Assembly: GCF_038396675.1 (NCBI RefSeq)
Contig: NC_088934.1
Coordinates: forward strand, 45,251,001-45,315,000
Reading direction: 5' to 3'
Length of the DNA: 64,000 nucleotides
DNA from: Hydra vulgaris
Taxonomy: Eukaryota; Cnidaria; Hydrozoa; Anthoathecata; Hydridae
Part shown: positions 1-64,000 of the stretch, in pieces
Position numbering within the stretch: the first letter of the stretch is position 1
How the letters are laid out: the number at the start of each line of letters is the position of its first letter
Made by a program: the position numbers and the translations under genes
Notes under the pieces: generated by a model
Databases searched by the model: none
The model's input: only the letters and a program-made list of their open reading frames with translations
Told to the model about the DNA's origin: nothing

Positions 1-114
1 AAAAATAATAATTTATTTTTATTATTTGGTTGTTGAACATGAATGTAATATTTTCATTTTATTACTAATTTTTGCTGTTTACATTTTAATTATTTGTTTT
101 ATTATTAATGTTAG
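1..114 (+). other. Intron sequence before terminal exon
   Basis: AT-rich sequence with no open frame, ending in a pyrimidine/T-rich stretch and the acceptor TTAG that precedes the terminal coding exon at 115-275. It is read as the last intron of a gene that begins outside the window. Confidence 0.4.
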
Positions 115-275
115 AAGCCATCAAGAAAAGTGCTTGCACAAGGGACTGTAACCGAAAAGATGTTGAACAACAAGTGGGAAAATGGTTGGGAGGTGCCAGA
201 GACCGGGACGGTGGTCGCACAGAAAGAGATAAGAGAGAAAAACAAAAGAAAACAAATAGTGTTGATGCAGATTAG
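115..275 (+). CDS. Terminal exon of unidentified gene (partial)
   Basis: A splice acceptor (TTAG) is followed by 53 in-frame codons ending in TAG. The peptide is strongly hydrophilic and basic-acidic: a Cys pair near its start (SACTRDCNRKD), then a motif KWLGGARDRDGGR, then a lysine/arginine/glutamate-rich tail ending NSVDAD. Base composition is clearly higher in GC than the flanking DNA, and the frame has no interruption, so this looks like real coding sequence. I do not recognise the family. It could be the end of a host gene or of a mobile element gene. An AATAAA-type signal lies near 537. The rest of the gene is upstream of the window. Confidence 0.5.
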
Positions 276-400
276 CACTTGATCTTACTACGTGCACATG
301 CAGATATATACTATTGTTTCGTTTTATTGTTCAATGTTCATTATGAACAATTATTATGCTTTCTTTACGAGTAATAGATACAAATTGTATTGAGCATTAA

Positions 401-837
401 AGTGACAGTCCAGCCAATTTTAAGTTGAGTGTCATTTTATTAGAATTGTGTCTATAAAATTATTTTGATTATCTGTTATTTGTTTTTTCTAAAGTTATAT
501 TTTTAAGGAACTACTTTGTTGAAAATTGCAAATTATAAATAAATCTGTAGCCAACGAGTGCACAACAATAGCTAGTATTCTAAGCCGTGATGTCAATAAC
601 ACATGCAAAGACGAAAACAGACCAATGCATGTTGCATAGCAAAGCATTTACGCTGTCCTATACTTGATATTCTGGTTTAGTGACGTCACTAAACCAGAAT
701 ATTAATTAGATTTTACGTTAGAAAAATACATTTTTTCACTTACGAGCAGTTAATAAACAAAAAATGAGTTTCCAATAATGCTTATTAAAGCGAACACTAT
801 AAAATAACATCAACTTGATATTGGCTGGACTGTTACT
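401..837. mobile_element. MITE with TTAA target duplication
   Basis: A 437-bp non-coding element bounded by TTAA at 397-400 and 838-841. Its terminal inverted repeats read AGTGACAGTCCAGCCAAT on the left and AGTAACAGTCCAGCCAAT on the right, and similarity extends to about 27 bp. TTAA duplication is typical of piggyBac and Kolobok superfamilies, so it was probably mobilised by one of these. The tandem copy downstream has a single TTAA at 1234-1237 at the equivalent place, which supports the boundaries. No coding sequence inside. Confidence 0.85.
667..702. repeat. Perfect 36-bp palindrome inside MITE
   Basis: Arms ATATTCTGGTTTAGTGAC and its exact complement meet at the centre TGAC|GTCA with no loop. 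It lies inside the TTAA MITE. The TGACGTCA centre equals a CRE-type bZIP site, but no functional role can be inferred. Confidence 0.9.
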
Positions 838-841
838 TTAA

Positions 842-2523
842 ATATACAGTCTTATTTCATTATTTTTGGTGCTTCAATGTACTTGCTGCATTGTACATAA
901 TTATAGTTTTATCATGTTTTCAATAACTTTATAAAGTCATCGAGAAGTATCCACGATGCCATTATTGAGCTGTAAAATATTATATATAAGGGTATGTGTT
1001 TCATTCTGTAAATTTATAAACAAAGTCAATAGTACAACATTTTTTATGTACTCGTGTAATTAACAACTTTTGTTTTTAGAGTACTTGTTAGTTGTAATAT
1101 TTCTGGATTTTATGCATAATCTAGCTGTAATATATTGTTATATATGATGCAAACTTGATTTAGTATATTGTGGTGCTAAATGCATTCGAGTTTTTTGAGT
1201 TTACTATTTGGTGAACAAATATTATGCTTTCTATTAAACTTGCAGTCTTATTTCATTATTTATGGTGCTTCGATGTATTTGCTGCATTGTACATAATTAC
1301 AGTTTTATCTTGCTTTCAGTAACTTTGTAATGTCATCGAGAAGTATCCACGATGCCATTATTGAGTAATAAAAAACTTTAAAATATGTGTTTAATTAAAA
1401 GGGTCAAAATTTTTTTATGTACTCGTGTGATTAACCAGTTTTTTTTTTAGGATACATGTCATATTTCTGGATCTTCTGTATAATCTAGCTATAATATAAT
1501 GTTTATATGAAGCAAACTTGGTTGAGTAAATGCATAAAAAAACTATTTAGTCAAATTACTTACTGTTTTCCCACTATAAATGCTTTATTTCAAAATGTAA
1601 CAGTACAACACAAGTTTTGTTTCTGCAATTGTATTGCATATATATTGTTATAACATGCAGCTAACTTTAATGACTTGTTCTGCCTGTAAGCATTATGTAT
1701 CACCTGGTATTACTAATATGATGCTTATTTTCCTATGGTGGCTATAGCTGTATACATACGTATATGCAATGTGATTTTGTTAAATAAACTTGTAACTTAA
1801 TGACTATCACAATCTAATGTAATAGTTATAAAATTTTGATATATAATATGCTATATAAGCTATCCTAAATTCGTACAAAGTTTTCAAAAAACTATATAGG
1901 TCCCACTTGGGTTGCCCATCTGAGACCCGTGCGCAGTGTTTGGGGACGTCATATGGACCCTACTGGGGCAGCCCATATCGGGCCCATCTGTGCCCCGCAG
2001 ACATGCTCGCATACTTTAGCTCCATTGAAGTAATGTTAGGGCATTTTTAAAAAAGCAGTTGTAATGGAGGAATAGAATTCGGTATTGTTGCGATGGAGAA
2101 AAGGGCATTATTTCTTTTCTTTTTTCTTTTCAAACTACATAATGACTTCAGAAATATTTTTCCACTGGTTTAATTTTAACTTGTTTTTTATGTGTGATTG
2201 ATTTTAAGTTTTGCTTATAAAGTCAAGTTTGCATTTTAAGAGATTTAATAGGTGGCAGAGTTTTTTATTTCTAAATATTTTTTTAATGTTTTTCAGTGTA
2301 TAAACGATTATAATTTAGAAAATGTTTTAGAGAAAATATTTTTAGAGAGTTTAGAGTGGTTAATACTCTTTTTACTTCTAGATATACAGCATTTTTAAGT
2401 TTAAATTCAATTTGATATATATTTTTGTAATACGTTCTTTAATAGTTTGATGAAGTCTTTTAGAGTTAGCTAATAAATAGTGTAAGTTTTGTCTGGAAAA
2501 GTAAGAGTATTGGGCTTCAATTT
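842..2523. other. Non-coding AT-rich region
   Basis: Contains the tandem copies described separately and no supported gene. From about 1897 to 2015 there is a GC-rich island with repeated GGGCCCA/GCCCAT and GGGGACGTCATATGG-like words, quite unlike the surrounding AT-rich DNA. I read it as a fragment of an interspersed repeat. Confidence 0.5.
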
Positions 2524-2768
2524 GGGCGATTCTAAGGAGGGGGAGGGGAAGTGGATGAGAGGAGTGTGTTGGAGTGTCATATCCTCCCCCCTCTCCAAAA
2601 AACGCGAATTTTAAGTTGTAGTCAGTTTTTTTAGGAATTAGTCGATTAATTAGGCATTTGACACATTTCAGTCGGGTAATTTTTAGTTTTGGGAAAAAAA
2701 AGCAGTCGGTGCTTTAAAGTATTTGCTCTCCCCCCCCCCCCCCCATCATTTTGTTTCTAGAATCGCCC
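2524..2768. mobile_element. Small inverted-repeat element (GGGCGATTCTA ends)
   Basis: GGGCGATTCTAAGG at the left and the complementary TCTAGAATCGCCC at the right bound about 245 bp. Inside are G-rich (2536-2550) and C-rich (2581-2596, 2731-2744) tracts. No coding potential. Probably a short non-autonomous DNA transposon; target duplication unclear. Confidence 0.45.
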
Positions 2769-2802
2769 CTGGTTTTGATTATATTTTTATCTCGTTCTTC
2801 AG

Positions 2803-3158
2803 TGTTTTTAGAAATTTGTTAAAAGCTTTTTAAATTTTCTTGATTTACTAAACCAAATAACTCCAAATGTTTTACACAAAATGCCTTCGCTTTAAACAGA
2901 GTGTTCCTGTTAGCATTAAACGACTACTTTTATTATTGTAAAAAATGTTTCTCATCCACGCATCCATGGTTGAAAAACATTTCAACATCCACGCGTGGTT
3001 GAAAAACATTTTTTACAATAATAAAAGTAGTTGTCTAATGCTAGCAGAAACACTCTGTTTAAAGCCAGAGCATTTTGTGATAAAAATTTCGAAGCGAAAT
3101 TATTTAGTTTAGTAAATCAACAAAATTCAAAATAGCTTTTAACAAATTTCTAAAAACA
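2803..3158. repeat. Foldback element with about 155-bp arms
   Basis: Left arm 2803-2960 and right arm about 2995-3158 are inverted copies (TGTTTTTAGAAATTTG against CAAATTTCTAAAAACA at the ends). They differ by scattered substitutions and are separated by about 30 bp holding further ACATCCACGC-type repeats. The structure is that of a foldback MITE. Confidence 0.85.
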
Positions 3159-3222
3159 TTGATACCCTGATATACTGATACACTAATATTTCTAAAATAC
3201 TGATACTTTCCCTTGATTTTAT

Positions 3223-3260
3223 TATTAAATGTCCACCGTGGCCACGGTAGACATTTAATA
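3223..3260. repeat. 38-bp palindrome
   Basis: TATTAAATGTCCACCGTGG pairs with CCACGGTAGACATTTAATA with one mismatch and no loop. It lies just outside the foldback element. Confidence 0.85.
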
Positions 3261-3363
3261 CAACCTCAATAAATTTTCTTTAAAGAATTAATTTTCAGAG
3301 AGTACTTAAAACTATTTTTATTTTTATTAAATAGGATCGATGCAGTAATATTAATAATCATTA

Positions 3364-3447
3364 TACACACACACTAACACACACGCACACACACAAACAT
3401 TTAAATAATTTATATATAATCGACGTATGTATGCACACACACACACA
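3364..3447. repeat. Interrupted (CA)n microsatellite
   Basis: CACA-rich tracts at 3364-3400 and 3433-3447, interrupted by AT sequence. The second tract abuts the left end of the large TIR element, which makes its exact boundary uncertain. Confidence 0.8.
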
Positions 3448-3735
3448 TGACAAAAATAGGTTTTAAGTTTTAGGTCAGAGTTACCCAAATATTTTTATGG
3501 AACTTTTATCAGTGACTCTTCAGGATACTGAATCTAGAAGCTTAAAAATCAAAAGGTAGCCGTTTTTGGAAAAAAAGATTTCAAACTTTTGTCTATTATT
3601 TTATAAAAGGGGAGGGGTTGAGAGTTGTAAAGTTAAGGTTTTCCTTATAAAAAGTCAATATTAACACTTTCTAATGATGTTAAAGTTAATCCAGTATTGC
3701 ATGCAATTAAATTTTGATCATCTTAAGATGTTAAT
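3442..3735. repeat. Left terminal inverted repeat
   Basis: Inverted partner of 6673-6966. It differs by a few substitutions and small indels, for example a one-base difference in the GGGGAGGGG tract. Confidence 0.9.
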
Positions 3736-4027
3736 TTTTAGTTATCTAAAATTCTCGAAGTTAGTTATCTCAAACATTAAAAAAGTTGTGATGGCCTTGA
3801 AATGGAGTAGAATTTTTTTTTGAAGAGAAAAAATGTCAAATTCTTTTAAAAAGACAATTCTTATTATCCATATTAACTCATATACCTTATTAACTATTCA
3901 TGTTACAAAATGCAAATGTTAGAAAAAACTAAGATTTTTTTATACTGTTAGCTAACAATTAAAAAAAATATTTGTATCCAATGTTTTAAATTTATAAACA
4001 TAAAACAAAATATCTGAATTTTTTAAT

Positions 4028-6600
4028 CTATAAATTAGTACTGCTGAACAATTCAGCAATTCTTCTGCTTCTAAGAGAGTGCTTTGAGCTTGTTTGTGAA
4101 ACATTGAATCGTTCGATTATTGGCTTCATTTTTGAATGAGCCGATTCAGATGCCTGTTCATTGTATCGTCTAAGAGAATGACCAGTAAGTTCAATAAATT
4201 GTTGCAAGTGAGCTGAGATTATATGTATTTTCCAGGTCACAGTAAGTTTCTTTCCTAGAAACTAATAAAATATTCTATAAGATAGATAATAATAATAGTA
4301 TATTAATACAAAGCCAATTTAAAGCAAGTTTATTATATTTAACTGTACCTCTGAACAGTACTCTTGTGTGGCTTTGTAGGAACAAACAAAGTCAGTTATT
4401 AGTTGAAGATAACAAGGGTTAAGATAACTTCCGAAGGTTCCTTGAACTAATTTCTCAAATTTTCTCATTGGACATAGAAGTGGTAAGAGTTCAATTGGTA
4501 GCCTTAGTGGTCGCAGTTTTTAAGAATAATCCTTCATGTATTGCCTTCATATGTTCCCCCATGGTATCCTCTTCTAATACATCCAAGTGAGTTGACCCAT
4601 TCTTTGTATTCAGGCCAATAAAAAATTATATAAGTTGATATATGATTTACAAATCCCATTAACATATGAAGCTCCGGCAAAGGAATTACTTCAAGAACTA
4701 GTTTTGACTTGTTTCTCTCCTTTATTAAGCATACATTCACCACATTCTATCAAAGTTTATTAATTTGATTACCAGTTTTGAAAAAAAAAAAAAAAATTTA
4801 TTTAATAAAAAGATTTTTAAATTTTTAAATTAAATAATAATTAACATTTACACCTTATAATCTTTCATTTCAGAACTTCGATAACCAGCTTCCATGTACC
4901 TCTGATGCTATAGATCCAATGATAAAAATGTTTTTGTCAACCCACCAAAAAGTTCACATTCTCCTTCACACCAAGCACAAGCATACATACCGCCATGAGA
5001 CTAAATTTTCTTATGTTTTTTGAAAAATCCTAATTAACTAATTAAAAGTTACATAATAAATTAATTTTAAATCAGAACTTAACATAAATTCCAAGAAGAA
5101 TATTAATTATTTTCAAATTAGCTGCAAGAACATATTTACAATATTCTAGCTTTAAAAGATCTAATAAAATGGCTAAATTTTTGTGTGTCTCCTGCAAGTT
5201 TTCACAATATGCAAGAACTATGAAATGGTTAATTCCAGAGTATGTTCCATGAGAACTTTGATCTTCGCATCGTTCTTTTTCTGGATCAAAGAGGTTACAA
5301 ATTACCTTAAGTGATCCACCTCCTACAAAATATTAATTTTAATTTAAAAAATATATATTATTAAGTTCTATATTATATATAAGTTGTATAATATTTCTTT
5401 ATCTAATAATGTTTTTACCTGAATCAATTCCAATTCGTATTAATGTTTGGAAAGGGTTTTGCTTTCTGGAAGTCATTACAAAGTTAAGCAGCTCGGTTAA
5501 TTGACAAACATAAACAAGGTCTCTTGACACATCGGTTGACAACTTTATTTTTTTTCTTCTGCAAAAATTGTCTTCACATCATAAAATTCAGATAGGAGTT
5601 TACTTTTTTTGCAGTTTTTTTTAAGATTCGCCTCAAATTGAATTCCACTTTTCCTTAAGGATTTCAGAAGGATGCGTGATTTGAAAGTCCAAGTCGAATA
5701 ATCATTTTTTCAGTTTCTTCAAATTTGACTTTCCTAATAACTAATTGAGGAACACCAATAGTTATAGGTAATGGCAACCCAACTGAATAATAAAATACTT
5801 TAGATGATTTAATCAATTCGAAAACACTAATAAATCTAATAAACAAATTACCAGTATTTAGATGTGTCTGGATTCCATGCTTAAGTTTTTTTTAATAATC
5901 GATCTTAAAACATTTGAAGTGACTTTTTTCTGAACTTTTTTTGAAGCATTAAATAACTTAGCAGAAAGATTTGTATACACGTTCATTTCATTACATTGAT
6001 GTCGAATTCCTCTCTTAATCGCACATAAGCAAACGTTACACATCCTATTCGAACTTACTAATTTCTTTGTTTTTTTCATATGTGGAAATCTGGATCTAGC
6101 TATTGAACAAACTGTGCATGTTTCACAATTTCTAGTGCTTACACATCTAGATAATTGGGAAGATTGCGATCGAGTTTTAACTGCATTTGGTATGTCTTTA
6201 CTTTCTTTCAGTAAGTTTACATACTTTTTGTATGTTGGACAAATGCCTACATAAAGTAAATTAATTTTTAAATAATGATTATTTTCAGAAAGTATTTTTT
6301 AATAAAATAATTGCATTAGTTAATCATAATATGGAGTATACCTGTTGGATAACTGTACACAGATATTGAATATTCAGGTTTTACATACATTCTTATGTAA
6401 GCCTCTAATAACTTCGTGACTGGAATACATTTTAAGCATTTCTTCAAACAACAGCAACAAATAATTTTCTGATTCAATAAATGGTCTCGTTTTTCTTTGC
6501 TGTTTACTGTTTTGTTAGATAATATATTAGGCATTTTTTTAATAAAGTAATTTATGTTTAATATTAACAATAACGAAACAATAACTAGGGTTTGAAACAT
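4028..6600 (-). pseudogene. Broken DDE-like transposase, multi-exon
   Basis: The N-terminal exon (6600 to about 6340) encodes a CCCCLKKC cysteine cluster and is spliced in phase (PTG|GTATAC donor, acceptor near 6250) to an exon with CETCTVC and CNVC-type cysteine pairs, probably zinc-binding. Further pieces follow at 5846-5664, 5640-5420 (GIDSG, donor GTAAAA), 5323-5090 (GGGSLKVICNLF, in phase with GIDSG), 5010-4860 (GGMYACAWCEGE), 4743-4534 (LPELHMLMGFVNH, RRGYHGG) and 4240-4028 (GHSLRRYNEQASESAHSK). DSGGG, the ELH motif and the EQ..E..H motif are plausible RNase-H-fold residues. At least three frameshifts (near 5868, 5675 and 5535) make it non-functional. The family is recognised only as a recurring uncharacterised invertebrate DDE-like group. 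Confidence 0.65.
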
Positions 6601-6672
6601 TCTATTGTTATATTAAACAAATAAATTACTATATAAAGTAAAGAATGCTTCCATCAACAATTCTATAGGAAT

Positions 6673-6966
6673 ATTAACATCTTAAGATGATCAAAATTTA
6701 ATTGCATGCAATACTGGATTAACTTTAACATCATTAGAAAGTGTTAATATTGACTTTTTATAAGGAAAACCTTAACTTTACAACTCTCACCCCCTCCCCT
6801 TTTATAAAATAATATACAAAAGTTTGAAATCGTTTTTTTCAAAAACGGCTACCCTTTGATTTTTAAGCTTCTAGATTCAGTATCCTGAAAAGTCACTGAT
6901 AAAAGTTCCATAAAAATATTTGGGGAACTCTGACCTAAAACTTAAAACCTATTTTTGTCATGTGTG
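6673..6966. repeat. Right terminal inverted repeat
   Basis: Inverted partner of 3442-3735. The first coding exon of the transposase begins about 70 bp inside it, so this end probably carries the promoter; that is inference. Confidence 0.9.
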
Positions 6967-8731
6967 CACACTACACCTATCACTATATAAATCAGTCAAT
7001 GCAAATAGATTCTCTCTCCTACCCCACTTCCAAAACATAAACAAAAAAACTTTCTAATGCTTAAATTAATTATAAAAAGTTCATATGCTCAAACACTGCG
7101 CTCTAAATTATTTAATATTTTAAGCTTTTTTTTGTTTTAAAGATCAGGAAAAAAAATTGATAAATTCTTCACTTTTTGTTTTGCATCTTTTTGTTTATTT
7201 CTGTTTTTTTTTAGTTGGTTTGTTAGTTGGTTTTGATTTTTTCTTAGTTGGTTTTGATTTCAAAAAGTATATAGTTTCGGTTTTTTATGGTACCGAAACA
7301 AAAATGTTTTTAAGTAGTAAACACAACTAATTCTTGAATTTAAAGCTTTTTGTAATGCTTGACGTAATCATCCATTCAATTCACTTAAGAAAGAATTTAT
7401 GTTTTTTTTTTGCTTTAAGTTAAATAGATATTAAAAAATACGAATCTTTTTTGTTGAATTTTTTTTTTTAAATATATTTCAACATTCAGCAGCATAAAAG
7501 GGCGACTCTAAATCGAGTAAGAACAGTTTTAATTTAAATTATGAAACATTGAAATTATTTTTCTAAAACTATGACAATTAAATAAGTATCAAAAAGACTT
7601 TTTTGTCGATTTTTGTTTTCTGTATGAACTGCAAAATAAGATTTAGAAAAACCACTTTAAAAAGAATTCCGAAAAGAACTGTTCCAAATGCAATTATGCA
7701 AGTTTTTGCATGTTGTAAAGCTTACTTAGTTTACTTGAGTCAAGTAATAACACTTTACACGACACTAGATTTCTTGACGATGTTCGCGTAAATTAAGCCT
7801 AAAATACAGACTTTTTGAAGAAAATATATTTATAAATGGCTTAACTCTATATAAAATAGCAATTAATTTGATTAAAAGATTCAAAAAGCCTCCCTACTGA
7901 TATTTTTTGAGCGTAGAAGCTTTTATAGTGCAAAATTTAACAATAGCATATGTAACAGATGATGTATACATTTTATTTATAGAAAAGTGAAACGAAGTGT
8001 CCATAGATTGACTGTTTAATTTGGGACAAGTGCAGTAAAATATAAACACACTGATTGAGGGTCATGAATTATATAACGTTAAAGTATTGTTTAGGTAGGT
8101 TTTATAGTAGCTATGTTTTAAGTAAAACTCTTAGTTATGGGTATGTACACTTTACTAGAAATTACGCAGTTTGACTGATTTAATATAAATGCTGTAATAT
8201 TTAAACTTACGGTAAATCGATCTTTTATTGTATAAATAACAGTAGAATAACAATTTATTATTGAAAAAAATTATTTATAATTTTCCCCGAAATCTATTCA
8301 GAATACGATTTTAGTTTGATTTCAGAAATCGTTAGATTAAAAAAAAAAAAATTTAAGTTTCTTTCAAACTTTTGTCTATTTTTTACCCAAAAAAGATTAA
8401 AACGTTTTTCCATGCTATCAAAAACAATTTTTGATTAAAGCAGTGATTAAATTCACGGACAACAGGTGGAAAAATACTTTATAACTGTCTGGTTTTGAAC
8501 TTTGTCTGATTGATATTAAAAACCACGTAAGAACTAATAAAAATAAATAATAAAAATACTTGAGAAAAATAAAAAATTTATTATTGTATACTAATTCTGA
8601 TAAAAATACTTAAAAAACATATACATTTTTTACTGCATACTATATATACATACGTATAAATAATTTAAAATATCTTTATTATTTACAAAAAAAAATTCTT
8701 AAAAAAGTGATCAATTTAAATAAATTTCTTT
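6967..8731. other. Intergenic, no supported gene
   Basis: AT-rich DNA with homopolymer runs. A 62-codon open frame at 7603-7791 shows no recognisable motif and is not called. A short stretch near 8365-8382 resembles part of the TIR of the element at 3442-6966. It includes the 3' flank of the PH-domain gene. Confidence 0.5.
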
Positions 8732-10536
8732 TTAGTTCACATCAATGAATTTAAATAAACTTTTTTTAGATTGAGGAAATTGACTTTGAGTTGGTCCAAC
8801 AAATGTTTTTGGTAAAGAATTTATGATTTTAGAAGACTTATTTGAAAAAACATCCGTTTGTAAACATTTAAATGGAGTCATTTTATTTACAGTGTTTTCA
8901 GAAAAATTTCTCTTATTATTTATCTGCATTGAGATGTTAACGTTACAAACAGAAGCAACTACACTTTCTAACGATTCGTTGCTAACAGTTAGATTTGTTG
9001 ATTGTGATAAACAAATTTTATTTGGTTGAAAGTATATTTGCTGATCCATATAAGTAGTTGGTTGTACATATATATGCTGATCTGTGCAATTAGTTGATTG
9101 TAAATTGACATGCTGGTCAACGGAACCAGTTAATTGTAAACTGACATGCTGATATATGCAATCAGTTGGTTGCAAATTTATTTGTTGATTCAAAAATCCT
9201 GATTGCATATTTTTTTGATGAGCCATGCAATCATTTGATTTTAGATTTATTGGTTGATTCCTACAAACAGCTGGCTGCAAATTTACTACTTGATTAAATC
9301 TCCTATTCTAATTTTAAAAAAATTACAAATATATATAACTTTATAATAAAATATTAAAATAATAATAATAAAAAACATAACTTTATAATACATATATATT
9401 TTTGAAATAATATAAAATTTCAATTCTTAAAATAAAAAAAAAACTAAAATGCTACCTCAGTTATTCCATCTACAGTGCCAGATAAAACATTTACTTTATT
9501 TAATGATAAAACATCAACTCTGTCTGGCAATATTTCTTTTATGGATTGAATCTCATCGTTTATTTGAATAGATTGACCAACAACTTGTATACTCCCATCA
9601 TCCATTACATTATATAAGAAATTTTTAGGAGAAAGCAGAGGTGAAAAATCTACTTTATTTTCATTGAGGGACTTGTTAACACCTTCATAATTAGTTTTTG
9701 AACTATTGATTCCTTTACAAAATTGTTCATTAATTGGAGTTGGACAAGAAATTCTTTCTGGTACAGGAGGAGATATATCGTCAATAGAAGTTAGCTTTGT
9801 TAAGTTTTCATTATATTTTGTACTAGAAGATAGTACACATGGCTTTGTACTTCGATCTAAATCAGGTGGTTCTGGTCCTCTTTCCAAATCAAACCCTTGT
9901 TGTCGTAGATTTTTAAATACATTTTTTTTCTTTGATAAATAGTATTTTTGTCTTAATTTTTCTTGAAATTCTTTCAAGTTATTTTGAGCAATTTTTTCTG
10001 CACAAGTTTTAGATTCTTCTTTATTTAAAGTATCGTCAAAGCTTTTAAAGCCTCTTGAAACATTATGAACCTGAAGCTTAACTTTCAACGGCTCACTTGA
10101 GCGACGAGGACCTGTTTTTGAAGGTAAATCAGATAACTTGTTAAGTGAAGTACTTGTAAGAGATTTTTGGCTAACAACAGATAATCCTTTCTTACATTTT
10201 ATAGTGTTCATAAAACCAGAAGTAACCAATCCTAACCTATGCTCTAGCTGAACTTTTTTACTTTCCTTGACTGTTTTATGGTCTGAAGTATCATTTATAG
10301 CCAAAGTTGACAAAGATAAGTTTTTTACACTTTTTTTCTTTTTATCAATACAAAATGACCTATCACGAAATATGTTAGAATCATTCATATCAAGAATAAA
10401 ACTGTTAACTCCATTTTCAAAAGAATTATCTTGACAATTTTTATTTTTGTAAACATTACTATCAGCTGTTTTTCTTTCATCACTACTAGCAAAAATGCTA
10501 TTATTTATGCTGTCTTTGAAATCTAACAAATAAAAA

Positions 10537-10585
<49 letters not shown>

Positions 10586-10613
10586 GTTGTTACTATTATT
10601 GTTATTATTATTA

Positions 10614-10678
<65 letters not shown>

Positions 10679-11687
10679 GATTACAATAACAACATAATAA
10701 TGATAATAAAGCAACGACAACAACGATAATAAAAAATATGATACAAAAAATAGAAACAGCAAAAATAAAAAATAAATTGAATTAAAAAAAAAACTATATT
10801 AGTACCAGACTCTGTGATCTGCAAAAAATTTTCAAATGATAAAAATCCACATTTTAAACTGTTTTTTATTTCCAAAAAAGAATTTATCCATTCATCTTGC
10901 AAAACAGAACTAACACACCCAAAAATAAATTTCTCAGTTTCTTCACTTTCAATGACTACTTTAAAGGCATACTGGTGAGATTTTAAACTATTAACTTTTT
11001 CAACAAAAGTAACAGATTCGATATTGTGTGATATACTCAAGTCTATAAGTGATTCATTTCCATATAGTTCAAGGGCAAAAGGATTAGAACGCAAAACCAA
11101 ATAAGTCTTGTTCAAACTCTAAAAAAGTTTTTTTTTTAATTAAAAAAAAAAAAAAGTATTACTTATTTGCCAAAGTCTATAAATAGACACGACACAATAT
11201 TGTTTTCCATCAAGTTGGTATTTCAATACATGCTTAATGATATGAAGACCATATTTTTTTACTTTTTATTATTAACTATTTAATTAACTAACAAATGCGT
11301 CCGCATTTAAAGTGTATCTCTATAATTATGATTTCTCTGATCTAATGGCAAGTGTTATAGAAAACGGATGTTTAATTGCAACGCTTAATCCGGTCTCGTG
11401 TGATATTTATAAAAAAGAGTTCTGGTAATAATACCAGACAAATATATTCTTATGCTTAAATAAAATTAATACTGGCAGTAGCTTCTATTGATAATAAAAT
11501 TGATTATTTTAAATTAACTGTTAAATAGTATCTGATTTTTTTAAATTTTGCAAATACCTATGACGTTTAAAAAAAAGCATGTAACAAAAAATAAAAAATT
11601 TACCTTCGAAAATACTGATGATTTCTTTACAATCTTAACATCAATATAACCTTGTCTTACAATTTTATGATGTGAAGCTGACCTCAT
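8732..11687 (-). CDS. PH-domain adaptor-like protein, four exons
   Basis: Exons on the minus strand: 11687-11604 (ATG, 28 codons, donor GTAAAT), 11118-10806, 10522-9456 and 9307-8732 (stop). All introns begin GT and end TTAG or TTTAG; lengths sum to 2040 nt, 679 residues, with every junction in phase. Residues about 10-120 form a pleckstrin-homology domain: a GYIDVKI start, a KTYLVLR strand and the C-terminal-helix Trp in DEWINSF. PH domains bind phosphoinositides or proteins at the membrane. The rest is low-complexity Ser/Lys/Asn-rich sequence with a possible SH3-binding motif PPVPER, a coiled-coil-like LKEFQEKLRQKYY stretch, and in the last exon degenerate 14-residue repeats around INLQPTDC and VNLQSTNC. 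The architecture suggests a GAB/DOK/IRS-like docking adaptor; that is inference. No catalytic domain is seen. Frame intact, so probably the only complete host gene here. Confidence 0.8.
10537..10679. repeat. (TTA)n microsatellite in intron
   Basis: About 140 bp of TTA repeats with a few TTG and TAC interruptions, wholly inside the second intron of the PH-domain gene and 15 nt from the acceptor of exon 3. The poly-asparagine frame it creates is not coding. Confidence 0.95.
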
Positions 11688-12433
11688 ATTTAATAAATAG
11701 TTTTATAATATCTCGCTGTAATAAAAATTTAAAAAAACTTTTGATGTTCGTATGATAAATTATTTGTTAATAAATAGTTAAAAACGTTATTTTAAAAGCA
11801 AACACGAAATTCGAAACGAAACTAACTTAGAAACTACATTAAAGGAGGCTCAGGCTGAAAATAGAATTTTAGGTTAAAAGTATTTTAAGAAACATCTCTT
11901 TTTATTTCGTTTTCAAAATAATTTTTTTTTTTTGAAGTCGTTTAAAATAAAAAAAATCATGTTGCATTTTCTTCATTGGCACAGTTTTAGACGCAAAAAG
12001 ATTTTCAAAGAGAAATCAATTAAAGTAAATTATGAAAAATGTACATAAAAGTACTAAAGTAATTATTTATTTAAAAAAATAACAACAAAATAAACAATAA
12101 CAGTCAAACCGAGAGTTTTCTTGTCATTTATCTAAATGACAAAGTTCATACCAATTAATTATCATTTTTCAACAAATTGAATTATATCAGTGGAAATTTT
12201 AAGAAAATGATGAGGAAGCAATTTCTTAAAAATTTGAACAATTCTAGCAAAAATCCTCAAAACTAAAAATCTGCCGACTTAAATGTGTCAAATTACCAAC
12301 TAGCCGACTAAATTCCTGACTAAAAGTTGAATACCTGTATGAAACTGTTCATGGATTAAACTATAAAAATACTGAATATTATATTACAGGGTCGACGTCA
12401 CGTTTTCCGAAGTTTTACACTTATTAGTAACTA
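11688..12433. other. Upstream region of PH-domain gene
   Basis: AT-rich, no open frame. It must hold the promoter of the PH-domain gene, but no TATA box or initiator can be singled out in this base composition. Confidence 0.4.
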
Positions 12434-12983
12434 TGATTCAATAAAATTCTTAGAAATTCGTATTGATGAAAATTTATCATGGCTTCCCCGTTTAAGTTAT
12501 ATTCAATAAAAATTAGTAAAATAATTGGCTTGATGTACCGAACTTGTCCATATGTAACATCAGAAAGTCTGAAACTAGTATATTTTGGCCTAATACATTG
12601 TCTCATTTACTATTTCAATATTGCATGGGCTAGTACTCAACCGACAAAACTTAAAAAAATATTTTCTCAACAAAAACATGCATGCAGATTTATATATAAG
12701 AAAAAAAAAAAGAACAAAACCATTAATAAAAGACATGCAAATGATGAATATTTATGAAATCAATATTTACCAACACCTAACTTTTATGTATAAATGTAAC
12801 AACAGTTTGATTCCAAGAAACTTTAATGATAAATTTACGAAAAATGTAAATAAAAAGTATTCTCTTGAAATAAACCAATGGAATACTTATAAATTGCCAA
12901 GAATTAGACTTTTCAATCCTACCCACGTTTTTAAAAAAAAATTAATTTTTTTATACAACCCTCCTAGCTATATAAATTATTAA
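12434..12983 (+). pseudogene. LINE reverse transcriptase 3' fragment
   Basis: Translated pieces in three frames match the C-terminal part of non-LTR retrotransposon polymerases of the CR1/jockey type: FLEIRIDENLSW, then KISKIIGLMYRTCPYV, then LKLVYFGLIHCLIYYFNIAW, then LTFMYKCNNSLIPRNF. This is the thumb and post-thumb region that follows the catalytic palm; the palm itself is absent, so the copy is 5'-truncated. Frameshifts lie near 12500 and in the A-run at 12700. A T/A-rich tail follows. Related but separate fragments lie at 16103-16729 and 42225-43654. Confidence 0.75.
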
Positions 12984-13145
12984 AAACAATTCAAATATTC
13001 ATTTTTAATTATCTTTTTTAAAATATTTTTTAAAAAGTTTTTCTATATGAAAATACTTGAAAAAATGCATCTAAAATACAAAGAAAATACAATATATTTA
13101 TAGTATATTTCGAACATCAGTTCTTCTCAGTACATCCAAGTCTTT

Positions 13146-13212
13146 GTAATATACAACCCAGTCGTCCGGGCAACGTCCGTAAGACATCCGACGGACGTCC
13201 CGCGGACAACGC
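13146..13212. repeat. GC-rich CGTCCG repeat block
   Basis: Repeated GACGTCCG/CGTCCGGG/ACGTCCGT words stand out against the AT-rich background. Similar words build the minisatellite at 54695-54895, suggesting related interspersed repeats. Confidence 0.55.
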
Positions 13213-13624
13213 ATGCCCACTGGAAAATAACCTTTCTGATTTGAGATGAAAATGGGTGAGCATGATTTCCCGGGCAGTATGATAATTTAGCTTTTACTCG
13301 TTTATTTTTGGCTTTTTTTAACAAAGATTGCTGTTTTATTACCGATTATATTGTTTATTTGTAGTATTTTTTATCAACCATTAAATCAATCAATTGAGTT
13401 AAAAAAAATAGTACAGTTTTTCAACATGAAAAGTGATTTTTTGAAAAAAAAAAAAAATTCAAATAAATTTTAATTTAGATTTCCGTATGAACTTACAACC
13501 ATTTTATTATTGTGTACTTATATGTGTTAAGTGTAAAATAATTTTGTTTTTTTAGTCGCTTAAAATATTTACAGAGGTTTTTGGCACCAATATGTCAACT
13601 ATACCACTTTGATCGTTAAATATT

Positions 13625-13682
13625 CGGGGCTCATTGATCAGATGATCATTGATCGGGGCTCATTGATCGGATGATCAAAATA
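13625..13682. repeat. Two 29-bp tandem units
   Basis: CGGGGCTCATTGATCRGATG followed by ATCATTGAT or ATCAAAAT, twice in tandem with one internal difference. The unit itself is rich in TGATCA-type palindromes. Confidence 0.8.
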
Positions 13683-13989
13683 CCCTATATAACTTATATT
13701 AAAAGACTTATACTTTTTGTTTAACTTTATACATTTAAACGAATGACATGTACTTACAATAAATAAAAATCTTTTATATAACAAGTAGTATTTTTTAACA
13801 TTTCATTTTTAAAATGTTACAATGTTAAAAATAAAATTAATAATATTAGCTTTTAGTTTTACACAAGTTTTACGATTAGTTTACATAAGATTATTATGCA
13901 AAATGCTTTTTTTTAAAAATAAATATCTAATATTAACTTTTTTTTTTTTAAATTTTCAGATCTTTAAATGGTTAGGTAAAAAAAAAAAA

Positions 13990-15290
13990 AACAGCAGACA
14001 GAGTTGTTTTACCATGTAAAACAATAAAAGCAGCTGTTTATGAAGTTTTTGAGAAAGCCTGCCCATTGAATGTTGTAACTCGCAAGTTTAGCATAAATCA
14101 AATAACTTTAAAAAGATTTTGTCTTAAAAATCAAATCAAAGTAAATCTTTTAAGCCTAGTTACAACAATAAACAAGTTTTTTTCCAAAAGATGAACAAGG
14201 TTTACTAAGTTGTTTACTACTTGAATTGAAAATGAACTATGGGCTTTCAATTAAGTCAACTCTATTATTGGCATAAGAGTTTGCTGTAAAAAATAATAAG
14301 ATCTGCCCATCATCATATACTAAAAATAAATTGCAGGAATGGGTTGGTTGCAAGACTTTATAAAAAGCAACCAGAGCTGTCTCTACGAACACCTGAAGCA
14401 ACTAGCTCTGCTCGATCAACTGCCTTTAACCGACACACTGTAGGATAATTTTTCAAAACCTCAGAATTGTAAGAAAGCGAAATAAATTTGATTCTTACAA
14501 TATACATAATGTTCATGAAACTGGTTTAACAACCATACAAAAGCCAGTAAAAGTGTTAGCAGGTAAAGGAAGTAAATAAGTTGGAAGAATCACATTTGCA
14601 GAACGAGGAGCATTGGTAACTGTATGTTGTGCTTCAAATGCAAATGGAAACTTTATTATTCCACTATTTCTTTTACCTAAGATAAAATTTCATGATTACA
14701 CAATAAAGGAAGTTTCTACTGGATTGCAAAATTCATATTTCTGTCGGAGATTTGGAATTTGCAATTCAACATGGAATTACAATGCTGAGTTTTCCTCCCC
14801 ATTGCATCCATAAATTACAACCATTGGATAGTACTGTTTTTGGACCGTTTAAAAGGTTCTACAATGTTGCATGTGACAATTTGATGGCCAATTCAGAATT
14901 TTTTTAAAATGATAAGTATTTACCATCATCAATAACAAATCGTGCTGCTCCAAATATAGTATACACAATTCTTGTGGAGCCTGAAATGTAGGTAGCACAT
15001 CATAAAATAAGTTTTTAAGCAAACTGTCACCAAGCATTGTCTTATTATTCTCACCTGAGGATTTGAAACCTTACCCAAAAGCATCTGCTAGAAAAAGAAA
15101 TGTTAAGAGTAGGCAGCTAAAATCCAGGATCTCAATTGATGCTCCAATCAGAAATGGAATTTGCTAATTAGAAAAAAAGAAAACCCTAAATCAAACTAAC
15201 CAACAAACGAAAATTATGACAAAAGATAAAAAAATGGAAGAAGTTAAAAATTACTTGCTTAGGAATAAAAAAACAATGTAAAGTAAAAAC
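13990..15290 (+). pseudogene. Pogo/jerky-like transposase relic
   Basis: Conserved blocks appear in order with many frameshifts and stops: a psq-type helix-turn-helix region (TIKAAVYEVFEKACPLNVV, then FSINQITLKRF), LSLRTPEATSSARSTAFNRH, VGRITFAERGALVTVCCASN, GNFIIPLFLLP, then HCIHKLQPLDSTVFGPFKRF and a C-terminal LKPYPKASARKRN. This is the order found in pogo-group (Tc1/mariner superfamily) transposases, which cut and paste DNA with a DDE nuclease. The segment that should carry the second catalytic Asp is missing near 14730, so the copy is deleted as well as shifted. No TIRs were found. Confidence 0.75.
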
Positions 15291-15357
15291 AGCTTCTGGC
15301 TATGGTAACACGTTATAAAAAAAAAACCTTATAAATTAAATTTTATGCACTTGTTCT

Positions 15358-15556
15358 TATTTTTTTTTTTATTTTTTTTTTTTAAGTGCCCTAAGAAGTC
15401 CTTACGGTCTTGTCACAGAACACCGCGGAAGTGCATTTAACCAGGAAGTTCACGCCTCCTTCCTTACCGTGACGCGAAAATTTGTCTAGAGCTCGTTTTA
15501 AACCTAGATCTCCTGCTTATAAAGCAAGCGCTCTAAACACTGCGCCACGGCCACAC
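15358..15556 (-). mobile_element. tRNA-derived SINE, copy 1
   Basis: On the minus strand the head (15556 downward) is tRNA-like: an A-box-like GTGGCGCAGTG, an anticodon-arm region and a B-box region decayed from GGTTCGAA. A unique body runs to 15386, then a poly-A tail (T-run 15358-15383 on plus). About 90 per cent identical by eye to the copy at 21373-21571. Mutations in the B box show it is inactive. Confidence 0.85.
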
Positions 15557-16102
15557 AAATTTTAACGTTGGTTCTAGTAAATAATTCGCCAGAAAAAGAT
15601 CCCCACAAAAATAATCCCCCCAAAATAACCTCCCGCGAAAAAAATCCCGTAAAAAATCCCTTTAGAGAAATTTTTTATTGTTTATTTATTTTTTTAAACT
15701 GATAGGTTGACTGCCATAACCATAACCGTCCGCAAATGTAGCGGATTTTTATTCCTTGTATGTTCTACCTATTTGCCAGTCGATGTGTGTTCACTCCTTG
15801 CATATTCAACCTATTTTTCAGTTGATGCATGTACAATTCTTGAATGTTCTATTTTAATGTATCTATTTTTCAATCAATGAATGTATACTTGCATATTTTA
15901 ACTATTTGTTAGTCAATATATAAAATAATGAAGGATTAAGGTTTTGCTTGTAACATATTTGTTGTTACATAATATGCATGTATAAAATATTTATATTATG
16001 AATTGCAATAAATTCTGGAAAGAATTTAAAAGAAAAAAAAAACTGATTTAAATATAGATATTCTTATAAATCAATTAGAGTAACATTTTAAAAAGTTATT
16101 TA
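15557..16102. other. Non-coding; AAAATCCC-type repeats
   Basis: From 15585 to 15665 irregular repeats of AAAAAATCCC and CCCCAAAATAA occur. The remainder is AT-rich without an open frame. Confidence 0.5.
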
Positions 16103-16729
16103 GTGAACGCTAATGGTCAGACCGGTATGAGTAGGGAAATGCTTAAAATACTAGTTCAAGTATGGAGAAACCATAATGGTCTTTTTCAGACAAAGATGTC
16201 CTTTGCAATAGGTTTTTTGTATAAGACAAGACTTTTTCTCGATAGTAAATCACGTAATATGCTTTACTTTAGTCTTGTTCATAGTCAGCTTTTGTACAGA
16301 AAATTGTATGGGCCAGTACCCATAAAACCAAACTGCTAAAATTGCAAAGCCTGCAAAACAATGCATACCAAGCAATTAATTATTTAAATAGGTTAGTAAA
16401 CCCAGCCTCAGTGATGAAAAGCATAATGGTTCTAGATATTGAGAAACTTAATACATTACAGATATTACTTTTTATGTATAATTATAAAAACAATCTTCTA
16501 CCAAGCGTTTTTTCATATAATTTCTTGATATCATTTTCTAAAAAAAATAATCTGTGTTTAAATACCAGGTACAACTATCACCTAGGAAAAATTAAATCAC
16601 AGCAGTCAAATTTTCTAATTACAAACTGTGGTCCATCAATATGGAATCATTTCCAAAATAAAAAATAAAAGACCTAAAAAGCATTCCATCGTTTAAACGA
16701 CAAATTAAAATGCATCTCGTTAATTCCTG
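16103..16729 (+). pseudogene. LINE reverse transcriptase 3' fragment
   Basis: Two overlapping frames give the post-palm region of a CR1/jockey-type polymerase: IGFLYKTRLFLDSKSRNMLY, then LQSLQNNAYQAINYLNR, LQILLFMYNYKNNLLPS, CGPSIWNHFQNK and a final LKSIPSFKRQIK. A frameshift lies near 16345. The palm with the YADD motif is absent (5' truncation). It ends close to a T-rich stretch and the (TA)n tract that hosts the next transposon. Confidence 0.75.
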
Positions 16730-16991
16730 ACATATATATTATAATTTACAGTATTTGTTTTCAGATTAAAAAAATTTTTTTCTCCTTTTTTTTTCTTCGG
16801 ATTTGTTTTAATATTTTTTGTTTTCACTTTTACACTAAAAAAATATGAGTTTTGCTTTATTGAATTTTTTATTTTACTTTTATTAAATTGTTTTTTTTAT
16901 ATTTAATGAGTGACTAAAGGGGCTGTATGAAAAGGTTGTGATAATAAACGCATCATTCTTACCGTCTTTGAGCCCTTTACTGATTATCACA

Positions 16992-17188
<197 letters not shown>

Positions 17189-17441
17189 TGAAGGGGTCAG
17201 GGCAAATACAGGGGATGTCAGTTTTTGAAAATTTTGCGATTTTTTTATTAACATGTTATACAGATCATAGGCTACATTCTACATTGAATTTGAAGCAAAA
17301 AAATAAAAACTAAGGTGCCAATTTAGGGATTAAAGAATACCCCTGCACTTAAAAACAGGGAATGTATTGCTGTTGCTACCGTAAAACCAGGAATGTCCGA
17401 TATTTTTTGTTTTGAAAAGGATAAATACGGCCGAAAAAATA

Positions 17442-17516
17442 ATGGCAGACGCACATCCTGAAATCACAAAAAAACCTAGAAAAAGACAAGTAAATGGCAG
17501 AAAACGAGATAGTTAA
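17442..17516 (+). other. Upstream 24-codon ORF, likely former N-terminus
   Basis: ATG followed by a short Lys/Arg-rich peptide (MADAHPEITKKPRKRQ...) and a TAA just before an 11-base A-run. Basic N-termini of this type are common in this family, so a one-base indel plus stop may have cut it off from the main frame that starts at 17525. Alternatively it is an upstream ORF. Confidence 0.4.
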
Positions 17517-17524
17517 AAAAAAAA

Positions 17525-19740
17525 ATGAAACTTTCAAGTCATATAATAGGCGAGTCTTGTAACTGCATTCGTTTAAAGTGTTTTAAAGTTATTAGTTTGC
17601 AAGATAGACAAACAATTTTGGACAAGTTCAATCAAATGTCATGTAAAGACCAACAGGATGCTTTTTTGACATCGATTGTAACTCCAATGGAAGCGAGACA
17701 AAAAAGACCTAGAATACGAAGTGAAGATTTACACTGCTATTCTTATCAATATCATTTATTAATAGCAAGAGACTCCTATGTAAAAATTCAAATTTGTTAT
17801 AAAGCGTTTCTTTCTATATTTAACATAAGCAAATCTAGGCTTGAAAGAATACAGAAGGTCTTAACAACGACTGGTAAGTAGTTATGCATTTTCATAAAGC
17901 AAGTAATTTTTTTTTCAAAATATTTTCAGAGTACACACAAACTTATTTATTGGCAAGTTAGTGCAAAAGCAAAGTCAAAACTAATAAAAAAGTTGTCAAG
18001 TATATTATTGAATAATGTTTATTGGATTATGATTAAATAACGTTTATAAGTTTTTGGTATAATATACCACCATAAACCAATGAGCATATATTGGATTTTT
18101 ATTTTTAATTTATAATAAAATTAAAATAATTTAAAGTTTCAGAATATAAATATAAAAATGTTTTTCAGCCTAGTAATCATAATCGTCATATCCATTTTCC
18201 ACTTTCAGTTTTGGTTCTTTTAGTTTAAGAATTGGTTTGTTCTTTTTTTTAATTCTGTTGAAACATATTACTTTTTTTTATAGGAATATCGCCTAAAGAT
18301 CAAAGAGGGAAACACATGAACTGTCCTCGAAATTTTACAAAAGACAAAAATGAGAGAATCATAAATCATATTCGATCTTTTAGAGGACAGCAGTCTCATT
18401 ACTCTCTCAAAGATTCTAAGAAAGTCTACCTTCCTGAAGATCTTAATCTTAGCAGGATGCATGCAATGTATTTAGAAAGTCTCCAAGGTAAAACCTGTTC
18501 AAGAGAAAGTTATAGGTAAGCAAAAAAACAAAACAAAATTTTATTGTGGCTGATTTTTGAGCAATATTTATAACATTGTAGACAGTTCTTATTTATCTTA
18601 ATAATATTAGATCTTATTAGTATTATTTTTTTTATATTCAGATGCATGTTTAATAAGAAGTTTAACATTGCCTTTGGTTACACAAGAAAAGACACATGTT
18701 CAACATGCGATAGATTTAAAATAGATTTGTCAAATAGTCATCCTAAACATGAACTAGAAAAACTTCTAGCTGAGGGAGAGCTTCACTGGAAAAAAGGAAA
18801 ACTTTTTTATGAAAGGAAAACTGTTGCTGTACATAGTGCACACTCTTTGACCTGGTTTGCTGCAATTGCGTTTGATTATTGGAAGAATCTTCCGTGCCCT
18901 AATATTACAACCAATGATACATATTACAAACGAAAACTTTCTTTGTATACTTTTAACATACATAACCTGGGGGCTAATAAAGTTTACCTTTTTTCCTATG
19001 ATGAGACAATAGGAAAAAAAGGATTGAATGATGTAGCATCAATGTTGTTGCACTACTTTATTGAAATCCTGTCTAAAGTAGTCACTCACCTTCAACTCTT
19101 CTGTAATTCATGTCCTGGACAGAATAAAAATTGGACTATGCTACGATTTCTTCACTACATGGTCCATCAGAAAAAAAGATTTGAAAATATTAAACTATCT
19201 TTTCCTATCAGAGGACACTCTTATATGGAATGTGATCGAGACATAATCGTAATCAATCAAAAGATTCATATAGATACTCCAGCTGACTGGTGTAGGTACT
19301 TTGAGGATGCAAGAAAAAGTCCTTCTCCTTTTTATATAATTTCAGTTGAAAACACCATGCTTCTAAATATAGAAAAGCACATTAAAACTTTATATTTTAC
19401 CTCATTTCCAATTCAAACTCAGACGCTTCAAGAAATTGTAATTTCAAAAACTCACCCAGATAAAATAATTTACAGAGATAGCTGGAATGAACCATTTCTT
19501 GAGGCTACTGTCACAAAACCAATTAAAAAGAAGAGAATATTTTTAGAGCCCCTTCAACCTTTAAACAGAGTCCTCATACCTATTTCATTAGCAAAGTATA
19601 AAGACCTACAACATCTCAAACTCTTTTGCAAGCTTGATGCACGAGAATTTTATGACTATCTTCCGTATGAAAAAGATGGTCAATCATCTCCTGTAAATGA
19701 TTACTCTGACTTTGATGAAGATGAAGAAATTGAATTGTAA
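17525..19740 (+). CDS. Transposase-like protein, DUF7869-like
   Basis: Exons 17525-17873, 18284-18515 and 18642-19740, each with GTAAG donor and AG acceptor, join in phase to 560 codons including the stop. The protein has CNCIRLKCF near the start, a CSTC pair (TRKDTCSTCDRF) and an RNase-H-like core: LFSYDETIGKKG, FCNSCPGQNKNW and FPIRGHSYMECDRD. These three blocks occur in order in a widespread eukaryotic family, annotated as far as I recall as DUF7869, thought to be transposases. In relatives the second block usually reads with Asp at FCDSC or FSDNC; here it is Asn (AAT), so catalysis may be lost despite the open frame. The C-terminus is acidic. The start codon is uncertain because a basic upstream ORF lies in another frame. 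Sole gene of the TIR element. Confidence 0.7.
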
Positions 19741-19932
19741 AATTTAAATTTAATCTTGTTTTTTACTTTTTGATTGATCGTATATTTCTTTTAAGGGATT
19801 TTATACATAGGCCTATTTATCAATTTGTTTATATTTATTGATGCTGAGCTGATTAGTTTTTTAAATACATATATATCATATATTCTTGTTATTATTCTTT
19901 GAAATGTATAAATTTGTTGAATTCATATATTC

Positions 19933-19933
<1 letters not shown>

Positions 19934-20021
<88 letters not shown>
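19934..20021. repeat. (TA)n tract inside transposon
   Basis: About 88 bp of TA in the 3' region of the element at 17189-20414, between the stop codon and the right TIR. Confidence 0.95.
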
Positions 20022-20024
<3 letters not shown>

Positions 20025-20414
20025 TTATATTCCTAATATATTCTTATATATTCTTTTGAATATTCGTTGGAATAAAAAGTAACTTAAAAAAAAAAGATAA
20101 TATTGGTTTGTGAAAGGATATTAGCGCTTAAATCGCTCAAAGGTAACCCCAGTTTTAAAGAAATGTGTTGTGCAAATCAAAAACAGGGAACGTCATATTT
20201 AGAGACAGGTTGCAAAATTTAATAGCAAACAGTTTTTGTAACTATTTAAAAACATTATATTTTTTTCATTCATTCTAAAGTCAATAAAAAAATAAAATCA
20301 AGATTAAACTTCATCTTGTAAGATTAAGGGGTAAAGGTAGACTTTGAAAATTGATTTTGAGTTTTCTCAGTTTGCGAAAAACTGACATCCCCTGTTTTTG
20401 CCCTTACCCCTTCA

Positions 20415-21372
20415 TATATATATATATATATATATATGAACGGGCGGGTAAAAAATAATACTTTTTGCAAATGTTGTTCTTATAAAAAATCACTGAAAAC
20501 TATTTATTTAGTCATGTCATTTTTTTTAGAGTTGTTCTTTTTCATTTATTTCTAAACTTTATTTTACTTCAAGTGTCTAAGTAACACAAGTCTCAATTAC
20601 GGTTTAGAAATATTAGAATGTCTATTGTTTTAGGTGCCGAAGATGCATACCGTCGATCGACGACATGACGAGCAGTCGAGAAAATATGTTCTGATGGCAC
20701 TGAAGTTGCATTTATGCACATTTACTTGCGCGCTAAAATACAAACTGTATCTTCTATTTTCCAGGTTTTGTCCGAGAGACAAATTAATTAAAACAAGTTA
20801 GAGAAGTTCTGATTAAGGTTAAGAAAATCAATGTATCATCAACCATAGGAATATTAATAATAATATATTGTATATATTAATATATTATGTATTAATATTC
20901 ATTAAGGAATAATAAGTGAGTATCTGAATCAGAAACTCAAATAACTTTCCGAACGTTCAATGTTTTCTGATGGTGATAAAGAAATCTTAACTATTGAAAT
21001 TCGTAACGAATTTTCGGGTAGCATTATTAAATGATGGGTAACCGTCGCTTGATAAGTTTAGAATCCATTTCATTAATATTTAAAGTTTATAATCATTAAT
21101 TGTAATACTAGCAGTAGGCAACCCGTAATACGGGTTTGAAGTAAAAAAATTATTAATAATAATTTAATTTGTTTTCTTTAATGAAATATAAATTTTTTAA
21201 TACTTTTTTAGTTCTGCTTACTTTTATTTTTCTTGGCTTAAACAAAGTTAAACAAAACTGTAAGCTTCATTAAAAATAAAGTTAACCATTTATTTCGCAA
21301 CGTTCGGACATTAAATGCGCAAATCACAACAAAATCGTTTTGTTAAAATATGATTTGAATTATATGCATAGA
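20415..21372. other. Intergenic, no gene
   Basis: Begins with a short TA tract. A GC-richer patch at 20633-20750 (GATCGACGACATGACGAGC) and the phrase GGCAACCCGTAATACGGGTT near 21117, containing the palindrome ACCCGTAATACGGGT, look like parts of interspersed repeats. No coding frame supported. Confidence 0.45.
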
Positions 21373-21571
21373 TTTTTTTTTTTTTTATGCTGTTATTTAG
21401 GTGCCCCAAGAAGACCTAACGGTCTTGTCACAGAGCACCGCGGAAGTGCATTTAACCAGAAAGTTCACGCCTCCTTCCTTACCGTGACGCGAAAATATGT
21501 CCAAGGCTCGTTTCGAACCTGGATCTCTTGCTTACAAAGCAAGCGCTCTAACCACTGCGCCACGGCCGCAC
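21373..21571 (-). mobile_element. tRNA-derived SINE, copy 2
   Basis: Minus strand, head at 21571: A box GTGGCGCAGTGG, anticodon arm CTTGC-TTTGTAA-GCAAG (TGT anticodon, tRNA-Thr-like) and intact B box GGTTCGAAAC. Body to 21401, then poly-A (T-run 21373-21386 on plus). The Pol III boxes are better preserved than in copy 1. TTATTTA-type words on both sides may be the target duplication. Not a real tRNA gene: acceptor stem and 3' processing context are absent. Confidence 0.85.
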
Positions 21572-21599
21572 TAATTATTTAAGTCTTATTTTAAAATTC

Positions 21600-22300
21600 C
21601 GAAAAATTGTTTATGTAAAATATCCGGAATATATTTTCTCTTTCCTTCCTCTTAATTTTGCTTTTAGTTGAGTAGTTTCTAATTATTTTTTAAACTTTTC
21701 TTTATTTTCCTAAGAATGATGAGTGAAGCTTTAAAAATAAAAATTCACAAAAATTATACCTTAACTTGTATCTTAATATAACTTGTAAACTTGTATGAAA
21801 AGAAATTGTTCTGGATATCCGGAAAAACTATAAGTTGAAAAACATATCTGCAATTCCGGATAAGGCTAATTCTTGTATACTGCTCCTATAGTATTAAAGC
21901 TTATTACTCAAGCTATCTTTTTTTTAATAATTCAGCAGAAATTATAATAGTAATTAAAAAAAAAGTTGCGGTAAACTATGTCGATTTACTTTATATTAAC
22001 GTATATTAACATATATATTTATTTCAACATTCATCTAATTCAAATTTATACTAATGCAGAAAATATTTAGCGAAAAATGTCCGGAATATATTTTGCCTTG
22101 CGTTTGTCTTAACTTTGCGTTAAAATTATTAGTTTTATTTAAAACTTTTTATTAATTTTTGTTTAAGTCAGGTTGATAAAAAAAAGCAATTGCTTTTACT
22201 CGACATTTTTGAAGTAATTGTTACGCTTTACGTTAATACAAATTTGAGCAAAATCGATGATTATTTTCACATAAAGGTGAGCAATTAGTCTAAAAGCGTT
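21600..22300. repeat. Diverged repeats with TCCGGAATATATTTT
   Basis: Blocks at 21624 and 22079 share TCCGGAATATATTTT followed by alignable AT-rich sequence. Further TCCGGA words are at 21821 and 21856. Near 22170-22290 a decayed copy of the GCAATTGCTTTTACTC MITE (see 26156-26389) can be seen. No gene. Confidence 0.5.
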
Positions 22301-22802
22301 GAATAAAAGAAATGATGGCAATCCTAATGAGCTTAACGAGCTGAAAAGGCTATAAAAGAGATGTTAAAACCATATAAAACAGCTGTAAAAATTAAATATT
22401 TAAAATTGTGTTCACTTTTTTTTTTAAATAAATTTATATACATGATAAATAGTTAAATATGTAACAAAAATATTTAAAAAAAAAATCTATATAAAGCATA
22501 TTTTTCTTAAAAAAGAATTTACGTTGAAGGCTCTTTTCCAAATGAGTTCATCTCCAGAACCGAAGAGTCAAGCATAGCATATTGTAAAGAAAACCATATT
22601 AAAATAATTAAAAATATTTATTATCGATAGGGACGACGATTAAACATTAAAAAAGCTACGTGATTCCTTGCTAGTAGGAAATTATAGAAAAATAAGTAAA
22701 AAGTAAAAAGTAAAAAAAAAAAAAAAATTAAAAAAGAACAAAATAGAAAGATTTTTAAAAACTACCTAATTTTGTGAGCAATTTGGCTATGGTGTTCATT
22801 TT

Positions 22803-23345
22803 TCATTCAAGTTTATCATCATTGGCTAAATGAAGTAAAATGCGGGCATGCGGCAAATCACACTTTTGAAACTCAATAACCTGAACATGCGTTACAACTT
22901 TGCCTAATACACCATGTTTAAATATATCATTGAGGAGGTTATTTAACTTGAGTTTAAATACTCGATTGACCAAATCAGGTTTATTATTCGCAGTCTGACT
23001 CGGATATAAATTTTCTGTTATTTCGCCCCATTTTGGGTTGCAAGTAAATATAATAAAAAGATCTGGTTTACTATACTTTTTAATAATTGCTATAGCATCT
23101 TCAAAGTTTTCTTTTAAAGCTCTAGGACTTCCTACATAAGATGATGACAAAACAACTACTCGCCCTGGTCTAACATTACATTCGTTCGCAATGTTGTTAA
23201 TATGTTCATGTAAGACATCATACTGCTCGCTTCACTTCACAGTTTATTTTGATTATTTCTAATAAAAGCAAGATTAGATTTTGGAAAATTAAGTGAATTA
23301 AGTGCCTTCCTTCCAACTATATCAAGCTTTTGTATTACTATGTCT
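22803..23345 (-). pseudogene. Helitron Rep-domain relic
   Basis: The open part encodes SSSYVGSPRALKENFEDA, KPDLFIIFTCNPKWGEI and LPHARILLHL, which are hallmark blocks of the Helitron replication-initiator (HUH) domain. Upstream pieces SNLAFIRNNQNKL and YDVLHEHINN extend the match to 23345, with a stop and frameshift near 23235. The HUH motif should read HAH; here it is HAR, so a metal ligand is lost. Helicase and catalytic tyrosine regions are absent. Helitrons transpose by rolling circle; this is a dead internal fragment with no visible 5'-TC or CTRR-3' hairpin end. Confidence 0.85.
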
Positions 23346-24599
23346 TGAGCCACAAAGCTCAAGACCGAAACCGCTAATGTTTTTTATAGCTGTACATCGA
23401 GTTTGGATGAACAAAGCAGGTTACTGGCTGAATTAGAGTTTGTATTACTTACCTGAAAATTAATATTTTATGATCAATATTGAAATAATTGGGCGAGGCA
23501 AAGGAAAACTTTTTGTTTCCCATATAAAACCTCGTTAAATAAGTTCATCCAAATTCTTGACGGTAGCGAGTATAAGTTCCTCCTTTTGATTCGTCGTTTT
23601 CATTTTAATCATTTTCTTTTTCAAAACTAAAATTTCTCCCCAGTAAGATATCTTTTTTAAAAAGTTTTTTTTCAGGTTTAGATTCCCCATATAACTTTTT
23701 TACAAAAATTAACTTTCTTTATATTTAAAATTTGATAAAATAGGTAACAACGGCGCACTCTTCCGTCAAATTCTTTGTCTAAAATATGAGTGCCTCATTA
23801 TTGTTAATAAGCTTCACAAAAACTCAACTTATATAGTCAGTTTTATGACTTTTTTCACCAAATAAGAAATTTTCCTAACATTCAACTTGGTAATTATTAA
23901 GTTTATCAAAAATTTTACAAAAAATGCTTTTTTTTATTATAATTTTTCTTGTTAATTAGTCATATTTTAGTCATTTTTCTCTTCTAGCATGACATCATAA
24001 TTTTTTTTTTGCAGATTTTTCGTAATCTTCATAAAAACTCTCTACCAAAATTACCCCCGTTTTTACAAAAGAAAAAAAGATCAACACACTCTACTAATAT
24101 ATTAACTTGGGCTCGTCACAACACATTTTTCAAAAGAGCTTTTTAAATGCAATAGAAGTAGATATGGTACTCGAGGAGTAAAAAACTTCATTGTACCATA
24201 TTTGAAAAACAAAACCATTTCGTTTCTCTAGGTCATTACGCGGCCCTTTACAACAAACATATATCCTAAAATACTACAATCACAAAATTAGATTTTTATT
24301 TTCAATGATTTAGAAAACCTGAGTTCTCTGGAATTGAAAATCTAATAAATCCTAAAATTAATTTCAAACAAACCATGGGTACCCAGAAGGTCACCTAAGA
24401 TCTTATGCTGTATTCCATGAATTATTTTTTTAAATTTGAAAGTAGTCTACTTGCACATTTTATAAATGTAAAAATTTAAAGCATTTGTTTGTATCTTTTT
24501 TAAAAAACTTGCTTAGAAGTTTCATAAATAACGATGTTTCGGCACTATAATAATACTTTGTTTTCTATAATTGGAACAACGCGATTGGTGATAGTAGGG
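23346..24599. other. No supported gene
   Basis: AT-rich. Decayed Helitron coding may continue for about 100 bp past 23345, but frames are too broken to call. Nothing else recognisable. Confidence 0.4.
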
Positions 24600-25330
24600 A
24601 TGGTTCTTTTACTTACTTTTTTTTTACCTACACGAGTTCATTTTTATCAAAAAGTAAATTACATAAGTAATTTTAAACGTTTTAAGTAAATTTACATTTT
24701 CATACAAGTAATTAATTTTTTTGAAACGACTTTTACTTTATAATGTAAGTTTTTTTACTTTACAAGTAATTTATGTAAAAGAAGATTACATCAAAAAGTA
24801 ATTAACTTTTACATGTAAGTCATTTTAAAATAAGTCCCCAGCAAGCACACAACGTTGAAACAACGTTAAAATAACGTTGATCAACGTCGATCAACGTTAT
24901 TTCAACGTTGTTTCAACGTTGTGTGCTTGCTGGGTCACATGAAAAAAGCTGTTTACTTTTACATTTATAAGTTAATTACTTTTGAAAATTACATTACATA
25001 ATATAAATTTCCCCAAACTGATTTTTACACTTACCTATAAAAGTAACTAATTAAAAAAAAGTTATATTAAAAAGTAACTTGCATATGAAAATAAATTACT
25101 TAAAAGTAATATGCTACCAAATGTAAGTTAATTTTAATAATAAAATAATATTTTTAAGTAGGAATTTTTATTTTAAAAGTAATAACAAATCTTTATTAAA
25201 TATAATTATATAAAATAAAATTTGAGTTACATAAGCTTACATTTTATATGATTTGTAAAGTAAATTAAAAATGATTTATATAAAGTAAATAAATAAATTT
25301 ACTTATATTTTACAATAACTTTGACAGGAT
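24600..25330. repeat. Field of degenerate AAGTAATTTACTT words
   Basis: Dozens of variants of AAAAGTAATTTACTT, ACTTTTACATGTAAG and TAAGTAATT on both strands make up this stretch, which is interrupted by the palindrome at 24837-24934. Words are not in a regular tandem period. A second field of the same kind lies at 33320-33920. Confidence 0.7.
24837..24934. mobile_element. 98-bp palindromic MITE (CCCAGCAAGCACAC ends)
   Basis: An almost perfect 98-bp palindrome with CCCAGCAAGCACACAACGTT at the left and its complement at the right; only two mismatched pairs by eye. Internally it is built from AACGTTGA units. TC flanks both ends and may be a 2-bp duplication. It sits inside the AAGTAATTTACTT field. 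Confidence 0.85.
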
Positions 25331-26155
25331 CTTGTTCTAAAGTAATGCAAAAAAGTAAAACTTAAGTCACTAAGATTTAGTTTGCCTCAACATTTGATTT
25401 ACGCAGTTTTAGGTATTTCTTCCCTGTAAAGTTTAAAAATTTCAATAATAGGTTTCTGCCAATGATTAAAACCCTCTCTAGTTCCGGTCCATGATAGTTT
25501 TAGCTATAATAACCATTCTCTGAATCAAACCGTCTCACTCTCTGGCCAACCATTCAAAAGATCTGGGAATTTAGATAAAGCTGAAACAAAGCTGTTTGCA
25601 GAAGGCACTTGTACCCATGGGAGACTCGGAAAGGGCACTATTTGAAAGGAAAATAATTGGCATCATTGTTAGTTCTTTTTACAAGTTTTTTTCGTAAATG
25701 TATTTATTATTTAAAAACTAAGGAGAGAATGTTTAAACCTGTCCTGAACTAAGGGGGCTATAACATGCCCTGAAGATAAGGAGCCCCAAACTTTTTAAGA
25801 GGAAGCTTCTTTTTAGTAAAGGTTTTTTGCCACTTTGATACAAAAAAAGTTCATCTGCTCAAAGTATCCCTTGACTTTTAAAGTCTTGGTTTAAACAACT
25901 ACGGTACTTTTATTTGGGCATGAAAAATTTTGAACTCTTCACGTAAATATCTTTAACTGCGTAGTATCAGTAGCCTAGCTAACGCAAAGCCAGTATAAGT
26001 AAAACTTGCGTCCCACAAGCAAATGAACCTAGAGAACCTATTTTCTTAAACATTCTAATGTGATATAAGCAAGAACATAATTAAGTTTGGCACTTAAGTA
26101 TGTTATATTTACCAAAAGTATATTTATTTCTTATAATTATATTATATTAATAATA
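25331..26155. other. No called gene; weak coding hint
   Basis: On the minus strand at about 25400-25640 the frame can be read with interruptions as ANSFVSALSKFPDLLNGWPE and TREGFNHWQKPIIEIFKLYR, which looks protein-like but is not recognised and contains stops. The rest is AT-rich. Confidence 0.3.
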
Positions 26156-26389
26156 GTCCGGGTGAATAAAAAAAAGCAATTGCTTTTACTCAGTAATAGA
26201 TCAGTTTTACATAAATAAAAACTTCAGCAGTTTTGCACAAATTTTCATTCACGTAAAGTTAAACAGTTTACTCAGTAATTGCTCAGCTTTACGTGAAAAA
26301 AAACTTGAGCAAAATTGCAGAAATTTTTATTCTCGTAAAGCTGACCAATTAATGAGTAAAAGCAATAGCTTTTTTTTATTCACCCGGCC
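26156..26389. mobile_element. TA-flanked MITE (GGCCGGGTGAATAAAA ends)
   Basis: A 234-bp element bounded by TA on both sides. TIRs read GTCCGGGTGAATAAAA and GGCCGGGTGAATAAAA, continuing into GCAATTGCTTTTACTCA and GTCAGCTTTACGTGAA, so most of the element is an inverted repeat. Related copies are at 34210-34488 and, decayed, near 22170-22290. TA duplication suggests Tc1/mariner mobilisation. Confidence 0.85.
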
Positions 26390-27224
26390 TATATCATTTA
26401 AAAATGAACGCAAGTAGACATCATTATATTATTGGTTACCATAAAATCTTTATATGAGTTCAATATGGTTTTTAACAACACATTAAAAGACCTCATTTGT
26501 ACGTAACTATTTATAATACTATTATTTAAAGATGCTGTTGATTAAGTAATTCTAACCGGTTTAGTGATAAAAGGAATTGCCGCATTTTCAAATTATGAAA
26601 CTTTTTTACATTGATTTTAAAGTGGTATAATACCACTCAATATTTGTATTCAAATCAATTTAAAATTAAATCTTGTATTTTATTTAGTTTATATTTAAAA
26701 TAAACTTAACTAACTCAAACTTCAGAAAAACACATGATTATCAATTTTTGATGATAAGTTTTTAATGACTTTATTATGTACGGATATTTAGGGGCTTGGC
26801 AATAAGACTACTTTTGTCTTCTTTTTGCCCACGCCATTCGCCATTTTACAAAAGAAAAGTAATAATTTGTAAGGGCAAGTTTAGAAAAATTATAAAAATT
26901 AAAAATCAACCACTGCATTAAAGAATGTCTTTATGTATCAATCAATGACGAAATTAAATTTGAAAAAAAATTAATTTTATAATCAAATTAATAATAATAG
27001 AAATAAGAATAATTTGAACAATTTATATTGTTTGAAAAAAGCAAATGATCTTGTAGACTAAAGTCTCTTATAAAAACTTAATTTTCTTTGTTATTCTTCG
27101 ACAAATTTCAAGTCCACGTCATTTGATTACTTATTCACGAAAAAAGAGTGAAATAACTTTCGCTCCGAACTTTTAAATGAAGAACAGAATTTGATTGTTA
27201 GACGAACTTATAACTTAATTAAAG
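26390..27224. other. No gene seen
   Basis: AT-rich non-coding sequence without recognised repeats. Confidence 0.4.
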
Positions 27225-27530
27225 ATAATATTTTAAATCCCCTAAATGACTGGGGAGGTTGCTCAAAATTTATATGGTCATAGTTTTTGAACACGAAGAG
27301 ATAATTGCATGACATTTGAGATTTATTAATGAACTTAAATTTAGTTTAAAATGTTAAAAAAAATGTATATGTAAATGTTATAAACTCGTCGCTCTCACGC
27401 TAATGGCATGAAAGGGAGGGAAACATTTTAGGGGTTTATTGTTAACAGACTCCGATTTCGCAATACTTATGAAAAGCTTTACATAAACATGAATATATAA
27501 ATGTTTGGAGTTTGCTCCAAGTCGTTACAA
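27225..27530 (+). repeat. Interspersed repeat R1, copy 1
   Basis: Shares with 39030-39310 (minus) and 58290-58590 (plus) the order ACTTTATATGGTCATA-like word, GATATTTAAATTTAT-like word, TCTCACG-like word and finally ATGTTTGGAGTTTGCTCCA. The last word occurs at all copies and is itself partly palindromic (GGAGTTTGCTCC). Non-coding; family unknown. Confidence 0.65.
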
Positions 27531-27621
27531 AAAGTTAAATTCTCAAAAAAAAAACATAAAGCTTGCTACGAGCCTGATTTTAAATATGTGATTGGAATCT
27601 GGTTGTTTAAATATTGTGCAC

Positions 27622-27678
27622 TTTTGTTAACTTTTTTACTTTAAATTTTTGAAAATTTAAAGTAAAAAAGTAACAAAA
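27622..27678. repeat. Hairpin, about 26-bp stem
   Basis: TTGTTAACTTTTTTACTTTAAATTTT is followed at once by a complementary arm, with one small bulge. It lies 120 bp outside the left end of the Transib element. Confidence 0.8.
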
Positions 27679-28980
27679 ATTTACTGAAATAAAAAGAAGT
27701 TATTTCATCTGTATGATAAAATAACATCAAAATACTTTTTTTCACAATCGACTATATAATTTTAAATTTAAAAGTTTTTTGAACCATCCCATAGTGCAAT
27801 GCACAGTGGGTCAGAATGCCCATTTTTGTGCCAAAATTATTTTTTTATTAAATATTATTAAATTTGATATAAATAACATACTTAGAGCTTCTAAACATAT
27901 TTGTGACTAAAAAAATGATTTTATTAATTTTTTTTTCTTAATAATTATAAATACAGCAAAAAAAAAATTAAAAAAAATGCTTTTTTCACATCTTATCAAC
28001 TCAATTCAAACACAATCCACAGAATAAACATTAAAAAATTACATTTTACTGTTTTTAATGGGTACACAATCCTATGAAAAAAATACTTTCATGTCTTATC
28101 AACTCATTCAAACACAATTTACAACTTTAAGGCAACCATCTATGTCTGCATATATTTAAATGAAGTATTTACAAATTTACAATGTTATCTCCTGATAATA
28201 ATAACTCCAAAACCTCAACAGGAAAGTCTTTCTTTTTTGAAGTGCAGGTTTGCCTCAAAGATGCTATGACAGGATCAGATGAGCAAAGAAATCTTTTCAA
28301 AATATCCTCATTTGCCATACATCTTGAAGCTTTTCGAGCATGACGTTCACGAAACCGTTCGAAAAATTTGTTTGTTGCCTCCTGTGCTTCTTCACTCATC
28401 ATTCCAATTGGCAGTGAGATTCTATTAATGATGGCTGGGCCGTGGATCAGCAGTTTGTGGAGGCTTTGTGGCATGTAGTACCATGGGTACAGTTTCACAA
28501 ACAACTTTGCAGTTTCTGTACACATCATGGTAAACTTTTCAGCATTTATTTTATAGCCAATTGATATGCTTGACAAAATAATGTGCAATTTTAAAATTAG
28601 TTCTTTATTGACACCTGTTATATTTGCAAAAGATATGGCATCAGTAAATGCTCGTCGAGAAGTGTTGCCATCATTAGATGTACCAGATCCTCCAGAGTTT
28701 GGTTGATCAACAACAAGGCCCATCTGTTGAAGAAAAGCTTGTTGGACGTGAGACTTTGTTTCAGCAACTTGTTCTTTGTCTTCTGCTGTTCTTGCTTGCC
28801 ACTTTTTGATAGGCAACTTGTAACCAATATGCAGAAAACATTTAAAACATTGAATTCAGCAATGCAGTATAGATAAACCATACTGCAAGCCTTTTGCCTA
28901 GTAATTTCTTACTATGCTGGCATCAATGTTGTTCATTTCTTTTGGTGAGCATCCTCAGATAGAGCAACTGACTTGAGTTA

Positions 28981-28988
28981 GTAGCCTC
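28981..28988. repeat. 8-bp target duplication (left)
   Basis: GTAGCCTC, identical to 30429-30436; duplicated Transib coding sequence flanking the hAT element. Confidence 0.95.
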
Positions 28989-30428
28989 TAGGGATTGCAA
29001 TCCCAGGATCCCGGACGTTTTTGGGTTCCGAAAGTCCCGGGATTCTAAACACAAAATCCCGAAATTTTCGGGATTATAGCAGGATTGAACTGATTAAATT
29101 ATTCTGTAATACAAAATGTTCAAATTTGGTAACTATACTGAATTATAACGAGTTATATAATGCTGCTTTGCAGGTTTATCCTGTTTATGCTTTATCCTTA
29201 CGATAAATGGAACAAATTTTTGAATAGACCATGGAGTTCGGGAGTTTATCATTGAAAAAAGTTTCACAAACACAAATTAAGGCAGGTTTGTTTGACTCAA
29301 CGTATAAAAAAACAATCGTTAAGTTTGTTGGCAAGACTTTTCGCGTTAAAAAGATAAATTGTAAAATTGTTGAGCGAACTTGTGGTTAAGTGATTGCTTG
29401 AGTTTATTAAGTCGCTTGAACGTTTTGAAATGATAACCTTTTTATTGCTTTTGTTGTTTACTGCAATAATGTTTACCGCAATATATGTTAATAATAATGT
29501 TTACTAATGCTTGAGGCATCATTTTTTTGCAATGACTTTGGAATAACTGAAGAAATTAACTTTAATATAATGCTGCTTTGCAGAAAGAATAAAGATGATG
29601 AAAAAGAAGTTGCTTGACCCAATAAAACAAAGAAGAAAGCTGCTTCGTGCACAACGAAAAGGTTTTACAGATATAGTAAATGAAAGTGAAGGTGCATCTT
29701 ATGAAGCAGGAGTGTTTTAGATATTGGTTTTTTGTTGTTTTATATGACCAAACCTTAAATGCTCTACTATTCCTCCGGGCATATTTTCAGACAAAAAAAG
29801 AAAGTTTGTAAATAAAATATGCATTTAATATGAATTGTTTTTTTGTTTTACATTTATTATTTAGCCACCATTTATTTATAAATATAAAATAAAGATTTTC
29901 TTTAATTTTTGTCTCTCAACATTAACAAACAACTTATTATGTTATTTTTTACAAAGTAGCTTGTTGCTACAGCAGCTACATCGGTAGCCAAATTTAAGAA
30001 AATTTATGTTTACAAATTTATTTTGAAATTTTGATTGTTTAGTTACTTTAGTCAAATACACTTTAAATGTTCAAATGTTATTTACATATCCAATTATTTG
30101 ATGAAGGTTATTCTGTAAAGTTTGTAATTTTAAAACATAATATGGAAGGTACCGTATATATATTTCTGCATTATTTTAAGATCTTTATATACACCTGCTG
30201 CCTGTTACACAATTAAAACAATTTAAGGCGCCATAGAAAATTAATTTCAGTCATTAAGGCATAATGAAATTAAATAAAAAATTGATAACATCAAAAAGTA
30301 TATTCATATATGCAGTATTAAGTTCTGTTTTTTAGCAAATATCTCACATTATATAAAATCCCGGGATTTTATTTACTTCAATCCCGAAATCCCGGGATCG
30401 TAATTCATGCCCGGGATTGCAATCCCTA
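28989..30428. mobile_element. Non-autonomous hAT element, 1.44 kb
   Basis: Perfect 16-bp TIRs TAGGGATTGCAATCCC (28989-29004 and 30413-30428), followed on both sides by TCCCGGGA/TTCGGGAT-rich subterminal repeats, and an exact 8-bp target duplication are diagnostic of hAT. No transposase is present. The interior holds a short spliced-looking ORF (29586-29720) with downstream AATAAA signals, otherwise AT-rich sequence. Confidence 0.92.
29586..29720 (+). CDS. Possible captured terminal exon in hAT
   Basis: Behind the acceptor-like GCTGCTTTGCAG lies a frame of 44 codons ending in TAG: basic at first (MMKKKLLDPIKQRRKLLRAQ), then acidic (DIVNESEGASYEAGVF). The same word ATGCTGCTTTGCAG also occurs about 410 bp upstream near 29160. 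AATAAA signals follow at about 29811 and 29885. I do not recognise the peptide. It could be a captured host exon, the end of a degraded hAT-internal gene, or chance. Confidence 0.35.
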   Translation, partial: RIKMMKKKLLDPIKQRRKLLRAQRKGFTDIVNESEGASYEAGVF

Positions 30429-30436
30429 GTAGCCTC
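30429..30436. repeat. 8-bp target duplication (right)
   Basis: GTAGCCTC, identical to 28981-28988. Confidence 0.95.
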
Positions 30437-32271
30437 AGATAAAGCTGTGTGTACTTTTCCATCAATCATTGTTATTTCAATCACATGCTTTACTTGAAGT
30501 ACCTTTCCATTGTTTAATATGATTTTTGTACAATTTAAATTCCTTATTTCTTCTTTTAGTTGAGCTTCTTCAGAGATTATAATATCTTAAGACTCTTTTT
30601 CAAACTGAAAACACAAAGGGCGACAATACAGAGTTGATGATGGTTTTAGGTTTCGCCACAAAGTTGTCTTTTTTCCACCAGCAAATGAGCTCAAGTCAAG
30701 TGGTACTATGCAAGTTAAAAAGAATGACTCTTCTATTTGTATATTACCGATACCATCTTTAGACACTGTTTGCTTATAGACACTTTTCCCTGTTGAGCCA
30801 TCAAATCCTGCCTTGTGTTTTAAAGTAGCAAATATGGTTGTATCACCAGCAACTATTTCAATAACTTCATTCTGTACTTGACATAGTCTTTGTGCAGTGT
30901 GGTTGACCAAGTTCTGCATTGAGATTTTAGCAAAAAAATCATCTATCTCTATTTCATTTGGATAGCAAGATAATTTTGCTGCCTTTATTATGTGATATGA
31001 AGGATAAAGCTCACAGTTTTTTCTCAAAGCAGCATTTCGATGTAGTTGATATCCATCTTTGGTCATATTTGTATCTAAAAGTAAAGCTAGAGCCTCATTG
31101 CCAGAGAGTTGTTGAGATATTTTGTTACTATTGTCAAAAATTCTCTTTACTGCATGTACCTCATCAAATTTATTTTCTTTTTTAAGAGAAACTTTTGCTG
31201 CAAAAAGTAGTTCATTCGATGAATGCCCATGTTGTAGAGAGTTGGTACGCCTGTACTTTGTTCGAAGTGAACAGTCATCAAAATTTTTAATTGAAGGCCT
31301 GCCACGTGTATCTTGTTTCACAGGAATATCAGTAAAAACATCAATCTCTGTCTGCAGCCACTCTTTATGCTTTTTTTCGAAACAAATACGGTTACCTTTT
31401 AAGTCCTGCCATCTCTTTCTTATATGAATTAGCAATGTTTCCAGCTTAGGGTTAGGGTTTACCAGATTCATACCATAGATAGCATCCTTTAAAACACCAT
31501 GGTCAGAGATTTTTAATTTATTTTCTAGCATGTAGGTATATATATCAATGTATTTCATTTTAACCTATAAATTCTAAAATACATTCATTAGAAATCATTT
31601 AAATGACAGCATATTTATGCCTAAAAGTTTAAAGATGATGTGTTTTATTTTTTATTAAAAAGCCAAGTGATTAATTAAAAATTAACTAATTAAAAAAACT
31701 CGTGATTTGTTTGTCGCGGGCAAAATTTTAGTTATAACCTGCTACCTAAAAGTTAATTTTTGGGCAAGGTGGTACTTTGTTGAAGCTAAAACTAACTTTA
31801 AATTATAACATATATACTTAGTAAAGATTTTAATGCATTAAAAGATTTTAAAGCATCAGACTGGAGGATATTGGAGGTTTTTTTAATTAAATAAAGTAAG
31901 CAAAAAGTTACACTAAAAAAACCTGTAAAAACACATCATCTTAAAAATTAAATAAAATTTCTTACTAACAAGCAAAAAATTTGCAGGGTAGTTATTTTGC
32001 TTCAAAGAGTATCAATCTATCAATATATAAAAAAATTATAGCGCAAATAATTTTAATTAAAAAATAGTTGACAGTTTCTGTGTAGCAGCACATATATTTT
32101 ATTTTAAAACTTACAAATCTTGCAAAAAAATTAACTTCAACAGGCCATATAAAATTTAATATAAAAGCTAGTGGCTAAAAAATATCCTTTTTTTTTGATA
32201 AGTATGGAAAACAACTATTACCATTAAACCTACGTTGAACAAAAATTTTTTTAAATTTTGGCACACCTGTG

Positions 32272-33319
32272 CATCCTTCTAAATTCGCTATACTAAATAA
32301 ATTAAAATAAGCGGTTGTTGTGGTTATAAACTTTTTTTAAGTTAATTACTTCTACTTTTTAACTTTTTAAATTAATCTTGATGTTATTTACATCAACTAT
32401 TTAAAAGTTTTTTTTAAAAGACTGTCTGGTTTAATGTTCTTACTTTGAAAATGCCTCTACATTTTGCAATTTTATTCTAAGTTGTGTGTTTTGGCTTCCT
32501 TTATTCAGCGTGGTTGTTTAAAACTAGTCTAACCTAAATAAAAGTAATTTCTGGAAATGACTAACTAGAATAATTGTTAGATAATAAAATAATAAAGGAA
32601 TAATTATTGTCTGGAATAGACTAATTGAAATTAGTTCATTCCAGACAACAGTTTTATGATTAGCTATTAATAAATAAACAAAAAAAAAAATTAATTAATT
32701 TTCATTTCTATTAGAGTGGTTGTTACGACCAGTGCTGACCAGGGCCAACCCGAACTGGGGGGTGAAAGGGTATCCCCCTCCCCCAAGCTGATATATATGC
32801 ATTTGAGTTAGCACATTTGTACATTTAGCATTTCAGTTGGCAAATTTTGAAGTATAGTTGGAAAATGTCAAATATCAAGGACCTTTTTTTTTGTGTGTGT
32901 GTGTTTTTCTTGTGGGCAAAAAACATATACGACCCCCCCCCCCCCTCTTTCCAACGAAAGACCTCTTCGGGACTGCCCTGACAACAACCTCGCTGAAAAA
33001 GAGAAGCGAAAAGCAGCTGCATAGCTACAAATATGCCTGGCTCCTTTATCCTTTACTGTAAATTTTTATCAGGGCCACTTACCTGTATCCTACTGACAAA
33101 AAATTAATTCTAAAACAAGTAAATCATAAAAATGCTTTTTCAAAGCTTTTTTGCTAAGAATCTTTATAATATTGGTGGAAAAAAAATCCTTTCCCGATGC
33201 CCAACCACAAACACTGTCCACATATATCAGAGTATTACCTGAAGTATTACCTAGAAGTGCCCCAAACAGGCAACTCAACTCAAACAAATCAACATGAAAT
33301 GACTGTTCTTTGAAAAAAT
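32272..33319. other. Non-coding; hairpin and C-rich tract
   Basis: A hairpin at 32607-32648 (TTGTCTGGAATAGACTAATT against its near complement) and a G/C-rich segment 32726-32800 followed by a C-run at 32932-32945 are present. Open frames here are low complexity and not supported. Confidence 0.5.
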
Positions 33320-33920
33320 ATTAAGTATATAACTTACATTTTACTTACTTACCAAGTAAAGTATAAAATTTCAAAGAAAAAAATTACTTTTATTTTTCAT
33401 TACAAATTACAATTTTTTTTTAAATTACATTTATGTAAGCTGTTTTTCCTAATTAGTTACTTTTACACGTAAAAGTAATTTGTTGTTATGATGTAGTTTT
33501 TAAAGTAAGTGTAATGTTTTTTAAATATTATATTTACGTGAGATTACTTCATGAACGACTTTTTTTACATTTGAAAAGTAAATTACATTACGATGTAAAT
33601 TTTTTACATAATTATAACCAAAATTACTTTTCAAAGTAATTTACTTTACGCGACTTACCATTAAAAGTTAGTTACATTTACAAGTAAAAGTAAAAATGCA
33701 AATAACTTTTACTTGTAAAAGTAAATTACTTTTTCAAGTAACAGCTACTCATTTAAAAAACTTAACTTAAGTAATTAAGTTTTACACGTTATATAATTTA
33801 CGTAAAAAAAAAAAAGAATTACTTTTAAATGTAAGTAAATTATATATTTTTATATAAGTTATGTAAAGTAATTTACGCTTAAAAGTAACTCACGTTTTTA
33901 CATCACATTAAGTAAAAGTG
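33320..33920. repeat. Second AAGTAATTTACTT field
   Basis: Same word vocabulary as 24600-25330: ACTTTTACTTGTAAAAGTAA, AAGTAATTTACTT and TTACATTTACAAGTAAAAG on both strands without a fixed period. Confidence 0.7.
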
Positions 33921-34105
33921 GTTTCTGATTGACTAATAGTTGTTGACTATTAGTAAACAACTATTAGTCAATTATGACATTGCTTTAAAAGCCTAAATAT
34001 AATAACAATGGCTGTAACGATAAAGTAAAAGCGTTTTCTTCATACTTTTTATCTTTAGTTCTGTTAGAACAAATGGAAAATGTTAGGACTAGTTCTGAAT
34101 TAAGA

Positions 34106-34528
34106 AAAAAAAACTATACTTTACTCATAATCACAACGAGTTGATATAATAATTTGTATATTATGCATTTTTTAAAACATAATATACAAATTATTTTAAA
34201 AACTCGTTAGGCCGGGTGAATAAAAATGAGCAATTGCTTTTACTCAGTAATTGGTCAGCTTTACGAAAATAAAAACTTAAAAAAGTTTCGCCCAAATTTT
34301 CACGTAAAGTTAAGCAATTTACTTAGTAATTGCTCAGCTTTACGTGAATAAAAACTTAGCAAAAATTCTTTAAGATTTTATTCACGTAAAGCTGACCAAT
34401 TACTTGGCAAAAATTCCTTAAGATTTTATTCACGTAAAGCTGACCAATTACTAAGTAAAAGCAATTGCTCGTTTTTATTCATCCGGCCTGTTGTGATTAT
34501 GAGTAAAATATAGTTTGTTTTTTTCTTA
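34106..34528. repeat. Palindromic element split by MITE
   Basis: The left arm (ACTATACTTTACTCATAATC, then ACAACGAG, then ATAATTTGTATATTATG) pairs with a right arm that is interrupted at 34210-34490 by the GGCCGGGTG MITE. Without the insertion the arms form one hairpin of about 65-bp stem with a short loop near 34160. Confidence 0.8.
34210..34488. mobile_element. GGCCGGGTG MITE, second copy
   Basis: Same family as 26156-26389, 279 bp, TIR GGCCGGGTGAATAAAAATGAG. Flanked by TA on the left and TG on the right, so a target-site base has changed. It is longer because a 47-bp segment (TTTAAGATTTTATTCACG, then TAAAGCTGACCAATTACT) is tandemly duplicated at about 34362-34452. Confidence 0.85.
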
Positions 34529-34830
34529 AATTATTATTAAATATTAATATAATATAATTATATTAGTATAAATAAATATAAATATAAATAAAATAAATAA
34601 TGTTATTTTATTATTAAATAATTTAATTATATAATTATATCATTCATTTTATTTATATTAATATAACTATATTATATTATTATTTAATAATATAATTATA
34701 TAAGTTAATAATAATTATAATAATAACGTTAATCATTATAAATTATTAATTTATTATCTTATAATATTATATTATAAAATAATAAATTATTAACTTATAA
34801 CTTACAAAAAGCTTATAACTTACAAAAAAG
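34529..34830. repeat. Almost GC-free stretch
   Basis: About 250 bp made almost only of A and T in irregular TAATATAATTATATAA words with many internal inverted matches, then two copies of CTTATAACTTACAAAAA at 34794-34828 just before the LINE. Confidence 0.7.
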
Positions 34831-36195
34831 AATAATGGAACACTGCGTTGCTAAAGGTCTAATTTCTCCAAATCAGCATGGCTTTGTTCATCGTAAAGGA
34901 TGTGTATCAAACCTTTTAGAAACTCGGGATATCATGACGGAAGCAACTCACTGCAGACACGCAGTAGACGTCATTTACACAGACTTTGCAAAGGCGTTTG
35001 ACAAAGTACCACATAAACGCCTTCTTCATAAGCTGAGAGCGTACGGTATTCAAGGCGCTCTTCTTGACTGGATCGCAGCTTGGCTAAGCAATCAATGTCA
35101 ACGAGTGGTTATAAACGACATTACTTCTGAATGGAAAGCAGTCACTAGTGGAGTGCCTCAAAGGCTTGGTCTTGGACCCATTGCTATTCGTAATCTTTGT
35201 AAACGACCTGCCGGACAGTATTACTCATCATATGAAACTGTTTGCCGACGACAGCAAAATAATAGGGATAATTAAAAAGGAGTCGGACAACATCACTCTC
35301 CAAGATGACGTTAACAGAGCAGTGAAATGGTCACATATTTGGCTCTTGCATTTCAATGTTGAGAAATGCAAAGTAATGCATGTTGGGCGCGGATGTAACA
35401 AGTCAACGTACAAATACTCAATGTCAAACGTCGACGGCACCCGTCGTCCTCTCGAAGAAACCGCAGTCGAAAGAGACCTTGGTGTGATGGTCTCGAATGA
35501 CCTTAACGTTAGACCGCAAATAGAGTCAGCCGCATCAGTAGCAAATAGAGTGCTAGGGCGACTCAAAAAAACATTTCGCAGTCGCAGTTTTTATTTATGG
35601 CGCACTCTGTATCTCACTTACATTCGCCCCCATCTTGAGTTTGCTGTACAAGCCTGGTCACCGCATTTAAAATCAGACATTGCCATTCTCGAGCAAGTCC
35701 AACATCGATCAACAAAAACAATATTGACTATTAAACACATGACCTATGAAGATCGACTCCAACGGCTCGGTTTAACAACTCTTGAAGAACGCCGCAAAAG
35801 AGCAGATCTTATCGAGCAATTCAACACACTCGTTAACTCGAGCTTGTTAGTTTTGTCGTCCCGTAAAAAATTTCAAAAAGTAAAAATAAGTTTATTCTAA
35901 GAGGCCATAACCATAAACTAGAACGTCAGATGGTAAAAAACTGCGAGGAGCGGTATAACTTTTTTTCCAAATAGAATTGTCGCCCCATGGAATGCGCTTT
36001 CGCAAGAAGCAATGAACGCTCAATCCATCAACGCTTTCAAAAACAACATAAGAAAGTAACTTTATAGATACAATTGCTGCTTTGTCTGTAGCTTCTGTAT
36101 CTCCATGTTCGTCAGCATAGGGGGACCTAGTGTAGCACCTCTTCATCAAATTATAAATAGATTATTGTATTTGTATTTGATCACTGAATAATAAT
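34831..36195 (+). pseudogene. CR1/jockey-like LINE, 5'-truncated, frameshifted
   Basis: Starts inside the reverse transcriptase fingers (ISPNQHGFVHRKGCVSNLL), then YTDFAKAFDKVPH (first catalytic Asp block), VTSGVPQR and, after a frameshift at about 35150-35230, LFADDS (catalytic FADD), FNVEKCKVMHVG, a thumb region and RTLYLTYIRPHLEFA. Post-domain pieces reach NRIVAPWNALSQEAMNAQSI near 36050. The tail is (AAT)n-like near 36187. The enzyme would copy its RNA at a nicked target. Markedly higher GC than the surroundings suggests a relatively young insertion. Relatives: the copy at 56430-57510 is the same family. Confidence 0.88.
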
Positions 36196-38039
36196 AATAA
36201 AAAATAACAATTAACGTTATAATATTGCATTTAGGCTGGACACACAATGAATTTTATTTATTTATAATAAAGGTGCGTTCAGTTCAAAAGCAATAAAGCA
36301 AGTCTAATATAATGGAAAACTTTGAAATCCTTTTCAAGAAGTAATTTTGGGAAAACTACTCTGTTGACAAACATCTTTATCTTAAATGTTTTTTTCTACG
36401 TTCGGAAAAAATCTTGTGAGTTTAAAGGATAAAAGAGCTTTTATTCTCAAAGAAGCCAATAAAATCACCAATTAAGTTTTTATTTTTATTATTCTGGAAA
36501 TAAAATTTTTTTTGTTTGATGCTTAGTTCAGTCTAAACAATCAAATCTTTAATTCTGAACTGCAAAGATATTGGAGATAATCATTTATAATAGTAATTTA
36601 TTACAATATTTTATTTTGACTAATGTTGAAAGTTGATAATGTAAAATAAAATATCATTAAATGACTAAATGTTGTTTTTTTATTGTTCAGTATGCTTTAA
36701 GAATTATTACTGTTATATGCAATAATGTTGATGATTAGTTGAAACAGTTTTACAGCATAGATCTTTTACATCAGAGAATGTAGGTGTTAAGGTGGGAGTA
36801 AATGGAGAGCAGGGTTATCTAAAAGTTATCAAATAATTTGAATTCAGAGCCAGATCTGCATTTTGGTGAAAAGAAAAGCGAAATAAATTCTGATAAGTAT
36901 AAATGTAGAGTTTCAAAGTGCTTGTTTGAAAATTTGTTTAAGAACACTGATAAGGTGTTTCTATTTGTAAAAATTTATACAAAGTTTCAGAGACCTTGGT
37001 TCAAACATTATTCTTAAAGCTCATATAGTGGAGCAGCATGGAAAAGAGTTTATTGTTATAGAAAGAGAAAAGTTTGTATTTTTTAAAAATCAACGGTTAA
37101 CATTTTAACTGTGCTTATAAAAATATTATTCTTAAGTAAGTTGAATGAAAGTTTAGGGTATTGGATTGAGCAATCCTTGGAAAAAAAAATCAAATCATAG
37201 GAAAAAAATTATATATACTTTTATAGTTTTAGTTAAATGTAATATTTATGTAAATATTTCCGATCTAGAAAAATACTTCCAAATCCAAAACTTTAGACAA
37301 AGCCACTGTGTTTCTGTAAAATTGCCTTAACCCCCTCAATAAAAGTAACATAGCAGGTCAAACTACCAAACAAATTATATATCGCTATTTGATTTCCTTG
37401 CTACAGTCTGAAGGTGAGTCAAAGGGAGCCTAATCTTTAGTTATAACAAATCTTGGAGGTATTTTTTTTTCAAAAAGCTACCAACAAATGATTTAAGTTT
37501 TGATAGTTTTAAAATGTGCATGTGGACTGCTTCCAAAATAAATAAAAAATGTTACGAGATAAGATATGAGGTCTTATATTACCTAGAGGGTACCTATGAA
37601 ACAGGTCTAAAATACCTTTTAATTAATGAAATGGTTTTAACAGTATAACTCCGTCAATGTAGACCATCCCACCAATCATTGTAGATTATCCTATTTAATC
37701 ATAGTAGATCAACCCACTGGGTATTGTCATTTCACTGGGTATTGTCATTTAGGAGCATAAATGCTTATTTTAAAATAATTTTATCGTTCATCATTGTATG
37801 TCATACATTGTGTTTGAATGTTTAATTTAACTTCGTGCGCTGTTTTATCTTTTGTGTCAAAAATCAGAAATTTTCTGGTATTTGACGCAAAAATAGTTAT
37901 TAAATAAATGTTCTAATTATAAAACAATGTATTTTAAATTATGTAAAATTTAAGCAACCGGATTCATCAGAAGATTAGATTCAAATTTAAATCATATGAA
38001 ACTAATCCACGTTCTCCACATGGCACGCGAAGGATAATT
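36196..38039. other. No called gene
   Basis: AT-rich. A plus-strand frame at about 36835-37000 (FGEKKSEINSDKYKCRVSKC) looks protein-like but is short and unrecognised. Two copies of CACTGGGTATTGTCATTT occur in tandem at 37715-37750. Confidence 0.4.
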
Positions 38040-38059
38040 TTGGAAAAGTTCAACCATAT

Positions 38060-39165
38060 TCAGATACTGCCTCCAATTATCGCAGTTTTTTGCAAAGCAT
38101 CATTATTAGACATAAGTATAAACATACAAGTGTTTGGAGTTTGCTCCATGTCTGGAAATCAGCTACCTCAAACACCAAAAAATGCTGAATCTGTCACTGG
38201 TAGTAAATATAATTTTATTTACAAATAAAAGTGTTTAACATAAAAGAGTTACTTATAAATAAAAATTACTTGCCACAGTAAGTCACAAAAAAGTTATTTA
38301 GATGTTACTTATATAAACAATTTTTATTTTTTAACTTTATCTCATGGTAATAGTAATAGAAATATATTTAAATAAGTCTTTTTCGATTACACCGCAAATA
38401 AATAAAAAAAAACAAACAACGAATAAATTATACAAAAATTTATAGTGATTTTTTAAATATTTTCGCAATCCCACAATTGAACACATGGATAATATCTGGT
38501 ATCTGCTAAACGTACAGTCATAGTCATCTGTCATGTGTACGACTAAAGTTTGGTGTTCAATGCAAATTAATTGATCAATAATTTTCAGATTTTTCAGTGA
38601 CAAATTTTTATTTATATACCTACTGATAGGAGTTTATTTAATTAAACAAACAATAACATCAAAAAGTGCGTTCTCAACAGAATTATAAATTAAAATGTAC
38701 GTGTTGAATGCAGCGTCATGCGGTAGAGCGAGATCTAAATTTACATTAAGACTAGATAATCATTTGAATTATTCAAAATTAAAGAATTTTTATAAAATAT
38801 AACAAGTATTTTATTAAAGTACCATATCTATAAAATATATAGTTTATTAAAAATTATTAATTACAATGAAAAGCGTTGAAGGCGACCACCTACTTTGACC
38901 TAATTGTAACACCGGCCCCGTCTTCAGGGCAATCACATTATTTTGTTGTGTTATCAAGTGACACATCTAAATGTTTCATCATTTTAATGTTTAATATATT
39001 ATCAAGCATCAATGAAGGATACAGCATTTTTTGGTGTTTGAGCTAACTTCTAGATATGGAGCAAACTCCAAATATTTGTATGTTTGTACTTATGTCAAAC
39101 AATGATATTTGCAAAAAACTGCTATGATTGGAGGCTGGGACCAAAAAAACTCCTTCCGCCCCGCC
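38060..39165. repeat. Inverted pair of R1 repeats
   Basis: About 155 bp at 38060-38215 (plus) and 39000-39160 (minus) are inverted copies sharing CCTCCAATTATCGCAG, TTTGGAGTTTGCTCCAT and CTCAAACACCAAAAAATGCTG. The enclosed 780 bp is AT-rich and non-coding apart from a GC-richer patch near 38920. The minus copy extends to about 39310 with the rest of repeat R1. Confidence 0.75.
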
Positions 39166-39310
39166 CCTCCTACCTAAACGTGAGGGCAACAAGTTGATAA
39201 GATAATTTTTGTACTATTCTTAACTATACTTATATTTATCAATAAATTTCATAAAGTTTCATTGTATTTATCTCAATTTGAGGAGGTTACAAACTATCCA
39301 TCACTGTCAG

Positions 39311-40101
39311 GCATTATTTTTTCCTTTCTTTGTTCAAATAGTGCTTACTTATTTAGTAAATAAATCACGTTTCTACATCTATATTCAGTCAGCAAAACAG
39401 CTCCTTTATTTTTAGCAGTTTTCACTAAACTTCTTAAGTTGTCTTATTTGACAAATGTTTTCTCAAAAAACCGATACATTTTGTGGCATTTAATTAAAAT
39501 AAAATAATAACATATATACATGTTTTTATACCAACAATAATTTGACAATAACTCTAGTCTTTCTTATTATTTTATATAATACCAAGTTTTTGCTTCTTAC
39601 AATAAAATTATTCACTGCTATATAAAAAGTCATAAATTTTCTGCTCTTTTTGAAAAATATAAAAATAAACAAATTCATTTTTGCAAGCAAACATAAAAGT
39701 TAGGCAGTTCTTTATAATTAATAGTAGATTCCTTTACACTTTATGTTAAAGATTTTTAAAGTTATCTTCGGTAAAACATTAAAACTTTACCAGTTCAGCG
39801 TTTGTTTTAAATAAAATGGAGGAAGTTTGCAACGAATTCGATCATTTGAATTGTTTTTTTTATATAAATAAACAATACTTTAATTATTTATTTTGACAAA
39901 GCTGTTCAATTTTTTAAGTTGGAAAACTTCCCCAAGAAGTGCTAAACATGCTGGCATATTAATTACTAAATGACTGGAAAAACTTGCTCGCAGACTGGAT
40001 ATCATGTGAAAAATTAAAACTAAGTAAAGAAAGCGTTTTTTAATCATAAAAAAGTCATTATCAATCATTAAAATTAGTAGTTCAACTGTTTTCTTTCAAA
40101 G
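39311..40101. other. No gene seen
   Basis: AT-rich non-coding sequence between the R1 repeat and the mariner. Confidence 0.4.
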
Positions 40102-40103
40102 TA

Positions 40104-41410
40104 ACACCCTATAAATAAAATCTCAGACAAATTTTAATTGCATTTATTATGTAATTTACTTCATGCACGCAAAAAACCTTTATACTTATTTGAAAGAGGA
40201 TTTTATAATCTATTTAAATTTAATTTAATTAAGTTAAAAATATTATTTAAATATTGAAAATAAAATTGTAAAAGTAAAGGACCTCGAAAAAATTATGGAA
40301 ATTTTTTTCCAAAAAAATCGAGAAAAAGGTAAAGCGTTTGTTGCTAAGCAGTTTATGGAATGTTTACCCAGATCAACTGCTTACGATAAAATCGTAAAAT
40401 TGGAAAATGGATCTCTAAAAAGAAAAGTTGGAAGTGGTCGATTCGCTAAGGTAGCTACTAAAGAAAGTATTCTAAAGATTGCTGCATTTTTTGAAAATAA
40501 GTCAGGGTGCTCCCAAAAGAAAGTAGCTCAAGTTTTTAACTGTAGTCAAACTCAAATTTCACAAGTATTAAAAACAATGACTAACTTTCGAACTTTTAAA
40601 AAAACAAATCGTCCAGACCGTAGCCATAAGCAGAAGAAAGCTATGCGTCCTAAATGTCGTAAAATGTACGAAAATTATAAAAACTTGGATTTTGTTATGG
40701 ATGATGAAAGCTATTTTACCTTAAACAATAGCACATTAGCTGGTAATGGTAGGTTTTATGCCGCTAATCCTTCTCAATATTCTGACCAAGTAAGAACTTG
40801 CGTAAAAAGTACGAGGACAAGCTCTTAGTTTCTTGTAGCATCAGCCCCCGTAGAATAAGCCCTCTTTATATTCATCACAGTAAGCAGGCAATCAACCAGT
40901 ATACTTATAAAGAGATACTAGAAAAAACTTTACTTCCTCTAGTATCAGAATATTATAAAAAAGACAATGAGTTTATCTTCTGGCCTGATCTAGCTCGATC
41001 ACATTACGCAAAGTCGGTCATCGACTTTTTAAAATTGAAAAAAATCAAAGTTGTACCCAAAGGTATACCCCCAGCTAACATTCCAGAAGCAAGACCAATT
41101 GAAAACTTTTGGGGTGATTTAAAACGGCTAGTTTACGAGAATAATTGGAGAGCTGAGAATTTGGAAGAGCTTGAAGCAAGAATTCGATATTATTATTCAA
41201 AGATGAATAAAGAAATTTTCCTTACTCAAATAAAACATTTTTCAAAAAAACTTATAATATTGCTAAATATGGTATTTGAAATAGTTATTTTAATATATTT
41301 ATAAACTACGTATACTAACATATTAACAGTTGAAATATTAAATAATAAAACTTATTAGTTCTTAAAATATTAATTTTTAAATTTTGTCCAAAGTTTTATT
41401 TATGAGGTGT
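40104..41410 (+). mobile_element. Mariner (DD37E type), copy 1
   Basis: A 1307-bp element between TA dinucleotides at 40102-40103 and 41411-41412. TIRs read ACACCCTATAAATAAAAT and ACACCTCATAAATAAAAC with similarity continuing into GACAAATTTT. It carries one intronless transposase gene, now frameshifted. Confidence 0.85.
40295..41304 (+). pseudogene. DD37E mariner transposase, frameshifted
   Basis: An N-terminal helix-turn-helix domain (KKVAQVFNCSQTQISQVL) is followed by VMDDESYFT with the first catalytic Asp. One frameshift falls at about 40790-40800. The second frame then gives YEDKLLVSCSISPR, FWPDLARSHYAK (second Asp) and PEARPIENFWGDLKR (catalytic Glu). Thirty-seven residues lie between the second Asp and the Glu, which places it with the DD37E group of the IS630-Tc1-mariner superfamily. 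Only one shift separates it from an open gene. About half identical in sequence to copy 2 at 46445-47474, so the two are related lineages rather than recent duplicates. Confidence 0.9.
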
Positions 41411-41412
41411 TA

Positions 41413-42224
41413 GGTTTGTTAGTGAATTCATGGAGTTTTTAGTAAGTTTTGGCGATAAGAGTTTTAAGAGTTTCAAAAGTTTTAAGTTTGTTAGAATTTT
41501 ATTCCATACTTTTGGTCCTCTAATAGATGTTGAAAACTCAGTTTTTTCACAACTTTAACATATGACATGCCTAAACATGCTGGCTCTCAACAAATTCAAG
41601 ACCAATAATTTTGCAACGAAAATGTTTGCAGATCCATTTAAAAATTTGTTTGTAGATCACGAATCTGTTAAATTTAAAATCTAGCTAATTGCTCAAGATT
41701 TTTAAACCACTTTCAAATAAACCAAAGTTAGTAAAACACATCAATGTACTTGATAGCATAACTAATCATTTATAAAACTTCCGTTTTTCTTTTAATTTTC
41801 GCTGCTAAAAGTCTAGTTACTTTATGGAACATGTGAATCCTGACGTGAAACAAACGTTTAATAGCGAGACCAACCAGATACTATGTTTTATATTTGTTTA
41901 TATTTAATTTATAATAACTCAATCATATTAATGCAAGAAAGTTTAAAACATGATTATAATTTAAAACTAGATTGTGTAGAAAAAATGTTAAATTTTTGCT
42001 TAAAATTTTGAGGATCTATCGAGCTGCGTAGAGATGGGTTTCACGGAAATCCCACAGAGTCCTCGGGATTTCAATGTATATATCATTATATAAATATATT
42101 GATACTTGATAGCGAATCAGCTATATCAAACTAACGTTTTCGGAATGTAATATATGGAATTGTGTAATGTATGGAGTAATGTAACGTATTGGAATGTAAT
42201 GAAATAGAACGCAATGGAAACGTG
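41413..42224. other. No gene seen
   Basis: AT-rich. Near 42145-42200 irregular repeats of GGAATGTAATG occur just before the LINE. Confidence 0.4.
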
Positions 42225-43654
42225 GTTATAGGTTGCTTTGACCAACTTAAAGTTGTTCTTTTTAAAGTCTTTAGGGTTTCTATCCATCAAGGAGTATTCC
42301 CAGAACAATTGAAAATTGCAAAAATTATTCCTATTTTTAAAGAAGGGGACAAATCTGAAATCAGTAGTTATCGCCCCATCTCTGTTTTGTCCACATTTTT
42401 GAAAATTCTAGAAAAATTATGTTCAACAGAATATACAAACATTTTCATGATAATAATCTATCCTTTGCATCAATCAATTTGGTTTCAAGAAAGATAACTC
42501 ATGCAATTATCCAATTTGTACGTGAAATCTTAAAATCATTTGAAAAGTCACAATATACACCAGAAATTTTTATTGACGTATCAAAAGCTTTTGATACGAT
42601 CGATCACCATATTTTGATTTATAAACTCAAACACTACGGAATAAAAAAAAAAATTTTAAAATGGTTTAAAAGTAATTTATCTAACCGAAAACAATTTGTA
42701 CCATTTAACAATGATTATCAACCCACTTTTCTTATTATAACCTGTGGAGTCCCACAAGGTTCAAGAATTGAACCTTTAATTTTTTTAACTTATATAAATG
42801 ACTTAAATAAAGCTTCAAACCTAACGAGCATTATCTATGCAGATGATACAAACTTATTCTTTTCTAATTATGATATTGCTAAACTTTTTAAAATAGTTAA
42901 CGAAGAACTCTGACATATATCTAATTGGTTCAAGTATAAGTTAACCTTGAATAGTAATAAAAAAAAAAAGGTTTTATTTCATTCAATCACAAAAAAACGA
43001 TTTCTGCCATCAAAATTACCTCAAATCTTTATCTATCAAAAGGAAATGAAAAGAGATTTTGTTACAAAATTTTTAGGTGTTTATCTAGATGAAATCATTA
43101 CTTTGAATCACCATATTGATTATATAAGCACAAAAATTCCTAAAAATATGGGGATCCTATATAAATCACGAATCTATTTCAATAAGAAAGTATTAACCCA
43201 ACTTTATTATTCATTTATATATAGTTATTTAAATTATGCCAATAATGCTTGGAGAAGTACAGAAAAAAGTAGGTTGCAACGTCTTAATCTCCGTCAGAAA
43301 CGCGCAATCCGTATAATCAATTTTGCAAATCGCTTCTCTCATTCGGAGTATTATTTTATTGAAATTAGAATTCTAAGTATATACAACTTAAATGTATTTA
43401 ATATTTTTTGTTTTGTATATATCAGGATAAATAACTTATCCCTAGCCGTCTTCGAAGATGTTTCTCTTTTAAACCAATCAGTAAATATATTTTGAGAAAT
43501 AATAACTTTTAAATAAACCTTTTTGTTAAACAAACCTTATTCAATTTTGTATTACCTATCGAGCGCCACACCTTTGGAATAAAGTTATTTTGCCGAATTT
43601 TAATTTTTATGTACATATTACTTCTTGCCTTTTTTAAAAAAAAAAAAAAAAAAA
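42225..43654 (+). pseudogene. Jockey/CR1-like LINE, frameshifted, poly-A tail
   Basis: Reverse transcriptase blocks in order: KIIPIFKEGDKSEISSYRPI, then (frameshift near 42420) EIFIDVSKAFDTIDHHIL, TCGVPQGSRIEPLIFL, IIYADDTNLFF with the YADD active site, a stop near 42913, SNWFKYKLTLN, KFLGVYLDEIITLNHHIDYI and LYYSFIYSYLNYANNAW. A last block, ITYRAPHLWNKVILP, is near 43555, then an A-run at 43636-43654. Upstream endonuclease sequence is missing, so it is 5'-truncated. Belongs to a lineage different from the FADD LINE at 34831-36195, with the fragments at 12434 and 16103 closer to this one. Confidence 0.87.
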
Positions 43655-43929
43655 TTTCATTCTTTCATTAGATAATATATTGAGTTATTATTAGTAGTAA
43701 AAGTTAAAAATATATTTTGGTCTACTTATTTTATTTATTGTTCTTATACTTTTTACCTTTTAATTTATATGCTGGTTTGCGACTGTATAAAATTGTGTAT
43801 AAAAATCCACTCCATCTTTCAGTTCAGATACACAGATTATTTACCTTTCAATTTTAAAAAGTTTTATAATATTTTGTTCATATTACCCTTGTTATATAGG
43901 GTTCTGAGAACAAGGTCCTCGCGATCTTC

Positions 43930-44800
43930 TTTCTGATATCTGTTATTTGATATCTGATACTATTAACCACTATTCATATGACTCTAACTATACTACTAAC
44001 CACTATTCATATGACTCTACCAACAAAATTAAAGTTGCAACAAGATTTAATAACCAAATTTTTCAGACAGCACAAAGTAAAACAGTTGAAGGGTCATCTT
44101 TTCAATATGCTGCTCAGATATTTTCTTGTTGGCAAAACTTATTATGCATCAGCATTACTGGAACCAAGATTTAAAAATAATTTTGATTCTTTGGCGCCAA
44201 AAGAGTATGCTTAAGAAAAATTAAATTTAAAACATCTTGTCAAACAGTTGGCTAAATCAAAAAGTATTATAAATGATTAATCACTCCCATCACAGTAAAA
44301 GATCATCACAGTGGAAGACAGTTTATTGGGAGATCTGTATAATATATCAAATCGAATACCAGAAGAGCATGAGGTATTGCTGTTACTTTTGTTTTATATT
44401 GTTGTTTTGTCTTTGAATTCATGATAGTTTTAGTTATTTAATTTTAAAAAAGACAAAGTTTATTTAATTTTTTTCTTTTATAATTTTTTTAAAAACTTTT
44501 TATCATATTTGCTTTTTAGATAATTTCATTTTAATCATATAAAATCATTATATTTATTAACCTTCATGTTAACGCATATTTAACCAAATCTTGATGGAGT
44601 GCAAGATGATTTATTGTTATACTGAAAAGAAAGACAAAGTGAAAGAATGGAAGAATCTTTCTGAAGTTGCGAAAAGAATTTTGAAAGTTCCGGCAGCCAA
44701 CACTTCATCTGAGAGAACATTTTCTTCTGCTGTCCGAGTTCTTCTTCTGGCCTAGAAGAAGAGGAGATCACAATTATCTCCGGATAGTGTTGGTAACTCT
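43930..44800 (+). pseudogene. hAT transposase C-terminal relic
   Basis: YYASALLEPRFKNNFDSLAP near 44130-44200 matches the conserved core segment LDPRFK of hAT transposases. After a likely intron (donor GAG|GTATTG near 44371), VKEWKNLSEVAKRILKVPAA and NTSSERTFSSAVRVL at 44640-44755 form the hAT dimerisation domain, ending RSQLSPDSV. A stop (TAG) lies in the last block near 44752. The N-terminal zinc finger and first catalytic residues are not found, and no TIRs were seen. It is distinct from the non-autonomous hAT at 28989-30428. Confidence 0.75.
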
Positions 44801-45168
44801 TTTTTTTTTTAAGGACTAAAACATTGACTTTTTATTTTTCTAAAATAGAAATTTATGGTTAACATTTTTTCATTTTAATTTCTTTTTTTTTGTATTTTTT
44901 AAGATCGTTAAATTCTTTTGACAATATTATGAGAAATTTTTTATGTTTGCGTGGATAGAAAAGTATATTTGATTTCTGCGTGTATGGGTGGGATGGAACG
45001 AATTCCTGTCCCTGCGCAGTTCTCTATTACATATTAACATTGAGCGTGTCTGTAATTTGTAAACTTTTTAATTTTTACACTTTAATGACGTAAAGGAAAA
45101 AAAAAAAATTGTTAAAAAGTGTCATAAAATATAAAAATATTACTTTTTACAACTAGGTTGACCTTTGA
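44801..45168. other. No gene seen
   Basis: AT-rich with a GC-richer word near 44975-45030; non-coding. Confidence 0.4.
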
Positions 45169-45422
<254 letters not shown>

Positions 45423-46279
45423 TCTATTAAAGTCTTTGAAAGCATATTTCATTAAACAAAGTTGAAACTTTTTTGATTTAAAAAATTGACATTAAAAGTA
45501 AAACGTTTGAATAAATCGCATTCAATGTTTTTCTTTTTAATATTTGAGATTTCACTAGTTATTTAAATTTGAATTCTTAAGAGAAATATAAAGCTTTGCA
45601 AGACACAAATTGCCAGAAAATACTCTGGAGAGTATAAAAAGTTTTATGAAAACTTTATTTTGATAGAATTTTCCAAATGCTAAAGCATTTGGATTTCAGC
45701 ATATGTAAAATTTATCAAAAACTAGGACCCGCTGTTAAAAATTCAAAAATGTCTTTAAAAAACGATTCTTTTGAAATTGAGGCAGTTATTGAAAAAATAC
45801 ATAACTATTTTCAAAACGAAAAGAAAAGTATTTTTTTGTTGTTAGATGTTGTTGTTAGAGGTTTTAAAATGTTAGAGGTTTTAAAATTGTCATTTCAACG
45901 GAACTGAGTTCTTTTACTTTGATTACCACTTAATGGAGAACGTGATCAAATAACAAAAGACGTAATCATGTTGATTACGGAAAAGATTATGTATTTCATT
46001 TTTCTGCACATGTTTCGAAAAAATAGAAAAAAATCGACGGAATTTTTTCATCGTGCATTAAGTATTATTTAGAATTTCTTAACATGTAAATTTCAAGAAG
46101 TAATTGAAGTACTAAAATCTGTTCAATGTTTTAATGCAGAAGCTTATGGAGAAAATAATGAACTAACTGTTGGTACAAAAAATAATAAATAAAAATAATA
46201 AAATTTTAGGTATCAATCAACCGTCAACAATGGATACAAAAAATAACAACGCGCTCTGTTTGAGCGATATGGGAAAATA

Positions 46280-47587
46280 AGACCTGATGAATAAAAAATG
46301 AGACAAAATTTAAATCAATTTATGTATGCTATTCATAATCATGCAATTGAAATAAATTAGTATATTTATAGGAAATTTAATACTCTATTAAAATTATATT
46401 ATAGTTTTAAAATATTAATTAAAAAGGCTCCGTATAAAACAAGTTTGCAAGAAGACCTAAGAAAACGCATTTGCCAATTTAGAAATTCGCATCTGGAAAA
46501 GGTAAAAATCTTCACAGTAAAACACTTTCCAGAAGAAGGAGCATCGAAAGCGACCATACATCGTGCTCTAGAACGTGTAGACAATAATTTAGGCTATCAA
46601 CGAAAAAAAGGAAGCGGTCCAAAGGCGAAAAAAGTGGACAAAAAGCACATAGACCAATTGAAAAAGGCATTTGATCATCATAACTGTGTTTCACAACGTC
46701 AAGTAGCTCAAAGATTCAATTGTGACCAATCGTCTATATCTAAAATTCTTAAAAACAAGACGAATACTAGATATTACAAGAAGAAAATGATTCCACATCG
46801 AAGCGAAAGCCAACTAGCTCGAATCAAACCTTTGTGTCGGCATATATATCGCAATTTTAGGAATTTTGATTTTGTCTCGGATGACGAATCGTATTTCACA
46901 TATGCGAATACAACATTGGCTGGCAACGATGGCTTCTATTCTAGTGACGTATCATCTACAACTAGCGACGTCAAATTCAAAAGAAAGAAAAAGTACGAGG
47001 AAAAGGTGTTAGTCTCTTTGATTATATCGCCCAAAAGGACTTCAAACCATTGTTTTTTGAAAGTGGCCGGGCAATCAACAAACAAGCATACATCGGATGT
47101 CTCCACAAGCGGTTAATACCCTTCATTGATGAACATTATAAAAATGAAGAGTACTTGTTCTGGCCAGATTTAGCTAGTTCGCACTATGCAAATGAAATGG
47201 TTTCTTTTCTCGATGCCAATAACATCAAATACCTGCCAAAAGTAAAAAAAATTCACCCAATGTACCAGAAGCTCGGCCAATTGAGGACTTTTGGGGTCAG
47301 TTGAAACGCTTAGTCTACGAGGATAATTGGCAAGCAACAAGCATCCCTCAACTCAAAAGGCGTATCTTGAATTATCTTAACAAAATGGATCCGGAAGTGG
47401 CAAAACATTATGCCTCAATGACTTCAGTTTGTCTAGGTCGAGTTGCTTTTAATGATGTTATTGAAAACCAATAAATATATATTTTTTAATATCATATGAT
47501 TGTTTATAAATTTATTTTAAATTAAATTTGATAACTATGGCTATAATAACAATTTTAAAGTCGTCTCATTTTTTAGTCATCAGATGT
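46280..47587 (+). mobile_element. Mariner (DD37E type), copy 2
   Basis: 1308 bp between TA at 46278-46279 and 47588-47589. TIRs AGACCTGATGAATAAAAAAT and ACATCTGATGACTAAAAAAT, followed by GAGAC on both sides. Removing the element and one TA restores the TPR codons for GKYNE in the host frame, which fixes the boundaries exactly. Confidence 0.93.
46445..47474 (+). pseudogene. DD37E mariner transposase, two frameshifts
   Basis: Helix-turn-helix region (RQVAQRFNCDQSSISKIL), then FVSDDESYFTYANTTLAG with the first Asp, and KYEEKVLVSLIISPKR. A frameshift near 47050-47060 leads to INKQAYIGCL and FWPDLASSHYANEM (second Asp). A second shift in an A-run near 47245 leads to NVPEARPIEDFWGQLKR (catalytic Glu) and a C-terminus ending near 47474. 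Same domain order as copy 1, but diverged. The A-runs are plausible sites for slippage or for sequencing error. Confidence 0.9.
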
Positions 47588-47965
47588 TATAATGAAACTT
47601 TCGAAATTTTTTTATTCTGTTGCGAAAATAAAAACTGAAATTTTAGGTATACAAAAGAAAAATATCGCAGTCTATTTGAGCAATATTGTAAAGTATAACG
47701 AAGCTTTAGAAGTTTATTACTCGATAAAGTAAAAACTGAAATTTTAGGTATAAACCATCCGTTAACAATTGGTACAAAAAATAATATCGCATCCTGTTTG
47801 TACAAAATAGGTAAATATAACGAAACTTTAGAAATTTATTATTCTGTTGATAAAATACAAACCGAAATTTTAGGTATCAACCATCCTTCTACAATGAATA
47901 CAAAAAATAATACTGCAATATGTTTACGTAGAAAAGAAAGTGGAAATTGTTTGCTTTTGGCAGTT

Positions 47966-49470
47966 AAACTATTATAAACAATTTATTTGCTTTGGTTCTT
48001 AGCTTATTAGGTATTATATAATATTATATAAATCTATCATTTTATTTGTCTTGAGCCACACGACATCCTTTGTAAGTTATGAAATTGCGATTATTTGTTG
48101 TATTAGTTGCAATATTTAAATAAACAATTTCTTTAATAGTATGTTGCAACAGTGTTACACACTGTTCACTCTATAGGAAATTATAGCCCATCATCGAACA
48201 ATTAAGCGAATGGTAAACAAACGCTCCTGGTTGCCATGCGCTTAATTGTCCATCCATGCGCTTAATTGTCCAATCCAGAAAAGACGTAAAGTCGTTCGTA
48301 AAATGTTATGAAAGATGTTTTTAGGTAGATCCAGCTTCTAAATGTTGTTATGATAAATACACAAATTTAGCTGCTTTTTGTTGTTCACAAGTTCACAAGA
48401 AATTTCCACTGAATATAAATTCTAAACAACCAAGAGCATAATTAGCAATATAGTACAATACAATATATACAAATGCAATTTAATAGCTACGTAAAAAACA
48501 CACCCGCAACGTTCATTTTGACGCAATTAAAAATATATAAATTATATACAAAGCAAACATTAAAATTAATCACATACTATACAATTATTAACACAATTAA
48601 TCAACATGACCTAGATCAGATCGTACAACCTTGAGATACATTTAAATCAAAAATTTGATTCATGATTGTTGTCGATGTGAAATCAATGATTTTTAGCCTA
48701 GAATATGTTACTTCCTTCACATTTGATAGTATCATTCAGTATGCCGCTTCTTTTGAAGACAGTAGTTTTAGTCAATATTTTATATTTAAAGCAGCACAAT
48801 AATTAATATTATTAACTTTCAATAATCAACCTGAAATAATAAACCTGAAACATTGGTAATTCATTATATTAAAAAAAGATTGTTAAGATAATAACAAATA
48901 ATTATTAAGATTTATAACAATAAATGATTTATTTAGAAAAGATGAACTTTCTTAAATGAAGAAAGTAATTAAATGTAGATTCCTCTGCTTTAAATTAATT
49001 TATTTTAAGGAAAGAAATTCCTAATTTCTATATTTTAATAAAAACTTTGTTTCAAAAATAAAGGAATGTTTTCTTAGTCTTTACCATAAACGAAACGATA
49101 AATTTCTGTATTTAAGTCGATCTTAGTTTGGGTCAAATAAAAGGATCTTTAACTTATCGCAAAATGTGAAAAAGAATTTGTTTTAAGGATGCAAGATTCC
49201 TGCATAAAATACTTAAATTTTATAACTACAGTTATCGATGGGATGTCGTCTTGAATTGTTATATTGTAATAAGCAATTCTTAAATTTAATTAAGAGGACT
49301 TTCATGAAGTATGGATGTAATATAAATGATTTCAAATACTACCTCCCACCTTGTATGTTTTCAAGAACTCCCTATGCTTACGTGTGCAACATCCAATATT
49401 AAAGAATGTCTTAGCATTAAAATCTCTGGAGACGCAAAAATTTCCTGATTGAAGAATAGCATGAGCTTCA
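47966..49470. other. No gene seen; short tandem repeat
   Basis: AT-rich. CATGCGCTTAATTGTCCA occurs twice in tandem at about 48236-48273, followed by CGTAAAGTCGTTCG. Confidence 0.45.
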
Positions 49471-49570
49471 TCAATTGACTTTATTTTTTATGTCGCTGCA
49501 TGTTTTATTTTGGGCAAAGAAGACATATAAGGACATAAAGGAGACACAAAATACACATTTTTGAGATAAA

Positions 49571-49890
49571 AAATTGGTGTAATTTATATTTACGATTTTG
49601 TTTTTATTTAATTTGGATTTGATTACATTTATGTTTACCACATCTTCATCAGAATCATATAATTCAAAACTGCTATATACTGATGCGCTAATCAAATCGT
49701 CATAAACGTAAATCGTTTGGATTAGCTGCTTATATAAAACAATTAAACGTAAACCGTTTGGATTGGCTGCTTTTATAAAACAATTAATGTCCTCCTTGGG
49801 AATATGTAAAACATCATGTTTATCGAAGCCTCGCTCTCTTAACAAAAAATAACGGACTCGAGCAACTCTTCTACTACTAGCTGTGATCAT
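49571..49890 (-). CDS. Uncharacterised coding remnant, 3' side of P insertion
   Basis: An open frame reading SSRRVARVRYFLLRERGFDK, then DVLHIPKEDINC and ASVYSSFELYDSDEDVVNIN starts at the left edge of the P element. Its apparent ATG is made by the target duplication/TIR junction, so it is not a native start. The other side of the insertion (52644-53064) is also open on the same strand, suggesting one disrupted gene, but the frames across the junction differ by one. A 41-bp diverged tandem repeat lies inside (49704-49788), which is not a codon multiple. Family unknown. Confidence 0.35.
49880..49888. repeat. 8-9-bp target duplication (left)
   Basis: GCTGTGATC, identical to 52639-52647 on the other side of the P element. 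Confidence 0.9.
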
Positions 49891-52638
49891 GGCCTACTGT
49901 TATTATACGGCCTGATTTGTTGCATTTTCCATAAAAAATTAAGAGGCCAGTTTTTTTACGGCTAATTTTTAAATTTTATATTACGCATGAAAGGCTTTAC
50001 TAACAACAACAGCAATAACAATATATTTACCAGTGAATATTATACAAAGGTGTTGAAAAATATTGAATTATAATATTTTAACAATTACTATATAAATATT
50101 TGCTTGCATGCATTGGTTTATGCTTTTATAGTCATTTAATATGTAATGTATTCTGAACTGATTAATATGTCAATGTATTTTGACTGAAAGCGTTGATAAA
50201 ATAGTTAATCTTGATTCTTTGACAGAACAAATTTCTCCGCCAGGCTTTGCATTTAAAAAAATTCATGATAGTGTTGTTTATTAAAAACTATGTTTTGATG
50301 AAGGCATACCAACTGTTTTTGAGTCAATAACTCTAAATAAAGGCATACCAACTGTTTTTGAGTCAATAACTGTAAATAAAGATCTTTATGTTTCATTGTC
50401 ATATAAAGGCTATCATATTTCTTTACCTGAATAGTTTCATAGAGGTCATAATTGCAAATTAACAAACTGTAGTATGTTAGAAAGTTTTTCTGTCTATATT
50501 AGAAATAAAGCCAATGACATGAATTCAAGGCAGACCTTCATATTCTGCATCCATTATACATTATGTACTAATTTTTATGTCACACTTCAGCACAGTCTTA
50601 TAAGTTATTGTTAGAACAACTACCTTTACCATCTTTTAGTTTACTTAGAAAAATCCAAATTGGTGATATAAATGTGTATAAAGCTATAACAGTTTTGTTA
50701 CAAAAACATTGTGTATCAAGTGGTTGTGTGCTTCTTGTGTATGAAATGTGTCTGCAGAAAACAGCCCAATATCAAAGTGGGAAATATATTGGTGAAGATT
50801 CAGAAAGTAATCTTTATAAAAGTGTTGTTGTTTTATGATTTTAGGGCTTCAAAAAACTATTTCTTATGTTGTGAGATCATCACCTGAAGTTTGCACAACA
50901 GGATTATGGTTGAAAAAAGAAATTGCACTAATCAGGTTTTAAAGTAAGAGCTATTGTTACAGATAATCATTCTACCAATGTTAATGCATTTTCAGAGTTA
51001 CATAAATCCTATACTGGAGATGAAAAACTATTTATTTGTCATCCAGCTTATAAGTGTTTTAAAAACATATCTATTATATGGTATAATTCGTTTAATAAAA
51101 AATATTGGAAATAACTTGTTGAATGGAAAAAAATTTGTTTTTCCTTCTTTTTTGTTTGATTTCTTCAGAGACAAAGTTGATGTTCCAGCTGGTTTTATTA
51201 CTTGGGATTTATTTCATAAAGTTTATAAAAAAGATCAATTATTAAATGGAAACTTGAAAAAAGTGAGGAAAATTAATTATCAGGTCACTCATCCTGGAAA
51301 CAATAAGGACAATTTTTATCATTGCAAGGATAACAATGCAGGACAATTTTTATCATTGTTTCATAAGTTATTTATCACACCTAATTCAAAGCAGATGTTT
51401 AATACATCCAATCAGCTCAGCAATGCTGCTGTAAAAGGAGATTAAAAAACCCCAAATTTTATAGAGAAATTGCAAATTGAATTGAAATTTGGTCAACATG
51501 TGAATATTTTACTTTACCCAAACAAACTTCTCATGCTCTTATCACAATATTACGTGTAACTGCATCCTTATTGATGATTTTCTTGAAGAAAGCTCTACAT
51601 TTGCTCTTACTTTCAGGTTACAAAGTGATCCTTTGGAGCTACACTTTAGTAAGTATAGACAAATGAGCGGTGGTCGATTTATTGTAAATCTTTTAGAAGT
51701 TTGCAACAGTGAAAAAATTTTGGCAGTAAGAAGTCTTCTAAAGGAAGATATTATATTCTGGGATGAAAATTTTTATCAAACATTTGAATACTCTACTTTA
51801 GAAAACATTATGCAAGATAATGTCAGCTTTATGAAGATAGCATGGAAGTTGCTGTTACTAAATCCATTGCTAAAAAATTGAAAAAAAGATTTAAATGTCT
51901 ATCTTGTGGTTAAAAAATGGTTTCTACAGACCAAGATGTTCTTAATAACGAATATCTGAAAATATTATCCAGAGGTGAACTTATATGTCCAAGTCAATCC
52001 GTGTCTGATTTTATTTGTCATCTTTTTAGTATTCTAGATATTATTTCTTCTATTCTAATCAAACATCGCAGTTATTCTTTATCAATTAAAAGTTTTGCAG
52101 AACAAATTTTTAAGATTTATTATAGCAGTGTTGATTTTACATGCAAGAATCACCAAGAATGGGGAATTAAATATAGATCTCGAGTTGTCATTAATTTTTT
52201 TTATAACAATTTACAAAAAGAAACAACAGATTTTGTAAGAAAAGATCAGGTAAAAGAGTTTAAAAAAAGACAAAGAACTGATAGCTAGTGCTAATAAAAG
52301 ATTTTTTCTCAAATTCTTAATACATATAAAATTACAAACCTCTGTTTTTATTTCCTCATAAGAAATGTAAGTAGTCTCTTTGCAATATGTTTGTTTTAGT
52401 AGCATTTTGATACATAGCTGATTGAAAGCCTATTTCAGTATTTCATATGTTATTGGAATATACTGAAACAGGGAATCAGTTAGCGAAAAATATTGTTTAG
52501 CATAATGTAACTACATGATGATTATCTCAAGTATTCCTCGACTATTTAAATAAAATAAACATTTGCCGTAAAAAAACTGGCCTCTTAATTTTTTACGGAA
52601 AATGCAACAAATCAGGCCATATAATAACAATAGGCCAT
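49889..52638 (+). mobile_element. P-type transposon, 2.75 kb
   Basis: TIRs of about 74 bp (49889-49962 and 52565-52638) begin ATGGCCTAYTGTTATTATAY and differ at three positions by eye. They are flanked by the duplicated GCTGTGATC (8-9 bp; P elements make 8-bp duplications). The interior holds a broken P/THAP9-like transposase. Low TIR divergence suggests fairly recent insertion despite the decayed gene. Confidence 0.9.
50190..52288 (+). pseudogene. P-element/THAP9-like transposase, decayed
   Basis: Blocks in order: SPPGFAFKKIHDSVVY, then SLSYKGYHISLPE, LLEQLPLPSFSLLRKIQIGD (50608 on), LVYEMCLQKTAQYQSG, VRAIVTDNHSTNVNAFSELH, LFHKVYKKDQLLNGNLKK, then AAQFLSLFHKLF-type sequence (GQFLSLFHKLFITPNSKQ), LELHFSKYRQMSGGRF and a C-terminal region to 52288. 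The order is that of P-superfamily transposases, which are DDE-type GTP-dependent enzymes. YEM and TDNHST carry plausible catalytic acidic residues. Stops and frameshifts occur between almost every block. A 42-bp segment (AAGGCATACCAACTGTTTTT, then GAGTCAATAACT) is tandemly duplicated at 50297-50378. The N-terminal THAP zinc finger is not visible. Confidence 0.85.
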
Positions 52639-52647
52639 GCTGTGATC
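52639..52647. repeat. 8-9-bp target duplication (right)
   Basis: GCTGTGATC, identical to 49880-49888. Confidence 0.9.
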
Positions 52648-53064
52648 TACGATATCTTCTTTGTGTTTATCGCATATTTGTATATACTTATTAACTATAA
52701 TAAATTGAACTCGTTTCACAATATAACTCTTATGTAAAACATATGCTTCACGTACAATAGTAGTAGGAACAACAAAATCCAGATTAATTTCTTTGCTAAT
52801 ATGTCATAAAATTAAAACTAATCTTAAATATTGAGAGTATTTAGTAAACTCTTTTAGAAAAATGTAATTATTGTTCTCTATTTTATCTTTACTTATTATA
52901 TGGTTAAAATAATCATATTGTAAACAAGAGATTGTACATATATTATGGTGATAACTCCACAGATATTTTGTTTGCATTAGGTAGTTTTCTCTGCATAAAA
53001 AACTGCATTTTTTAACTCCATACGCTTGCGTTCTTGAGTCATTAAATGATGTTAAAGCTTTCAT
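52648..53064 (-). CDS. Uncharacterised coding remnant, 5' side of P insertion
   Basis: The open frame 53064-52804 (SFNDSRTQAYGVKKCSFLCR, then KYLWSYHHNICTISCLQYDY) ends in a stop. The sequence continues protein-like in another frame (ISKEINLDFVVPTTIVREAY, then KHKEDIVDHS) to the P element. It may be the upstream part of the gene whose other half is at 49571-49890. No family recognised; possibly chance open frames. Confidence 0.3.
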
Positions 53065-53261
53065 TTATGAGAGTTTTCTGATCAATAGTTTGTTTATTAT
53101 ACATTTACTATCACAGTTTTCAGATCAATAGTTTGACTTTAAATAAAAAATCATCTGGAACTGACCAACGCAAAGAATCACAGTAAAGAATCATAGTAAA
53201 AATTACCATTGATGCTATTATAAAATTTAAATGTCCAGTGGCTTCCTGGATTTAATTAAAC

Positions 53262-53314
53262 TAGAAGACATTCTCTGGCACAGACTTAGTTAAATCTGTG
53301 CCATAGAATGTCTT
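53262..53314. repeat. Hairpin with 21-bp stem
   Basis: GAAGACATTCTCTGGCACAG and its complement with one mismatch, separated by about 9 nt. The surrounding DNA is AT-rich and non-coding. Confidence 0.85.
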
Positions 53315-54694
53315 CTCAATGTTACCTTTAACATTTATAATAAAAAATAATTTTTCTGGGACTGCAGTTTTTCTTGAAACTTAATGCTCAATAGTTCCTA
53401 AAAGTTATTGTAAATTACCTTTGAATGACTTTGGATAGAAAAATTTACCATCCCTGTTATAATTTATTATTATTCAATATTTTGTAATTACGTCAGAACA
53501 AAACGAGATCATCAAATATTTATTACATCCTCAATATTTTATGCTTATCTAGCTAATTCCATGGGTTATATGAGATAATACATAAGCTGTTGTCATGCTA
53601 TTTAAACTATGATAGTACTTGGTGAAGTTGCTTAAGATGATATATTTTTAGATGCTCAAGATGAGATGCAGCTTTTTATTAAGAAAAGGAGCTTTATTTT
53701 GGTATTTCATGGGCGAAAGTTTTTTCAAAAAATAGTATTGTTAACTTTTTTAGAGATAGGAAAGATTTATTGTTTTTTTTTATGGTTGAGATAATTACTT
53801 TTTAATTAAGTATAGTCCTTGAAGGTACAATTTAATTTTATTTTGTAACTATATTTTGTTATTTTGAGTTTTTTTGAGTTCCTTTAAAAGAAGCTCATCT
53901 TTGGAAACTGGTTTCCTAAGATGAGATGATTGGGTGTGTTAAAAATAACGCAATTTTTGATATCAAGGTTTTTCTTTTAATGAACTATTCATTTATATTC
54001 TTTAAGAGGAAAGATTGTATTATGATAATAATACAATTTTTCCTTTTAAATATTTGATAAAGTTTAGGCAAGTATTTGATAAAGTTTGTATATAATAGAT
54101 AATATTTAATAGGCAAGGCTTTTGATAGGTTTAGGTTTGGATAATATTTGCCTATTTAAACTATAAATTACACTTTTAGCTATTTTGTATGAAAGCTGTT
54201 AGTCTAAAGAATAAAATAAGGTAAAAAGTTCTGAGTCTGGCATAAAAACTTATTACTGAAAATGCCACTTAACTTACGTCACACGGAAAACAAGTTTTCT
54301 GCAAATCAGTAAAGCGGTTTGTATTAGAAACTTTTACAAGATGCTGAGAATTCTATACAAATTTAAAAAATATATAAAAGTTTATCAGAGGTGACCGGCT
54401 AAGGAAAATAAACTGTTTTTTTTGATACTATATATTTAACTTACGTTATTTCACTTACGTTACCGAGCGCTTATGGTCGAGAATTTTTTATATCTATTTA
54501 GAGTTAGAGTTACATAACAAAAAAATTGCAAAAGTATAAAACTAATTCATTAAAAATAATTAACAAAACAAAATTTTAAAAAACTGGTGGCACTCTTCCT
54601 GAGTGATTTTTCATAACATTAATCAAAGTTATCATATCGAAAACTTTAAAAAATTTTTACAAACTTTTATGAATCCGCACCCTGAACCATTTAA
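53315..54694. other. No gene seen
   Basis: AT-rich. Words AAGATGAGATG and GAAGCTCATCTT recur between 53630 and 53930 without clear structure. Confidence 0.4.
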
Positions 54695-54895
54695 AAACGT
54701 TTAAATCAGACGTCTTTTGAACGTCCGAATCGGATGTTTTTTAAACATCTGAATCGGACGTTTTTCGAATGTTCAAAACGGACGTCTTTTGAACGTCTCT
54801 TCGGAACGTTTTCGTTAATTTCATCTGGGTATCTAAAAAAAACCGTCTGAACGTTCCAATCGGACGTCTTTAAAACGTTTTTTGAACGTAAAAAT
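54695..54895. repeat. ACGTCCGAATCGG minisatellite
   Basis: About eight degenerate units built from GAACGTCCGAATCGGACG and TTTTAAACG, many self-complementary around ATCGGACGT. The open frame across it is a by-product of the repeat. Confidence 0.8.
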
Positions 54896-56429
54896 GCAGG
54901 CTGGGAATGTTCTCTAAAAATTTTCATGTTTTCAAAATTATTAATTATTGGTATGCAAAATATTGTGTTTGCAAAATTTGTCGTTTTTACCTTTTTTTTT
55001 AATTATAACGTTGAAAGGTTATTTTGAGTAAATTTATTTATTTCTCTGATATAAAAACTGTAAAATTTGTAATTGAAAACTTTTTTTTTGGTATTTATCT
55101 GAGTGTATACGGACTATAATGATAAATGTGTTGATAAGAGATTTATGGGAGTGTTTACAGTCTATAATTTTAAATGTGTTTATTTTATTTAAGCTACAAC
55201 TATTCTATTTATATCAAAAGAAAATAAAGTTTTTAAACTAAAATTAAATTTTAAGTAAATTAATTATAATTTAATTATAACGGCCATTATTTATCTATAA
55301 AGTTAAAAAAGTCATTTACAAAATAATTATTTGGTATAATTCTAATTAAATTAATTATTAATAAGTAATTTATTTCTTTAACAATCTAGTTTGTTTAACA
55401 ATATAACGATCATTTTTCATCTATATACATGCTTTTATAACTGATTATACAAATATTTTATAGAATAAAACAACTCGTCCAGGAAGTGTTTCATAAATAA
55501 AACTACACCATGCTAGAAACAATATCAAGTAATATAAAACTGATGTTAAGAATTTTTAAGAATACACCGTGATAAATGTGATTCCAATAATTTTTCCAGT
55601 AATCCCTCAAGTCTTTATAATATTCCCTATACTCAATGAATCTCTAATATTAATCAGTTAAATTATAGAAAAAGTCCATTTTTGTCTTAATAATCTCTAT
55701 TACAGTAAAAGCGAGCATAGTTTATCCCACTTTAAAGTGTTAGGCAAATTAACTATATGTATTAAATCAAGAAAGAAGTTGTTGGTGCTGTAACTTTTTC
55801 ATACATTTTGCAACATCTTCAATCACCTAAGATAAATAACAGATATCAGCTACAGTTCCCAAATGAAAAAAATTTACATTACAATACATCAGGTATGCTA
55901 TCAGTAGATATCAGAAATATTTAGTAAATAATTGATCTTAGAGCATTCGATTTAAAAACATTAACATCAAGTCTTTCAAGCATTTGTTTTTTACTACTAG
56001 TACCCTATAGCAGTTGAGATATGCTATATAGTACAACTTAATTACTAGTCAAATTTTGACAACAGTTGTTATGTTATTTCGTTGACTATATGTTTCTCGA
56101 TGATATCTAACTATACAAAATGTGATTTTTTATTTTTTTATTTTGGCATCTTTTTTTATTTTTAATTGTAGGTAAACAACTAAAAGGCATTTCTTTTGTA
56201 TTAGTACTATTTTAAAATTGCTAATTTTTATTATTTGCCTTCCATAATAATACTTTTGATATTTAGTTTGGTCTATTGATGGCCAAAAAAAATTCCATAT
56301 TTTTGACAAAGAGCAGCAAACCAGGTCTCTCTGTTATGAAAATACAGTTTTTTGAATTCAGCTAAAGTGAAGATGTCGGAGCAGAGAAAGTTTGTGTTTG
56401 AATTGTTTAAGTTCTTTGCATCCACCGCA
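54896..56429. other. No gene seen
   Basis: AT-rich non-coding DNA without recognised elements. Confidence 0.4.
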
Positions 56430-57510
56430 TTTTGAGTTCAAAAATTTCATAGTTTTACCACACGGTTGGAGAGGAAGTTATTTCTTTCAGCGCAGTTTTG
56501 AACAAGTTGTTCTTTTAGAAGTTTAGCGTGTCCACGCGGCCTAAGACTGTACTTTGAAGACTCGGTGTTTTGGTTGAAGTTGAGGGACCTAAAAATTATT
56601 TTTTTCAATTTTGCTCATGATTTTATATTGCTCAGTAAGTTCTCCTCTTTCTTGTCGTTCAGAGAAAGTGTTGTCAGGATAAGGCTTGATAGACTCTGAG
56701 TATAAGGAAGATGTTTTAAAATGGCAATATGTTTTGTGGCTAGGTGTTGAACTTGCTCGAGTTTGGCTATGCCTTGAGCTAAAAAACGGTTGCTTGTACT
56801 GCAAATTCTAGGTATGGGCGAACTTCTAGGCAGGCTTTTTTAAGCCTGCCTAGCATTCGGTTGCTAGCTGATGCAACCGCGCAGACTTGTTTTTAACTTT
56901 TAAATCGCTAGTCATAAAAACGTCTCGGTCTCGTTCAGATGACGTGCATGATAGCTGGTGAAGTTAGCCTACCAAGTTATTCATTGTATAAATACAGTCA
57001 ATTTTTTTTGTTGCTGCGCCCAGTGTGCATGACTTTGCCCTTGTCAACATTAAATGACATGAGCCATGTCTGCAACCACTTCACTGCTTCGTTGATGTTC
57101 GTTCGAAGTTCGATAACTCCGATTATTTTACAGTCATCTGCATACATTTTAAAATGGTGTTGTATTTTGTCTGGCAAATCGTTAGTGGTCCAAAATCAGA
57201 TCCTTATGGCACACCGCTAGAAACTGTTTTTCAATCGGGATTATTGTTACCAGTGGCGACGCGTTGTAGGCGGTTGGTTAGCCAGGTCTCAATCTATTTG
57301 TGCTAGTTGTCGGTCACTCCGTAAGATTTCAGCTTATGCAGCAGATGACGGTGCGGAACTTTGTAGAATGTTTTAGCAAAGTCTGTGAATATGGTATCGG
57401 TTGGGTAACCTTTGCAGACAGCTTCAGTCAGGATGTCGCGAGTTTTGAGTAGGTTTGTGACGCAACCTTTTGTCTTTTGGAAACCGTGTTGAGCAGAGCT
57501 GATATATTAA
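56430..57510 (-). pseudogene. FADD-type LINE relic
   Basis: Read on the minus strand: ISSAQHGFQKTKGCVTNLLK, then FTDFAKTFYKVPHRHLLHKL, TVSSGVP, DNCKIIG-like remnants with the catalytic region lost, and at the 3' side LAQGIAKLEQVQHLATK, HLPYTQSLSSL and CAERNNFLSNRVV. The blocks parallel the copy at 34831-36195 at roughly half to two thirds identity, so it is an older member of the same CR1/jockey-like lineage. Deletions, for example at the catalytic block near 57150, and many stops are present. Confidence 0.82.
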
Positions 57511-58289
57511 TTTGCTATGTTTATAGTTACTTAGTATATTAACAATAAAAATATATATATATTTTTTTCCATTCTGTCGGTACGCTTGGTAACAAATTCT
57601 TTTTATAAATTGATATTTTACCGGTAAAATATTAAAAAATTGTTTTTATGTAGTGTTATATAGTAAAACTCCAAAAAAAAATATCAATGACACATGAAAG
57701 GAAGGTTAAATTAATGGGCCGTTATAAAACTATTACGTTATTAAAGTTATCCCAATGAAGGGGTGGCAATGATAACATTTTTAAGATTTTTGAGGGGAAC
57801 ATTAAAATATTTTGTTTAATGGAATACTATAAAAGAGTATAATGGTATATCAGGAAATAAATAATAATAAAAAAAATATTGTACTGAAGAGTTATTTATC
57901 AAAAAAACTCAAAAACCTTATTAATGACAACTGGTATCTATTCCTCAAGCATTTTTTTTATACAAATTTTTTACAATTTAAAAACGCCTAATTTTAAATT
58001 AGGCGTTTCAATTTTTAAATTAAAATACTTGATTTACAGTATTAAATGTCAATAAATACCTAATAATTGTCAATAACCAGTCAAAAAATTAAATTATTCT
58101 GTTTGAAAGTTCAACAATAACTCAGTCGAACAACATTTTTGAAAACCAAATTGCTTTTTATTTAATAAATTGTTTGAAGTTAAGCATTTATACATCTATG
58201 AAAATCATACAAGCAGCGCTGTATTTAGCCAAAAGGCAAACAAATCTCAGGATTTTTTTTGGAAAAAAGAGTCCTGAGCTTTGAATTTA
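57511..58289. other. Non-coding; two short hairpins
   Basis: A perfect palindrome ATATTTTACCGGTAAAATAT lies near 57613-57632, and a hairpin AAACGCCTAATTT-T-AAATTAGGCGTTT near 57983-58010. No gene. Confidence 0.6.
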
Positions 58290-58590
58290 CAACCCCTTCA
58301 AATTGAGGGGAACTTAAACTTTATATGGTCATAATTTTTGAAAGCTAAAATATTTTACTATGATATTTAAAATTTATCGATGAATATAAGTCTAGTTGAG
58401 AATAGTACAAAAAATATTTTATCAACTTGCAGTTCTCACGTTTGGGGCAGGGGGGACACAAATTTTGTGGCTTTTTGTTCCCAGCCTCCAATCATCGCAA
58501 TTTTTTGCAAAGCATCCTTATTTGACATAAGTATAAACATATAAATGTTTGGCGTTTGCTCCATGCTTCAACAAAAAGTGGCTTAAAATT
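58290..58590 (+). repeat. Interspersed repeat R1, copy at 58 kb
   Basis: Contains CTTCAAATTGAGGGGAACTT, TATATGGTCATAATTTTTGA, then CCTCCAATCATCGCA and TTTGGCGTTTGCTCCATG, in the same order as the copies at 27225-27530 and 39030-39310. Confidence 0.7.
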
Positions 58591-58932
58591 TGATCTTTTA
58601 AAGGTAAGTTTTGTTAATAACGAGTCATTATATTCCAAAAATTAGTTCTAATTTTTAGGTAGATATTTTTTTTTACTTAATTAATGTTATTTTTTTGAGC
58701 TAATTTAAAGTACTCATATTACCAAGTGGTCTGGGTAATATGAGCACTTTCGTTACTTTTTTAAAACCTTTGTGTTTTTAAAAAAAATATTTGGGTGCCC
58801 AAATATCTAAGTGAATCATGAGTAGTGATCCCTAAAACCTGTTTATTCGCAAAAATTTTGGATCCAACATAATTATTTTTTAATATATTCAAATTTTCGC
58901 TTATGGTACTCATATTACACTAATCTACCCTA

Positions 58933-59011
<79 letters not shown>

Positions 59012-59216
59012 TTTAAAAAAGTAACGAAAGTGCTTATATTACCCAGACCACTTGGTAATATGAGTACTTTAAATTAGCTCAAAAAATAACATTAATTAAG
59101 TAAAAAAATTATCTACCTAACAATTAGAACTAATTTTTGGAATATAATGACTCGTTATTAACAACACTTACCATTAAAAGATCAAATTTTAAGCCACTTT
59201 TTGTTGGAACAATACT
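58569..59216. repeat. Inverted repeat, about 205-bp arms
   Basis: Arms 58569-58770 and 59007-59216 match closely (CAACAAAAAGTGGCTTAAAA at the outer ends; AGTAACGAAAGTGC near the inner ends). The 236-bp centre holds a palindrome TATTTGGGTGCCCAAATA, a sequence ending ACTAATCTACCCTATCTC and a (TA)n tract at 58937-59007. A related end (CCCTAATCTATCCTATATAA) recurs at 59830-59849, suggesting a larger broken DNA transposon. Confidence 0.8.
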
Positions 59217-60218
59217 ACTACGTTTTTCCGCAAAAAAAAAAAAAAAAAAATCAGTTCATTATTCTTTCAATTTTATTAAATCAGACCTTAAAACGATAAA
59301 AATTTAAATCTTTTGAATTTAAATTACAGAAAAATAATTAGTATTGTTAAAATATCAAATTTTTTGAGTTTTGTTTTTATTCAAAAAGCACTGCAATTTA
59401 TGGACTTTAAACTAGGTAATGTCAGTGAAAAACACTGGGTAATTTCACCATGTTCATATTACAAAAAAATGGCTTCTTTTAATAAAGTCAAAACTAAATG
59501 TTTCTATGCATCGTTTTTCAAACAAAAATTGGTTGAATTTTTAGCTAACATTTTTTTTTATTAAAAAATGGATTTCATTTTTTTAGCACCAAAATTTCGC
59601 GCCACACAGGTTTATTCATGCGTGATGATATTATTTTAACAACATAAAAAGTTAAACAGCGTTTTAATCAGAAGATAGCCGCAAATTACTGCTTGTAAAT
59701 TTAAGCTAGCGGTACTGATTTCTGTTATCACCGCATATAGTCGATTCAAAAAATTCAAAGCAGCTTTAAGTTCACTACATACATCTAAGAAATCTTTAAG
59801 TATACTCATGTTACCAAGGTGGTCATATTACCCTAATCTATCCTATATAAAACCTTTAAAAATTTTTGTCTACTTTTTAACATTTACGTCATCGATTAAA
59901 AGTATCATTAATAGTTGACGTAATTCAGTTATACTGCTATTACCGAATAGCAGTAAAACTGAATTATCAATTTTGGTCATTATATTTATAAGCAATATTT
60001 CAACAAATGGTTAAAAACTGTACAGTCAACTACCAAAAACTAGTTTAGTTTCCGAAATGATTTTAAGAAAACCTGCTTTATTATCAAAAGCAACACAATT
60101 ATCTAAAATAATGACACTTGACATGTGTCTTTTATTTCAAAAGTTTTTTTTTAACAATGTTACAAGCTTTTTTGATCGCCTGAAGTTGCATTCTACAAAA
60201 GTCTACTTTTAATAAAGT

Positions 60219-60219
<1 letters not shown>
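59217..60219. other. Non-coding; transposon end and hairpin
   Basis: ACCAAGGTGGTCATATTACCC with AATCTATCC at about 59815-59843 looks like a transposon terminus related to 58900-58930. A hairpin lies at 59921-59966 (AATTCAGTTATACTGCTATT and a complementary arm). The open frame 59313-59564 is not recognised. Confidence 0.5.
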
Positions 60220-60283
<64 letters not shown>

Positions 60284-60285
60284 CT

Positions 60286-60333
<48 letters not shown>
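60220..60333. repeat. (CAA)n microsatellite
   Basis: About 38 CAA units with one CTA interruption near 60282, ending in AATAATAA. Confidence 0.97.
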
Positions 60334-60335
<2 letters not shown>

Positions 60336-63199
60336 AATAACAACTAATAATAAAAATACTTAATATAGCTATGTACTAAAAATAATTAAAACTTTATGAT
60401 AATTTATAAACTTTTATCTATCAAATTTAATTGCATAAAAGTGCGCCATCTACTAAACTTTCATATCATTACTATATTTACAAAACATTTAGTTTCTACA
60501 AATCTTGTAGATATCTTGTTGTAGATATCTTGTTATCTGAAAAATACAACCATATGATATATATAATACGGTTGTACTTTTTTTTCAACTCAGAATTAAC
60601 TTTAAATAAGTTTGCAAAATATAGTTTATATAGTTTAAAGTTCAGCATTATCCAAATGGTTGAAGTTATTCTCTGTCTTTCTGGAAATATAATTTGCATT
60701 ATTAGGCACTTTTAATTAAAAATTAACAAGTATAAACAGTTTTTTTTTTATTGTGATTAAATTAAAATTATTAGGTATTACTAATATCAATGAGGTACCT
60801 AAGTTTACAAAGACAAATGATAATTACATATACGTAAGTCTTAGTTAAAAAATATTACACGTTACTATGGTTATAACTTTTTAACCTAGATCATCGAGAC
60901 TTAATATTTTTGACGTAACAGCCAATCAAAACCATTTAAGTTTTAATCCTTTTCATTGAATAAAAGTAAATTAATTTTTGGTATAGATTAAAAAAAGAAT
61001 TGAATAAAAATTATACTTTTTCAAAAACAAAATTTTGAGCAAATTTGAAAATTTTTAAAAATATAAATCAAGTTTTTTTTTTTTTACTACTTATAAAGTA
61101 CATTAGGATGTACATTTTTTTGATGCACGTTTGTATTCACTCTATTTTTGTAAGAGACATTTTACGCATTTAGTTAAATTTATTGTTTCACTGCGCATAT
61201 AACTAATAAATATTATATATAATATATAATATATACTGATGTCTCGCGTCCTTCACGTCTGCTAACTTGGATTTAAAAAAAGATGCAAGCTGAATATAAA
61301 AGGATAAGAGATTAGAACATTTTTTTCAAATTTTAGCCAGTCTAAGAAATTAATTTGAAAGAAAAATGCTCGTTCATAAATTATTTTAGAATGAAGATAT
61401 ATTCTATGACATTTTTGCCGCTTCTTTGCGCTTAGCTGAGTAGTAAATAAGAAAAATAGTATAAAAGGAAAATGGGTCAGCTCGGGTGCTACAGAATATT
61501 CCAAATCATGTCAAGGTACGTTTGATTGGTTACATACCAAAGACATATCAATTGTTCCAGAATATCATATTCTAAAAATTCTAGAGATAAATTTCGACAA
61601 GAGTTGGGAAGTGGCGAATATGGTCTTATTAGGGATGATGGTGATAACGTTACAACAAAAGCTTGGGGGCCATTTTTTATTAGATTTTTTAACGTCGACA
61701 TTTAAAACCATTATTGAAGTTTCTCATGCTCTTATTATAATGTTTTAGCAACATTTCTTGAAAACGTAAAGTTATAAAACATCAAAAACAGCATCGTACT
61801 AATTTTTCTTTTATGTGATATTTTGGATTAATTTGTATAAACCGTCATCAGACGAAAAATATTTTACGTATGATAACAAAAGATTAAAAAAAAAAACTTC
61901 TCGTTAATGACGTACGAATTACAATGAATTACAATTAACAATTAATTACAACGAAAGCTCGTTAGCAAAAGTTAACTTCCTTTCTTAGATAAATTTATAA
62001 GCTAAATCTAAATCCTCATAAGAAATGAAAAATTTCTAATAACTCTCAAAGAAATGATCTTGCCAAGTTACAAGAATGAAAAATCACTTTTTTTTTGGAA
62101 TAGATTCGCAAAATTTCAAACATCAAAAGTCTCCAGGTTTTATGGCTGGCAATAGATTGCGTCAATTTTTAGAAAACTTTCAGACAGAATAAAAGCAGAC
62201 CCTTTTTTTAAAGAAATAAACAATTGGACACTAAAGTAGTGTAATAAACAATATTGCCGCTTTGAAATTTAGCACATTCAAAAAAAAAAAAATCAAAAAC
62301 TTTTCATTTTTGGTTGCTTCAGCCATCTGCTACAAATTATTGTCTCAAATAAATATAATTTCAGCAAATTGATGCGACCAAAAAAGATGCAACTTGACAT
62401 TGGAAAAAAGAGCAACCAAGATTATGAAAAAATACAAAGAAAATATCTTGTATCTGCTCAAATTTCAGCCAGAGAACTGGCTCAGCAATTAGATTTAGAA
62501 AAACAGATTAAATCAAATTTTCAACTGTCATAAACTTCAGAATAAAGAATTATTATTCACAATTAACTCGAGACTTTGTTACCATCAAAGCACAAAAAGT
62601 TTATTTTTATTGAAAGCTTATGAGATCTATATGAATGTGAAATTTTCTGTTGTGAAAAGTTGTATAAAAAATTGGGAGAAAAATGTTCCTTACTTTTAAC
62701 TTTGTTTCAACTATGTTTCAAAATGGCTTCAAGATCACCACAATTATTTTATTTTAATTTTTTATCTCTCACAAAAATCTTGCTGTTGAAAATTGATTCT
62801 CCATTATTTTCGGTCCAAATCCCTAATTCTCCAATATTTTTGGTCCAAATCTCTAGGGAAAATATAACTAGTAGTAAAAGGATATTTTGATTTAAAGTTT
62901 TAAACTTTTATTTAACAGTTCACTTTTTGTTTGTAAATTACAAGCAAATGAACGTATAGTTGCTATACACGAATACAACTTATAGTATATGCATGCTATA
63001 CAAAAAAAATTCCTTATATTAGGAATTATAAAATTTCTTTTTTAATTAGTATTATAAAGAAACTTAAAAATATTTTAAACTAATATACAATATGAAAAGT
63101 TCTTAATATTTTCTCAATCATATATTTTTTTTGGCGAAAATATTAGAAACGCTAACTTTAGTTACGGTGATTTTAGTTTTTGCTAACTTAATATAAAAC
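60334..63199. other. Mostly non-coding; weak coding hint
   Basis: AT-rich. A plus-strand frame at 62371-62532 (MQLDIGKKSNQDYEKIQRKY, then SARELAQQLDLEKQ) resembles an N-terminal helix-turn-helix of a transposase but is short and unassigned. Other open frames in this stretch have no recognisable features. Confidence 0.35.
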
Positions 63200-63320
63200 T
63201 AATACAGGGTGTCTATCTTGCTGAAAAAACTTAACCTAAAATTAATGCAGGGTGTCCGTCTAACTGAAAAAACTCAACATAAAATTAATACACAGCGTTC
63301 ATCATGCTGAAAAAACTGAA
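63200..63320. repeat. Three diverged tandem units, about 48-52 bp
   Basis: AATACAGGGTGTCTATCTTG, then CTGAAAAAACTTAACCTAAA, and two following variants (GCAGGGTGTCCGTCTAACTG; ACACAGCGTTCATCATGCTG). Related GGAAAAACTGGAAAA words follow. Confidence 0.8.
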
Positions 63321-63397
63321 ATGAGCTGTTTTTGAAAAATATGCCGGAAAAACTGGAAAATATACTGTTTTATCTTTGATGCCTAAAAATCTGTAAT

Positions 63398-63521
63398 GGG
63401 CACAATGCGTTTTTTAAACGTTTTTTGGGCGTTTTTTTATTAGGTTTAAACGTAATAAAAAAACGTTTAAACCTAATAAATTTAAAACTCCCAAAGAACG
63501 TTTAGAAAATGTACCGTTCCC
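63398..63521. repeat. Imperfect foldback repeat, about 58-bp arms
   Basis: An inner perfect stem ATTAGGTTTAAACGT with its complement (63440-63480) continues outward as an imperfect match from GGGCACAATGCG on the left to GTACCGTTCCC on the right. Probably a small MITE. Confidence 0.75.
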
Positions 63522-64000
63522 ACTAGGTAGAGTTTTATTTTAGCAAATATTTGTAGTTACCTAGATTAACTTATAATAAGTAATAAATGCTGGAATTTTT
63601 TCGAACATTTATTACTTATTATTATTTAAAACCTTAACTTTTATTATTATTATTTAAAACCTTATTTTTGAAAAGTATTCCTAAAAAACGATTTTTTTAG
63701 AAGTGATGTGGGACAAAGAAAATTTATTGATATCCCAAATCACTTTTTTGCAATTGTGAAAACCTCTTGAATATTTTGATGAAGATTACGTGGTTTACGC
63801 TTTAATAGTTGTAAACTAATATTCATTGTTAATAAATTGTTAATTATTCGCTTGCCCTACTTAACCTCATAACTGTCCCACTTTACCCCAATAGCACAGT
63901 TCATCTAAAATCAAAAATATATATACTTTATTATAACCTGCTGTCAATCTTAAGGGATGAAATTATGGCCCAAAGTGATTCTTCATTTGTTAAAACTTGT
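63522..64000. other. No gene seen
   Basis: AT-rich; a TTATTATTATTTAAAACCTTA word occurs twice near 63617 and 63645. Confidence 0.4.

Follow-up and report, generated by a model that had tools for sequence, protein, structure and literature searches.

The window analysed here is a 64,000-nucleotide stretch of Hydra vulgaris DNA (contig NC_088934.1, positions 45,251,001 to 45,315,000). Its minus strand carries, between 28169 and 31564, a broken DDE transposase with open stretches of 325, 80 and 228 amino acids. Four pieces of this gene were distinguished. Piece A (30587-31564), which is open for 325 residues, contains the N-terminal region, a GRP motif and a first Asp in the sequence GFDG, and piece B (30437-30586) carries the frame of piece A on past a stop at 30584-30586 and contains a second Asp in MIDGK. 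Piece C (28856-28980) is a decayed zinc-motif region in a frame that differs from that of piece B, and piece D (28169-28855, stop included) provides 228 residues that include the Glu of SEEAQ and end in the C-terminal tail. The gene is located within a minus-strand element at 27790-32271, whose 4482 bp include a nested 1440-bp insert and the 8-bp duplication of that insert.

When the pieces were searched against PDB with phmmer, piece A matched a single sequence, 6pqn_A (E = 2.2e-21), which we take to be HzTransib (entry title: putative DNA-mediated transposase). Piece D matched the same chain with an E-value of 1.2e-51, and these two values place the block matches far beyond chance. Joining pieces C and D, with X at the stops, raised the 6pqn match to 3.6e-58. 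In the printed alignments to 6pqn, 64 of the 158 aligned residues were identical for piece A (40%) and 107 of 254 in the other alignment (42%), or approximately 41% overall. The 51-residue MIDGK piece gave only a weak match by itself (E = 1.1), yet it was collinear with the same chain. Piece D also matched the Pfam RAG1 profile (PF12940) above the cut-off (E = 7.7e-08), whereas pieces A and B had no match to this profile; in PDB, mouse RAG1 was its highest-scoring vertebrate RAG1 chain (E = 2.2e-06), and amphioxus RAG1L gave 0.0052. The transposase pieces had no match to any other DDE family in the Pfam and PDB searches, and a single scan of viral contigs gave no match. Judged by these alignments, the gene at 28169-31564 is a Transib transposase, with insect-type Transib as its nearest relative and a far weaker likeness to RAG1. 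A previous sequence-only reading had described the region as a RAG1-related Transib transposase relic, a view that agrees with Transib being the best match and with the lack of a rival DDE family in these searches.

All three catalytic acidic residues (Asp, Asp and Glu) are retained, and in this order. The first Asp, in GFDG of piece A, and the second, in MIDGK of piece B (weak when searched alone), were aligned with 6pqn, and the Glu in SEEAQ of piece D was aligned with both 6pqn and mouse RAG1. These residues presumably correspond to D600, D708 and E962 of RAG1. The two Asp positions proposed in the sequence-only reading are those found in the 6pqn alignments, and the conserved blocks that it quoted are ordered on the minus strand: AGFDGSTGKSVYKQT is present in 30587-31564, MIDGK in 30344-30586, and GNTSRRAF, LYPWYYMPQSLHKLLIHG and SEEAQEATNKFFERFRERHARK in 28169-28855. 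It had also proposed a RAG1 profile search, which detected the C-terminal piece as described above, and a search for intact relatives, which yielded copies with longer open frames in the same genome. The nested transposon at 28989-30428, the decayed zinc-motif region at 28856-28980 and the ends of the element had not been mentioned in that reading.

A genome search with the 228-residue piece D covered 911.5 Mb in 15 contigs and returned at least 151 matches (150 of 5776 candidates scored). Among the matches listed, 28 were at least 83% identical, the window's own copy included. At least 27 further copies, 83-94% identical to the C-terminal piece, are therefore present, many of which have fewer stops or stay open over longer stretches, and 12 of these 27 relatives were fetched with flanks for analysis of the ends. 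Most other listed matches were 50-57% identical, often with open frames near 670 residues, and by sequence likeness these are other Transib families. Two of them, L026 (approximately 53% identical over piece D, with a 670-residue open frame) and L027 (approximately 57%), contain the same blocks as the window's copy and were assigned to a separate, larger family because of their many near-equal matches. A genome search with the Pfam RAG1 profile gave 24 matches, mostly to the window's Transib family. In addition, a 736-residue open frame for another RAG1-like protein was observed in the same genome (L025:2680-4887, minus strand). Its match values (7.6e-26 for 6pqn, 1.9e-12 for amphioxus RAG1L and 5.1e-08 for RAG1) place it relatively nearer to RAG1L than is the case for the element in the window.

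The window's copy has decayed in its central part. Piece C can be read only through three stops (28955-28957, 28898-28900 and 28856-28858), the first of which aligns with a 6pqn cysteine at a zinc-pair position; across the same region, the related Hydra copy L027 reads CCTICGASP...YGLSSLHAWIRFFKC. Pieces A and B share one frame, the nested insertion follows MIDGKVHTALSEA, and piece C lies beyond it in another frame. With four stops, one frame change and a nested 1440-bp insertion, this Transib copy is dead. Its 3′ untranslated part also contains a direct duplication (27971-28016 and 28077-28118, 85% identical).

The nested insertion occupies 28989-30428. Its 16-bp perfect terminal inverted repeats, TAGGGATTGCAATCCC, and the 8-bp target duplication GTAGCCTC on its two sides (28981-28988 and 30429-30436) fit a hAT-like transposon, as short terminal inverted repeats with an 8-bp target duplication are the rule for hAT elements. 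Open reading frames wholly inside the insert reach at most 74 residues, and the element is probably non-autonomous; a short plus-strand stretch near 29595-29719, noticed by eye, may be a gene tail within it. The insert was missing from all 12 fetched copies, and in 11 of these the uninterrupted site could be seen with GTAGCCTC present once, with substitutions. These data also bear on the idea that a Transib has been domesticated here into a host gene and that the 1440-bp element lies in one of its introns. Survival of the catalytic residues and of long reading stretches would suit such a gene, but the four stops and the frame change fall in the conserved core, none of the 12 fetched copies carries the insert, transposon ends and a target duplication are still visible, and at least 27 relatives are dispersed in the genome. 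We consider a host gene extremely improbable.

The limits of the Transib element were determined by comparison with empty sites. To its left lies a high-copy repeat with at least 78 matching pieces (the best 40 of 586 candidates were scored). This repeat, which hosts the insertion and has an internal palindrome, was seen at 27420-27789 and again from 32272. Outside 27789/32272, the window's flanks match empty copies of the repeat, and all five copies examined were without the element. CATCC occurs once in four of these empty sites (L029, L030, L032 and L033), and the fifth (L031) differs by substitutions; correspondingly, the sites read ...TGAACCATCCTTCTAAATT... in four copies and a variant of it in L031. 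At this position, the window has CATCC (27785-27789), the element, a second CATCC (32272-32276) and then TTCTAAATTCGC. Because the five repeat copies run on uninterrupted, the element was assigned to 27790-32271 with a 5-bp target-site duplication.

The left end, which is the 3′ end of the gene, is at 27802-27838 and consists of CACAGTGGGTCA, a 13-bp spacer and TGTGCCAAAATT, an arrangement found with small changes in 11 of the 12 copies. Its first seven bases equal the heptamer of the V(D)J RSS. Between the duplication and this usual left end of the family, the window's copy has an extra 12 bp, CATAGTGCAATG (27790-27801), composed of a heptamer-like word and five bases, which was not present in the 11 other left ends seen. 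At the right end (32254-32271, the 5′ end of the gene), the inner block TGTGCCAAAATT is kept and the outer block is shortened in the window's copy. Homology of the 12 copies to the window extends, where complete, from approximately 27802 to approximately 32268, with the nested insert skipped. Among the 12 fetched copies, 11 have the left end CACAGTGGGTCAGAATGCCCATTTTTGTGCC, altered at no more than two bases, and seven have the right end; CACAGTGGGTCA, which begins with CAC and resembles the RSS heptamer, was likewise found at 11 left ends (with small changes) and seven right ends. Exact 5-bp duplications flanked five of the seven copies with both ends (CGTTA, CCTAG, CAATG, CGTAA and GGTTG); of the remaining two, L016 had four of five bases matching and L017 had no duplication. 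One other copy, L015, has the duplication CAATG and a heptamer CATAGTG, which may be coincidental.

The position of the right end was settled by these copies from the same genome. Within the window, a pattern search with the left-end query found nothing for the right end, local alignment gave a best right-side score of 36 compared with 32-45 elsewhere (the query began one base late), and the best 20-base ungapped match was 12/20, equal to that in a larger control region. The common inner block was then seen at 32254; a 12-mer match of this kind occurred in 11 of 1000 shuffles, and with CAC adjoining in two. A minus-strand CACTATGGGATGG beside the left end was considered as a sign of back-to-back Transib ends or of a second element and was rejected, as this stretch is the surrounding repeat plus CATCC; no partner end for the putative second element was found.

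The significant matches that the C-terminal piece gave with the RAG1 profile of Pfam and with RAG1 chains would also be compatible with the relic of a RAGL transposon, encoding RAG1L and RAG2L and nearer to RAG1 than to Transib. However, 6pqn outscored the RAG1 and RAG1L chains by approximately 45 orders of magnitude with piece D. The bounded element has space for one gene, no RAG2L kelch-PHD gene is present inside it, and kelch or PHD matches were found in none of the eight flanking ORFs scanned (8 of the 16 ORFs of at least 75 residues, with three more included in the Pfam search). The Cx2Cx3GHx4C motif, given for the CTT1 tail in PMC7204232, was not found in the three minus-strand frames from 28500 to 27802; this is a weak test, as L025, a RAG1-like protein of Hydra, does not contain the exact motif either. 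A RAGL origin of the locus is thus highly unlikely.

We conclude that the locus is almost certainly what is left of an autonomous Transib DNA transposon, now dead, that lies on the minus strand and once encoded a RAG1-core-related DDE transposase. Before its interruption, the element would have been approximately 3.03 kb long, with this transposase as its single gene. It inserted into a copy of the high-copy repeat, thereby duplicating the 5-bp CATCC, and acquired stops and a frame change as it decayed; insertion of the 1440-bp hAT-like element into the Transib copy duplicated 8 bp. If the live enzyme behaved like HzTransib and RAG, it would have brought the two ends together, cut next to the heptamers via a nick and a hairpin, and placed the element elsewhere. 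Points against reading the locus as a Transib copy are the imperfect duplications of L016 and L017, the 12 extra bases on the left, the shortened right end and the weak MIDGK piece.

Several other features were observed elsewhere in the window. These include a broken reverse transcriptase in two frames at 34778-35897 (RVT_1, the second piece just under the cut-off), a fragment of a Helitron-like N-terminal domain at 22806-23231 (E = 2.6e-37), and a 388-residue open stretch at 18574-19737 that matched DUF7869 (E = 1.9e-08) and is possibly transposon-derived. Two related broken genes at 40238-41301 and 46361-47301 had helix-turn-helix matches and appeared Tc1/mariner-like by eye. Broken open stretches at 50948-51878 resembled, also by eye, the 663-residue second open frame of L025 and probably represent another transposase. 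Finally, open stretches on the minus strand at 9447-11118, with one weak PH-domain match (E = 0.001, below the cut-off), are possibly host exons.

The two ends of the Transib family differ in layout. At the left end, the window and 11 of the 12 copies have 13 bp between CACAGTGGGTCA and TGTGCCAAA. At the right end, 3 bp separate the same two blocks in six of the 12 copies; in the remaining six, this end is missing or altered. The difference between the spacers is 10 bp, or about one helical turn. The 12/23 pair of V(D)J recombination signals likewise differs by about one helical turn. By analogy, this RAG2-less, HzTransib-like Hydra family might obey a 12/23-like pairing rule, although we regard this as doubtful; if it does, neither RAG2L nor the RAG1 branch would be needed for such a rule. 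With its many copies, 5-bp duplications and asymmetric ends, the family could serve to test 12/23-like pairing without RAG2. End asymmetry itself is not new. PMC9435367 reports two-block asymmetric ends with 4/13 bp in an algal RAGL, and end asymmetry for every Subgroup I Transib and for some of Subgroup II, so a layout of this kind is already known.

Among known systems, HzTransib-type transposases (6pqn and five more PDB entries) are the closest: pieces A, C and D are approximately 41% identical to 6pqn, the catalytic blocks are the same and the arrangement is collinear. In contrast to 6pqn, the window's copy is broken and has an extra 153 residues, with the GRP motif, upstream of the aligned part. 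Subgroup II Transibs, as defined in PMC9435367, have neither a CTT1 tail nor the alpha11-alpha12 region of the zinc domain. For the zinc domain, the comparison was with 6pqn, to residues 226-481 of which pieces C and D align with one-residue gaps only. By its tail, which aligns to 6pqn and has no match to the CTT1 motif, the window's Transib looks like a member of Subgroup II. PMC9435367 describes this subgroup as the branch farther from RAG1L and names HvuTransib-7_HMp and -9_HMp; Hydra magnipapillata (HM) is listed in the legend to the Transib tree in Fig. 2 of PMC4411706, and CMC-Transib is among 14 putatively active families in PMC12220107. These published Hydra Transibs belong to the same superfamily and, we infer, to the same species. 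The value for V(D)J ancestry that the sequence-only reading had attached to this copy is that reading's weak point, since the tail is Subgroup II-like, PMC9435367 places that subgroup farther from RAG1L, and Hydra Transibs are already in published trees. With vertebrate RAG1, amphioxus RAG1L and RAGL, the window's element has in common the block around the catalytic Glu, and RAGL, as described in PMC9435367, also shares the 5-bp duplications and two-block asymmetric ends of the window's family; it differs from all three in its much weaker match, its single gene and the lack of a RAGL-type tail. The element is an ordinary fossil copy of a well-known superfamily.
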